In this document: positions 1-64,000 of the stretch, piece after piece
Numbering within the stretch: position 1 is the stretch's first letter
Layout of the letters: each line of letters opens with the position of its first letter
NCBI GenBank assembly: GCA_024345305.1
Contig: BRON01000016.1
Coordinates: 124,001-188,000, forward strand
Direction of reading: 5' to 3'
Source: Mrakia gelida
Lineage: Eukaryota > Basidiomycota > Tremellomycetes > Cystofilobasidiales > Mrakiaceae
Length of the DNA: 64,000 bases
Position numbers and translations under genes: made by a program
The notes under the pieces: model-generated
What the model was told of the DNA's origin: nothing
What the model saw: the letters and a program-made list of their open reading frames with translations, nothing else
Database searches by the model: none

Positions 1-744
1 CTCGACAGCACAAACCTCGTTGGCACTTTGGGATTCGATCGAGAAGTCCCCCGATGGAGGTCATGCTCGAGATCTACAGGACGCTCAAAGCTCTCGGGAT
101 GGAGTGGAGGAGAAAGACGGATCTGCCTGGGTCGGAGGGTGGAGCTGGTGGGGAGGGAGGTGGGGATGGGAAGGAGGGAGGAGGAGCGAAGGGGAAGAAG
201 GAGGAGCAGGAGAGAGGGTTGTTCTTTGTTGAGACGAGGTGTAGAGTCAGGGATGTGGTGGTGAGTCTTTCGTTCTCCCTGTCTCCGTCTTTCGCGCTCA
301 GTCGTGAAATCGAGCTCGCGTCGAGAACCGAACCGAACGCTGACCTCTTGCTCTCCTCCCTCCCTTCCTCCAGGTGCGAATGGATCTCCAACTCTACAAG
401 GTCGATTCCTCCAACTACCTCGTCGACTTCCGAAACGTTGGATACTACCGAACCCCTCCCGATCAACCTGGGTTCGCGAGACTGCAGACGACTCCTCTCA
501 CGACGGCGCCTGCTGGAGTTGGAGCGGAGGAGCAGACGCAGGAGGTCTGCAGTCCGTTCTTGTTCTTGGATTGTGCTTGTCGGTGAGTCACATTCTTCCC
601 TCGTCCCCTTTCCCCGCCTGAACGAAACTCTGGTCGTGAAGGGAGGAAGACGTGAAGCAGTCGAACCGAAACGTGTCGAGCTGACCCTTTTCTCGCCTGC
701 TTCTTCCCTCTCGCAGATTGATCGTCGAGCTCGCCGGAGGTTAA
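1..744 (+). CDS. SNF1: SNF1/AMPK catalytic subunit, C-terminal end (5' end outside window)
   Basis: This is the 3' end of the carbon-catabolite-derepressing kinase Snf1, the AMPK alpha subunit. Exons are 1-260 (in frame from base 3), 374-582 and 717-744, with stop TAA at 742-744. The first exon reads KPRWHFGIRSRSPPMEVMLE, a signature of the region before the adenylate-sensor (KA1-like) domain. Next comes a Gly/Glu-rich insert, then FFVETRCRVRDVV, then a block with LYKVDSSNYLVDFRNVGYYR, then SPFLFLDCACRLIVELAGG at the C-terminus. This is the alpha-subunit C-terminal domain that contacts the beta and gamma subunits. The kinase domain lies upstream of the window. Introns begin GTGAGT and end CAG. 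The identification rests on recognisable conserved family segments. A long open frame continues through both introns but is low-complexity and was not used. Confidence 0.93.
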
Positions 745-1237
745 ACCCCTTCTCTCCCGACCAGTCTCGTACGACCTGCGAACTCAGCACCAACGGAACG
801 AAACGAAACGAACACTCTAGGATATTTCTCTCTCGGCTCCCTCCCTCCCCTCCCTTCCTCTCCTTGCTCTATCTCGTTTAGATGCGCGCGCTCAGTTTGT
901 CTGTTTCTCGGATCGGTTTCTCGTTCTCGTTTGCTATGCTTCTCTCCTCTCTCCTCTCTATCTCGCTCTCTAGATACCCTTCCCAACTCTCCTCGTTCTC
1001 GTTTCTGACTCTCACGATTTTGACGCGTCTGCTCTCTTTTCCCGTTCGTTGGTTCCTCTCGTTTGACTTTGAGGTGGTGGTTCAGAAATATATAGAGACT
1101 GTAGCTCTTACGCCCCCCACATCGTCGCCCGCCCGAGTCTTGACTCGCGAGGAAAGAAAAGGAGGAAGGGAAAGAAAGGGTCGTGAGGCATCGAGATCGA
1201 GAGCCAGCAAACGAGCGAGAGGAGAGGAGGAGCAGCT
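745..1237. other. Convergent intergenic region
   Basis: This stretch lies between the stop codons of SNF1 (+) and the thioredoxin-fold gene (-). It is pyrimidine-rich then purine-rich, as expected for two 3' UTRs. No coding segment or recognisable element was seen. Confidence 0.6.
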
Positions 1238-2347
1238 TCAGACAACGACCTTCTCCTCCAAGAACTTAGTCCACTCGTCCTTCCCCCACGAGGAAGAAAT
1301 GCTTCCTTCGATGAGACCGTCGAAGAGAGCGGTGGGCTGTTTTCGATCGAACGGAAGACGCGTCGGATCAGTTCGCGTTGAATGACGAGACGAGCAAAGA
1401 GGGAAAGAAACGAACCGTAACGTGGATCCCATTCTGACGACCGAGCTTGACTGAGAATACCAAGTTGAGTTCCGGGTCAGCCCCAGCTTGAACGAAGGGA
1501 AGCAAGAGGAGAGAAGAACTCGACGCACCATTGTACTTCAGATCGTCGGTGACGGAAACACCTCCGTTGGGAGAAGACTTGAAGGTCAGCTTGTCGGTGA
1601 AGGTAGCTTTGTCCGAAGAGGAGTTGAGGACTTGATTGGCGACTGGTGAAGAGAGAGAAGGCGAGAGAGAGACGTCAGTCAAGAGAGAGTGGGAGGAACG
1701 AGAGATGGGCAGAGGGAGAGGCAGACGAACGATCAGCGAGCTTCTCTCGGATTTGAACGGAGGTGAGGGTAGACGCTGGTCTGTCGAAGTACTCCTGGGG
1801 TGAAGAAGGGGGGAAGAGAAGTCAGCGTGAAGGTTTGAGCGAGCGAGTGGGAGTCGAACAAACGCACCTCCTGATGAACGAAGAGGAGCTTGAAGTAGGT
1901 CCAGAAGTTGGCAGGGGAGATAGCTCCGAACGCGAGGGCTGCTTCGTGGAGGTAGGTCGAGGTTGCGTGCCTACGTGGGTGGTGATCGAAAGGCGAGAGG
2001 GAGCTCAGCGAGCGAGATGGACGAGCGACGAGATGGACGAGCTCGCTCACCAAGGTTGAGGTTGAAGGCGAACGATGAAGCTCAGTTTCCCAGCAAGTTT
2101 GCCTCCGTCCGAGATGACTGATGGATACCAGAGAAAAGAGGTTTGGGGTCGGGTAAGAAGAAGGCCGGGGAGGGCAACGACGAGGGAGGGAGGAGGAAGA
2201 GGCGGACTCACTAGGAACGACGTTCTCGTCAAGAGATTTGACGATCTTGGCACTGAAAGGGCAGTTCGTATCGAGATAGACTTCTAGGATGTGTGGAGAG
2301 GTGATGGATCCGAGCCGAAGGAAGGAGAGGGAAGGTTTGAGAGCCAT
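1238..2347 (-). CDS. Thioredoxin-fold (DsbA-like) protein
   Basis: This is a protein of about 205 residues encoded by seven exons: 2212-2347, 2051-2117, 1868-1970, 1731-1794, 1529-1642, 1416-1450 and 1238-1336. All phases are consistent. Near the N-terminus is HILEVYLDTNCPFSAKI, a beta strand followed by a CPFS motif where thioredoxins have CPxC. It is therefore a monothiol-like, possibly non-oxidoreductase, member. Later segments (IVRLQPQPWHATSTYLHEA, then ANFWTYFKLLFVHQE) resemble the helical insertion of DsbA/thioredoxin-like proteins found in fungi and plants. The C-terminus is KDEWTKFLEEKVVV. No signal peptide is evident. The partner and substrate cannot be read from the sequence. It is transcribed divergently from MYND-1. 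Confidence 0.75.
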
Positions 2348-2994
2348 CGTTCGAAGAGAGGGAGGGGCTGAAGGAGGTGGAGGTCGAACGAAGCAAAGGA
2401 GGGAGTCAGCGCGCTGTCAGATGAGACTTCGAAGCGTTCTGAAGGTTTGAGGTGATAGAGAGTGAGTAGGAGGACGCTATGGGAGAAAGAGGAGCAAGAA
2501 AGAGGGACAGAACTGTAGCAGTGCATCCATCTCGAGAAGGAAGGAAGACGTCGAGCTCGTCATCTCTCCCTCCTCGGTCGTCCCCGTTGGCCCTCCTTCC
2601 TTCGATCCTTCAGACTCTAGAGCGGATACGTCTACGACGAGATAAAGGTTCGACTGACTGTTGAAGATCTGAAGGATGCGGTTGGGTGAAGGAAGTGGTT
2701 CGAAGGCAACGAGAAAGAAGAAAGCAAGGCTTCGAGTTGAGCTCGAGCTTTCAAAAGAGCGGAGTTGGAAAGAGTCAGAAGGCCGTCATATTCTCGATTT
2801 CGAGATTTTATGAGTCTGAAAGACCTACCTTAAGGTGCGAAGAAGAGATTACTGATAAAGTGTTATGGCTTGATGGTTGCGAAGGCGACGGTTAGAAGCC
2901 TGGGAAGGAGGAGGTCCAAATCGAAAGCTCACCTTCGAGATCCTCCCAACGCCGACCTTCCTCCGTCTCCTTCGCTCCCTTCTTTCCCATCGCT
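2348..2994. promoter_or_regulatory. Divergent intergenic region, thioredoxin-fold gene / MYND-1
   Basis: The 647 bp between two diverging start codons must contain both promoters. It has pyrimidine-rich tracts just before the ATG at 2995. No specific operator was recognised. Confidence 0.45.
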
Positions 2995-4246
2995 ATGAAC
3001 CTTCCAGCCCCTCACGACTTCGCTCAGCTGCTCGGATTGCCAGCTGGCTCCGATGCGACTTCAGTCCTCGTCGTGACTCAGGACATAGTCGTTTCCATTC
3101 TCGGCCAGGTGAGCGAGGTCTCCCCCTTTCGACCCTCCTCGTCTCCTCCAAAGCTGACCTCCCTCTTACCTAGCTTTCTGACTTGAAGGGAGGATCTCTT
3201 GTCCAGAAGGATGCGTTCTGGGTCCGTCCTCTCTTCCACCGCGATCGTTTTAAGCTGACGACGGCTGACTCTTCGTTCCCCATCTCCTCTTCGCCCCTTC
3301 AGTCGGAGTTTTCCGCCGCCTACCTTCCCGCTCTACTACGAGCCGGAGCCAAACCTACACAACGAACGACAGTCTCGAATATACAGTCTGGCTGACCTAC
3401 GTCAACTGCCTCGAATGGATCAACCGAAACCCAGCCCAAGTCTGCCGCTTCATCAGGACGTTTCCGTCGGAATCCGTGGAGATCCTAGACCTACTGACGG
3501 ATGTTCTGATGAGTCTTTCGGTGAATACACGCGCGTCACCCATCATCATAGTCAGTGCTGTCTCTTTCCTTGCTTGTGTTCTGATTGAGTCGTGAAGTTT
3601 GACGCCTTTCCTTTTGATCGCTTTGTGCGTAGCAACTCTCCCTAGGTCCGCCGAACGCGATCGATCAAACGGATCTCTACCATATCCTTAGGCTCATCAA
3701 AGTATCACGCGTCATATCGCCTATCACCTACCTTCTGGATCGGGAGCCCTCGCTGCTCTTCCGTCGAAAGCTCAGGCGAGCGAGATCGTTCTGGGAGTGA
3801 GCCTCGCGTACGTTCCCGCGTTGAAGTCGAAGATAGCTTGGCTATCTCTCCTTGCGTCAGTGAAAGACAGCACGAACATGGACGTGTTTCAGCAGAGGCT
3901 CGTAGAGACCGCTGCTGGGGAGGTCTGGATCTGTTGCGAGCTCAAGACGAACTGCGACGAAGTGATCTGCGAGGTCGTTCAAGAGGGACGAGAGATGAAG
4001 GCTTGTGCTCGAGTGAGTTCTCTCTACAACTCTTCTTCCGCTCTCTATCTGACCCTCGACTCTATCCTTTCACCTCAGTGCTGTGCCGTTCGCTACTGCT
4101 CCAAGGGTAAGATCGAACCTCGCATCGTCCTCTTTGTCCCTCTCGAGGTCTCACGGCCGAGGCTGACCGCTTCTTCCCTCTCATCAGAACACCAACGACT
4201 CGACTGGAGACGACACAAGCAGGTTTGTTTCATGCCGCGATGGTGA
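2995..4246 (+). pseudogene. MYND-1: MYND-finger family member with two frame breaks
   Basis: This is the first of seven related MYND zinc-finger genes here. Exons are 2995-3108, 3174-3221, 3303-3550, 3633-4012, 4079-4106 and 4188-4246. It starts MNLPAPHDFAQLLGLPAGSD, matching the family start, and ends with a finger YCSKEHQRLDWRRHKQVC. Exon 3 (248 nt) changes frame near 3333-3341. Exon 4 (380 nt) changes frame near 3765-3797. Each would need one more base to stay open: 249 and 381 are multiples of three. Splice sites and the 28/59-nt finger exons are intact. MYND fingers bind proline-rich partners; the role of this family is unknown. The copy is either a young pseudogene or affected by base-calling errors. 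Confidence 0.72.
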
Positions 4247-5046
4247 AACCACCGCCGACCCATGTGAGTCACGCTCGTCTTAGGTCTTTGAAGTCACGTC
4301 GCGCCGCGTCCTTCGCTGACGGTTCGCTCGCTGTTCGCTCCTTTTCTCTCAGCTCCCTCGATTTCACCCACTCCTTCTCGACCATAGTGAGTATTCTATC
4401 ACCCTCTCGAGACTCGAGGCTTGTCCTTCGCTGATCTTCGCTTCCCTTGCTTTGCAGACTTCATCAACTCAAACTGTTCGTCCCCCTCGTCTCGTTTCCC
4501 TCTCTGCATCTCGCTTCCCTGTTTCTCTCTCCCCTTCCTCTTTGACCCATCGCCACCTCTTTCCTCGCGTCCCTCCTTTCCTCCAGATCGTCAGGCTCTC
4601 CGCTTCGCTCGTCCCAAATCAACGTCGACCCATCGATCGAAGTGGAGGACGACGCGTTCCTCAAGTTCTTACGCCCTGCTTCGCTTTTCTCTACGATTTC
4701 CCCTACCGATACGATACACGATCGCCTTACCTCCCTCCTTCCCCCATTTCCCTTCGTCCGAGCACAACACCACCGAACGAAAGACTCGAAGCCTAGCTCT
4801 GCTCGACTCGACGCGTCGATTCCTCTCTCCCCCTCGCCTCAGCGTTCTCGCAAGAATCAAGCAAAACAGACAAAGACAAAGCTCATTCAAAAACACACAC
4901 CTTCATCTCGTACGCGGTTAAAGGGCTAGGATATCAAGCAGCAGAGGGGAGGGAAAGGAGAAACGATACGAAACGAAACGAAAGACGAAAGCGAAGCAAA
5001 AAAAAAACGTACAGACAGAGAGAGAACTAGAACCAAGCTACATATC
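4247..5046. other. Non-coding stretch downstream of MYND-1
   Basis: Strongly C/T-rich sequence with only low-complexity Ser/Pro/Arg open frames. It likely holds the 3' UTRs of MYND-1 and of the weak minus-strand gene beyond it. No RNA gene or repeat was recognised. Confidence 0.5.
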
Positions 5047-5335
5047 TTATCGAGCGAGCGAGGGAGCAGAACCACACGACCGTATTGCTAGGCCCTCCTC
5101 CTCCTCCATACCCAAGTCCGAAAGGCGAACCAACGAAGTTCCCATTCCCGATCCCGTTCCCATAAGGTTCAACGCTCCTCCCGAAGCAGCGACGGCGGCG
5201 GCGGTTGCGAGAGCTGCTTCCCTCTCGGCCTTGTTCTTCTCGACGGCAGCTTTCTTGTTCTTGTCGACGTCCTTGAGTGAGAGAACGCGTCGAGATATCA
5301 GGATCTGCTCGGCTCGAATCCTTTCGATTCTCTCG
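5047..5335 (-). CDS. Hypothetical small protein, 5' end unresolved
   Basis: The minus strand encodes a charged, helix-prone segment beginning KDERIERIRAEQILISRR and continuing KDVDKNKKAAVEKNKAEREA. An Ala-rich stretch, a Gly/Met-rich stretch and a TAA stop at 5047-5049 follow. Its composition differs from the low-complexity shadow frames nearby, so it is probably coding. No ATG occurs in this frame at the start of the segment, and an upstream exon is likely because a plausible acceptor (CTCAAG) lies just before it. The family was not recognised. It lies downstream of the Zn2Cys6 gene on the same strand. Confidence 0.35.
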
Positions 5336-5862
5336 TCCTTGAGTTGGCGGCATGCGGAGAGCCGCACAGGCAGCTCTCGCTTCTCTTCCTCAATTCCGAG
5401 TCAACCAAACGAGAAAATCATGAACCAACTCGAAAACCAACAAGGTATCGCCTCATCCCTCTCCCATCGCCTTCCACCACCCCCCATCTCTTCCCACCTA
5501 TCCCGATGAACCTAAGGAGGAACCGTTACGCGGTAAAGAAGTATATGAAGTCTTGCTATCTGCGCTAGGGGCCGAATTGATCTGGGTTGCTCGCGTCGCG
5601 TCGCGACTCGTCTTCTCTCTTCCTCCTCCTGCTCTCAGCTCAACGGAAAGGATAAGAGATAAGTGGGACATGTCATAAGGAGACCGAGTACGAGAGCAAA
5701 AACAAGCAACCGAAACAACGTGAAGATGGGTGTGTAAAGACGCGAACCGAGAACGAGAAGAAAGCGGAGACGAGAAAAGAAACGACCGAACGAAAGAACC
5801 ATCACCCTCCTCTCCCTCTCCAACCCAACCCAACCCCAACCAGACCCACCCACCTCCCCGCT

Positions 5863-8800
5863 CTAAAGCATCGCGTTCGACCCGACCATGGGCGAGTTGA
5901 TGAGCGTCTCGAACAGACTCTGCTGATCGAAGCTCTCCATTCCTGGTCCTCCTCCTCCTGAGGCTCCCGGCGTGGAGGACGAGTCGAACTGGTTGAAGAG
6001 GTTTTGAGAGGACGGTTCACAGATGCCCATGTGGGAGCCTGACGAAACCCAACGAACGAAAATGAACGAGAACGAGAGCGAAGTCAGCGAACACGAAACG
6101 AAAAACGAGTCGCGTCGAGAAGGAGAGACGACTCACCCAGAGGGTTCAAGAACAGATCGTCCAACCCTTGGAGATCCCTCGGCAGTGGACTAGGAGCGGG
6201 AACTCCCGACCCACTCGTATCCATCGCGTGAGCTCCTCCACAGCTAGCAGCGAAGGCCTGTCCGAACGGCGAGGCAGCTTGTCCCTCCTCGTTGTCGTCG
6301 ACGAGAGCTCCGTTGAGGGTAGGGTTGGTGGGATTGTTGAGAGCGTTGGAGTTGATGGAAGGGGAGCCAGTTTCGGGGTTCTCGTCGGTGAGACGACGAA
6401 GGACAGCGGTGGAGAGGAGTTCGAAGGTTTCTCGACAGGCGGCGGAGGAGGAGACGTTGACTGTGAACGAACGCGAGCCAGGAAGAGTGGGAGAGGGAGG
6501 AGTCAGGACGGGCGTGACGGAGAGTATGGCGGCGAATTGAAGGAGAGGGAAGGAAGAGGGAAGAGGAGAGGACATACACGAAAGAGCCTGAAGCACACTC
6601 GAACAACTCTGGATGTCCATCATCGACTCGCTGAGCGAAGGAGGATCGTCGATGTTCCCGAGAGCGACGTTCCACAGCGTGTAGAGGTACGTGATTCCAG
6701 CTGTCGAGTCAACGAACGAGGGAAAACGCGTCAGTTTTACGTCGTTTCGTTTCCGTCGCGTCGAAAGTTCAGTTCGAGATCGAGAAAGAAAAGTCGCGAC
6801 TCACCCATGAAGAGCGTGTGAGCTGCCAGCCAGAGGTAGTTCATCTTGTTGGCCTGGTACATCCTTCGCACGATCCTGATGAGGTAGCTGGAGGACTTGA
6901 GGCAAGCCGAGAGGGCTGCTCGGGTGGGTCGAGGGCAGGCGGGCGAGGGTCGGAAGAGGAGGAGGACGGAGTCTGCGAGGGAGGGAAACGAACGAGCGAG
7001 GTAGGCCGGGAGTCAGTTGAGCGAGCCGATAGCGAGGTAAAGGAGAGACGATGGGCGTACTGTGGAACATCACGGCCCTGCGAAACGAAAGGAAGATCGA
7101 ACGAACGAGAAGAGTCAGCAAACCAGCCCGTCTCTTCGCTCTCCTCCGTCGCTCGAGCTTGGACTTACCACATCTCAGCACTCGTAAAGCTCGACTCCGC
7201 ACTCGGAACCGTACTCAACCAAGTCTTCAGCTTCTCGAGCATCTCGTCGAACCAAGCCTGCTCGGGCACTCCAGCGAGACACGATCGATCCCCAGGTGTG
7301 ACTCGATGGAGACGTCGTTGGATATCCGACTGAAGCTGTCGGATGAGGATGATATGTCTCGAGACCATCTTGGAAGCCGAGTTTTCTCCTGGGATGAGAG
7401 CTGTCTCGGTGATGTTCTCGTCGTCGAGGAGGGAGGGGTACTGGATTGAGGGAAGGAGAGAGGGAGGTCAGCGAACGAGCTTTCGATTCTCGACACGACG
7501 AAAAGGGAGGAGGATGAAGGACGAACGGGAACGTTGATGAACTCGTCTGCGATCATGGGAGGTCGACCGAGGTTGAAGCAGAGTTGACGGTCGAGCTGGA
7601 AGACCGACGAGAAAGTTCAGAGTCAGCGTCGAGCGAAGGGAAAAGAGTCGGCGCGTCGAACCGAATGGAACTGACCTTGTACGCCATCCAGAACAACCTT
7701 CTCTTCATGTCGACCTCGAGAGGGCTAACTTGAGAGGCTGAAGGAGTCTCGTGGTGGTATCCGAACTCGATGCACTGTCGCATAGCCATTCCGGTTAGGT
7801 ACCAGATGCCTGAGAAGGAAACGAGTCGAAGAATCAGCTCGAGCTCAAGAAGAGAAAGGAAACGAGGGTCGCGAGCGCGAGGGACTTACTTCCTCGTCCA
7901 GGGTTGAAGAGGGCATACTGTAGGGACGATCGAGGGGAAGGTCAGCGAAGAAAATAAGGAGGAAGAGAGGGAGAGAGAGAGAGCGAACGGACCTGGCAAC
8001 AAAGCAGAACTCCCTGAAGTCCAACGTGGTTCGACGACGCGAGGATACAGTCGATGTGCTTCATCGCTTCAGCGTGGAAGGCTTCCGACGACATTCGAAG
8101 ATCCGAGGTAGGGTCCAGCGTTCGAGAGAGAGCCATCGTACTCAGGGCTGCGAACGAACGACCGAACGAACGAAGAGGGAGAGAAGTCAGCGTCTTTTCG
8201 TTCGCGCCGTCTTCTCTCGCCCGCTCTCGACGAAAGGTGAGGACTCACCAAGGAACATCAGCACGAAAAACAAATCCTGCTCGGTCGCCTCCTCCGGTTC
8301 ATCCAACACTCTCGTCAACTGCTTCAAGAAGCTGGGCATGTGCAGCGTCTGGTTCTGGAACTGGATGTACTGGTTGTAGACCTCCACGAGCCTCTCGATC
8401 GCGCCTCTCGGAGGCAGGACGGGGATCTTGATCGACTTCCTAGGCGGCATGGGAGCAGGGGAGACGGAGGGACGTTGATCTCGAGGGAGGGTGTGATGGG
8501 AGGCGGTGAACTCTGGGTGTTGAGCGAGTTGAGCGAGAGCGTCGAGGGCTTCGGCTTCGGCGTGTGAGTGAGGGGAGGAGGGGTTTTGGTTGGAGGGAGT
8601 GTAGTTGGGGTGGGTTGCTCCTGCTGGACCTGTTTTCATGACGGAGGAGAGGACCATTCGGGCGAGGGAGACTGGGTGGGTGGGGAGGGAGGGAGTGGAG
8701 GTGGGAGGAGGGAGGGGGATCGACGTGAGAGAGGGAGGGAGGCAGTAATGGGAGAGACGCCGAGGGAAGGAAGGAAGAAAAGAAGAAAGGGAAGGGGAAG

Positions 8801-10247
8801 AGAAGGAGATAGGAGGAACGAGAGTCAGCAAAACGCGACCTCTCTTCGACGCGAACCGAAACGAAACTTGCGACTCACTTCCTGACGAGCTGCCCATGAA
8901 CTTCGGCTCCCCACTCTGCACCGACGCGAACCCTACTCCGTTCAACAGACTATCGATGTCCCTCTCCCTACTCCTCGGCTCTCCCGAATGCATCGACGGC
9001 GACGAGGTCATGGACGAGTGAGAGTTGTGCGAGTGCATCCCTGGGTGTTGCTGCTGCTGTTGTTGCTGGTAACTTCCGTGAGAAGGAGGACCCATGTGAT
9101 GCTGCTGCTGCTGATGAAGGGAAGGATCGATCCTTCCGAGGGGTCCGTCCTGGTTGTACATGTTGCTGAGGTCCGGTTTGGAGTCTGCTGCTGAGGCCGA
9201 GTAGAAGTTGGAGTAGGGAGGAGAGTTTCTCGACGAGGAGGACGAGGCGTGAGGCTGGTGCTGGTGGTCGTCGTGGAAGTGAGGATGGAAGCCTCCTGAG
9301 GTTGGTGTTTCTCCACCTTGTTGATGGTTGTTGACCGAGGAAGAGGAAGAGTTGGGAGCACCTCCTGCGTCTCGGTTGGCGAGTTCCCGACGGAGTTGGA
9401 GAATCTCTTGTTCGAGTTCGTAGAGGTAGCTGAGTGAAGATGAGAGCGATAGAGGGGTGTCAGTAACAAGAAGGAGGGCGGAAGGATACGAGAAAGAAGA
9501 ACGAACCTTCTCGAGACGTTCTTCTTCGAGACCGCGTCGAAACCGACACACTCGACTTTGGCCTGAGAGAGAGAGAACGAACGAACGAGACAGAGTCAGC
9601 TTTTCGTCGGTCAATGTATAGAAAGGGACGGCAAGGTTACTAACCTTCAAGCATGAGCCCTACAGAAGACCGAAACGAATGAACGAAGGGGAGAGGACAA
9701 GAAGGAACGTCGGGTAAAAAAGGTCAGCTCTCTCTCGCGCTCTTGTCCTTCTCCTTCTCCCTTCGCCTTCCCCCTTCCCATCCTTCGCGTACACACTCAC
9801 ACAAGCGGGCAGTTTACCATCACACTGTAATCATCCATCCATCAACGGTTACGAGATCAAAACAACAGCAAGGAGGTCAGCTTCGAGAGGGAGGCACGCG
9901 AGGGTGGGTTTGACGGGTCACGCCGAAGGAGAGAGAAGGAAAGAACGTACCTTGCTCTTCCTCGATCTACAACGAGCACACGCAGAGATGGCTCGAGCAA
10001 CGGTATGAGATCCAGCAACTTCTGGCGGAGGAACACATGCAAAGAGAGAGACGCGAACACGAGGAAGGGAGGGGGAGGGGAGGGGGAAGGGAAAGAAGAA
10101 GAGAGGAAGGAGGGAGGAGGGGAGCGATGAGCTTGCATTTCTTCGGAAGGTCTTCCGATAGACCTCCTCTCTCCTCCCCTTCCTTTACATCCTTATTCTA
10201 CTGATCCTAGACGATTACAAAAATCGTTGAGACTCACCTGCTGACAT
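5863..10247 (-). CDS. Zn2Cys6 fungal transcription factor with fungal_trans domain
   Basis: About 871 residues in 17 exons. Exon upper ends are 10247, 10021, 9824, 9659, 9562, 9429, 8671, 8147, 7917, 7809, 7595, 7440, 7077, 6972, 6700, 6460 and 6038; all phases check. The DNA-binding cluster has C-x2-C-x6-C-x6-C-x2-C-x6-C spacing (CARCRSRKSKC, then CDGKLPAC, GSC and KVEC) and is split over four exons. A linker and short coiled coil follow (YLYELEQEILQLRRELA), then Ser/Gln-rich sequence with two polyglutamine runs. The fungal_trans region has WYLTGMAMRQCIEFGYHHE, DMKRRLFWMAYKLDRQL and LGRPPMIADEFINVP. It is a nuclear regulator; targets are unknown. The first coding exon is only 10 nt (MSA plus one base). 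The intron 6461-6577 is in frame, so retention would also give an open protein. Confidence 0.9.
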
Positions 10248-11236
10248 GACGGATTCAAACGAAGAGGCCGAACGAACGAGAAGGGGAGAAGGGAGAAGGG
10301 GAGGAAGAGAAGGTGGTCGTTTGAGGAATCTGCTGCTTGGTCGAGTCCGCCCTGGTCCTTGTCCTCTCTCCCTTCCCGACCGTTTTGGGTCCGAGATCTC
10401 GCTTCTATACCTTCTTGTTGTGTCACTTTGATCGTATCTAGCTGATCAAGAACCACTCTTGCCTTCCTTTCCTCTCTTTCTCTAGCCAGCCGTGAAACGA
10501 AAAACGCCCTGTTTCAACGGCGTCGTGCGAGTCCGACAGAGGCCAAGGAGCGAGCTCAACAACGAACGAAAAACAGCGGAAAAGGGGTACGAGAGGGAAG
10601 ATCTCCTTCTCAAGGCTTGCATAGAGTTGGGTCGAGAGCAAGAGACTCTCTTGGGGAGGGTCATCGCGAGGACGGAGAAGGGAGAGAAGAGCGTCTAGCC
10701 GGCCGTCGCTGTGGGAGGGAGGGGAAGGGGAGGGAAAGAACGTCGAGGAACAAAAAGATGGGCATGCTATCGACGCGTTCGGATGGGTGTAGGGATCTGT
10801 AGAGAAGATAAGAGGAGTGGTATGATCAGTTGACGCGTCTTTGTCCTCCGAGACAGGACGAACGAAAAAGGAGGGAGAGGAGGGAAAGCCGAGGGAGGGT
10901 CGACGCGAACTCACCCGATCTCTTTCGTCTTCTTCGTCTCTTATTCATTTAGGCCTGGACTTGATGGAAAGCGAACAGAAAATTGAGCTCGTCAGTCGAA
11001 GCTGGCGAACTGGAAGCGAGCTTCTCCTCCACAAAACGAGCGAGAGAAGCGAAACTCACTCTCGAGTCGTCGCGTCGTCCCTCGACTCCCTCCCAACCGA
11101 TCCAACCGGTTCTACAAGAATCTACACAGAAAGAAAACAACAGAGGAGCCAGTCAGCGCACATCTTCTCGGAAGAGGAAACGAAAGGAAAGATCAAACGA
11201 ACGGACTCACGCGTCTTCCCTCCTCGTTTCGTTCGT
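10248..11236. promoter_or_regulatory. Upstream region of the Zn2Cys6 gene and 3' region of the DUF4246 gene
   Basis: Nearly 1 kb without a convincing gene. Read on the minus strand, the part next to the start at 10247 is pyrimidine-rich, as is usual for leaders in this window. No known operator was recognised. Confidence 0.4.
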
Positions 11237-14172
11237 TCAGTGCTCGCACAACCTGTTCCACGTCCAACAAACAAAACCTTAGTCAGCTCGCTCATATCAC
11301 TACTCCCTCCCATCCACCCTCTTCTCATCTCCTCCCCCATCCCACTCACCCAAAATCCCCCTGCCAACTCTCCTCCTCTTTCCTCCCCAACCTCCCTCGA
11401 TCCTCCATCAGCTCCCTCCTCCACTTCTCCGCCTGCTCCCTCCCCACCCCCATCCCACTTTCCTTGAAGATCTTCACAAAAATCTCCATCGGAAGTCCCT
11501 TCTTCTCCTCCGTCTTTCGCTCGAACGCTCTCGAGAGCCAGAAGTGCGTGGACGGGAAGGTGTAGGTGTACTGCTGAGGCAGGACTTGGAGGGTTGTGAT
11601 CACTGGGGGGAGGTGGGAGAGGGAGTAGTATCTGTAGGAGAGGGAGAGGATTAGGGTTAGGTTCGGGTTGAGCTGAGTTGGGAGAGAAGGAAGAAAGAGG
11701 AGGGAGAAGAGAGGACGAACGTGATTCCTGGAACGGATATGGTGTCGGGGTTGGACTCGTCTCGATCTTCTCGGACGACGAAGAAGCAGAACTGATGGAG
11801 ATAAACAGATATCAGGTCAGAAGACAGGTACGAGGACGAAAAGAGCGAAGGAAGGATAGGGGAGGAGGGACTCACGATCTTTCTCTTCGCGATGGGAAGT
11901 TCCGAAGGTGGATCCGTGACGGTTCGACGAAGACCTTTGACTTGATGCTATCGAGTCGAAGTCCAAACAAGCGAGAGAGGGATCAGCGTCCGACTATCAA
12001 CGTCTGCTTTTCTTCCACGAGGTAAAGAAAGAAGGGACTCGCCTGAATCCAGTTCGGGAACGAGAGCATCCTCCCTGTCCCTCCCTTCGCGTCCTCGATT
12101 CCGGTCGTAGGGACGACACCGAGACGAACAGCACCAGGGAACGAGTAAGGGTCGAAGTCGGATCCCCAGTCACTTGGAAAGTCGCTGTGGTTAGGAAGGC
12201 AAACAGGGGAGGGAGGGAGTCAGCGTTCGAAGGAGACGAGCAACGAAGTCGAGGACGAGGAAGGTTGGACGAACAAGTTGGGCACGTCAGAAGGAGCGTT
12301 GCTCATGTCTTCGTTGATGGAGTTGCCGTCGTCGTCGTGAAGGTAGGTCGAAAATTGGTCCTGCGTGAGAGAGAAAGGGGCGAGACGAGGATGGGTAGGG
12401 AGAGTGAAGAGGAAAAGCAGGAACGACGCGTCGAGCTCACTCCGTGGTTGTCCTCCTCGTTGGGACTGTCGACGTCGAGACGAACGCGTCGGAGAGCCAG
12501 ACCGTCGTCCTCGATCTCCTCCGAAGTGGAGTAGTAGTAGATGAACGAAGAGGCGATCATCTCGTGAGGCTGCAGGGAGACGAGCAAAAGGACAGAGACG
12601 CGACGAGGTCAGTTCGAGCTGGAGAGTTTCGAGTCGAGGAAGCGAGTGCGACGAAGAGCTCCTTCGATATGCCATGAGCCGGAGTAGGTCTCTCCAGGCT
12701 TGAGATGATATTCAGCGACCTGTCCAAAAGGAAGAGCAAGGAGGTCAGTCGTCGAACGAAAAGAGCACGAGACGCGACGACGAGCCTTCGACCGCGTCCG
12801 TTCCAAACTCACCTTGACGATCACCTTCACGTCCTTCCCCTTCAAATCCACCTCTCCCCTCAGCCCTTCCTGACTTGGTTGCTCCTCCGAAAGTTTCCTT
12901 CCAAATTTGCCCTCCTCCTTCTCCTCCCTCTTCTGCTCAGCCAACAACGCTCTCCACTCGCTCAACTTCTGCCCTTCTCCCTCCCCACTCCAATTATGAC
13001 CCGTCGTCTGGGCTCTTTCTTCCCACCTCTGGAACGACGGCGTATCGATGAGCTGGAGTTTCTCGTTGAGAGATTGCTGGATCATGGGGAGAGCGAGAGT
13101 GAAGAGGTGTTCGATGGCTTTGTATAGGGTCGGGTGGGAGGATCGAGGACCGAGGTTGTTGATGTAGGAGAGGATTTGGGTTGAGTCGCCTGAGGGTGAG
13201 ATTCGGAAGATGGAGGGGAGCCAGGCAAATTTGCTAGGATGTAGGAGGAAGAACGAGGCGGGACAGTCAGAGAGGGAAGAAACGAAGGGAGAGGGGAGGG
13301 GAGGGAGGATTCGAGCTCACCTCGAGTGTTCGACTGGTCCGCCGGAGGGATGAGCGTTCTGGAGGTCGATGGCTGCATAGAAGCCTTCTCCTTCGGGAGC
13401 TTGATCTTCTGAGAGTGGAGTTGAGCAGTGGACGTAGGGGTCTAGAGGAAGAGCGAGGAGCAGAAAGGTGAGCTCGAACTCATCTCTCGAGGGAGGAGAG
13501 GAGGGCTGAACGAACACATCGAGGGATGGATGATGTCGAGGACCTTCCCATCTGATTTCGGATGATAGTCAGGTACGATGGACTTCTTGGCGAAGTTGTC
13601 GAGCTCCTCTTCGAGCTGAAAAAGGATCACCCAGAGAAGAGAGTGAGCTCGACGTCGAGGGAGGGAGGGGAGGGAGGAGGAGGTCGAAGCTCACCACTCG
13701 ATGAAGACTCTTGGGGACCAGTCCGTCCGCAACCCTCACCCCACAGACATCTCCCAGCTCAGGAGCTTGAACGATCTTGCTCGAATCCTCGAGAGCTCGT
13801 TGAACGTCCTTCCCAATGGCTTCCCAGTCTGCTGAATCGACGGGAGGTTCCCTCTCCTGCATCAGATGCGAGATCGAGTCGAACGCGATGATCTTCCTAG
13901 CTTCGTTCTTGAGCTCCCTGCTCGCAGAAACGGCAGAAGTTAGTTCCTCAGTATCCCCTTTTATAAAACGTATCGAGTTCGAACGAAGAACGAGCTCACC
14001 TTATAGCTGCATCGATGATCTCTCTTCCCAATCCCAACTCCTCCTCGAGCTTCCCTTCCTTCACCCACTTCTCGCACAGATCTCTGTCTTCGTCAAGAAC
14101 CTTAGACGTCCATCCCGGTTTGGATCGGATAGCAGAGAGAAAGGCGTCCATATCGCGATAGTCTTGAAGCAT
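11237..14172 (-). CDS. DUF4246 family protein
   Basis: About 630 residues. Exons: 14000-14172, 13695-13917, 13516-13615, 13321-13441, 12813-13233, about 12654-12719, 12441-12569, 12275-12360, 12043-12184, 11876-11947, 11721-11791, 11350-11631 and 11237-11252. Family hallmarks are GETYSGSWHIEG, EMIASSFIYYYSTSEEIE, GVVPTTGIEDAKGGTGRMLS, RKIFCFFVVREDR and the C-terminal QYTYTFPSTHFWLSRAFE. DUF4246 is a fungal family of unknown biochemical role; the WHxEG region is reminiscent of metal-binding oxygenase folds, which is inference. Two oddities: the intron 11948-12042 uses a GC donor (CAG/GCGAGT), and the junction after WHIEGAL near 12654 has no GT donor in the required phase, so that boundary is unresolved. 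The start MLQDYRDMDAF was chosen as the first in-frame ATG. Confidence 0.85.
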
Positions 14173-14831
14173 GGAGGAGCGTGAGGATGATGGTTTGAGG
14201 GGAAGGACAACTAGAGGGAGGAGGGAGGGGAGCAACTAGACACGGGGCTTCGCCCCTATGGGGAGTGTTTCACTTCCAGGGTTGAATGCGAAGAGGGTGA
14301 AGAGTGAGAGGATGGAGTATTGGAGAGGTTGATAGACGGAGAGCTGGGGAATCGGCATAGTGGTTGGAGGTAGCTTGGACCGGAGCGAAGAAAGGGTCGG
14401 ACGCGTCCGAACCTCTCATCGACACACGGTCTTTTCGACCTCGTCAACCGTCTCCAGAGTTTCGCTAGGCCTGCATCCATCCCTTCTAAGGGTCCTGGGA
14501 GTTTGAGCTGATGGATCGGAGAGAGATCTCACATTCGGACTGGAGAAGAGGAGCGAGAGTCGTGACCGTCGAAAGGAAGGAAGGATCCGAGCTCAGCTCA
14601 TTTCGAGCTCACCCCCGCTGGAATGAGCTTCTGACGGCCATCTTCGCAACGGACAGGAAGGATTTCATCGTCGAGAATCAGCTCGACATCCTCAGGTCTG
14701 TGCTCAGCTCTCAAAAAGCTCGATATACAAGCGCTCACTCTGATGTTTCGTCCCCCGTTCGCTCTCGCGTCTCCCACAGGCGGAATCTTCCCTTCCCTTC
14801 CCTCCTCTGCCAGAGCTCTCCTCCCTTCGCC
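14173..14831. promoter_or_regulatory. Divergent intergenic region, DUF4246 / MYND-2
   Basis: The 659 bp between two diverging start codons holds both promoters. An open frame from 14511 reaches the MYND-2 exon, but the family start at 14832 fits the paralogues better. Nothing else was recognised. Confidence 0.4.
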
Positions 14832-16174
14832 ATGGCTGCTTCCTTTCCCAAAGCCTACGTGGTGGGTCGACTGTTCTCCCTTCAAACCGGTCTCGACGTC
14901 AAACCAGCGAGGGTTCTCACGGACGATGAATCCAAGGGTGCCATGAGGCTGTTGGTGAGCTCGCCTTCCTTCCTTCACTCTTCAGGTCTTCTCTTCGTAC
15001 GCGAGCTGACCCGGTCCTCTCTTGGTTGTTTTAGACGGAAGTGTCCTCATCTGATGACGGCGAACTCCAAGAAGCGTTCTATGTTCGTTCTTAGCGCTCT
15101 GAGAACGGCGGCTCGAGTACTAACGCAGACTGACGAGCTCACATCGTCCTCCTCCTTCCTTCCCCCCTCCCCCTCTTTCCATCATCAAAGGTCGAGTTCG
15201 GCAGTCTCTTCCTCCCCTCTCTCCTTCGGACCTACTTTAGGAACCCCTTCGAAACCTCTTTCTACTGGTTCATGCTCGGAGAGTGCACGCAGAAGACCAT
15301 CAACTTCGCGACGAGCAACTTCATGGGTCGGTTCGTTGCCCTCCAAGCGGACGAAGCTCTCCTCTTCTACCGGATCATCGTTCAGCGACTAGCGGATTAC
15401 CAGCCTGTTGAAGATGTACGTCTTCTTTCTCCGTTGTGCCACTACGTTCTTGGCTCTTGAGGACGAGGTAGCGAAAACGCATCGCACACGGACCTGGAAC
15501 GACTCGACTCATCTCTCCTTTCTTCTTCGTTCCTCAGCCTCCAAACTGGCTCTCCTGGGCGATTCTTAGATCACTGGTCGACATCCTGAGAAGCGTCTCG
15601 ATGGCCTTCATCTACTATCTCCCCGAGGAGAACGATCCACCCAAAGTCTCCAAGGCCAACCGAGCGAAACTGCAACGGCTCATCGCTCCCTACGTCGACG
15701 ATCACTAAGGTCCCGCCGACGATCTTCTCTTCGTGCAGGGTCTTACGTGGCTAGAGAACACTGCTGCCCTCGACCTCACCTTCGAGGAGCTCTGGTCCGT
15801 TCGAAGGGACCCGAGGGCGAGGGTGGAAGGGAACTGCGAGGCTGCCGACTCTCCCGAGCTGAGAGCTGCCTGCGCTGGGACGGAAAACTTTCTAGAGTGT
15901 AGCGGAGTGAGTCTCGCTACTTCCAGCCCTGTTTATTCTTCGCTCAACGCCGGCTGACTCTCCTGTCGCTCTCTCCTTCCAGTGCAATTCTGTCCGATAC
16001 TGCTCCGCCGGTTCGTCTCTCCTCCTCGCCTCGTCCTCCTCCTTGCATCGCGTTAAACCCCAAAATCAGCCGAGGTCTAAGATCTGACGGAGGGAAATTT
16101 GATCGCGTCATCCAGAGCATCAGCGTCTTGACTGGCGTTACCACAAGAAACGCTGTTTCAAACCGACTTGGTGA
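14832..16174 (+). CDS. MYND-2: MYND-finger protein (possible internal stop)
   Basis: About 268 residues if a 45-nt intron is accepted. Exons are 14832-14954, 15035-15082, 15191-15415, 15538-15693, 15739-15906, 15983-16010 and 16116-16174. It starts MAASFPKAYVVGRLFSLQTG like its paralogues. A helical middle region includes FGSLFLPSLLRTYFRNPF. The finger has cysteines in NCEAADSPELRAAC, LECSGC and NSVRYCSAEHQRLDW, then HKKRC. An in-frame TAA lies at 15706-15708. It disappears if 15694-15738 is an intron, with weak donor GTCGAC, branch-like ACTAAG and acceptor GTGCAG; 45 nt would be the shortest intron here. Otherwise it is a nonsense mutation. Second-exon length (48 nt) and finger exon lengths (28 and 59 nt) equal those of MYND-1. 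Function is unknown. Confidence 0.72.
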
Positions 16175-17229
16175 AGGAACCTGGTCGTCCCTCGACGCGT
16201 CTCTCTTCTCGTGAGTCTTCTCTTCCTCAACGCTCCCAGTCTCCCTTCCTCCTTTCGTCCCGAAACAATGGATGGCTAATTCCGCCTTTCCTCCTTCTTC
16301 GCTTCCCGTTCCAGCAACCTCGTCCACCCGTTCGTCGCGTTTCTCTCGCTCGTCTTCCCTCGTTCGGTTCGGTTTCGTTCGACCTTCGACATTCGACTGA
16401 CTCTCTCTCTCTCTCGCTTCTTCTTTCCCCGCTCCTCCTCTCAGACAGAACCTCAGTACCGGGATCGAATCTGTGCTGTGTTCGCAAGTGGGAGACTTGT
16501 CGAACGAGGGGGACTGAACAAAGAGGGAGCTGGCAGTCGTCGTCGTTCTTCGTTTGATCTGTTGGCCGATGCATTGCACCCTTCAATGATGTTCATCTCC
16601 TCGCGATAGATCTGGAGCGGTGGAATCTAAGTTGCCGCCTCGACGAAGAATGGGTGCGTCTCAAGAAGGTAAACTTATCTCGACGAAAGAGAAAGAGAGG
16701 CGCGTCGACTCTCAAAACCGTTCGCTCTTTCGTTTTTCTCAACACTCAACTGGTCGTTTCACGACGCCAACGCTGAGTCGACTCGGCCAATCGCGGCATG
16801 TGTCGACTCGGCGGCGACGACTACGCTACCAGATTAGGAAGAGCGAAAGAGAGAGATCGAACACAACGCAAGAAAGGAAACGCAACGTTGACGCGACTCG
16901 AGCGAACAAACGACCACTCAACGAGTCTCACCTCCTGATCCTTTCTCCTCAAGACGGGACAGCCCATCCGACCCAAGGGTGGACCGTCTCGTACACCAGA
17001 AGGGAAATCTCCAAGAAATGAGGCGGCGACTGACTCCGTTGATCGCCTATCCGCTTCGACGCGTCGACCTGACCCAACGACGCCGTCCCCAGCGAACCGA
17101 TTTGCCTCTTTTCAGTTGACACCTGAGACGCTGTGATCGTCGCCAGCACCCTCAGAACGCAGCTGGTTCAGATGAAGGTTCTCGGGTGAAAACTGCCAGG
17201 GAAAAGAGGAAATCCGCACTCGCTCGCCA
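16175..17229. other. Non-coding stretch downstream of MYND-2
   Basis: C/T-rich then mixed sequence with no persuasive exon. The first part is probably the MYND-2 3' UTR. The end near 17.0-17.2 kb begins to resemble the hairpin-rich zone that follows. Confidence 0.45.
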
Positions 17230-19190
17230 TTGTTAGGCAAACAGCTCCGAGGTGTCTAACATCGTTTCGTTGAGACCTCATCTCCCATCTCAACTCATCT
17301 ATCAAGCATCCTCCTCTCGCTAGGATAGAGAGAGGAAGTTGCTTGGATGAAAAGAGCACGAAAGGGAGAAAGAGGGCCAACGAACGACCAAGATGAGCGC
17401 CTCTCGTTCGCGATGGATATCAGAGCTCGCAGTCGAAACGGCGTGAGATGAGAGACAAGAAGGAAAGAGATGGTTGGGGAAGGAACGAGAAGGATTGAAG
17501 GCAGAGAAAGAGGGAGGACGAAACATGAATTGAGAGTCGCGTCGTGCGAAACCCGACCTCCTGAGTACGACCCGCAACCAGAGCATCATACGGCGTCCAA
17601 AGAGCCGTGTGAGAATCCGGTGAAGAGTCGAAGAAAAAGATCGGGAATGGATTGACGAGATCTCGACGAAGGAACGAAGGAAAGAAGACGGACGCGCCAC
17701 GGACATGTTTGCCTTTGCTTGCTTGAGATCCGGCTTCCCTCCCAAACCCAGCACCCAAAAGCTCCCATCACCTGAGGAGGTGGAGGGCTACTAGTGGGTA
17801 GCGGCCGGAGGAAGAAAGTCGGGAATCGAACCACTGCAATGAAACGAAAGAAAAACAGGCTCGACGCGTCGTCGATCTTTGGACGGACGAGAGGAGATCC
17901 GCCCAGCCCCAAAGATTAAGAGCCTAGATCGGGGGGCGACATTCAGAAACTGACGAGATCTACTCTTGTTCTGAAACTGGGCGGGAGTCCTGCGACCGAA
18001 TGAAAGGAAAGGGAAGGGAGGAAGAGAGGACGAGACGTGCGGCCGAAGCGTGGCGACGACTCCACTCCTCGAACGCACCAGCTCACGAAGCTGCTTAGGA
18101 CAGCGAACCTCGTGAGCGAAGGATAGGAGGAGTGGGGAGGTCGCTTACAGCGAGAAGAAAATGGGGAAGGAGCGAGGAAGAAAGGAAGAACACGTGCTGA
18201 TCAAGGGAGATCCGACAGTCTCCCTACCAACTACACCTGGGTAACAAGCAACATGCCTCTCGCGCAGGTAGAGTGGAAAAGAAAGAAGGTCGGGAATTCC
18301 TGCCGAGTTTCGAGCGAGACAAAGGAAAGGAGAAAGAAAGGAAGATCGCAAAGCAGCGACGACGTCGAGGCGCGTTCATCAATCGCGCATGGCGATCCGA
18401 CCTGCCTTTCCGCCCTGCTCTAACTCTATACGAACCCGCTTGACCACTGAGGGTCAAAGCAAGATCGAATCGGGTTAAGCCGGCGGGGGAGAGAGTCGGG
18501 AAGCCGCTTCGATGGGAGGGAGGGAAGAAAGAAAGTCAAAGGCTCGACACAAGAGACCCGACCTTCACCCTCACCTTCACACCCAATCAAACGAACGAGC
18601 GAGCCTCCTCTCTGCAGAGGAAAATCGGCGTTCGGGAACGGGTGCGAGGAGAGGAGAAGGAGGTCGGGAATCGTGGCAAAGCAAAAGGGGAGGGAGGGAA
18701 GAAGAGACGAGGGAGTGAGAGACGAGGGAGATGAAAATGAAGATGGAAAGAATTGAGAGAAAGATGACCCGACCTTGGAACTCACCCTCGAGCTGAAGCA
18801 CAGGGCAGCTCATCAGTAGATGAAGTGCGCGCCGATGGGTAGAGAGGGAGGAGGGAAAGGTCGGGAAGTGACTTTGGTGGGGCGGAAGAAGAGCGGGGGA
18901 AGAGAGAGAGGAAAGATAAGAGGACAAGAGGGTGGGGAGGAAAGGTTGAAAAAAGGTGAAGGTGTAGGAGGAGAGAGAGGAGGAAGTCGAAGAGAGGAAG
19001 AGGGAAGAGACGAAGAGAGGGAGGAGGGAAACGAACGCTCCACTCGTCCGGTCCTCCCAGAGACTCTGCTTCCTCGTCGCGAAGGACCCGACTCTCTGTG
19101 AAGTCAAACCAAGCTCAAGCACAAGATGATCGCCTAAAGTGAAGCGATACCGTGAACGAGAGGTTGAAGTCTACAAGCAGAAGAGTCGGA
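17230..19190. ncRNA. Cluster of about eleven nested hairpin elements, putative structured RNAs
   Basis: No coherent protein frame is present, but inverted repeats recur every 90-220 bases. Six or seven units have outer arms of the form GAYCCGACC ... GGTCGGGAA, for example 18555-18563 with 18662-18670, 18766-18774 with 18859-18867, and 19085-19093 with 19184-19190. Each encloses an inner hairpin: ACGGC/GCCGT (17590/17604), CACCT/AGGTG (17769/17778), TTGACC/GGTCAA inside AACCCG/CGGGTT (18433-18476), CCTCT/AGAGG (18607/18616), GAGCTG/CAGCTC (18790/18806) and ATCGC/GCGAT (19129/19144). Two units use different but complementary arms (17899/17977 and 18062/18127). The strand and the class of RNA are unknown. 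Box C/D and tRNA signatures were looked for and not found. That it is transcribed is inference. Confidence 0.4.
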
Positions 19191-19651
19191 ACGTCGTGGC
19201 GAGGAGAGGTGGTGTAAGGTGAAGAGAGAGCGATGGGATGAACGAGCGAGGGAGACGAGAAGAGAGCATAAGAGCGAGGATCGGCTTTAAGCCTTCCCTC
19301 GTGAGCTATACGAGAAGAGTGAAAGTGGATGGAGGAAAGAAGGGAGAGAGGGACGAAGGAAGGCCATGACCCCACCTCGTCTCTCTCGCCTCCTTCACGC
19401 CATCGTCCCTCACACCTCCAGAACATCCGAAATCTTCAACTTGAAGGTCCCAGTCTTGGATCAACCCTCCTGCCTGAGCCTGGAAGGTTCGAAAATCTTC
19501 TCGAACGAAAATCGACGCTGGCCGTTCGAAGCCAACTTGACCCTCACTCGAATCTCTCGCTCCACCTCTTTTGGTCAGCTCGCGCTCGCCTTGTCGTCGC
19601 TCCCAACATCCACACACCCTCTCCCACCTTTCCTCTTCTCTTCGTTCTTAA
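19191..19651. promoter_or_regulatory. Upstream region of SLT11
   Basis: No gene was seen in the 461 bp before the SLT11 start. The last 70 bases are pyrimidine-rich, as at other starts in this window. Confidence 0.4.
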
Positions 19652-22158
19652 ATGTCCGGTCCAGCCAAAGCTGATCTCAACAAAGCGGGAGTCGAGTCTT
19701 CGGATTTCCCAGTTCTCTGCGAGACATGTTTGGGTCCGAATCGTGAGTCGAGCTTGACCTCCTTCCCTCCCTTCCCTCCCTTGCGAGCTCGCTCGTTTCT
19801 CGTCCCCGCCTCGTTCAAACCATACGAGCTGTCGTATACATGCTGACTGACTGCGCTCGGTTTCCCACGGCGTCTGCTTTCAGCCTACGTTCGAATGTCC
19901 AAGCAGGAGTACGGAGCTGAGTGCAAGATCTGCACTCGTCCCTTCACCGTGTTCAAGTGGAATCCAGGACAGGGAGCGAGGTTCAAGAAGACAGTGAGTA
20001 CAATCGTTTCTCAGCTTGGAAAGGGTGGGATGGGGAGGGTGGTGGTGGTGGGAAGGAGAGCGTGGAGGGAGGGAGGGAGGGAGGGAGGAGAAGGGAAGGA
20101 GCTCATCAGACAGGTGGAGACGTCCGAGACGAGACCTCACTGAGTCGAGTCGAAGATGATGATCCACGAGCTCAAAGGGAGCATACACCTTTAGCGAGAG
20201 AGCTCAGAAGGATGTATGCGATCCCAGTGCTCTTCCTCTCTCGACGTCCTCCCTTCCCTTCCACTCAGCTCACCTCATCACGTCCACCACCTCCTCCTCC
20301 CTTCCCCTCTCGAGCTCAAGTCCCTTCGCTGACTCTCTCCTCTTCCCAACCCTTACAGGAAATCTGCAACACGTGCTCTCGGATTCGAAACACCTGTCAA
20401 TGCTGCATCTTGGATCTGTACGTTTCAATCGTCTCCTTCCTGCGAGCTCTCCTTCCTCCGTTCATTCGAGCTCAAGCTGACCTCGTCCGTCTCGTCTTCG
20501 TCTCTCTCCCACAGGGAATACGGACTCCCAACCCAAGTCCGAGACGTCGCTCTGGGCAGGATGAGCGAAGCTCCTACGAGTGATATCAACAAACGTGAGT
20601 CAAGCTGTCGAGCTGAGCTTCTCCTTCCCTTCCCTTCCCTTCGTTCGAGCTGACCACCTCCCTTCCCTCCCTTCACCTCCCTCCCACTCCCCTTTCCCTG
20701 CCATCACTTCTTCGTCACTTTCCCAGAGTACTACGCCCAAAACCTCGAACGTCAAATCGCCGACGGCTCCACCTCCTCCTCCACGCTCGCTCTCGACTCG
20801 CTTCGTTCCTCGTCGGCAGGGAAGGAGATGCTCAAATCCATGGCGAGGACGGATCCGAGCTACAAGAGGAACAGACCTCACATCTGCTCGTTCTTCCTCA
20901 AGGGGGATTGTACGAGGGGGAAGGAGTGTCCTTTCAGGTGAGTCTTGCGATGAGAGGTGTTGGGCGGGGTGGGCAGGGATGGGCGGAGGAAGGGAGGGAA
21001 AGGGAGGAGGGACGGGGTTGAGCTTTGGACGGGGAGTGGCGCTGGGTTGGGTTCAGCAGGAACGGCTGGAGCAGCTCGAGCTTCGAGGCGTGCCGGATGA
21101 AAGGAGGTTGAGGGCGATCTGATAGAGCTGTAGTCGGAGGGGCGAAGGACCGAAACACCAAACGAGTCGACGAGAGCTCACGAGCTGACCCCCCTTCCCT
21201 TCCCCTTCCTCTCCCCTCTTTCTCTTTCCAAGGCATGAAATCCCATCAACAGATACCACCATGGCCAAGCAGAACATCCAGGATCGATGTACGTACCGTT
21301 CCTCAGCCCTCCCCTCAATCTCCTCCCTCGCTCGACGAAATCGAGGTCGCGTCCAAGCTCGAAGGTCGAAGCTCTCACTGACTCGTCCCTTCCTCTCGCT
21401 TTTCCCTTCGCTCAACAGACTACGGACGAAACGACCCCGTCGCCAACAAGATCCTGAGAGATCACGCCGTCGAGAAGGGTCTTGTACCTCCGGAAGATAA
21501 GAGCATCGTGCGTTTTCGCCTTCCCCTTTGCTCGTTTGACCCTTCTCGCCTCGACTCGACGCGTTTGGCTGAGTCTCTCTCTTTCTTCCTCTCTCCTTCC
21601 CCATCCCCATCCCCTCCCTTTCTCAACTCCCCTCTCGTCTTAACCCCCCCCCCCCCCCCCCCCCCGCTCTCCTCAACTCGTTCGCGCAAACGCAAAACAA
21701 CAGACCACCCTCCTCCTCCTCTCCCTCCCAACAGCCATCTTAGAACCCGACCTCCGAACCTCCCTCTTCAAAGCTCTCCCTTACATCGCTCAGACGGATA
21801 TCAAGAGTATCGTGCTGGTGGAGTCTTCTCGTGCGTTATAACCCTCCCTCCCTTGCCCTCAAACCAGACTCCTTTCTCTCTTTTTGGTTCGAAACGAAAC
21901 GAACGCGTTCGCTGACTTCCTCCTCTCCCCCGCCCCCTCCCATTCCCTCCCCTCCCTCGCTTGCTCGCTTCGCTCGCAGACTGCGCATTCATCAACTTCC
22001 ACACCCGAGAGAAAGCCGAGCGAGCTGCTTCTGGACTGTCAGCAACGGGAGGACTGGACGTCCAGGGGAGCGTGGGTGGGAAGAAGGCCAAGATCGTTTG
22101 GGGACGAGCGAGGGCTGCCGGGGGGGCGAAGAAGTCGGCGGCTTCGACGGCTGCTTAG
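19652..22158 (+). CDS. SLT11: Pre-mRNA-splicing factor SLT11/Ecm2 (RBM22 homologue)
   Basis: 333 residues in nine exons: 19652-19742, 19884-19993, 20359-20417, 20515-20594, 20727-20937, 21233-21288, 21419-21507, 21704-21830 and 21980-22158. The N-terminal zinc region has [23 protein letters not shown] and [21 protein letters not shown] finger ([20 protein letters not shown]) follows. Then comes a degenerate RRM with [27 protein letters not shown] and AKIVWGRAR. The protein belongs to the Prp19-associated (NTC-related) factors and contacts U6 snRNA in the catalytic spliceosome, by family knowledge. It is shorter than human RBM22 because the C-terminal proline-rich tail is missing. Intron 7 contains a 22-base C run at 21644-21665. 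Confidence 0.93.
21644..21665 (+). repeat. Poly(C) tract in SLT11 intron 7
   Basis: An uninterrupted run of 22 C directly upstream of the acceptor region of this intron. A similar run of about 19 C occurs in a CCT8 intron. Confidence 0.95.
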
Positions 22159-22186
22159 GTTTAGGTTTGGGTTTGGGTTTGGGTGG
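22155..22186 (+). repeat. Telomere-like TTAGG/TTTGGG repeat at the SLT11 stop codon
   Basis: The stop codon is embedded in tandem TTAGG, TTTAGG and three TTTGGG units. It may be a chance short tandem or an interstitial telomere-like insertion. Confidence 0.6.
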
Positions 22187-22535
22187 TGTAGGATTAGAGA
22201 AGAGGTTTTCGGTTATATGATCTTTTCTTGTTTGTGAGAGCGAAGCGAGTGGAGGGGAGAGAGAGGTCAGAGGGAGAGAGGGGAGAGTGAGAGACGAGAG
22301 ACGCGTTCGAACGAGTCGCTGAATCTTCTGTCTATCGGAACAAGGTGTCAGATGAGTGAGAGCGAACGACATCTTGTAAGCGAATACTCGATCTACTCGA
22401 ACTCTCGGTAGGCAACAACCCAACCCTCGGACTCTACGAGTGCAAAAAGGACAAACAAAGAAAACAGATCCAGTCGCGTCCGATCCGATTCGATTCCTCC
22501 TCCCGCCCGTGTTTCTCATCCCTGAGTCCCTCCCT

Positions 22536-23943
22536 TCAGCGCCAGGAAGGCTTGACACACGAGACCTTGTGTCGTTTCCAGTCGACTCGTTGATGTTCTG
22601 GAAAAGAAAGAACGAAAAGAACGAGGGAGGAAGGGAAGAGATCAGTGGTCGGAAAGGAAACGCGACGACGTTGTAGGAAGAACGGAAGGGCGCAGACGAA
22701 CCGGCAGAGCAGTAGTAGACCACTTGGCACTAGAGAGGAGGCGGGGAAGAGGAAGAAGAAGTCAGAACAGTGGCGCAAGAAGAAGCGAAAGAAAGAGAAA
22801 AAAAGCGCTCACACGTCCGCATTGAAGGAACGCGTCCTTCGCGATCGTCGAGCATTGGCTAGTCGGAGGCCTCAGCAGACCCGTCGCGTCGCAGCGTGGT
22901 GAGAGGGAATGATGTCTGGCGAGTACATCCCATTTGATGGTCTTGTCTCCTTCCAACAGCGACTGTAAGGTCGAGACGTGGTTGACCATCTCCTCGAAAA
23001 GCTCGGGATCGTCCTCGTCCTCCTTGATATTCCTTCGACGATCCCATCCTGCAAGTCGCAACGGAAGCGTGCGACCGTATCGATGAGCTTGGGATCGGAG
23101 GGGAACCAAGCGTAGGGAGGTCGGGGTTGCTTGTCGGGGGAGAGGAGGAGCGACAGAGGTCCGTCCAGGCGATGAGGACGTTTCGATGCGAGTCCGGAAG
23201 TTCCTGAACCGAAGAGGAGGGATTTCAGATCAGTAATTTGATGAGATGAGAAGGAAGAGAGACGAAGGCTGAGCGTACTTTGGGTTGCTTCTGGATAGCA
23301 GGGACCGAAGAGGCGAGGACCGCGACGAGATAGGCGTGAAGCCCACCGGCCTCGGGATGAGTTCGAAAGAAAAGTCGCAAGATTGAAGTGTTGAGTCCCT
23401 TGAACATCGTTTCCGTGAGAAGGTCGTACCAAGGACCTTTGAGGCAGAAGGCGAGAGGTTTGAGGCGAAGTGCTTTGGCGAGTTGAGGGAGGTAGGTCGA
23501 GAGGAAGATGTTCTGAAAGAGAAGAGAAGGAGGCAACTTGAGGTGAACGGGCTGCCGCTGCTTCGATCCCGAGGACTGCCAAGGGAAGGTACCTACGTAG
23601 ATCTCCATGGTCTTGGGCCAGGCGAACTCAGCGAGTTCCCTCTTCTATAAAGCGAGAAGAGAGAGGAAAGGGGAAGAAGCGTGAGCTCGACCCTCGCTTC
23701 CTTCTCCATCCCTCCCGGTCGATGGACGCTCCCAGCGTTCGACATCTCCGGTACCAGAGAGACAAGACTCGACGAACTCACAACATCAGCCCATTCTTGC
23801 AGCATTTCCTCTATCTCGACGAGACCGGCGCCCACTAAGCCGTCGCAAGCGAAGTACTTCCCGAAGAGCCAAACAAGACGGACGTAGGAGTCGTCCTTCA
23901 GTCCCAGGATCTTCGCCATTCGTTCGCTCATTTGAGACTCCAT
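22536..23943 (-). pseudogene. MYND-3: MYND-finger family member with two frame breaks
   Basis: Exons are 23782-23943, 23597-23644, 23279-23512, 22813-23203, 22702-22729 and 22536-22597. The start is MESQMSERMAKILGLKDDSY, the 48-nt second exon encodes KRELAEFAWPKTMEIY, and the finger reads LQCGRCQVVYYCSAEHQRVD followed by WKRHKVSC. Exon 4 is 391 nt and contains two frame changes, one at a C5 run (23136-23140 on the plus strand) and one near 23023-23032. Adding one base at each gives 393 nt and restores agreement with the paralogues. Every splice site is intact. It starts 169 bp from MYND-4 in the opposite direction. It is either a recent pseudogene or a base-calling artefact. Confidence 0.72.
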
Positions 23944-24112
23944 CGAGAGAGAGGGAGAGAGGAGACGAGAAGAAAGGCTTGGTTGAAATTTGGGTGGAGG
24001 GAGGGAGGTGGAGAGGGAAGGCGAGTCGAAGTTGGGGGTCAGCTCACAAAAGTTGAGCTCGACCTTTCCTTCCCTCCTTCCCTCACACCGTCACGCCCTT
24101 CTGAAACGAGAT
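23944..24112. promoter_or_regulatory. Short bidirectional promoter, MYND-3 / MYND-4
   Basis: Only 169 bp separate the two diverging start codons, so both genes probably share regulatory sequence. No motif was assigned. Confidence 0.5.
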
Positions 24113-25419
24113 ATGCCATCTCATACCCCCGACGAGCTCGCTTCACTCCTGGGACTCTCCAAAGGAATCGACGCCGGACCTGCTAAACTGTTTGGGCCGA
24201 GAGAAGCAGACAAAGCAGCAGCCATCGTTCGTCCCGTCCCTCTCCGATCCCTCCCTCCTCCCCTCGGCCTCTTCTCGTTCATCTCCCGCTTCGATTTTTG
24301 AACGCTGATTCTCGACGCTTCCTTTCTATGCAGGCTCTGGTTATCAATCCGAGATCGCCGAGCCATTCTGGGTGAGGATCGAGCGATAAGGAGCGACGAA
24401 CAACGAAAAACCAGAAGCTGATCACTGATCTCTCGTTCCTTCTCTTCCCTTCCCAGAACGAGCTCGCAGCTTCCTATCTCCCTTCCTTCTTCAGGACCTA
24501 CTTCCGAGCCCCCTTCACCATCACCGAGAAAGACGAGGAGACGTCAGTCTCCTGGGTCAAGATGACCGAATGGGCTCGAAACCTCATCCTCATCCCAGCC
24601 TGTCCTTGTTTCGTCCGCGACCACCCAGACGAGGCTCGTTCATTCTACCTCATCCTCGCGGAACGAGCGGCGAATCTGCCAGCATGGACTTACAAGGTCA
24701 GTCTTTAATTCCCTCTCTTCATCTTCCCTCCAGAGGTCTGATCTGAATCGACCCTCACGACCCAGAACAACACCCACTTCCCTGCTTACTTCTTCCCTCA
24801 ATTCGTCCCTTTCGTCCGCGTCTTCGCTCAAATCCTCGCCGTTCACCTGCCCAAACCAGCACTGCCTCCTCTCAACCCTCGAGAAGGCGTCACCAACATG
24901 GCGGTCAACGTCTCAGGTCGGATGCCGAGTGTCCAGAGCTCCATCCCTGCAAAGAACTCCCAGGAGCTCTTCGCGTCCGCCATCGTTTGCTTCGCTCTCG
25001 GAAGCGATAGCGTGGAAGAGGATATGGCGGATTTCAAGGCAAAGGTGCTTGGGAATGCTTCGGGGACGGTGTGTTGGGGATGTGAGTTCGCGAAGGGAAA
25101 GGCTGGGATGGGAGGACGGGAATGTGCGAAGCTCGGGGGAGGGAAGGATATGATGGCTTGTGGTCGGGTGAGTCCCTTTCCCTTCCTCTTTCACATTTCT
25201 TGGCTGACCCGCTGTCTTTCCTATCGCCTCCAGTGCATGGCAATTCGCTACTGCTCGAGAGGTGAGCTCGATTCCTCCCTCGGCCTCGTTGTTGCTCGAC
25301 GCGTCGAGCTGACTCGCCTTTCCTCTTCTTTCTTTAACAAAACAGAGCACCAGAAAGCTCACTGGAAGATCCATAAGCTCTCCTGCTTCCAGCCAAGCTG
25401 GCGAACGGCGAAAGATTGA
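24113..25419 (+). CDS. MYND-4: MYND-finger protein
   Basis: About 299 residues. Exons: 24113-24226 (or to 24230), 24334-24371, 24457-24696, 24766-25167, 25234-25261 and 25346-25419. It starts MPSHTPDELASLLGLSKGID. The middle has IAEPFW, then NELAASYLPSFFRTYFRAPF. The finger has CWGCEFAKG, ECAKLGGG, MACGRC and MAIRYCSREHQKAHW, then HKLSC. It is the only copy keeping His in the HW position of canonical MYND fingers. With the consensus donor at 24227 the second exon is out of phase. The frame is restored by a weaker donor (GTCCCG) at 24231, or by a second-choice acceptor that shortens exon 2. The remaining exons are clean. Cellular role is unknown. Confidence 0.75.
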
Positions 25420-25584
25420 GCTGGGATGTCGTGTCTTGTTCGTCTGGCGACGCGTCGTTCTGCGATCTCATGTCTTCAATCTCGTTCCTTTCGCTCTCCA
25501 TCAACAATCGTGAAGTCATAAAGATCGTAGCTACCTACAGCCAGGTCATCGTCGTAACAACCCCTCAAAAACTTACCCTTAGCA

Positions 25585-27512
25585 TCACTTCTCCTTCACG
25601 TCCTCTCCGAACTTCGCGTCGGTGACCTCGAAGTACCCAGGCGGAAGATCCGCTTGTGCTAGGGACGACTGCTGTTGCTGACCGACTTGAACGTTGGCGG
25701 TGACGACGAGAGGGATGAAGGGATTGACGTCGAGGTTGCTCATCGTTCCTTTAAGAGGAAGCTGTTCGAACGAAAGCAAACGAGGACGAGGGAGAGAGAA
25801 AGGTCAGCGACGACGGACGCGGCGAGCAGAGGCCGAAGAAGAAAGGTTGACGAACCTTGAGTCGAATGAAGTACTAAGAGATCAAGGAAGCGTTGAGCGG
25901 AGTCAGGTTTGGGGCAAAGAAGCACGTCCAGCGTCCCCGCGTCGCGTCGAAACAACTCACCTCGCAACTCAACAACCCTCTCGTACTCCCCGTTCCAAAA
26001 CTAGGTCCAGCAGCTCCTCCAACCATCATCTCACCCGTAACCACAATCTCTCCACCCCACCTGCTCTCCCCTCGATCGTGCTTCCACTCGTGAGGCGTGT
26101 ACCAAACCCTCGGCTCCTTCTTCAAGTCGACGAGCGTGCCGACCTGTTGGTGGAAGATTTGGCTTCCTCCTCTGGCTTTAGTGAAGACCTTTCGGACGAG
26201 AATGATTTGGAGGTCGGATGGAGAGGGCATGTTGAGTTGAGGTGGGGAGGAGGACGTGGACGAGGGAGGAGCGAGGAGGAGGAGAGTGAGGTGGAAAGGG
26301 ACGGGGTGGTTGCGTGGGAGGGCTGGAAGAGAGGGGAGGGTGAGCTGAAGGAGGGATAGACGGGCGAAAGAGCTATAGTCAGTGCTTTCAAATACTCCAG
26401 CCACGAGACGAGCGTTGAGAAGAAGAATGAAGAGTGCGACGAACGAACCTTCAGAATGAGACGTGACTTCTTCCCGAAAAGCGACTCCCGGAAGTCCTTC
26501 TCGATCACCATCGTCTGAAAGCCATCCAGTGGTACGGGCGGAGGATGTGCCGATAGAGTCTGCTTCTCCTCTGTCGGGCGAAAGACGAGTGGAGGAGGAA
26601 TGGATAAGGGATGGACGAGAGAGGGTTGCCTGCCGCGTCGAACACATCATGGACGCTTCAGTACGAGCTGAGGGAAGCAGGAAGAGGCCGAAGAGAGAGA
26701 CTCACATGTAAACGAAAGGCAGTGTAAGCCTCTCATCTATCGAAAACGTCGCGAGCTTCTTGCCATGGATCTTGATGAAGTCTAAAAGGAGGAAGAAGCG
26801 AGACGACGATCAGCTCGAGCTCGTCGACGAAACGGCGCAGGAAAGCGAGCCCCAACTCACAAGCGATCCTTCCAACCTGACTCCCGAGTGGACTACCAGA
26901 TCGGGTACCTCCTTCGAAGCTCGGTGGGAGTCCCAAAGCGAGAGGCGGGAGTTGGAACTCGAACGGGAGCTGGATGACGGGAGGAGGACGGTCGAGGTCG
27001 GGAAGCGGCTGTCTGCGAGCTTCCCAGAGGGTTTTCTCGTCCGAGTACTGCATCCACGAGAGCCAAAGATCAATCAGCTTGAGATGAAGCAAATCAAGGG
27101 AGAAGAAACGTGCGAACGAGTGTGATGGTCTCCCTTCTAGTCTCTGTCGAAGATCAAAAGGAAGGAGAAAGCGTTCGGTGAGCTCGAGCCTTTCCTTCCT
27201 TCTTCCTCCTCCCCTCCTTCACAGCTTCTCCCTTTTCACCTCCTTCCCAAGCTCACAACTAAACATGATTCAGAGCTCACCCTGCGAGTTGTTCGAACTC
27301 CGATGATACGTCGAAGTCTGGACGACTCTCAGTCTCACCGAGAGCGATTCCATCTTGAGGAGCTGCTGCTTCCCCTTCTTCGCAGAGTCTTGGTACGCGA
27401 GCGTCAGGTTGATCGTTCCTCGAACGATATCGCCAGCTGTGAAGACTCGAGAGACTCCATCGGGGAAGTCGGCGTGGACGAGGCGAGTGCTGGAGGCGAA
27501 GAGGGAAGCCAT
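25585..27512 (-). CDS. Arrestin-like protein, copy 1
   Basis: 426 residues. Exons: 27281-27512, 27118-27143, 26861-27047, 26706-26781, 26449-26629, 25961-26344, 25856-25873 and 25585-25761. The N-terminal part (RLVHADFPDGVSRVFTAGDI, VRGTINLTLA) matches the arrestin N-domain pattern. The middle has LPFEFQLPPLALGLPPSFEG, a proline-rich strand pair. The C-terminal half has ESRWGGEIVVTG and ends AKFGEDVKEK. Arrestin-related proteins act as adaptors for membrane-protein ubiquitination, but no PPxY motif was noticed, so that role is unproven. The second exon is a 26-nt microexon needed to keep phase. Copy 2 at 31479-33437 has the same intron positions, including the microexon. Confidence 0.85.
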
Positions 27513-28268
27513 TTCGGTGGTGGAAGTCGGAGGGAGTGGAGGAGCGAGGTCGGTTCGGCGAGCTTGAGCTTCGGAGCAGAGCTGTGTCTAAGAAGGGTAG
27601 TCACCCAGGACCGACGATGCCGACGAAACCAATTGTAGAAACCATTTTGGAAGCGAGATCGCAGAATTTCTGCTGTGAAAACGACCTGCGCGAGTCCGGC
27701 TGCCGGATCTAGCTCGTCTCGAACTGCTGTCTCTCTGGCTCAACGAGAAGCTTGGCAGCATTCAACTCACGGGGCTAGCTCGTATCCCGAAGCACATCAA
27801 ACTCGCTTCTTCAAAGAACGTAGAACGAGAGAGAGAGGGTCAGGCGAAGAGACGAGGAACGACGCGTCGCACTCGCGCTCGAGGATCATGTGGAAGACAG
27901 TCCGAAGGCCAAGATCTAGAAGGCTTCAGAGAAAGAATAACAAATAACTTCTCTATCCTCTCAGAGAATTTGATCGTACTGATGACGGGGTGGACGAAGA
28001 GCCGACGCGATCTAAAACGGCAGATGGTCTCGTTTACGCCTCAGATGTTTTGCCTTTTCGCCAGAATTCGCGCGATGCTAGCTGGAACTCTCTTCTAGCT
28101 ACCGGGTATAACATCATCGTCTTGGAGTGAAAAGTCAGCGAATGAGAAGGTAAACGAGCCATGGAAGGTCGTAGACGCAAGGTCGCGACTCTCTCGAATC
28201 TCGAAGGGAGCGAGCGAGCTCCTCGTTTCGCCTTCTCTCAACTCCATCTTCCCTCCCTCTCCCCCACT
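27513..28268. promoter_or_regulatory. Divergent intergenic region, arrestin-like 1 / CCT8
   Basis: The 756 bp between diverging starts contains no convincing exon. It must hold both promoters. A GACGCGTC element occurs near 27860. Confidence 0.4.
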
Positions 28269-30971
28269 ATGTCTCTCAAAGTCCCTAAGCCCCAGGCTGG
28301 TCTCTTCAAGGATGGCTTCAAGGTACGTACTCTATACGCGCTCTCGAATTGAAGGAGAACGAACGGACGAGCTCACTCTTTGTCTTCACCTTCGCCTCTT
28401 TTCAGCATCTTTCTGGTTTGGAGGAGGCCGTTCTGCGTAACATCGAGGCAGTAGGAGAGCTTTCTGAGATCGTCAGGACCTCGTTCGGACCCAACGGTGA
28501 GTAGCCTTGTCGTGTCATCTCTGAAGCTGGAGCTGGGAAGGAGGAAGGCGAGAGACAAGAAGGAAGGGAAGGAGCGAAAGATGAAGCTGACACGTCCCCT
28601 CCCTCCTTCCTTCTTTGACTCTCCAGGTCGAAACAAGCTCATCATCAACCATCTCAACCGACTTTTCGTTACCTCCGATGCTGCTACCATCATCCGAGAG
28701 ATCGAGGTCGTTCACCCTGCCGCCAAGCTGCTCGTAGGAGCCAGTCAAGCTCAGGAGGCTGAGGTTCGTTCTCTCGCCTTCCCTTCCTTCTCGATGGCCT
28801 CGTTCCCTCGTCTGCTCCTTACGCTGCTGACTCTCGCTCGTCGTGTATACAGAACGGAGACGGAACCAACTTTGTCCTCATCTTCGCTGGAGCTCTCTTG
28901 AAGTCGGCCGTGAACCTTCTCGTGATGGGTCTGCATCCTTCAGAGGTGAGCTTTCGCTTTCTTTCTTTGTCTCCTTCGTCTCCCCTCTTCACCCTCCATA
29001 TCTTCCTCGTGCTGATTTTACTTCTTGTCGCTCTCACCAGGTCATTCTCGGATACGAGCTCGCCGCTGATAAGTGCCGAGAGGAGCTCGAGAGTCAGTTC
29101 AACCCTCCTTCCTTTGACCTTCGACCTTCCATCCCTTCCATTCCTCCTCCTCGCCTCCTTCCTCCTTCACTTCGACCTCGATTTCTCCATCTCTGACTCT
29201 CTCTACTCCATCACGTGTATCTCTCTTGCAGCCCTCCAAGCCATGGAACTTCCCCTCCCTCCTTCCCTTTCCACCCTCGCCAAAGCCCTCTCTCCTTCCA
29301 TCGCCTCCAAGCAGCCCGGAAACGAGGCTTTCCTCTCCGATCTCGTCGCCGAAGCTTCCCTCGCTGTGATGCCCAAGAACCCCAAGGACTTCAGCGTCGA
29401 TGCCGTTCGAGTGGTCAAGATTCTCGGTGGATCGTTAAGCCAGAGCAGGGTTGTTCGAGGAATGGTCTTCGGAAGGGAGCCTGACGGTGAGTTTCGAGCT
29501 TCTGAGCTTTCGTCTTGCGTCTATGAGGTGGCATGGTTCGCTACGGGAGGAGGAGGAAGGCTGGTCCGAGGAGGAGGAAGAGAGCTAGGACTTGAAGGGG
29601 CTGCTGGGGTCGCACGGGTGAGACGAAGCGAGAGAAAGCTGACCGCTCGTCTTTGACTTTCCCAGGTATCATCAAGAAGGGACTCAAGTTGAAGGTCGCC
29701 GTCTACACCTGTGGACTCGATATCTCCCAGACCGAGACCAAGGCTACCGTTCTCCTCAAGAACGCCGGAGAGATGCTCGACTTCACCAAGGGAGAGGAGA
29801 AGCAGATGGAGAACGTGAGCTCGACTTTCGCTTCCTTCCTTCGCTCCTCCTTTCCTTCGCGACCTTGCTGACCTCCTTCCTTTCTCTCGCCCACTCGCAG
29901 ATCTTCCAAGAGATCGCCGACTCGGGAGTCAAGCTCATCATCGCCGGATCCGGTATCGGAGACCTCGCCCTCCACTACCTCAACCGACAAGGCATCGCCG
30001 TCCTCAAGGTCCTCTCCAAGTTCGATCTTCGTCGTCTCTGCCGAGTCTGCGGAGCTACCCCTCTCGCCCGAGTCGGAGCTCCCACCGCTGAGGAGGCTGG
30101 ACACGTCGACATCCTCGAGACCATCGAGATCGGAGGAGATCGAGTCACCGTTCTTCGACAGGAGGCGGAGGAGCGAACTCGAACCGCGACCATCGTTCTT
30201 CGAGGAGCCACCGCCAACCATTTGGACGACCTCGAGAGGTCCATCGACGACGGAGTCAACACCGTTAGGAGTCTGTTGAAGGATGGACGGCTGGTCCCTG
30301 GAGCTGGAGCGACCGAGATCGAGCTGGCAAAGAGGATTGGAGAGTTCGGAGAGAAGACGCCTGGGTTGGCTCAGCACGGGATTAGGAAGTTCGCTGAGGC
30401 TTTGGAGGTCGTGCCCAGGACGCTGGCGGAGAACGCTGGGCTGGACGCGTCGGAGGTGATCAGTGCGCTGTACAAGGCTCACTCGGAGGGACAGTCGGAC
30501 GTTGGAGTTGATATCGACGTGAGTTGTCTTCGTTTCTTCTTTCGTTCTGCTCTTCGAGACCAGCGTCGTCTTCTGCGACGGTCTCCCTGCTGATTGCTTG
30601 GTTTTGTCGTCGCTCTTCGTCTTCGTTCTCTTCTCCCAGGGAAACGCAAACGGAACCATCGGAACCATCGCCAACTCCATTCTCGACCCTCTCGCTCCCA
30701 AATCCTACGCCATCAAGCTCGCCGTCGACGCCGCTGTTTCCGTTCTTCGAGTGGATTCTATCATCGTCGCCAAGCAGGTTCGTTTCTAGCCCTCTTCCCT
30801 TCCCTTCCCTTCCCTGTTCTCGACCAGACGCGTCGTCGCTCCTCGTCTCGTCGCGCTGACCCCCCCCCCCCCCCCCCCTCCCCTCCCCCCTCCTTTCTGT
30901 TCTTGCGTTCGCGTTTACCTCAGGCTGGTATTGCCCCACCGAAGCAGAACCCCGACTGGGACCAGGACTAG
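28269..30971 (+). CDS. CCT8: T-complex protein 1 subunit theta (CCT8)
   Basis: 544 residues in ten exons: 28269-28322, 28406-28496, 28627-28763, 28853-28945, 29041-29092, 29232-29486, 29666-29814, 29901-30518, 30640-30777 and 30924-30971. It starts MSLKVPKPQAGLFKDGFK, then HLSGLEEAVLRNI, typical of the theta subunit. Group II chaperonin motifs are present: VRTSFGPNGRNKLI (nucleotide binding), GDGTNFV with the catalytic-type Asp, and VVRGMVFGREPDG at the apical hinge. VPGAGATEIELAKRI precedes the C-terminal equatorial domain. The length matches the family. It is one of eight subunits of the cytosolic TRiC ring that folds actin, tubulin and other proteins. The last intron contains a run of about 19 C (30860-30878). 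Confidence 0.96.
30860..30878 (+). repeat. Poly(C) tract in the last CCT8 intron
   Basis: About 19 consecutive C placed directly after a CTGAC branch-like sequence, forming part of the polypyrimidine tract. Confidence 0.9.
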
Positions 30972-31478
30972 TTGGAGAGCGAGAAGGAAAAGGAAATTTG
31001 GGAGACGAGGACGAGGACGAGGACGAGGACGAGCGGGAGGGAGAGGATGAAAACGGCGCGGTTTGGTGACCGACAACTTTTAGAATGAGCATCAAGTCTA
31101 TCCGTTCTGCTTATTTGGGGTGGGAGAGAGCTTGAGATGGTGGAGAGTGAGCTCGTGAGAGCTCAAGGGGGAGAGGGGGAGAAGGGACTGCGAGGCACCT
31201 CGACGCTCGCTGAGATCTCTCAGTTCGCTCGATTTAAATCGTCGGACAGAATGGTTTCGAACCCACTTCCTCGCCTCTCTAGATCTGAGCTTCCGAAGTT
31301 TTTCACTGCTCTCCAAACCTATTCTGCTCGGTAAACTGACCTCGTAGTCTTCGGGTGACTGCCTGATTTCACAGCTTTCCCTCGACGGAAGCGAGCCGAC
31401 AAACTTCGAGCTCGCAGAAACCATCTCTTCCCTCCTCCTCGCCTTCGACACTCACCACCGACCCCAGCCTTCTCAGAA
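30972..31478. other. CCT8 3' region and arrestin-like 2 promoter
   Basis: 507 bp with a short GACGAG-type tandem at about 31006-31036 and no coding signal. It separates two genes transcribed in the same direction. Confidence 0.45.
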
Positions 31479-33437
31479 ATGTTCAGCCCCAGCAACAAGC
31501 TCGTCCGAGTGGAGTTTCCTGAAGGTCTCTCCCGAGTCCATACAGCAGGAGACACCCTCAGAGGCTACGTTTACCTCACTCTCGCTTCAGCCCAATCGAA
31601 GAAGGGTCAACAGAAAGCTCTCAAGATGACTTCAGTCGTCGCCAAACTCCGAGTCGTTCAAGTCTCGACTTACTATAGGACGCAGGGAGCCTCTAACAAC
31701 AGTCGTGGTGAGTCGAGGTTGCTGGGAGGGAGGGGGGGACAAAAAGGGAAGCTCATCGGTTCGGGTTTGAGCTCGCTTAAAACAGAGGGTCGAGTCGAGA
31801 CGGTTCGACTGGTTCGTCGTCTCCTTTCAACTTCTCAGCTCGAGAACGAAGCTGACGAGCACTCTCCCTCCTTGCTCAGTACTCTGACGACAAAACTCTC
31901 TGGGACGCACGCTCTCAACCTCTCCCCGATCCCAACCTTCCTCCTCCAACGATTCAGCTTCCCTTCGAGTTCATCCTTCCCCCGCTCGAGCTCGGGCTCC
32001 CTCCCAGCTTTGAAGGAGGCACAAGAGGCGGTAGTGCTCTCGGTCATCAGGTCGGAAGGATCGCTTGTGAGTTCTGAAGCTCTCTGCCTCTTCCCTTTGC
32101 TGTTTCGACCCCGCGGTTCGCTGACCTTCGCTGTCGTCCTCGTCTCTCCCCAAGACTTCATCAAGATCACCGGCAAGAAGGCTGCGATGCTCTCGATAGA
32201 CGAGCGAACGATAGTGCCTTTCATCTACATGTTCGTCGCGCCGATATCTTCGCTCGAGACTCGACGAACCTCGAGCTGACCCTCCTTCGACGCGTTCGTT
32301 TTCAGGCAACCCTCCCTCGTTCATCCTTTCCATCTCCCTCCTCCTCTCGTCCCTCATCCTTCGAGCGAGAAGGGTTCAATCTCGCCTAATCCTCCTCGTC
32401 CTCCGACTCAGCAAGACGGTTTCCGAACGACGGTCGCGGAGAAGGACTATCGCGAGTCGATGTTCGGTAAACGATCGCGTGTGATTGTGAAGGTCAGTTC
32501 TGCTATCTTCAGTCACTCGAGCCGTCGCTCGCGTAGCATCACTGACTCCCTTTCTTCCTCTCTCGTCTCTGGGCGTCTTCATCTCCTCAACAGCTCTCCC
32601 TTCCCTCGATCCAAGCTCTCCCTCGCGACCACCCAATCCCCTACCACCTCTCCATCCTCCTCCTCGCTCCAACAGGGACTCCACCTCCTCAACTCAACCT
32701 TCCCTCACCATCATCTCTCGAACTTACGCTCGTTCGAGACGTCTTCACCAAAGCTCACGGGGAGAGCCAAAGCTTTTCACAAACCGTCGGTCCTCTCGTC
32801 GATCTGAAATCCGAGCCGAGGACGTGGTACACCCCTCCTGGATGGAAGCATGATCGAGGAGAGAGTAGATGGGGTGGAGAGATAGTGGTGGCTGGCGAGT
32901 TGACGTTGGGAGGAGCTGCTGTGCCGAGTTTTGGAGTGGGGAGCACGAGAGGGTTGTTGGGTTGCGATGTGAGTTTTGGGACGCGACGAGACGGCGGAAG
33001 TCTCTCTTCCTCTTGATCTCGCTTTCTTCAAGACCGCCAACTGACCACGACTCACCTTCATATTGTTTCGTAGTATCATATCCAACTCAAAGTCCGTCTT
33101 TTGTCCCACGCACCCCTCTCCTCCCCTCGACGCGTCGTCGCTGACTCTTCCCTCTCCTCTCCCGCCCTTCTTTTCCTTCGTCCAGCTCCCCCTCCGCGGC
33201 TCTCGGAACGACCTCAAAGTCGAACCTTTCATGCCTCTCATCATCACCTCCAACGTCCACTCAGGAGAGAAGATCCAGCAACACCAACACCATCACCAAA
33301 ACGGAACCTCGACCCTCGGCATCTCGATGAGAGTCGACCTTCCTCCTTCCTACCTCGAAGTCGATCCCAAGTTCGGAGAGGACGTGAAGGAGAAGAAATC
33401 CTCGCAGCCTTCTAGGCAGACGGAGGGAATAATCTAG
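31479..33437 (+). CDS. Arrestin-like protein, copy 2
   Basis: 449 residues. Exons: 31479-31707, 31786-31811, 31880-32066, 32155-32230, 32306-32492, 32594-32968, 33074-33091 and 33186-33437. It is a clear paralogue of the gene at 25585-27512. Shared segments are FPEGLSRVHTAGDTLRGYVY, LPPLELGLPPSFEGG, VGRIA, HDRGESRWGGEIVV and PKFGEDVKEK. Exon lengths of 26, 187, 76 and 18 nt are identical in both copies. The 26-nt microexon encodes a conserved R-x-ET-x2-L segment preceding YSD(D/E)KTLW. A His/Gln-rich loop is present near the C-terminus. It belongs to the arrestin fold by pattern; trafficking adaptor function is inferred from the superfamily only. Confidence 0.86.
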
Positions 33438-33625
33438 CCCAAGAGGGAGTGGTGGGAGGATGGGAGACGATCTTGATGACCGACACGTTTGTTTCACGAC
33501 TAACTCTCACACTCGAGAGACCTGGCTTCTTCTCTTCCCTCCTCGTCTCATCTCATCCACTCCACTCCTCTCCCCTCCCCAGGGCTTGCCGGCGAGCGCA
33601 CAAAAAGGCAATCGACGCCATCTCA

Positions 33626-36600
33626 TCAAGAGCACGTCAACTTATCTCCTCCTCCCTCCCCGAACGCCTTCCCCAAACTCAACCCAGCCGAAAGAACCAT
33701 CACCAGCATCCCGAACGCCGCGCAGGTCCACGCGGGCACTTTGGTCATCGAGAGGTTGGGTGCGTCCGAGAGTTTGATGAAGCAGATGGCGGGGAACTTC
33801 AAAAGCGAGACGAAACGCGAAGACGGTCAGAACGAGAACGAGAGCGAGGAGAGCGAACGAAGGGAAAGGAGGAGGAATGAGAACGTACAACGAAGGCGAG
33901 AACGGTAGCTGAGAGTCCTCCTGTAAGCTCTAGTACGATTCCGAGATCTGCGAAGGAGAGGAAGAGACGAGGTCAGCGACGCGTTCGCTGGTTTGGTCGA
34001 CAAGCGAGGTGGAAAGGAAGAGATGGCGACAAACCACACGTCATGATCGAGATGAGCATGGTCGAGAAAACGACGGCCGTTGTGATGATCACGTGTCGTC
34101 TTATGAAACAAAGGGGAAGGTCAGCGCTGGCTCGACGAGCGAGAACAAAACGAAGGAGGGAAGGCAAGAAAGACGGGCTCACTTTTGGTTGAACTCCTCG
34201 TCGGTGTAGAAGTAGGACTCGATGACCTGCGAACAGAACGAGAGAAAACGCTGAGCTGGTGGCTTCGCGGTGACACGAGGACGAACGCGAGGCAGCTGGA
34301 CTCACCTCTCGACAAACGAACGCCTCGAGCGGCAGCGTGGTGAACATGTTGAGACCAAAGCACAGTCGAGCGATGTTGATGAGGATGTCGTTTTGAGGGA
34401 AGTTGTTGAGGATGTTGGCCTGTTCGAACGAGCAAACGCGAGGAAGGGAGGGTCAGCGATCGCGAGGGAGTTTGAGTTTGAGCGGAGAGACGAAGGACGT
34501 ACCTGGGTCTTATCGGTAAAGACAAGGAAGCCAGAGAGGGCCATAGCGATGCAGGCTACGAGGGAGATAGCGGTCGAGATGTGGGTGACGTAGGCGAAAC
34601 GGTCTGAGACAGAAAGACCGAATGGAAGGTCAGAGCTGGGCTTTGGAGGAACGCCAGGAAGACGGGAGTGAAAAAAAAAAACGAACCTAATGTTGGAGTT
34701 TGAAGACTTCCGTAGATGAGAAGGGAGTTGTGGTGGCAGACCTGGAAGGTGGGGAGAAGAAAAAGAAGAGGTCGTCGCGTCGCGTCAGTTGCTGCTCGTT
34801 CTCGTCTTCAAGACTAAGGTCGCGTTTCGAGCCATAACAGAGAGCCGGGAGACTCACAAATGCAAAACTGATGACTCCTATAGCCTCAAAGACCCTCGGA
34901 CGAATGAACGTGAACCTCTCGCTCGCAGAACCCATCATCTCGGGCGAGACTCTCGATCCCTCGATCAGAACCGAGCAGACGATCACGAGCATTCCGAAGA
35001 GAGCTGCAGAAGACAGAAGAGAGAGAAGTCAGCGATGGGTTTCTCGAGAAGGTAGGGATGAAGAGGAGGGGAGGAGGAAGAGACGAACCGATTCCCGACG
35101 CCTTCGAAAGTTTCGAGATGTCTCGATGCAGAGAGAGAGGGTAGGAGACCGCTGCAGTTGCGAGGATGATCACGAAGGATCGGTTGACGAATAAGGAGAG
35201 GACTGGGACGGAGTGGAGGAAGGGGAAGACGAAGGCGATGACGTGAGGGATGGTGTCGCCTGAGGAGGAGGAAAGGGAAGGGAAGGAGAGACGCGACGGT
35301 GGTTAGTTCGAGTTCGCAAAGAAAACCAGGGCGAGAGGCGAGCAAGAGCGAAGGCAGGGAAGTTGGACTAACCGATGATGACTCCAAAAGCGCACATCCC
35401 ACCGAACGCGAAAGCGAACTGGAAGAACGAAACTCCAGCTCGACCAGGTTGACCAAAACAGTGGCCCATGATCTGTTCGAACGAAGCAGAGGAGAAGTCA
35501 GCGGCAGATCTCGGTCACGAGGCGTCGAAGACTTCGAGGAGGAGTCATTACTGACCTCTATATACGAGTTCCTCCCAGAGAGCTTCGCGTTCAAAACGAT
35601 GAGTCGAATCGTCCAGTCCGTAACGAGACAGAGCACGACGAGCAGCACAAGACCCGTCACGAAGCCAGCTTCAGCGACGGCGTAGGGGAGTCCAATGATA
35701 CCTAATCAGTTGAAGAAGGGAAGGCAGAAGAAGGTCAGCTTCGGTCGGGGGACGAAGGTCGCGTCGTCGCAGTCGCGAGGGCTGAAAGCGATGAGGGGAG
35801 GGAAACGAGCTCACCAGCTCCCAGGATTGAGTTCGCCCTAATAGAAAAAGAGCAGAGATGGGAAGTCAGCTTCCCGAGCTATCCCTCGAAGCTCAACAGC
35901 TTCCAGGAGAAGAAGAGAGCAGGTTGCGAACTGACATGTTGGCTATCCCCGAAACCATGCCTCCGCCCTTCTTCAACCACTCTGGCCGATCATCCTCCTC
36001 TTCTCCTTCCCCTCCAGCTCCTCTCCTACCACCCGTCGCTCCGATGATCCCTCTGCCTCCCGTTCCAGACCCTAGGTCGTCCTGACTTCTACGTAACGAG
36101 TTTGAGAGAGGACCGACGAGGAGAGGGACGTGGGAGGAAGCGTTGATGGTTGCCGACGAGCCGTTCGAGTCCATCTCCTCGTCGTCTAGGTCGTATTCTG
36201 ATTAGAGTGAAGGCAAGTAAGTGAAGAGGAGATGCTATAGTTAGCTCCTGAAGTGACGAAAGAGTCGAGGAAGCAGGATGGAGGTCGTTCTCGTTGGTTG
36301 AGATACGGAGGAAGGAAAGAGGGTGAGCTCGTCCGTCCCCTTCCTTCCCTCGAGGTGAGCTCGGACGTACCTAGTTCTCTACTCTGGATCGTACTTCTGA
36401 GAGGCAACCTCGCTCCTGCACTATACGAAGGGCTCGCGCTTCTGAGCTCCATCTCATCTCCAACTGTTCCTTCTCCATCGTCCGAGTAGGGGACGAGTCC
36501 TTCGACCGTCGACGAGCTGCTCGTTGGCGGCGGTCCTCTCGAGGTCGTTTCTGTGGGTGTGTTGTCGTCGTCTTCGTCGTCTAGGGAGAAGATGTCGGTG

Positions 36601-36650
36601 TCGGTGTTGAGGAGAGGGAGCTTGTTGTAAGGTGACTGAGAAGATGCCAT
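33626..36650 (-). CDS. Amino acid transporter, AVT/SLC38 (AAAP) family
   Basis: 577 residues in 14 exons. Upper ends are 36650, 36197, 35837, 35701, 35472, 35259, 35003, 34741, 34603, 34419, 34226, 34099, 33947 and 33796; all phases agree. A long hydrophilic, acidic N-terminus precedes the membrane domain. The family signature is GIANMANSILGAG then IIGLPYAVAEAGF in the first helix. About eleven hydrophobic segments follow, including FGGMCAFGVIIGDTIPHVIA, VISFAFVCHHNSLLIYGSL and LNMFTTLPLEAFVCRE. This is the vacuolar amino-acid exporter/SLC38 pattern (yeast Avt-like). It probably works by proton-coupled transport at the vacuole, by family knowledge; the substrate is not deducible. It starts 141 bp from MYND-5 in the opposite direction. 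Confidence 0.9.
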
Positions 36651-36791
36651 CCAAAAAGAAAAGAAGGAAGAGTTGGGTGACTGTTGCAGGCAAGCCAAAA
36701 GGAGCAAGGGAAGGAGAGAAATCAAGCTTCAAGTTGGCTCGCGACGTCCATCTTCTTCCTTCCCAGCCTTCCTCCAGTCTAAATTCTCAAC
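36651..36791. promoter_or_regulatory. Short bidirectional promoter, amino acid transporter / MYND-5
   Basis: Diverging start codons are 141 bp apart, so core promoters must overlap or be shared. No motif was assigned. Confidence 0.5.
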
Positions 36792-38200
36792 ATGTCCATT
36801 CCCGCTTTCACTCCGTCGCAGCTAGCCAAGACTCTCACGCTCCCTCCTGGACTTGACGGAACTCCCTTCGTGCTTCTCGACATGTACGAGCTTCAAGACT
36901 CGGTGGCGAAGGTCAGCTCCGCTCTCGTCTCCCCTCCTCCCTTAGAGAGGCGACGGACATCCGGAGAAGTCTCTAACCTATACTCTTATTCATCATCTCT
37001 TCCAGTCGATGGACATGGGAGACCCCTTCTGGGTTCGTATCCCCTCAAGACAAACACCATCTCTGCGGCCGCCCTCCTCCTTCTTCGCTCCCTTTCCGCT
37101 TCTCTCTCACCCCTTCTTTTGCTGATCGGCTCCCCCCCCGTTTCTCTGGGCCTCTTCCGTCTCTACAGGAAGGGCTTTGCGCTCTCTACATGCCCTGCCT
37201 CCAACGTGCGCTTCTCCTCGTATCGAAGGCAGCTCGATGTCAACCAACTTCCAAAGATCGCGACGGCCTCGACTCCTTCTTCACGATTCTCGCTTACGGA
37301 CGATCGGTCAGCAAGGCGACCGAGACCCTGAGCTGGTGGAGGTTCTTGCAGGAAAACCCAGGTGAGGTTCGACAAGTGTTCTGGTCCACCCTCGAGGCGC
37401 TGTCGAGGATTCCGATGGATCTGGCGTCGGTGAGCTATCATCCCTCTTCTGCCTCTGAGTGTCGTTTCCACTTCCTCAAGGCTCTGGAGTTCTTCTTCGA
37501 ACTCTAAACTCTTCTTCTTTCGCAACAGGACTCCGACCTACAAGACATGCTCGTCAGGCCCTTGGGCGTCGTCCTCCACAAGCTCTTGACAGGTCTCTTC
37601 TCCGTCCAGTCGGAACTTCAAGACAGCGACCTCCCTTCCTTCTCAGATACCGTCAAAGCCGATATTTCCCTTCGAATCCCACTCCTTCGGTACGGTCCAC
37701 ACGAAGAGCACAGCACCGCTTTCTACGACCGATCTCTCGACGCCCTCGAACGATTGCCGACCATGAACTGGGACGTCGTCGGTTGGATCGGTACTCTCGT
37801 CGCCACGGATACCTGGGACTACTGCACTCTTCTCTACACCCATCTAGAGCAGGGAGCGCTCTGCAGGAAGGGAGAGATGTTTGTAGTCGAGTGAGTTCCA
37901 TCGACGCGTCTCGCTTTCTTCTCCCCTCTTCTTCCCTCATTCTTTTGACGCAGGCCCTGACTCTCGTTACTTTATTCCATGCTCCTCTCCCAGTGTCTGT
38001 CTGGTCACTATTGCTCGAAAGGTCCGCCTCCGCTCGTCTTCCTCCTTTCCCTCCCTTCTCCTTCTCCTTCGCCTCCCTCGTTTCTACTGCCTTTCCGTCG
38101 AGGACCGAAGCTGAATTTGCTCTTTACTCTGCTTAATTCAGAGCACCAAGCTCTCGACTGGAAGACCCACAAAAAGATCTGCTTCCCCGCTGGGTGGTGA
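36792..38200 (+). pseudogene. MYND-5: MYND-finger family member with one frame break
   Basis: Exons are 36792-36911, 37006-37032, 37169-37429, 37529-37890, 37994-38021 and 38142-38200. It starts MSIPAFTPSQLAKTLTLPPG. The second exon is short (27 nt, SMDMGDPFW). The third encodes a helical region beginning EGLCALYMPCLQRALLLVS. The finger ends YCSKEHQALDWKTHKKIC. Exon 4 is 362 nt. Read straight through it gives GEMFVVE before the splice, but one frame over it gives DVCSR, matching the xxCxR before the splice in the other copies. One base therefore appears to be missing near 37865-37880, which removes a zinc-binding cysteine. The frame break could be real decay or a sequence error. Confidence 0.68.
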
Positions 38201-38685
38201 ACGAGAAGGAGGAAGCTTCGTCGGTCGCGTCGAGTCGAGTCGATTGAGGACGAGCTTTGAGTTTCGAGAAGTTTTCACATGGCCATGCTTTCTCTTCAAC
38301 CCTTCTGTCGACCCTCGCGAAAGTCTACACTCGCCTCCTCTCCTCTCCTGAGGTTCCAGGGTTGGTTCGTCGAGCTCTCGCGAGAAGAAAGAAATCAACT
38401 GCGTAGAGAGACGAGTCTTCCTCGATTCGAAGCTCACATCTCCCCCTCTCCCCAACTCCTTCCTCCCCTTCCCTGCCCCTTCTCTCTTTCTCGCTTTGTG
38501 CTCGGCCTCTTCTCTTCTCCATATACCCCCTCCCCCTCCGCCCTTCCTCCTTAATCCCGCTTGCTCTCTCGACTGGAACCCCTTCGTCCTCCTCCCAATC
38601 TCTCGCCCGCTCTCGAACCCGCCACTCCTCTTCCTCCCCTCCTCCTCCCCTTCTCTCTCTCTCAAGGCAAGGGTCGTACTAGCAC
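38201..38685. other. Intergenic region MYND-5 / GEN1
   Basis: 485 bp of mostly C/T-rich sequence with no supported exon. It contains the MYND-5 3' UTR and the GEN1 promoter. Confidence 0.45.
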
Positions 38686-41600
38686 ATGGTCGGTAGAGCA
38701 CCTCTTGTCGTCCCCTTCCTTATGGACGAATGTATGCTGACGTCTCTCTCCTGGTTCGTGGTTCTCAGGGTGTCCCCCACTTATGGAAGGAGGTCACCCC
38801 CTCCAACTCTGCCACCCTCGTCGAGCTCGCCTGGAAGGACGGTTTCCTCAATATCGACGGGTCTCGTCATCTCAGATTGGGTATAGACGCTAGGTTCGTC
38901 CTTTCCCCTTCTACCGATCTCCTCTCGGTCCAGTCTACAAGCGTGAAGAGGACATGTTGATTGACGCTCCCTCTCCCTTCCTCCTCCTCCCTCCCTTCAT
39001 GGTTCCGACTTCGTTCGTTCGTTCAGCATCTGGCTCTTCCAAGTCAAAACCGTCAACTCGGACTATCCTCTCCACGCCCTCTTCTACCGTCTCGCCTCCC
39101 TCTTCCGACTCCCCATTCGTCCGCTGTTCGTCTTCGATGGGAACGCTCGGCCGGACGTCAAGAGAGGGAAGACGGTGCCCAAGATGATGAAGGGAGGTGG
39201 GATGTCCAACGAGAGGGCGTTTAGGGAAATGATTGAGGCGTTTGGGTTCGATTCGTGGAATGTGAGTGGAGGAACGTCTTATGGGTCGATTTGGGGGCGG
39301 GGACGTATGCTAGGAGGGAAGGGAATGGGAGGGGAGGGAAGGAGAGGAGAGGTCGACGAGCTGACCTTCGTTGTTTCGTTGTTCGACGCATTCAGGCTCC
39401 TGGGGAAGCCGAAGCTGAGCTCGCTTTCCTCAGCTCGGAAGGGAAACTAGATGCTGTTCAGACGGAGGATGTGGATGTGTTGATCTTTGGAGCGACGGTG
39501 GTTTATGTCAGGTGAGTTTGTGAGCTTCAAGTCGAAGGGAGGGAGGGAGGAAGGGAGGAGGTCGAGACTCGTCGTTGACGATTCGTTACGATCCTCTTCT
39601 ACAGCACCAAATCCAAGAAGGGATACCTCGGCGACTTCCAGGTCTACGATCTCATCGACCTCGAGGAAGTTCACGACACCAGTCACCATTCGCTCATCCT
39701 CGCTGCGTTGATGTCTGGAGGAGACTACGATCAGGTTCGTCCTCCCTCTTCCGTCCTCGTTTCCTTGAGCTCGCTGAGCTTGACCGTCGAGCTGATTTCC
39801 TCGGTCGTACCTCCTCTTTCTCTCCCACAGAAGGGATCCAAGCAGTTCGGTCCCAAGAAGGCTCTCGCTCTCGGCCGAGCAGGTTTCGCGGACGAGCTCT
39901 ACGACGCGTACACCAAACTCCCTCGTCAAGAGTTCACCAACGTCTTCCTCCCTCGCTTCCGAACCAGGATCTGCGAGGAGCTCCGAACCAACTCTACTGG
40001 ATTCCTCGGCAAGAAGTTCAAGGTCGACGCCGACACCCTCGCTGCCTCGGACACCTTCCCAGACGTCTCCGTCCTCGATCGATACGTCAACCCAATCACC
40101 TCAGGCTCGACCGGACAACCTCGCTGGCCTGGATGGCAAGGGAAGGAATGTCGAGGAGCTCTCGATGGACTTGGACTCGCCGACCTCGGAAGGATCATGG
40201 AGAAGGAGTTGAAGTGGGAGGGGAAGGACGTCGTCCTGAAGCGAGGGTCTACGAGGATCTGGGAGGGAGCCGTGAGGAGAGCGATGATGCAGGAGATCGA
40301 GCAGCCTGGGACTTGGACGAGGGAGTGTCAGAGGCTAGGATTGGTGTCGCGTCCCTCGTCGTCGTCAGGGAACCACAGGATGGACGAGTTCTTCGACCCC
40401 ATCGGACAGGACCCTTCGACTTCCCTCACTGCTGGTCGACGACAATCCTCAGGAAGCAACGACGACGAGCTCGAGAAGAAGAGGAAACCTGGATCTCGAC
40501 CGTTTGGCGACTCGTACCCGTTCCTCCTCAACATCAAGAAGAAGCGTCTTCACGTCAACACCGGAGAAGCTCTCGAGGAGTACCAATGCGTCTTCGACAC
40601 GTCTCGGTTCAACGTCGAAACCGTCAACGGTCTCACTAATGGAGGAATCATCGATCCGGACGCCAAGCCTCGCTCGTCCTCCTCAGCTCCCTCGTCCAGT
40701 CAACCTCGAGCAGGTCCCTCCTCGTCCAAAGCCAAGGGCAAAGGTCGAGCTCCTCGTCCCGTCGCTTCGGATCCCGAGATGGAGGAGGAGGAGGACGAGG
40801 ACTTCACCCGAGACATGGAGTACGCCGTCGCTCAGTCATCCCTCGCCGAAGCTTCGCATCGAGACGGAGACTTCCATCCCTCGGGAGAACGAGCAGACGC
40901 GTCGGGAGGAGAGGAAGACGAAAACGACGACGATGAGGAGGACGTCAAACCTCGCTCGAGATCCAAATCCAAACCCACCCCTCCCTTCGACCCAACCGCT
41001 CCCGTCATCGTCTGGGTCCCAGCTCTCATCCTCCAACTCACCCACCCGGACAAGATCGCCGAGTTCGAGGAAGCCATCGCCTCGAAGGAGCAGAAGAAGC
41101 AGGATCTTCTGGCCGCGAAGGTCGAGCGAGCGAGGGTGAAGGAGGCGAAGGCTGAAGAGCTGAGGCAGGGCGCGGGGCTGATGAACTCCTGGGTGAAGAA
41201 GGGAGTCAAACCGAGACCGATGGACAAGGGGAAAGAGAAGGAGAAGGAGGTCGCTCGAGCACCGTCGTCGTCGAGTGGAGGATCAGCTCGAGGAGGATCG
41301 GCAGCTCCCTCTCGAAACTTCTCGAAGGGATCGGTACCTCCTCTCGCAGAGGTCATCGAGATATCGGACGGCTCGGAGGATGAACGTCAAGCTCCTCTTC
41401 CCAATTCTCCCTCTCCCAAACGAACCACCTCCATTCGACGAGCTCCCTCTCGACAGCTCCCAGACCTCCAACCCGTCGCGTCTTCGTCCAAACTCCCCGC
41501 CGCTTCTTCCTCCTCCCCACCCGTCCTCCTCAGCAGAACCAAGTCCAAAACCCTCCACCCCTTCCCCTCCGCATCCTCCTCTACCTCCAACTCGGACCAG

Positions 41601-42254
41601 CCTCATCCCTCCAAACTCCAGAAACGATCGCCTCTCAAACGAACCCTCTCCGCCCTCTCCGCCTCCGTCCCGAACGTTCTCTCCGACGACGAGTTCGACT
41701 TCGACGATGGATTCCCTCTCGACGCCTTCGACGCCGACCCAGCCTTCAACCTCGGAACTCCAGACAGGAAACGACGAGCTTTGGCTTCTGGACCGACGTC
41801 GGGTGCTCCTTACAGTCCCGCGAGGAAGCTGTCGCCGATGAGGAGTCTCTCGCCTAGTCCTGCGACGAAGAGGTTGGGGATGGAGACGGGTTCGAAGGGG
41901 AAGGGGAAGGAGAGGGACCGAGACGCTCTTCCTTCTCACGCTGGACCATCGAAATCGAGACTCGGAGGAGTGAAGCAGGAGGTTCACGACCTCGACTCGG
42001 ATTCGGACGACACCCCTCCCATCAAACTCAACCTCGGATCCACCCCTCTCGCTTTCTCCTCCCCCCCGCCTCGATCCAAACCTCGCTCGTCACCAGTCAA
42101 GAGGAACCTCGGATCCCTACCACCTCAACACAAACTCCCTCCTCTCAAGAGCAGAACGGACGTCTTCTCCGCGACCTCGACCTCCTCCTCCCTCGCCACC
42201 TCTCGTCCCAAGAAGCCTACCAAGCCGACGTACGTGGAGATGGACGACGATTAA
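38686..42254 (+). CDS. GEN1: GEN1/Yen1-type Holliday junction resolvase (XPG/Rad2 nuclease)
   Basis: 1010 residues. Exons: 38686-38688 (ATG only), 38769-38893, 39027-39261, 39396-39511, 39605-39734 and 39831-42254. After splicing the N-terminus reads MGVPHLWKEV, the XPG-N start whose N-terminal glycine is conserved in the Rad2/XPG superfamily. Active-site acidic motifs are LGIDASIWLFQ, LFVFDGNARP, APGEAEAELAFL, AVQTEDVDVLIFGA and LAALMSGGDYDQ. LGDFQVYDLIDLEEV precedes the helix-hairpin-helix region. A WVPALILQLTHPDKIAEFEE segment matches the GEN1 chromodomain-like region. The tail from about residue 650 is Ser/Pro-rich with acidic patches, probably regulatory. It should cut four-way junctions in the nucleus during recombination. 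The three-nucleotide first coding exon is unusual. Confidence 0.9.
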
Positions 42255-42933
42255 TCTTACCTCCCTTTTCAACACCCCATCTCTCTCATCCACCTCATCT
42301 TTGTTTTCGATCTCGTTTCATCTCGATCTTCGTGTTTTTGGGTCTTCGTCTTTGTCGTGCGCTCGTACTCTGTTCTCTACTATCTTGCCTGCCTCCCTGC
42401 CTGCCTGGCCTATACCTTTTGATGCCCTCGCTCTATCTCCTCCTCTTTGCTTCCCTCTCTTCACGTGCCTCCCTCCTCCTTCGCCTTCGTCCCTCCCTTC
42501 GTTTCGATTCCTCTCCGACGCGTCTCTTGCTTTTTCTTTCGGAATCTGTGTCGCATTGCTGGTTGCTTTCTCTCCAATGCTCGTGCTCGTCCGTAGAAGT
42601 CATCAAGAAAGGCGAGAGAGAGAGCAAGAGTGGTTGAAGGTAGGTGTAAACGAGATGGAAGCAAGTCGAGGATTCGAAACGAGCCGAGGTGGAGGAAAGG
42701 AACGCGGCGAGACGAGACGAAGACTATCAACGAGATCAGCTCAAGATCAACGAGATCGTCCGTTGGGAAAACTACAAGAGACACAGAGACGCTAGCAACG
42801 ACACAAAAAGGGGAGAGATCGTGAAACGTACAAGGAGATCGCATCGACACAAAGACAAAATCCTCCTCCGTGCTCACGGCGACGACCCATCGCTCCAAGG
42901 GTTCGGCGGCGGTGTATCGTCACTGCTGTCCAG
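42255..42933. other. Convergent intergenic region GEN1 / F-box-1
   Basis: 679 bp between two stop codons with low-complexity frames only. Presumed 3' UTRs. Confidence 0.5.
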
Positions 42934-44513
42934 TCAAGGCTTAAACTCGTAGTACCCATCGTGGTGAGGGGGCTCCCAGTCGTCCGGATCGACCTCGCGG
43001 TACTGATCCGCGTACCCATCGACGATCTCGACGCGTCTCGCTCTCGTCTCCTCCACCGCTGCCAACTCCCCCTGAACCAGTTCGGCCTGATTCTCACCCC
43101 AGACCTTGATGATTGGTTCCACGATGGATGGATGGTCGAGGAGTTCGTCTCGAAGAACGAGGAATCGAGGGAAGGACTTGAAGCCGTTCTTCGTTAGCTC
43201 GGTGGGTAGAAGGGTCCATCCTACGTCCCATTCGATCTTGAGTGACGGGGAAGAGATATGAAAGCGACCTCCTCCTCCGATGAAGAAGGGACGAGCGTTG
43301 AGGATGGGTTCGACGCCGTCGAGAAGAGGGATGAACGCGTCGTCGACCGTGCAGTGAAGGTCGAGCTGATCCATCTTGACCGTACGAAGGCGAGACCACG
43401 AGGAGACGATCCGTCCTGCTTCCGACGATATACGCGTACTGTCATAGTTGCCTTCGTATCCTCGCTCCGGCGTTTCGTCGTGGGGCTCGACCACTAGGCG
43501 CTCGGGATTGAGGAGAGAGAGGAGGGCGAGGGAGGGAGTGAAGAGAGGATGGGCGTCGGGAGCTTGTCCATCCGAGATCGGGAGGTTCATGAGAATGGTG
43601 AATGAGATGAGTGGGATGGAGGTGATGCCGTCGGAGAGTCGAGAGCTGGCGATCGGGACGTGATGCCTGGTGGGTTCGACGAGTTGCGACGCGGCGACCG
43701 AGAGGATTCGGAGTCGTTCGAGCGAGTCTGGGTTGAGCTTGGGACTGCGTAGGGTCTCTGAAGAGAAACAAGAAACAACGGGAAGGACAGAATCAGTGAA
43801 AAGTTTTCATGTGTCTTGCGGTAGAGCTGAGGGCAAGAGCGAGAGACGCACTCTTGAGTAGAGGAGGCGAGCAAGGGTGTAGTATGACAACGGTCCAACC
43901 TCCCTCGTGATGAGGGGACCAGCGATAGCGAGGAGTTGCGAGCTTCCCAGGCAGAGGAGTTTGAGAATGGGCAGGTCGCAGAAGGACGCGATGATCCCGA
44001 GGAGTTCGAAGGGGAAGGTTCGACGGAAGCGACGAGGGACGAAGGGAGTACGAGGTTGCTTCTTGGTCTTGAGATCGGTGAGGAAGATAGGGACGGTTCT
44101 CCTTGGGTTGGGCTCGGAAGGAATGACCTAGAAACCAAACGAGGGTCAGTCCGAGTTCTGGTGATGTAGAGAGGAGGAGGTGAGAGAAGGGGGGAGGGAA
44201 GGGAACTCGAGCTCACCTTCGTCCAGTTCCAGGCCGTCGTTCCACCAGTCCTACGGTCATCCTCCTTTTCCGACTCCCTCTCCGCCACCTTCATCACCTC
44301 CTTATCCACATCTTCGATCCAAATCCCTTCCGGAAGGAATGATATCCCTCTCTGGCGACGAAGAGCTCGAAGGGAGGCGATGGCGATGGAAGCGTAGCTC
44401 TCTCGCTCCCGAGCAAGTTCGTCTCGCTCTTGTTTCAGGGAAGAGAATTGAGCTTCGAGATTCGTGACGCGGTGGAGAAGAGGGAATTTGTCCCTGTGGT
44501 TGTCCTCCGACAT
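42934..44513 (-). CDS. F-box-like protein, copy 1
   Basis: 464 residues. Exons: 44217-44513, 43852-44127 and 42934-43755. The last intron uses CAGAG as acceptor, which keeps phase. The N-terminus has a coiled-coil stretch (LEAQFSSLKQERDELARERE). Exon 2 contains TFPFELLGIIASFCDLPILK, which fits the degenerate F-box pattern seen in fungal proteins. The C-terminal part is long and leucine-rich without clear repeats and ends acidic (EVDPDDWEPPHHDGYYEFKP). F-box proteins recruit substrates to SCF ubiquitin ligases; the substrate here is unknown. A relative with the same layout lies at 46710-48274. It starts 135 bp from MYND-6, divergently. Confidence 0.65.
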
Positions 44514-44648
44514 TGAGAAAGGGGGAAAAGGGAGGGTCCGTGGGTGTTGGCGGAGAGGGAGGGGAAGGAAAGGAGCGAGCTCAACTCGTTTGCGACTTCC
44601 CTCCCAACTTCGACCTTCCCCTTCCGACCTTCCTTCCTCCCTTCAGAG
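44514..44648. promoter_or_regulatory. Short bidirectional promoter, F-box-1 / MYND-6
   Basis: 135 bp separate the two diverging start codons. The MYND-6 side is pyrimidine-rich. No motif was assigned. Confidence 0.5.
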
Positions 44649-45907
44649 ATGTCGATCTCCTCTGCGATCGAGTTTGGAAGGCTATTAAAACTCACTCAAG
44701 GAATCGATGCTCGTCCAGTCAACATCGTTTCTGAGACGGAGACGAACCTCGCTCAGGCTGTTGTGAGTCGTTTCTGCCTTCGCCTCCTGCTCTTACTTAT
44801 GTGGTCGTCGAGCTCATTTGCTTCGCGTTTTCCTTGAGACAGGTCAAACGAATCAACAAAACCTCTCGCTACGCGCTAAACCCCTTCTGCGTACGTCCAT
44901 TTTGCTGAGGGAGGACCGGCCTCGTTTCGCGTAAGCTCATCATCTCCTCTTCTCTCTTCCAGAACGAGCTCGCCGCCTTGTATCTCCCCTGTCTTCTTCG
45001 AACCTTCACCCAAATTCCCATCCTCCCTTTCCCCTTCGACCCTGAAGACGAGCGATGGTTCGTTTACGGTTCAGCCGTCGCTGGAGTCGCCCCGACCCCG
45101 TCCTTCGCACGATTCGTGAGGGAGCGATGGCACGACGTGTGCGAACTACTGGTAGGGATGGGCGAGAGTTTGGCTAATCTTCCGAGCTTTGGGTTGGAGG
45201 TGAGTCGCTACACCATTTGCTGCTGGGAGTGGGTCGTCGCTTTCTTGAGCGCTTTGCGAGCGGACTGACTTCCTTTGTTTCTTTCTTTCTTTCTTTCTAG
45301 CTTCCTCCCGCCACCATCGCCATCGTCGCCCGAATGTTCGAGACCTTCCTAGAGGTCATGTCCGGTATCAAATTCACCGCTGTCCCAGGATCGCTCCTTC
45401 CTCCTCTACAGCCAGCGCTCAAGCGCAAGATCCAACGCCTCCTCCCCTCGTTTGCGTGCGGAATCATCTACCCCCACGCGTTCGACCTTCTGCAGACCTT
45501 CGTCGGAGGAGAGATCGATCTGGACTACAACAGGGACGCTTTGACGAAGAAAGGAACCTACTTCGTTTGGTGGTTCTGCGAAGGGACGAACGATGGAAAG
45601 GCAGGATCTCGAGCCGCGTCGAAGGACGAGAAGTGTGCGTCGTTGAAAGCAGGAGGAGATGATAGCTTGCATTCGAGTGAGTTCCTCGATCTTAGCTCTA
45701 TCCGAATTGCCTCGTATCTGACCTCGTGCTCTTCTCTTCTTGTGTCAGTGCTTGAGCGTGCGATACTGTTCGCAAGGTCCGACCTCGCTCGGATCGATTT
45801 TAATCCTCCCCAGTCTCAGAGCTGACGCCGATTGATTCATTTTGGTAGAACACCAAATGGCCGATTCGGAGAGACACAAGGAATACTGCATCCAAGCCAG
45901 CTGGTGA
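44649..45907 (+). pseudogene. MYND-6: MYND-finger family member with one frame break
   Basis: Exons are 44649-44762, 44843-44890, 44963-45199, 45301-45676, 45749-45776 and 45849-45907. It starts MSISSAIEFGRLLKLTQGID. The 48-nt second exon encodes VKRINKTSRYALNPFC. NELAALYLPCLLRTFTQIP follows. The finger ends YCSQEHQMADSERHKEYC, in which the usual DW pair has become DS. Exon 4 is 376 nt. Just before the splice the useful frame is IACIR, matching MACGR and CSR in paralogues, but the upstream frame reads DDSLHS. One base appears to be in excess near 45651-45663. Everything else is intact. It is a possible young pseudogene; sequencing error cannot be excluded. Confidence 0.68.
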
Positions 45908-46709
45908 ACATCAGCTTGGGTCGAGCGGGAGGGTCAGGAGAAGTCACGTCGCCGCTGTACTGTGATCGAAGTGAGTCTTGGCTTCAGTTTCTTATATCGT
46001 CTGTTAGTCGTGATTCTTATCGCTGACCTGACCTCTCGCTCATATTTGTCCTAGAGCCTACGAAGTGTTTGGGGAGGGATAGCCAAGGGAGGGAAAGAGT
46101 CGAGAGGAGGAGGACGGGACGTTTCAGAAATTCGTTACGACGCTTACTTTGAGTTTTGATTATGACCTTAGTCTCGCCTCAGCCCGCTTCGAGGCCGCGC
46201 CACCTCGAGAAGTGAGAAGCGATGTTTGAGGGCTTGTACGGCGTTCTTAGCTGGATCTGCCGAGCTCGGACGCGTCGAGCGATCAGAAACGCGGCTCGCT
46301 TCGCTTTCAAGGACGAAAGCAGGCCCGCAGATGAGATACAGTAGACGTGAACTTTCGATACCTACAAGCTTGATCTTCGGAAAGAGAGAGAGGGGAATGT
46401 ATCAAGCGAAAAGCTCATCGAATCCAACCCACTCGACGCGAGCTGGTCGTCCTCCTCTCCGCCCTCCGTCGGATCCCTTCCGCCCATCAGTTCGGTGAGA
46501 TCCGTCGATCCGTCCTCCAACGGCCGGGCTAGTCCAACTGCACGAGAGAACGATCAAAACGAGAGGCGAAAACCGAGGTCAGCTCGAAGAGTCAAGACGC
46601 GGACGAGAACGAGAGAGACAGATTCGCACCGAGGCAGAAGCTGTGGCCGAGAAGAAACGAACTCGAAGTCAGCCAAGATGGGAGCGAGAACTTGATATGG
46701 GAAGGTACT
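45908..46709. other. Convergent region MYND-6 / F-box-2
   Basis: 802 bp without a clear independent gene. On the minus strand 46620-46709 may contain an alternative last exon of F-box-2: a GTGAGT donor sits at its final codons, and GCTGAC plus CCACAG lie downstream. Confidence 0.45.
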
Positions 46710-48274
46710 TTACTCACTGATCCCCGAGGCCTCATCGGAATCCTCCTCTTCCTCCTCGTCCTCGTCTTCGGCTTCGTCGACGTCGCTCTCTTCCTCCGAC
46801 TCCTCGAACACCTCCCCAAGGAACGTCACATAGGCAAGCCTTCTCTCCGAAGGCTTCATCGACTCATCCCAAGCCTTCGCTACCGCCAGCTTCACCTCCT
46901 CGTTCCTCACGACCACATACAGCAACTTTACTCGAGCCATCTCCCTCGCTGCGTGGGTCGCAGCGAGGACGCCATGTTTCACCCCGAAGTCCGATACGCG
47001 AACCACGACTGTCCATGTCTTAGGCGGAGGCATGGTGGGATCGTCCCTGCTGGAGATGCAGAACCGACGGGAGGAGGAGGCGGTGAGGTCGACGTTGTCG
47101 AGCACGATCTTCTGGAGACGCGTCCATTCGGTGGCCATGAGCTTCGAGCCATGCTGGGAGATCTCGACGGCCAGAGCGTTGAAGGGAGGGTTGCGGTTGG
47201 AGTGACGAGCTGAGATTTTGAGGGAAGCTGGGTTGAGGAGAAAGAGGAGAGCAGTGTTGGGTCGGAAGTAGGTGAGGGAATCGTCCTCCTCCTCGTTCGG
47301 GTCGACGTCGTCCGGATCGTCGTTGTCGTTCATGAATACGGAGGTCCCAGTATCGATTTTGATAGTGAGCGTTTCGAGTTCGAGCTGAGAGGGTCCTCCG
47401 TGAAGGCGGGCGGAGGAGGGGGAGAGGGACTTGAAGCGTTCGAGGTGGGAGGTGGCGAGGGTGAGGTTCTTGATGTTGTGAAGGGATAGGATGGGGACCA
47501 GTCGAGGGCTCAGGGTGACCTTCTGCAAGATATACATCGTGGACGCGGGTAAGAGAGGCAGTGAGGAAGGGTGAGAGAATCCAAACATGACATCGAAGGA
47601 GGAGATGCTTCACTCACCCTCGCGAGAAACAGACGTTCAAGGTAGTAGACCGAGCTGATGTCGACGTCGGCAAAGGAGCTGGGACCATAGCGTTGGAAGC
47701 TTGCGAAGCTGACGCGCGAGAATCTGCTGGTGTCCGCATCATCCATGAACGAGACGACGTAGTCGAGGATCTCGAGAGGGAAGGAGCGCTCGAAGGGGGC
47801 GACGGGTCGGCGAGGTTGACCGTACGGCTGGTAGGATCCCCTGAGGTCGTCGAGGTAAGCTTTGGGTAGCGAATCATCGTAAGGTAGGGGTAGTTGTTGA
47901 AGGAGCGACATGTCAGCCTTTGCAGAGCTGTTTGACGAAGACGAGCACGCGAAGGTCTAGGCGAGGCGAGTGGAACTCACATCGATCCATGTCCAGTACC
48001 TCGAGCTTTCTGGAGCGACTTCCGGATCATTCGAAGCCTCGAACAAGAACCTCGCCGTCTGTTCGTCCTCTGGTCGAACCCATATTACGTGAGTAGAGAG
48101 AGGAGAGGGAAGGCGACGGATGGTCTTCAGCGTTGATCCGACGACTCGAGTGACGCTGGAGTTGTGAGCTTGGAGCTGAGCGTTCTGGGTTTCAAGTTCG
48201 ACGATTCGTTGCTGGAGGAAGGCTAGGGTATCCTGGGGTAGGTTGGGAGATGAAGACGAAGTCGGGGAAGACAT
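46710..48274 (-). CDS. F-box-like protein, copy 2
   Basis: 468 residues if read to the TAA at 46710-46712. Exons: 47981-48274, 47618-47917 and 46710-47522. An N-terminal coiled coil (LAFLQQRIVELETQNAQLQA) precedes the F-box-like segment SFPLEILDYVVSFMDDADTS, then YYLERLFLARKVTLSPRLVP. The C-terminal tail is very acidic. The exon layout and order of parts match F-box-1, so the two are paralogues. The stop is preceded by ATCAGTGAGT, a good donor, so some transcripts may splice to a further exon and gain a different short tail. By family, a substrate receptor of an SCF ubiquitin ligase; target unknown. It starts 117 bp from MOG1, divergently. Confidence 0.66.
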
Positions 48275-48391
48275 GATGAAGGAGGAGGAGGGAAGGAGAA
48301 GGAAGGAGCGAAATGTCGTTGAAGGTCAGCTCGAAGCTCCTCCCTCCTTCCTCTTCCTCTCGAACGGCCAGGACCCCCAAAAAAACTCAAG
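48275..48391. promoter_or_regulatory. Short bidirectional promoter, F-box-2 / MOG1
   Basis: 117 bp between the two diverging start codons, the shortest such gap in the window. Confidence 0.5.
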
Positions 48392-49267
48392 ATGACCACT
48401 CACAACGCTTCTCCGTCTTACTCAACAAGGCCCCTCTTCGGTGGAGCTCTCGCCATCTCGCTTCCTACAAATCTCATCGATGCGAGGTTCGTCCTTCCTC
48501 GCTCTCTCCTTCTTGTTGAGCTCGACGAAGCTGACCGACCTCCTTCCCCTTCCTTTCCACCTCCAGCGATCTCCGTCAAGTCCCAGACACTCAAGAAGTC
48601 TTTCTCTCTCCCGACTCGGATATCTCCTACATCATCGAGATCTTGGAACAGGTCGAAGGAGACGAGTGTGAAGCAGCAGCAAAGTTCGTTCAGCTTCGAT
48701 CTCCTTCCCCAACCTCGTCCTCCTTTCTTTCCCTCGGTCTCTTCTAGCTCCATCGCTGACTCTCCGAACCCTTGACCTGCTCTTCTAGATTCCACTTCTC
48801 GTCCTTAGAACACGACAATTCCTCCGTCTCCTCCCAAATCCTCGCCTTCAACGCTCCTCCCTCCACCACCTCCGGCCCTACCACTTTCTCGTCCCTCCCC
48901 CCATCACCACCGAACCAACCTCCGCTGGCCACGCTCAAGGGAACTCAGGTAGTTCCAAAGTTCGGGAAGGGAGCTGGAGAGGAGGTTTGCATCTTCTTGG
49001 GAGTCTGGAGAGTCGGAGGTGAGTCGACTCGTTTCTCGTTCGCTCTTCGCGTCGTCGTCCTTTCTTCTCGAGAGGCCCTTCAGTGATAGCTGGTCAGACA
49101 AGAGCTGAATTGTACAAATCATTTGTTCCTTTGACTCAGGCAAGAAGACGGACATCCTCCTGACCGTAAATTGTCCCGAGGAGCAGCTGAGGGAGTTCGG
49201 GGAGAAAGTGTTCGACGAGGCTACCAGATCGTTCAAGGTTGTTGAGTGGGGACTTTTCGCTGGTTGA
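48392..49267 (+). CDS. MOG1: Mog1 family Ran-binding protein
   Basis: 189 residues in four exons: 48392-48486, 48567-48683, 48789-49018 and 49140-49267. The start of the fold is RPLFGGALAISLPTNLIDAS, followed by DLRQVPDTQEVFLSPDSD, the conserved Mog1 segment with its acidic Ran-contacting residues. The middle has HFSSLEHDNSSVSS. The C-terminal half has VCIFLGVWRV and DILLTVNCPEE. Length and motif order match the Mog1/PsbP-like family. Mog1 binds Ran GTPase and promotes nucleotide release and nuclear import, by family knowledge. The protein should be nuclear or nucleo-cytoplasmic. The short spacing to F-box-2 implies a shared promoter. Confidence 0.92.
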
Positions 49268-49606
49268 TGGATGAGCATGCCTTCTGAGCTTGCTCGAGAG
49301 AAAGAGGCAATTTGTTCGGAAATGGCAGGAGTTCAAACGTGTCGGGTCGCGAGCATCGAAGAAGGACGCGTCGGTCTTTCTTCCCCTCTCCTGAGCTCCT
49401 CGAATCAGAAGAAGACAGAATTGACCTACTTGATGATCAGGGAGAGACATTTCCCACACTTGTCTTTCTTCGAAAATGTGCCAAAGCTGACGGTGCATCT
49501 CCGGAGACAAAAACTCATGGCGAGAAAGAGGCGTGGGACCAGCCCTCTTGGCCGCTCTGCCAACACCCACCTTCCCCTCCTCCCTCCTTCCCTTCTTCTT
49601 CTCACC
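49268..49606. other. Intergenic region MOG1 / HRP1
   Basis: 339 bp with no supported exon; it includes the HRP1 promoter and leader. Confidence 0.4.
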
Positions 49607-52600
49607 ATGGCTCCTTCAGATCAAGGTGAGCTCTCCTATATATGCTTCCCCCCCTCCTGCATCCTACTGACCACTTTTATCTCCTCTTCCCAGACAACAT
49701 CGACCTCTACGGCCCAGACGATACCGACCTTTGTGAGCGCCTCCTTCCCTTCCCTTCCTCCCCTCCTTCTCTCTTCCCCGTCCATCCATCCATTCATCTT
49801 CTCTCGATCTCGCTGCTCCCATGCTGACCTCCCTTCTCTCCCCTTGTTCCCTCTTTCCCTTCCCTGTCAGACGGCGACGACGACGATCCTCTGATGGTCG
49901 AGGAGGATCCTGCTCCTCCTGCTGCCCTTCCTTCCACCTCCTCCTCAGCAGCCGCCGCTCCCGCTGCCTCCTCCTCCTCCTCTTCGGCTCTCGCTCCTCT
50001 CCCCTCCATCCCCAAGAAGGTTCCCTCCCAGCAACCCGTCGCTTCTGGATCCGGCGCTCAGCCTTCCAACGGAGCTGTAGGGCACGGTGGTGGCGACGAC
50101 GTTGTGATGCGTCCGAGCGAGATGCCTGACGAAGGGTTAGTCTAGAACCGTTGCTTTTTCTTCTCTTGTTCTTTTCTTTCGAGTTCGCTCGCTTCGTTGG
50201 TTGCTTGGTTGCGATCCCCACTAGTGGGGATATCTCGTCGCGAAGAGGGTTTAGTTCGTTTTGGCGGTTGGTCGAGCTTCCTGTCCTTCGCCTGCCGTGG
50301 AGGCGACCTTTCGTCCCTCCATGGTCTCTTCCGTATCTCTTCCTAACGAGTCTCGCGCCCTTAGGGGATCCGTATACCTACCTAGGAGGGGCTATCTCCC
50401 TCGTTCGTGGTTTCTCGTTACTCTTCCCCCTCTTTCTTCTTCTCTCCCGCTCTTCCCTTCGTCGCTCCTTTCCTTCCCTCCTTCCCATCGCTTCCCCGTC
50501 GACTCTTCCCCACCTCTCCCCCTCCCATCGGAGCGGTCGCTACTCTTGCTACCAGCAGGCTTCGTTTCAACCTACGCTAGCCTTCAACATCTAGCGCTCA
50601 TCCTCCTTCCAGCAACCCAGTCGCTTTCAGCCCACCTCGTTCGCCTTCCTCTTCCTCCTTCCCTCCTCAGCACACTCGCGTTTCTAGCTTGGTCGTTGTA
50701 CTAGCAGCTCGTTCTTAGGTTGCTGATATTCAACATTCCACTTCCCCTCCTCCCAAAACTCTCTCTCTCTCTTCCTCCTGCGAACCCATCGTGATCCGAA
50801 TCGAACAGCAAGATGTTCATCGGAGGATTGAACTGGGAGACGACCGACGGTGATTAGATCTTTCCCTCTCTTTCTTCCTTTTCCTCGCTACCTTCTTAGC
50901 TTCGCTGTACACCTTTACTGACTCCTTCGTTTTTGTCTCCCTCTTTCCTACCTCTTTTCGGTCTTCCTTCGTTCGTGTCTCCTCGTCGTCGCCCACGTCC
51001 TCCTCTCCCTTCGCGTCGTCGTCGTTCGCCAACTCTCAGAGTCCCTCAAGGCCTACTTTGCTCAGTTCGGAACCATCGACCACTGCACCATCATGCGAGA
51101 TCCTACCGGTCGATCGAGAGGATTCGCTTTCCTCACCTACTTCGAGAAGGAGAGCGTCGACAAGGTCGTCGCTCAGCACTCTCACACCGTCGACGGCAAG
51201 GTCGTGAGTACTCACACCCTCTCCCTCCTCCATCTTTCGCTACCCTCCCACGAATGTCTACCTCACATCCAACCCCCCCAGCGAGCGCCTCTCGATCCAC
51301 CACACTTACTGACTCCTCTCCTTTCTACCTTCGCGTCCGTCCACCAGATCGATCCCAAACGAGCTATCCCTCACCAGGAGCACAAGCGAGCCTCCAAGGT
51401 CTTCATCGGAGGTCTCCTTCCCTCCACTACCACCGACGTCGTCAAGGAGTACTTCTCTCAGTTCGGAGTCGTCCTCGACGCTCAGGTCATGGTCGACCGA
51501 GAGTCAGCGAGGAGCAAAGGGTTCGGGTTCGTCACCTTCGCCGACGAGACTGGGTGCGACAAGTGTCTCGCTATCGGGATGGTTGAGATTGAGGGGAAGC
51601 AGGTACGCTCAACTTTCTTGCTTTGTTTGAGGTGGTGAAGGAGGTGGAGGAGTCTCGCGCTTCGTTTCGACTTTTTTCTTCTTCGACTTCGCGTCGTTTC
51701 GTTTCGTTTCCCTTCGCTGACCTCCCCCTCTCCTCCCTTCTCCCTCTCTTCTCAACCTCCCCAGGTCGAAGTCAAACGAGCCCAACCCCGAGCCGGCCGA
51801 GACGGGAACAACAACCCCCAGAACCCCAACGGACAGAACAACAACAACAACCGTCAGCTCGGAGGAGGAGGAGGGATGAACCTCCCCGGTCGACCTGGAG
51901 AGTACCGACCCCAGCCGTTGATGAACGGAGGAGGAGGAATGCAGATGCCTATGGGAGGAGCTGGGATGATCGGAGGGTTCCCTGGAGGAGGAGGGATGAT
52001 GGGGATGGGAGGAGGGATGGGGATGGGGGGGATGGGGATGGGGATGGATCAGGCTGCTATGCAGCAGATGTATCAGAGGATGATGTGAGTGCGACTATCC
52101 TTAGGGTGGGTTGGGTTGGGTTGAGTTGAGGAGCTGGGTTGCGAGGGAGGGAAGGAGGGATGGAGAGACGAGACGCGTTCCTTCTTCGAGGCTGACCTTT
52201 CTTCCTGTTCGCTCGCTTCTTTGTTTGACTTTCGCTCGCAGGGGTGGAGGAATGATGCCTAACCAGATGAACATGATGGGTGCTCGACCTGGAATGATGA
52301 AGTACGTCCCGTCCATCAACCCTCTTTTTCCCTCTCCCCCCAACGCGTCTTCCCTCTCGTTCCCCCTCTCCCCATCACTCGTCCTAACCCCCTCCCTCTC
52401 CTCCTCCTCCTTCCCTCTTCTCCTCCAGCGGAGCCATCAACCCCTCCTTCCAGCAACAAAACGGTCAGCTCCCCAACGCCCTCGCCGGAGCCGTCTCCCC
52501 TCTCAACAACAACCCTGGCTCGCCCGCCGCCGGAGCAGCTGCCATTCGACCTCCTCAGCAGCAGCAACAGCAACCTCAGCAGATGATGAACAACGGGATG

Positions 52601-53129
52601 GGAGGAATGGGAATGAACGGGATGGGAATGGGAATGGGAGGGATGGGAGGGATGAACGGGATGGGAGGGATGGGGATGATGAACCCTCAGATGATGGGGA
52701 TGATGGGCATGGGTGGGATGGGTGGGATGGGTGGGAGAGGGATGATGGGAGGGTGAGTGCACAATCCTGTTCTTGTCTTTGTCGTTCTCGAGCGAGCGAG
52801 CGAGCGACCAAACCGTCGCGTTAGGGTTCTCGAAACCTCTCTCGCTGACCTTTCCTCCCTCCTCCCTTTCCCTTCTCCCCTCCACCCCTCTTCATCTCGC
52901 TTCCCAACCTCACAGCATGCCCTTCAACCCCCTCCTCATGCAACAACCTCAGATGGGTCTCCAACCTAACAACAACCTCGGAGGAGGAGGAGCTCGACCC
53001 GCCGGAGGAAGATCGCCTTCCGCTGCTGCTGGAGGAGCCGCCGGAGGAGCTGCTGGAGGGGCTGCTGGAGGAGGGACCGGACCCGCGAGGTTTAACACCA
53101 AGGGGCAGAGTCATTTTAGGCCTTACTAG
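49607..53129 (+). CDS. Hrp1/Nab4-like hnRNP with two RRMs
   Basis: 566 residues in ten exons: 49607-49625, 49694-49732, 49871-50135, 50809-50849, 51040-51203, 51348-51602, 51765-52084, 52242-52301, 52429-52752 and 52916-53129. RRM1 has KMFIGGLNWETTDESLKAYF and GRSRGFAFLTYFE. RRM2 has KVFIGGLLPSTTTDVVKEYF and ARSKGFGFVTFAD. The linker IDPKRAIPHQEHKRA is typical of Hrp1/DAZAP1-type proteins. The acidic Ala/Ser-rich N-terminus and Asn/Gly/Met-rich C-terminus with polyglutamine look intrinsically disordered. The family binds UA-rich RNA in 3'-end processing and shuttles between nucleus and cytoplasm. The third intron (50136-50808, 673 nt) is several times longer than any other here and may be regulatory. 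Confidence 0.9.
50214..50231. repeat. 18-bp perfect palindrome inside the long HRP1 intron
   Basis: The sequence ATCCCCACTAGTGGGGAT is its own reverse complement. It could be a protein-binding site or a small RNA hairpin. Confidence 0.85.
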
Positions 53130-53791
53130 TTGATGGGAGGAGAGTGAGGTGGAGGGAGGAGGAGGGGACGAGGTGGTGTTGTTTTCGTTCTTGGTGGTCC
53201 TTTTGTGCAGCGTGAGGTGCGATTTTGAGATGCTGGTCCTTTTCTTCGCTTGTCCTTTCTCTCACTCATCTTCGGAAAGCATGGAAAAGAGGAGGAGTGA
53301 AAGATCGAGCAGCTAAGGCGAGGAAAGCTCGACGCGTCGTTCGTTCTTTCGACCTCCCCCTTCTCGCCGCAAAGTTTGCTCGTCTACGTTACGAAAAGGC
53401 CTAGAAACTTAAGCTGACCCTTCAGAATCATCCTGGGTTTTGTGATGGAGAAATTTTCTCGCAGCGATCTCGGCGAAAATGGGTCGGCCGGTGGTCGATG
53501 ACGCCCAGGCGAGGCGAGGGCGGAAACCAAGCTCGACAGCTCACGAGAGCTTCCTTCCTTCTGTCCCCCACCCTTCTCCTTTTCTCCTTCCCTTCTCGGG
53601 TTTGTGCCCTTTCGAGTATACTCGTGAGTAGGCTCTTCTCTACCATGAGAGGCTAACGAGAGCTGATTCTCGCTCCTTTTGTTGCTCTCCAGCCTCCTCG
53701 AACGCCTCCTCCCCTCTCGACCTCCTTCCTCCTCCCTCCGACCCTCCCTCCCACTCCTTCGCTCGCTCGCTCTCGCTACTTGGACCAGGCC
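53130..53791. other. Intergenic region HRP1 / dysferlin-domain gene
   Basis: 662 bp with no supported coding exon. It contains TCGACGCGTCGT near 53330 and a pyrimidine-rich leader before the ATG at 53792. Confidence 0.45.
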
Positions 53792-56694
53792 ATGACCTCC
53801 CGAGTTCGATCTCGCACCCCTACCCCTCCTCCTGCTCCTCCCCTCGAAGACGTCCAACTTCCTCACCTGGAACCACTCGACTCCTCGTCTGAAACGGCCA
53901 TCAGCTCTCACCTTCAGAAGAAACGATTCCTCCATTCCTTCTCCTCTCACAACTCACTCAAATCCAACTCCAACTCCTCTTCACCTTCTAGACCCTCCAA
54001 ATTCAAGTCCAAATCCAAAACCTCCTCCTCTCCTGCAGCCGTCGCTGAGCTCTCCCATTCTGACGAAGACGTTGAATGGGAGAACGAAGCTCGGACGCAC
54101 CTCCCTCGTTCCTCCTCTCGCCATCATCACTCACCAGCAGGAGTCACCTTCACTATCCTACACAAGGGGAAACGTCTAGTTCGGAACCCGGAAGCTTCCC
54201 AGCGACTCGCGGAGGAGAGGCAGCTCAAACGATTGAACGAACGGAGGGAGAAGGGGGATCAGAGAGGAGCCGCGGGGGATGTCACGATGGGAACGAGCGA
54301 GGTCGATACTGTCAGGAGGAAGGGGAGTTATAATTCTCAACAAGGAGTGAGGGGGAAGTTGAATAGAGCGGGGAGTAGGATCGTTAGGACTGTGGGTGGA
54401 GCGTTGGGTGGGGAGGGAGGAGGGAGCGAGAGCGAGAGTGAGAGGGGGTCAGAGGATGGCGGGTCGTCGTCGCTCAGGAAGACTTCGACCAGAGCTTCGT
54501 CTATCAACAACAACAACAACGAAATCAACATCTCGCCTCAAGCCTCTCGGTCAACTCTACGGAACCTCTCCCACATCGTCACCCACCCTTTCTCGTCTCA
54601 CTCACACTCGCACTCCCAGCCTCCCTCGCCGTCAACCTCCCAACTACCCTCGGACGGACTCCTCCTCTCCCCAACCAACACCATTCACGCAGCAGGAGAA
54701 GATCCAACCCTCCCTCCTTCTTCAGCTCCCTTAGGAATGATCACCAGCAACCCACCTCAGCTACCGAGGCTCGACTCGGGAATGCAACTCCAACCCTCGA
54801 CGACGCGAACTTCCCTCTCTTCCTCCTCAGCAGCAACACCCGCCGAAGAAGCCACTCCCCTCCCTTCCCCACCACGAACGCCCACTCCTCCCGTCGACGC
54901 TCCTCCCGGCCCTCAACCCTCCACGAGCGACCTCCCCTCCCAACCCTCCTCTCCCTCCCCAACACCCACACCCACCCCAACCCCACCTCTCGAACCTCTC
55001 ACCTGGGGCCGAGACGCACCCGAAGCACTCGCTTCTTCCCTCTCCCCTACCTCCGCCGACGTGGAAGCCATTCCCGTCGAGCGATGGGAGGACCGAAGGG
55101 AGGAGATCGTCAAAGAAGAGGAAGAAGAAGCCGGGCTTCGGAGCGTTGAAGGTGGCGCGAAGAAGGGGGGAACAAATAAGGGAGAGGTCGTTTGGGAAAG
55201 GCTGTGGGAGAATCAGAGGGGGTCAGTCCTACGGCTCACTCATGTTTTGGGCGGGGAGGGAGGGTGGATGGGGGAGGAGGGTCGGGAAGGGAGAGGAGGG
55301 TGGGAGAATGAGGTGGGGAGGAGACGAGACGAGACGAACTGACCGGACGCGTTTGTTTTTTCGTCGTTTGCGCAGAATCATCTGGTTCGGCACCCCTCGC
55401 TATAGCAGTTCATCTCTCCTCCCTACGGATCCTTCGGCGTTTACGAGACCGGGGAGGGATAGGGAGCAGTGTAGGACGCCGTATGATTTGGATAGCTATC
55501 AGGTTAGTTTTGAGCGAGTTGAAACGACGGCGAGGCGAGACGAACGAAGAGAATGTGACTAACGTTCGTCTCCTCTCAACTTCGTGTTTAGCTCCCCGAC
55601 GGAACCTGGTCCTGGGCTTCTTCGTGGATGATCAACATGAGGAACGATGGGCAGACGGATGAGAAGGGCTGTGAGTCGAGGAGAGACGCGTCGTCTTCGC
55701 CTTCGTTCTGGTTCGGCGCTGACGATTTGGCGTTGCGTTGCGCAGGGGAATACAATTCGTGGTTCCGAAACAAGGGCTGGCATGCTGTTTTGCCTTGGCA
55801 TGGGTGGAAGGGATGGGTGAGGAGGAGGGAGTGGTGAGTCGTCTTCTCGTCAGGTTTCGTTCCTCGCTTCGATCTTCGAGCTTCGTTCGCTCGCTCGCTG
55901 ACCACTTTTACTTCTGCCTCTACTCTCACCTTCCCCTCACATTCCTTCATCTTGTCTCCTTCCTCGCTGCAACTCCCTCGTCGCCTCGCCCCGTCTCGCT
56001 TCCCGGCTCACAGGATCCGCCTCCGAATCCACCCACCACCCCCAACCCTCTCTTCCCTCTCCCCTCCTCCCTCCCCAACAGCTCCCTCTCCGCTCCCTCT
56101 CCCCGTCACCGACGCGTCTTCCTCCAACGGTGAGCGCGAACGAACCAGTTCCGGCTCGTCAAGCATCGGAGGTCTCGACGACGCCGTCAGGGTTCTGGCT
56201 TCGAAGATGCTAGATCGGGAGAGGTTGGAGGTTTGGAAGGGCTGGTTGGGGAGGAAAAGAGATAGAGTCGTGCTGAAGGAGTTGGTGGAAGCTGATGTGA
56301 GTCTCGCGTCCGCTCTTCTTCTCTCCCCTCTCTCTCGCCGACGCGAAACTCACCATATTTTCGCACTTTCTTCCTTCCCTCCCCTCCCCCCTTCTTTTTT
56401 TTTTCCTTTCCCCCCCTCTCCCTCACTCTCCTCACCACCCCCCATCCTCATCCCATCCAACCACTTCCGCCCACAAAGCTCCCAACCCTCCTCCACACCT
56501 TCACCCACCCCTCCTCCCGTCAAACGCTGCTCGACCTCCTCTCCTCCGACCGACCAGACTGGGTCCTCCCCCTTCGGATGGAAACGGTCAACCTCGAGAC
56601 GGAGGAGGAGAGGAACGAGGGGAGGAGAGCTAGTGAAGGGGAGGGGTTGGTGGTTAGGGCTGGGAGTGGGGTGGGGGTGGGGATTGATGCTTGA
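53792..56694 (+). CDS. Dysferlin-domain protein (Spo73/Pex23-like)
   Basis: 740 residues in six exons: 53792-55221, 55376-55502, 55592-55670, 55746-55833, 56014-56296 and 56479-56694. The first 470 residues are Ser/Pro/Thr-rich and probably disordered. They contain one ordered segment, GVTFTILHKGKRLVRNPEAS. The dysferlin N- and C-halves follow: the N-half spans WENQRG to DGTWSWASSWMINM, and the C-half is GWEYNSWFRNKGWHAVLPWH then GWKGWVRRREWIRLRI. The regularly spaced Trp residues are diagnostic. A helical C-terminal region ends the protein. Fungal dysferlin-domain proteins act at membranes (peroxisome size control, prospore membrane extension). Which of these applies cannot be told. Confidence 0.86.
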
Positions 56695-57129
56695 AACGAA
56701 GTAGGGGGGTGGGGAGGGCGGGAGGGGGAGGAGGGGAGGGTGGTGTGTCTTCGCGTTTCGTTATTTGTTGTTTTCTCTCGTACACGCACTCGCTTTGTTC
56801 TTTCTCTCTTTTCTTGGTCAACGCTAGCTATGTTACGCTACGCTCGTTTATGTCTCTCTGTTCTCGACTCGACTCTCGCTCGCTAATATACCTTCGTTCT
56901 ACTCCTCGTTCTTGGACCTCTCGCGTTCTCGTTCTCGCAATACCTACAGTACTCCCTCGCTTCATTCTCGCTAATGTCCCCTCGCTCGATGATGATGCCT
57001 TCTTGGGTCGTCTCACTTTGGCTCTCGCTCTCTTTGTGAAAGAGGAAGGAGAAAGAAGAGAAATGAGGGAACGAAGAGCATGAAGATCACGACGCGTCTC
57101 GTTCAACGCTCGACGACGAGGAGGTTCGC
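56695..57129. other. Convergent intergenic region
   Basis: 435 bp between the stops of the dysferlin-domain gene and MYND-7. No gene or element was recognised. Confidence 0.5.
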
Positions 57130-58678
57130 TCAAGCGTCCCAGAGGAGCGGCTGGCAGAAGGGTTTGTGTCGGATCCAGTCCTTCTTTTGGTGCTCTGCGA
57201 AGTGAGGGAGAGAAGGAGGAGAAGAGGAGGAGTCAGTGGTAAGTCAAAAGACGCGTCGACGCTCGAGTCGAGCTCACCCGTCGAGCAGTATCGCGAAACA
57301 CGACACTGGAGAACGAAAAGGAAGAGAGAGGTCAGTAATGGAGCTCAAACCCGTGCATCTGAGTAGATAAGAGCAGACTAACCCTCGAACAAGCCTTCAT
57401 CTTAGCAGCATCTCGCACCATGCATTCGTGATGCCTGCAGAACTCCCAACCCGTCGCGCTCATCGAGTCCTGGAACTCTGGATACTTGACTCGAATGTCC
57501 GTCTGCGTCGACACCTCGATGAAGACGAGGAAGCTCAAAGGGAACCTCTTTTCCCAGGGCTTGGACAGGGACTCGCCCTCGCCGAAAAGGTTCTGGAGAC
57601 GCTTTACGACGGCGCCTGCGTTCGCGACGATGGCTGGCTCGAGGGGAGGAGAGAGAGGGAGAGGAGGGGCTCGTTGGGACGGGGTGGAGGCTTTGGAGAA
57701 GACGTAGGCTTCGGCACAGACGTGGATGATGCTCAGGTGAGGGTAGAGGTGGGAGTAACAGTATTTCTCGCCCAAGTTCTGTCGTGGGAGGAGGAGGACG
57801 AGGCGGTTCAGCTCGACTCGTCGCCAGCTCACGTTCCCTCTCTCGCTTCGTTTCTTGGGGAAAGGCGTCGACTCACCAACTTGAAGGCATCGAGAACCTT
57901 TTCGAAGTAGAGGTTTCGAAGCTTGATCGCCAGGTCTGGGTGAAGAGAGAGGTAGTAAGGGAGAAGAGGGGAGGTCGCAGCTCCGTGGAGGATCAAGTCG
58001 AAAGGAGAGGAGAATACCGAGGGTCGAGGCTCGTTGAGAACGCTGGTGACGACCTGAGGAAGTTATTTGGTACAGAAGCAGTACTGGTGTGGGTGGAAAA
58101 GCGTCAGAAGCAGGGAAAGGGGAAAGAAGAGGAAGGAGGGAGACGATGAGGTGGGAAGCGAGATGAAATCGAGCCGACCTCGAAGGTGTTTCCATCCGTT
58201 CCTTCTTTGCGGTTCCACTCGAGGACAGTTCGGACCTGGAAATCAGAGATCCGGCATGAGACTAGGCAAGTCGGGCAAAAAGAGAAGATACAGAAGAGAG
58301 AGGAGGAGGACTGACGAGCTTGCAAAGAGCCTCCTTCTCTCGATCCATCCTCTCCCAAACCTCCTTCCATCCTCCTTCCTTCTCCAACCCAAGAGGCACC
58401 GCCAACTGAAGCATGTGCTCGAGCTGAGGTCTGACGAAGGGTATTCCCTTCCCGGAGAACGAGAGAGGACCGGTGGAGAGCCGGGTGACCGTCGAGAGGT
58501 TCATGTTTCGAAGGCGCTCCGTGATGGCCTTCTCGAGTTGAGCTTTCTGGACGGGATCCATGTTGGGATCGTTGATGGTGACAGGGCTGGCGTTGGCGAA
58601 CTGTGGGAGACCGGGATGGTCGCCTGAGACTTGAGTTTCGTAGAACTGGGTAGGAGGGGGAGGAGGAGGGGAAGACAT
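57130..58678 (-). CDS. MYND-7: intact, divergent MYND-finger protein
   Basis: 361 residues. Exons: 58316-58678, 58179-58235, 57877-58053, 57383-57778, 57278-57305 and 57130-57194; all phases agree. The N-terminus (MSSPPPPPPTQFYETQV) differs from the other copies, and the first exon is three times longer. The finger reads FCRHHECMVRDAAKMKAC, SRCRVSRYCSTEHQKKDW, IRHKPFC. The Cys-x-Arg-Cys junction, the 28-nt finger exon and the EHQ variant are shared with MYND-1 to MYND-6. MYND domains usually bind proline-rich peptides or accompany SET and other domains; no other domain was recognised. It is the only member besides MYND-4 that may be fully functional without special assumptions. Role unknown. 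Confidence 0.82.
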
Positions 58679-59022
58679 GCCGAAGGGGAAAAGTGAAGGG
58701 GAGGTGGAAGTCAGGAGCGAGGGAGGAGCTCGAGTGCAGTCGTCCGTCTTCGCTGGTCACGAACAAATCCGTCGTCAGGGCTTGGTTCGCTACAAAAAAC
58801 CTGACTGAACTCATTCGTGGACCGAGAGGTGAGACCAAACCAAAGCCGTGGAAGGCTAGAATAACAGGGGAAATTGCGTTCAAACGTCGCCGCGTCGCGA
58901 CGTCAACCTTCCTTCGTCTCTTCTCCTTCCTTCGGGGGCTCTTCTTCGAAAATTTCTCCCAGAGAAGACAAAATATTATACCTTGCTAGCTTTTTCGAAG
59001 TCGTTCAGGTGTCCAACCCGCA
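58679..59022. other. Intergenic region PhzF-like / MYND-7
   Basis: 344 bp between the PhzF-like stop and the MYND-7 start, both on the minus strand. It holds the MYND-7 promoter; no motif was assigned. Confidence 0.45.
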
Positions 59023-60575
59023 TCAGATCTCAATCTCCCCTTCGCGATCAACCACTCCCTCCCCTCTCAAACTCAACCTCCCCTCCCCCAAAGGAACAAG
59101 ACCTAGTCTCCCACCTCTCGAACCAACATGATGACTCACCCACTCTACTCCGGTCACCTTGGGAGGCAGACTCGAGAGGAAGAACGGAAGGACGTCGCTG
59201 TGGGCTGAACCTGGGGAATCGACGCGACGAAAGACGAGTGGAAAGGAAGAACGTGAGTTTCCGAGCGATGCATACAAACGACGAGGAAGGGAAGAAGGAG
59301 GAAAGGGAAGAGTGTACGAACCGCAAACTTGATCTTCTGGAGGAACGCAGGTCTTGGGATGGAAGACTCGAACCAGGAAGTCAGGTCGTTCCTCTCCTTT
59401 CGTCGTAGAAGTTGCTGGAGGATGAGATACCAGGCAGACTCCTCGAGGGCCGACGGTGAGCTAATGTAAGAAGCAAGCAAATATGTGCTGTCAGCGTTCC
59501 CGTTCTCTCCTTGCTCAGCCGAAGGCACGGATCGAAAACGACGCGTCGCGGACTTCCAGGGAAGAAGCTCGGCGACCGACTCACCAGCTCCTCCCCCACA
59601 ACCTCCAGACTGCTCAGCGGTCTCTCCTGACCAATCCATTCGACGATGGTATCGAACTTCCCTCGAGAGATGGAAGCGAAGTCGCCCTTTCTTGAGTTTG
59701 GGATTGCTTTGAGGAGGCAACCGAGGATTTGGGATCGCTCGGGCTCAGGGATTGGGGTGGGAGTATCGTGGAGAGGCTGGTGGCGGGGGATGAAGTAAGA
59801 GGAACGATTTGAGTGAGCGATCAGGAAAGGGTGGGGGCACGGAACCGAACGACGTTGGGACTGGGGACGACAAAGCGAGGACGAACGAAGTTGACGTCCG
59901 CGTAAAGAGGCGAGAGTATGTTTGAAGGGAGGATGCCGTGAGTTTGGGTGTGATAGTTGATGAGTCGGAGCGATGGGTTCTGGGACGAGAGGAGGACTGA
60001 GGTGGCGATGGCTGGAGGCAGCAGACGCGTGGAGGAGACAAAAGATCGACGGTGTCAGCTTCTGTAGGGCCGAGAAATGGAGAGCCGCAGGAGACTTACA
60101 TCCATGACCGCATCTGCAAGTCGAAGGAGCGCAGCTCTCAGCCTCAGATAGGAGAGGGGAAGAAAGGAGAGATGAAAGACGAGCGCTCGACGTCGTCTTA
60201 CTCACAAAGGAACGATCTGCCCCGTCGCTGTCGACCACCAAATACTGTAGTCCTTCACCTCATCCGTTCCGCCAGGAATCGGTACGACGAAGCAACACAT
60301 GGGCTGCTGCATCAACCTGCAAGGATTGGTCGAGGTGAGAAGAAGGAGGAGGAGGCGAGTCAGCATCGGACTCGTCCGAGTCGAACTCGAGCTCAGAAGG
60401 AGGAGGAGAAAGGAACTCACAGTCCTGCTGCAGACATCTTCTCCTCTGAGATGGGCTCGTCAAGAAGGAAAACAGCGGCGGGGTTCCCGAGCTTGGTGGG
60501 AGTCGAGTTCGAGCTCGTGAAGGCGTTGACGATGTAGTAGGGAAGGCGAATCGAAGGGGAGGAAAGGGTCGACAT
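59023..60575 (-). CDS. PhzF-like isomerase/epimerase family protein
   Basis: 319 residues in seven exons: 60421-60575, 60206-60316, 60100-60113, 59851-60011, 59585-59776, 59322-59460 and 59023-59210. The start YYIVNAFTSSNSTPTKLGNP has the PhzF N-terminal VxAFT...GNPAAV pattern. DYSIWWSTATGQIVPLCGHG contains the conserved CGH. The second half has GKFDTIVEWI, GPRGVCLVSHP, PDFLVRVFHP, PEDQVCGSAH and the end GRLSLRGEGVVDREGEIEI. The normally conserved catalytic Glu region (xxFT...xE) was not pinned down. Family members catalyse isomerisation or racemisation of small acids; the substrate here is unknown. Intron 59777-59850 has a GTTCGG donor; accepting it removes an apparent stop and keeps phase. 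The 14-nt third exon is a microexon. Confidence 0.85.
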
Positions 60576-60823
60576 GTTTCGGGGGACTGAGAGAGAAGAG
60601 CAACGTAGGTCAGCAAAAAAGACCCAGCTAGGAGGGGGGCGAATTGACTTGTACCTACGAGGCGACTGGCTTCGAGTTAGAAGAGGTGGGCGTCGAAGGA
60701 AGGGGAGGAAAAGGTCAGCTCGAACTGACTCGACCTGGTTTCGGTTGAGTCGCCGACGTTGTTGCCTTCTCGTCGTGGACGTTATGCTCTCGCTGGAACG
60801 CTTCGCGGAAGGTAGAGGATCAT

Positions 60824-61787
60824 CTATGTAAGTGGTGAGATCGATGTGTATGCAAACTGAGGACGACGAATACGAGATCCGAAGGACCGGCTCGACGCGT
60901 CGTAAATCGACCGTGACGGACGAGAATAAAGCGTCGACGATATCAGGCCACCAGCGCTGCGAGAGGAAGAAAGGTAAGATGGGAAGGCGGTGATCAGTGT
61001 CAGAGTGGCGAAAGGAAAGGAAGGGGGAAGGGAAAGCAAGACGAAAACGAAACGCACACGTCGCTGGTTTATCTGCTGGACGATGCAGGCCTTCCCTCGG
61101 CTGAACGTTCTCGGCATCTGTCTCTGGTCCACCAGCATCTCGGGCGAGAGTCACTCGATTCAGCCCGAGTCCCTCGATGAGCTCGGTCCTGATGACTCTG
61201 AGAGTTGGAAGACGACGACAGAGGAGAAGGACGAGAGCGAAGTCAGCCCAAGTTCTTCCTCGACGTCGCCTACGACCACATCGAGCTGCGACGACTTCGT
61301 GAACTCACCGAGTGAATCCCAACTTCTCGTAGAAGTCCCTTCCAGGCTTGTTGTCCGCCAAACAGACCACCAAGGCTCGTCGCTCTTTGCCGTCGCCTCG
61401 TTTAGGCAACACTCCGTCCGTCAACCTCCTCCCCAGTCCCTTCCCCTTCCACTCCTCCAGGAGATACACAGACTGAAGCGTGAGATAGCCATACTCGTCC
61501 TCCTCCTTGGTTGCAGTAGCGAATCCAACGACGTCTCCCGTTGTTGGGTGAACGGCGACGAGGGTGATCTGTTCGGGGTGGTTGAGTCGAAGGAGGAAAT
61601 TGGCTGGGGAGGCGAAGCTTGGGATGTTTGGGAGGTAGGCGATTTGAGCAGGAGTGAGGAGGTCTACGTAGGAGGTTTGCCAGGAAGAAAGGTGGGTGAA
61701 GTGGCCAGAGGGAGCGTCTGAGGGGACAGCGATTCGGATCAGGAGGGGATGACTCGGAGGAGGAGAGGGCGAGGGAGGGAGGGCCAT
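60824..61787 (-). CDS. GNAT family N-acetyltransferase
   Basis: 249 residues in three exons: 61309-61787, 61060-61197 and 60824-60956. The acetyl-CoA motif is YGYLTLQSVYLLEEWKGKGL then GRRLTDG, with the Q/R-x-x-G-x-G/A P-loop written KGKGLG. It is preceded by GDVVGFATATKEE (beta 4) and followed by NKPGRDFYEKLGFTR (motif B). The length exceeds the minimal domain because a C-terminal extension is present. The acyl acceptor cannot be predicted. It is upstream of the PhzF-like gene on the same strand. If the last intron (60957-61059) is retained, the reading frame stays open into the PhzF-like protein. Its start lies 298 bp from the MFS gene, divergently. Confidence 0.86.
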
Positions 61788-62085
61788 TTCTGGTGAGGTG
61801 GGAGCTTTAGGGGGCGATGGTGTAGAACGAGGGAAAAGTTGAAGGGATCTCTGTGGTCTCTACGAAGCCTTTTTGATATTTTTTGATGATGGGAGTGAGC
61901 GAGAGCTCGATGAAAAGTGTCCGACGACCCGACTCGATTTCGGACGAGCTCACCTCTCTCCGTCATCCCCTCCCCTTCCTCCCTTCCTTCAACGCTCAGC
62001 TCCCTCCTCTCTCTCTCGGAACTCCCTTCTCTTCCTTCGCATGGCCACCTTCTGCTCCACTTAACGACAACTCACCAAATCCAGC
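61788..62085. promoter_or_regulatory. Divergent intergenic region, GNAT / MFS transporter
   Basis: 298 bp between the diverging starts, pyrimidine-rich on the MFS side. No motif was assigned. Confidence 0.45.
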
Positions 62086-64000
62086 ATGTCCCTCCACTTG
62101 AAACTCTCTCGCTCTCCCCTTCTTCCCCTCCCTCCGCACCCCGAGATCGAACTCGCAACCTCCCCTTCCTCCCCTCTCCCTTCACCACCGTCCCACCTCG
62201 ACTCAACGAACCCGCTGGATCGCAGCATGGGAAGAAGAGGATCACAACTAGAAGTCACCGACACTCGTAGCTCAGAAGACGAGGATCCCTTGGAGGACGC
62301 AGAGGAGGAGGAGGAGGATCAGCCATCGGAGGAGGACGAGCTCGCTTTGATTCGCAGAGAGAGGGGAGAGAGGTGGTTCGCTCTGTTCGTCGCCTGCTTG
62401 CTATCAGTCGGGAGTCACTAGTGAGTTTAGATCTCGTCCCTCGTTCATCCTTGAGGTGGGGGAGGAGGGAGGGAAGCCGGGAAGGATAGGCGGCGAGCTC
62501 GAGCTCAACCTCCCTTCCTTCCCCCTTCTTCCATTCGCTCGATGCTGATCGGACATCTCTTCGGATCGATTTAACAGTGGAACTCATCTCCTGGGACCGA
62601 TCAAGAGTCGGATCTCTCGCGAGATGGGAGCCTCAAACTCTCAGTTCTCTCTCCTACTTGCAGCTCTCTCGTGAGCGTACCCTCCCGTTCCTCCTTCCCT
62701 CTCTCCAACCTCAACTGAACCCCATCGCCTTTCTTTTTTTGCGTAGCCTCAACAACACCTGGACTCCTCTCGTCGGAGGTCTCTTGACGGCTCGACTCGG
62801 CACTCCTCGAGCATCGATCATGGCGACCTCGCTCATTCTCATTGGACAAGCCACGATCCTCTACTTCACCAGCTCAGGCGCGAACGGAGAGGGATCCATC
62901 AAGGGGATGCTTCTGGGAATTTGGATCTTCTCGTTGGGTGTATCTCCGCTAGCTGTGGTGCAGGAGACAATCAGTTCGTCCTCCTCTCGATGCTCTCGCT
63001 CGAGCGACACCGACCGCGACGCGTCCTCTTCCTCCTCGACTGACTCGCTCTCCCTTACTTTTTCACGCCACCACAGTCGTTCGGTACTTCAGTCACAAGG
63101 GTCTCGGACTCTCTCTCGCTCTCGGCCTCGTCGTCGGGAAAGGAGCCAGCTTCGTCTCAGCCATCACGTCGTACCCTCTTTCGGAGCAGTTCGGTCGACG
63201 AGGTCCTTTCGTTGCCAGCACTCTCCTTGCCTCGTGAGTTTCTCGTCTTTCCATCTCAGAGCTCTCATTGGATCTCCCTCAAAGGTCTATCAGAGATCGC
63301 TGCGACCCGAAGGCTCTAACGCGTCCTCTCTTCTTTCCTCCTCGCCAGGCTGAGCTTCGCTGCCAACATCCTCTACTGCGTCGTTCACTATCGCAATCAC
63401 CTTACCCTCTCTTCCGATACCCCTTCCTCGTCCCTCGATCCAGACGAACTGGCTACCGAGAAGGTCCTCCAACGTCGTCGCGTTCGATTCACCAACCTCT
63501 CCAAGCTCGGCGACTCGTTCTGGATCTTCATCCTTCTCAACATTTTCTCCGGAGCCATCTGGTCTCCCTTTCTTCAACTTTCATCGTGTGTCTATCTCCC
63601 TTCTCTTCTCTCCGATCATCGCTCGTTTCGCTGACCGTCTCTTCGCCCTTCCTCAATCAGCAATCTCATCCAGCGTCGCTACCTCCTTTCCGACGCGACG
63701 AGCGCAAGCTACGCTTCCCTCCTCCTCGCCTTCTCCATTGTTCTCTACCCAACGGCCGGCTGGATCCACGATCACTACCATACCAACTCGAGGGACAAGT
63801 TTATCGTCTATCGGCTCTTCGTCCTAGCTTCGTGCTTGACGTTGTCGTGCTTCGTTTGGCTCGTACTACCTGTGGCTTTGACGAGGAGTCCTGTGCCGGC
63901 GATGATCGCGTTTGGAGGAGGGCATGGATTCGCGACGCTGCTGCTGGTGAGTCTTTCCTCACGTGATCCGAAGAACTTTGCTCTCGAAACGCTTTTTCGC
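62086..64000 (+). CDS. Major facilitator superfamily transporter, MFSD1-like (3' end outside window)
   Basis: Exons seen: 62086-62420, 62578-62670, 62747-62973, 63077-63233, 63349-63585 and 63661-63946, after which a GTGAGT intron runs off the window. About 445 residues are visible. A 110-residue hydrophilic acidic N-terminus precedes RWFALFVACLLSVGSHYGTH (helix 1). Next come MGASNSQFSLLLAALSLNNT, TPLVGGLLTARLG, GLGLSLALGLVVGKGASFVS, a charged central loop, and helices such as YASLLLAFSIVLYPTAGWI. The pattern resembles the MFSD1-type lysosomal/vacuolar transporters; the human relative exports dipeptides. The substrate here is inference only. The start is the first ATG of the open frame. Confidence 0.8.

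Follow-up and report, generated by a model that had tools for sequence, protein, structure and literature searches.

The window (the whole 64,000-nt stretch of DNA analysed, C16:124001-188000) carries a row of hairpin units with a constant base and unit-specific pairing, and further arrays of the same kind are present elsewhere in the genome. The reading preferred here, at somewhat less than an even chance, is that a dispersed family of structured RNA units occupies at least four arrays in the genome, this row among them, and that its units would be made as a + strand precursor and released as hairpins at their common base. The arrays may be clusters of small structured RNAs, or possibly a repeat that has no function as RNA; the proposal of an earlier, sequence-only reading that the units are polycistronic small RNAs or processing units is plausible. 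Should the units be transcribed, a single fungus would hold dozens of members of a small structured RNA family that is missing from the catalogues, which would raise the questions of which protein reads the common base and what role falls to the fast-changing heads. If they are not RNA, they would be a repeat family that keeps a hairpin form in each copy, and a caution for structure-based RNA discovery.

Organization of the window array

Nine hairpin units of 97-126 nt, each consisting of one long hairpin, are located between positions 17546 and 19200 (Table 1). From the outside inward, the layout is a short outer stem (P0) that varies in sequence from unit to unit, a 2x2 internal loop of purines (5' GA opposite 3' AR), a constant stem (P1, YCCGACC/GGTCGGR), a pyrimidine/purine arm, often a second recurrent stem (P2, ACCY/RGGT, present in many units) and a head hairpin. 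The arm between P1 and P2 is variable, as are the heads, each of which has a hairpin of its own. The P0/2x2/P1 arrangement was present in the minimum-energy fold of seven of the nine units (w2-w8). The claim that most units have a GAYCCGACC outer stem holds for the exact motif in three units (18394, 18555 and 18766) and for variants of it in five; the remaining unit (18050-18146) has a different stem and retains the GA/AG 2x2 loop. The 5' flank TCGCGAAGG is common to w9 and to x11, the last main unit of the C5 array. The proposed number of at least eleven units is reached only by counting two upstream hairpins without the motif in addition to the nine of common architecture, and the first of these (~17099-17214) falls just outside the 17230..19190 interval originally described. 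The + strand of the array is purine-rich, with an AT skew of up to 0.51 and a GC skew of up to 0.57.

Table 1. Hairpin units of the window array and arrays of the same design in the genome (window positions for w1-w9 and the two upstream entries; R2, covariance model built from units outside the window)
Feature	Position	Strand	Description
Upstream hairpin	17099..17214	+	without common motif, membership uncertain; z -2.83 (17085-17215)
2-3 small hairpins	17228..17350	+	without common motif, membership uncertain; z -3.19
Unit w1	17546..17650	+	AACCCGACC..GATCGGGAA, inner hairpin; z -4.40; R2 E 7.6e-4
Unit w2	17724..17828	+	GATCCGGCT..AGTCGGGAA; 2x2 loop; P2 ACCC/GGGT; z -2.86; R2 E 1.5e-4
Unit w3	17890..17993	+	GATCCGCCC..GGGCGGGAG; P0 AGGA/TCCT flanking 2x2 loop; forked head; z -3.61; missed by R2
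Unit w4	18050..18146	+	deviant P1 CTCCACTCC..GGAGTGGGG; P0 GGCGAC/GTCGCT; GA/AG loop; z -5.87; missed by R2
Unit w5	18203..18301	+	GATCCGACA..GGTCGGGAA; P0 GGGA/TTCC; P2 ACCT/AGGT; z -3.29; R2 E 1.4e-4
Unit w6	18389..18506	+	GATCCGACC..AGTCGGGAA; P0 GGC/GCC; P2 ACCC/GGGT; z -3.45; R2 E 8.9e-4
Unit w7	18550..18675	+	GACCCGACC..GGTCGGGAA; P2 CACCC/GGGTG; z -5.37; R2 E 4.1e-10
Unit w8	18761..18871	+	GACCCGACC..GGTCGGGAA; z -4.63; R2 E 2.6e-7
Unit w9 (last of the array)	19076..19200	+	TCGCGAAGGACCCGACT..AGTCGGAACGTCGTGG; z -2.79; R2 E 0.0048
C5 array	~2034.6-2036.6 kb; L005 ~3590-5620		eleven units
Two C3 arrays (L009 and L010, next two rows)	~2296.2-2297.3 kb and ~2238.5-2245.5 kb
C3 array L009	~5070-3950	-	read on the - strand
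C3 array L010	~2400-9000		continues into L012

Fold stability and unit-specific pairing

Compared with dinucleotide shuffles, the nine window units and the two extra hairpins, scored over stretches picked by eye, all folded better (z -2.79 to -5.87), with 0-2 of 200 shuffles per hairpin folding as well. A blind sliding window (120 nt, + strand) gave a mean z of -0.78 over positions 17500-19220, versus 0.06 and 0.01 in the flanks. Over 37 units from all four arrays the mean z was -2.90 on the + strand and -2.99 on the - strand; outside the window, x4 (z 0.2), x6 (z -0.4) and Bb (z -0.1) were unstable.

For the arm-swap test and for the counts of P0 and the purine loop, w4, x1, x6 and the four S2 copies were removed. 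The core duplex energy of 30 units from the four arrays was -23.97 with the own partner versus -17.47 ± 0.70 with swapped partners, the best of 10000 arm permutations reaching -20.13, and the own partner ranked first to third in 16 of the 30 units; for 21 non-copy units the values were -24.18 (own) and -17.91 ± 0.83 (swapped). The symmetric fold score of 37 units was 50.8, compared with 40.35 ± 0.76 when halves were swapped. Within the 30 units, P0 showed Watson-Crick pairs at 64 of 150 outer positions versus 43.2 ± 4.9 after swapping (0 of 5000 as high), and in 26 of them the purine loop has A facing A. P2 was found in 20 of 37 units as against 6.4 in shuffled sequences (maximum 12, among 500 shuffles); it is silent on strand because its pattern is its own reverse complement.

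Arrays elsewhere in the genome

The genome searched comprises 34.86 Mb in 25 contigs and, from the protein match to Mrakia frigida given below (Basidiomycota, Tremellomycetes, Cystofilobasidiales, Mrakiaceae), is that of a Mrakia-like basidiomycete, whose relatives point to a cold-adapted, non-pathogenic yeast. Whole-genome searches with exact motifs led to three further arrays of the same design on two other contigs, C5 and C3 (Table 1); two hairpins beside the C5 array (L005 4685-4752 and 5830-5945) were folded and not counted as units. The pattern searches returned 4, 5, 30, 3 and 1 places. The 30 places of the third pattern, for which the reversed-pattern control gave 3, comprised 14 within the four arrays and 16 elsewhere. 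No further array was present at the 13 of these 16 that were inspected (C6, C7:116105 and C24, with identical listed text, were left out), where the best single matches of covariance model R1 scored 20.2 bits (L006) and 18.0 bits (L032). As a DNA query the window array matched only itself. Two head words had no match in viral contigs, the plasmid collection gave no match, and a scan of viral contigs guided by proteins found no relatives of the host of the window.

The L010 array itself recurs every ~3 kb, with two to four copies each of units A, B, C, D, S2 and others, diverged to 67-69% identity. The third of these array repeats stops inside unit B (L012 ~490-950) and is followed by transposon-like sequence; a putative copia-like gag ORF was noted by reading at L012 4429-5289.

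Model R1, built from the window and C5 units, recovers the C3 units. Model R2 was built from 22 units, all outside the window and with x1, x6 and S2 left out (alignment A3), and recovers seven of the nine window units with E 4.1e-10 to 0.0048 (w3 and w4 were missed), which places the window array in a new unit family defined by P0, the GA/AR loop and P1. The best R2 match outside the window array had an E of 0.052. Four of the seven recovered units scored 19.0-24.9 bits and a fifth 25.1 bits; R2 also matches L006, a lone place picked for its exact motif, with 22.2 bits and E 0.0016. Among cross-family unit pairs, 27 of 645 exceeded the 99% null level. Unit D of C3 aligned to x6 of C5 with a score of 47 (shuffled maximum 31), and a profile of unit D matches w7 with E 7.8e-6; judged by such alignments, kinship at the level of the heads extends from one array to another at least once. 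When copies of units A, D and S2 are compared, the heads rank among the best-kept parts: variation lies in the middle arms, with heads and the P1 base preserved.

Tests of selection on structure and of strand

Covariation was examined among paralogous units of this one genome. In P0 and P1, two-sided changes with pairing retained amounted to 16 cells versus 5.2 in shuffled sequence (0 of 500 as high) and to 15 versus 5.8 (0 of 500). Over alignment A3 neither measure was exceptional, the pairs with two-sided change being matched by 29 of 500 shuffles and the pair types by 79 of 500. The four copies of unit A show two-sided change at 6 of 24 consensus pairs and the three copies of unit D at 3 of 37, with an unfavourable covariation term of +2.44 for the latter. 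The earlier description of the units as structured repeated elements and not random repeats is supported by the shuffles, the arm swaps, the P0 pairing, the two-sided changes in the base and the recovery by the held-out model.

The comparison of copies excluded family S1 as well as the third copy of B, which is truncated. In nine copy families, the own arms folded better than cross-copy arms in 24 of 32 non-independent comparisons on the + strand versus 16 of 32 on the - strand; with five cut placements the permutation p was 0.009-0.11 (+) and 0.10-0.35 (-), the cut columns having been taken from + strand folds, which introduces a slight bias. G.U pairs (+) numbered 31 versus 54 A.C pairs (+), a fraction of 0.365 against 0.405 ± 0.049 in the swapped control, and hence no strand preference. 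The 761 single changes at paired places in the nine families gave 189 G.U, 235 A.C and 337 broken pairs, and Watson-Crick pairing was retained in 121 of 265 double changes, so that changes among copies are mostly close to, or little above, the unconstrained expectation. Only the own-versus-cross copy test, among the strand tests run, favours the + strand, and weakly; the purine-purine internal loops on that strand are suggestive and are not a test of strand. Since the two-sided changes in the base and the own-versus-cross result argue for conservation of structure, and the G.U/A.C balance and the classes of change among copies against it, such conservation is likely for the base stem and weakly supported for the arms.

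The same observations bear on a serious rival, which we regard as possible without thinking it probable, namely a dispersed, tandemly amplifying DNA repeat whose inverted repeats originated in local duplications, spread together with subterminal segments and are now decaying, with no RNA function and with pairing as a relic of their origin. Wobble pairs without strand preference, changes among copies largely as without constraint, and the ~3-kb super-repeats and copied blocks on C3 are what such a repeat would leave behind. It does not readily explain why pairing is retained in P0 while its letters vary between units, why base-stem pairs are altered on both sides, why own arms do better than cross-copy arms on the + strand, or why heads are among the best-kept parts between copies of A, D and S2.

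Proposed processing and candidate enzymes

For the preferred reading of the arrays as sources of small structured RNAs, we infer transcription, strand, release, enzyme and any function of the heads as follows. The array would be read from the + strand as a single long non-coding transcript, in which every unit would fold to a hairpin, with P0, the 2x2 purine loop and P1 forming a common handle. This base would be recognised by a protein specific for double strands, in the simplest case an RNase III-type enzyme, and one small RNA of ~100 nt would be released per unit, the variable head above P2 being its presumed working part. An RNA terminator, a promoter or a splice pattern was not established for the array. 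In the genome, five of six Piwi domain matches and four of six RNase III domain matches were over the cut-off (the latter with an ORF-level check), so that enzymes of the right kind exist; their link to the arrays is putative.

Argonaute (Piwi) together with several RNase III domains, and a row of long imperfect hairpins, would also suit an RNA interference hairpin cluster, in which Dicer-type cutting of the stems would pass small RNAs to Argonaute (milRNA or hairpin siRNA). This is unlikely, given that heads and P1 are kept and middle arms vary between copies, a pattern opposite to that expected of a conserved arm product; a constant P1 across unrelated units is, to our knowledge, no feature of RNA interference hairpin precursors. 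The fungal microRNA-like hairpin loci of PMC9757828 are similar in that the hairpins are imperfect and the genome encodes Argonaute and RNase III domains; the words 'tandem', 'polycistronic' and 'clustered' are absent from the accessible part of that paper, whereas here at least nine units stand in a row with one base motif and varied heads.

A further elaboration, a eukaryotic cassette system, would have a dedicated protein reading the constant base (purine loop plus CCGACC/GGTCGG), exchangeable heads setting the target or partner, and a repertoire enlarged as units, and entire 3-kb arrays near chromosome ends, are duplicated; we hold it to be quite unlikely. CRISPR repeats and integron attC arrays combine a constant recognition part with a variable part, in tandem. 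The comparison is limited to how such systems work. The present arrays are eukaryotic, have no known associated enzyme, and carry as their variable part a hairpin head and not a spacer between repeats.

Comparison with known RNA classes

The array had been said to match no recognised class, which agrees with the Rfam search (4227 families), in which no family reached its gathering threshold on either strand of the 64 kb. At E <= 10, the region 16400-19700 gave 21 weak sub-threshold matches, mostly to animal or plant miRNA families, and all but two of them were at 19313-19420 or at nearby purine/pyrimidine stems. A tRNA or tRNA array was rejected, as the window contains no cloverleaf: ARAGORN found no tRNA in it, and an intron-aware scan reported none. 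Ribosomal DNA was not found in the assembly with two primer words.

Membership among box C/D or H/ACA snoRNAs was also rejected on the basis of simple word tests on the + strand. The C box (RTGATGA) occurred inside 1 of 29 units (1.2 expected), a C-box-like word in 3 of the 5' flanks (1.7 expected), CTGA (D box) 3' of the unit in none (1.6 expected) and ACA within 25 nt 3' of the hairpin in 7 (10.3 expected). A guide RNA cluster in unusual dress is therefore very unlikely on these counts and on the lack of an Rfam family at threshold in the window, even with CTGA inside 15 of 29 units versus 8.5 expected and with fungal box C/D snoRNAs known from polycistronic clusters such as snR72-78 (PMC3596301, accessible text). 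Those clusters likewise have a number of small structured RNAs lying within a single non-coding stretch; they have C and D boxes and, in the basidiomycetes covered by the accessible part of PMC3596301, are intronic, whereas the present units have a constant base stem with a conserved purine loop and are without C/D boxes on the + strand.

Structured fungal RNA motifs (PMC5640933, PMC8216456) resemble the units in being intergenic structured elements with covariation. In the accessible text of these two papers, the second of which covers only Ascomycota, the words 'tandem' and 'Mrakia' do not occur and no array with constant base and variable head was seen. A literature search, mostly of papers open without subscription, returned no description of such arrays, the accessible portions of PMC5640933, PMC8216456, PMC9757828 and PMC3596301 included.

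Coding capacity and neighbouring sequence

The array was described as having no coherent protein frame, and indeed none of seven ORFs (103-181 aa) within or adjoining it has a Pfam match at E <= 1; with a motif spacing that is not a multiple of three, protein coding was rejected. Downstream, ~450 nt from the end of the array, an RBM22/SLT11-like gene begins on the + strand (start ~19651 by reading), with a weak Pfam match slightly below the cut-off and a PDB match to RBM22. This position and a co-oriented gene downstream of the C5 array end would suit an array that regulates the next gene from upstream or forms a structured leader at its 5' end, a scarcely credible explanation, because the sequence after L009 codes on the opposite strand and L010 gives way to more array and then transposon-like sequence, so that the arrays are not generally leaders of the next gene. 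No single kind of neighbour is common to the arrays.

A purine/pyrimidine hairpin lies between the array and the RBM22-like gene (19329-19412); several animal miRNA families matched it weakly, below threshold, which was read as an effect of composition. The word GACGCG occurs within 60 nt before 10 of 29 units versus 0.8 expected (window 17.2-19.4 kb and the units of all arrays), and is also present in other parts of the genome.

In an intron-aware scan no tRNA was reported next to the arrays of C5 and C16; a tRNA-Ser and a tRNA-Asp gene, both with introns, are located a few hundred bases upstream of the two C3 arrays (L009 5934-6025 (-), L010 1591-1701 (-)). C3 carries duplicates of a ~1-kb block that includes a tRNA-Val gene (L011 5197-5285, L010 530-1523, L009 8541-9091), the L010 and L011 copies being inverted and 98% identical, and ~69% identical to that of L009. 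Two genes with RNase III domains are ~2 kb apart on the same contig and ~40 kb from an Argonaute gene (C3:1425083 (+), C3:1427345 (-), C3:1466635 (-)). Within the window, the best match of the long ORF 39708-42254 was to Mrakia frigida, with 76% identity across the entire query.
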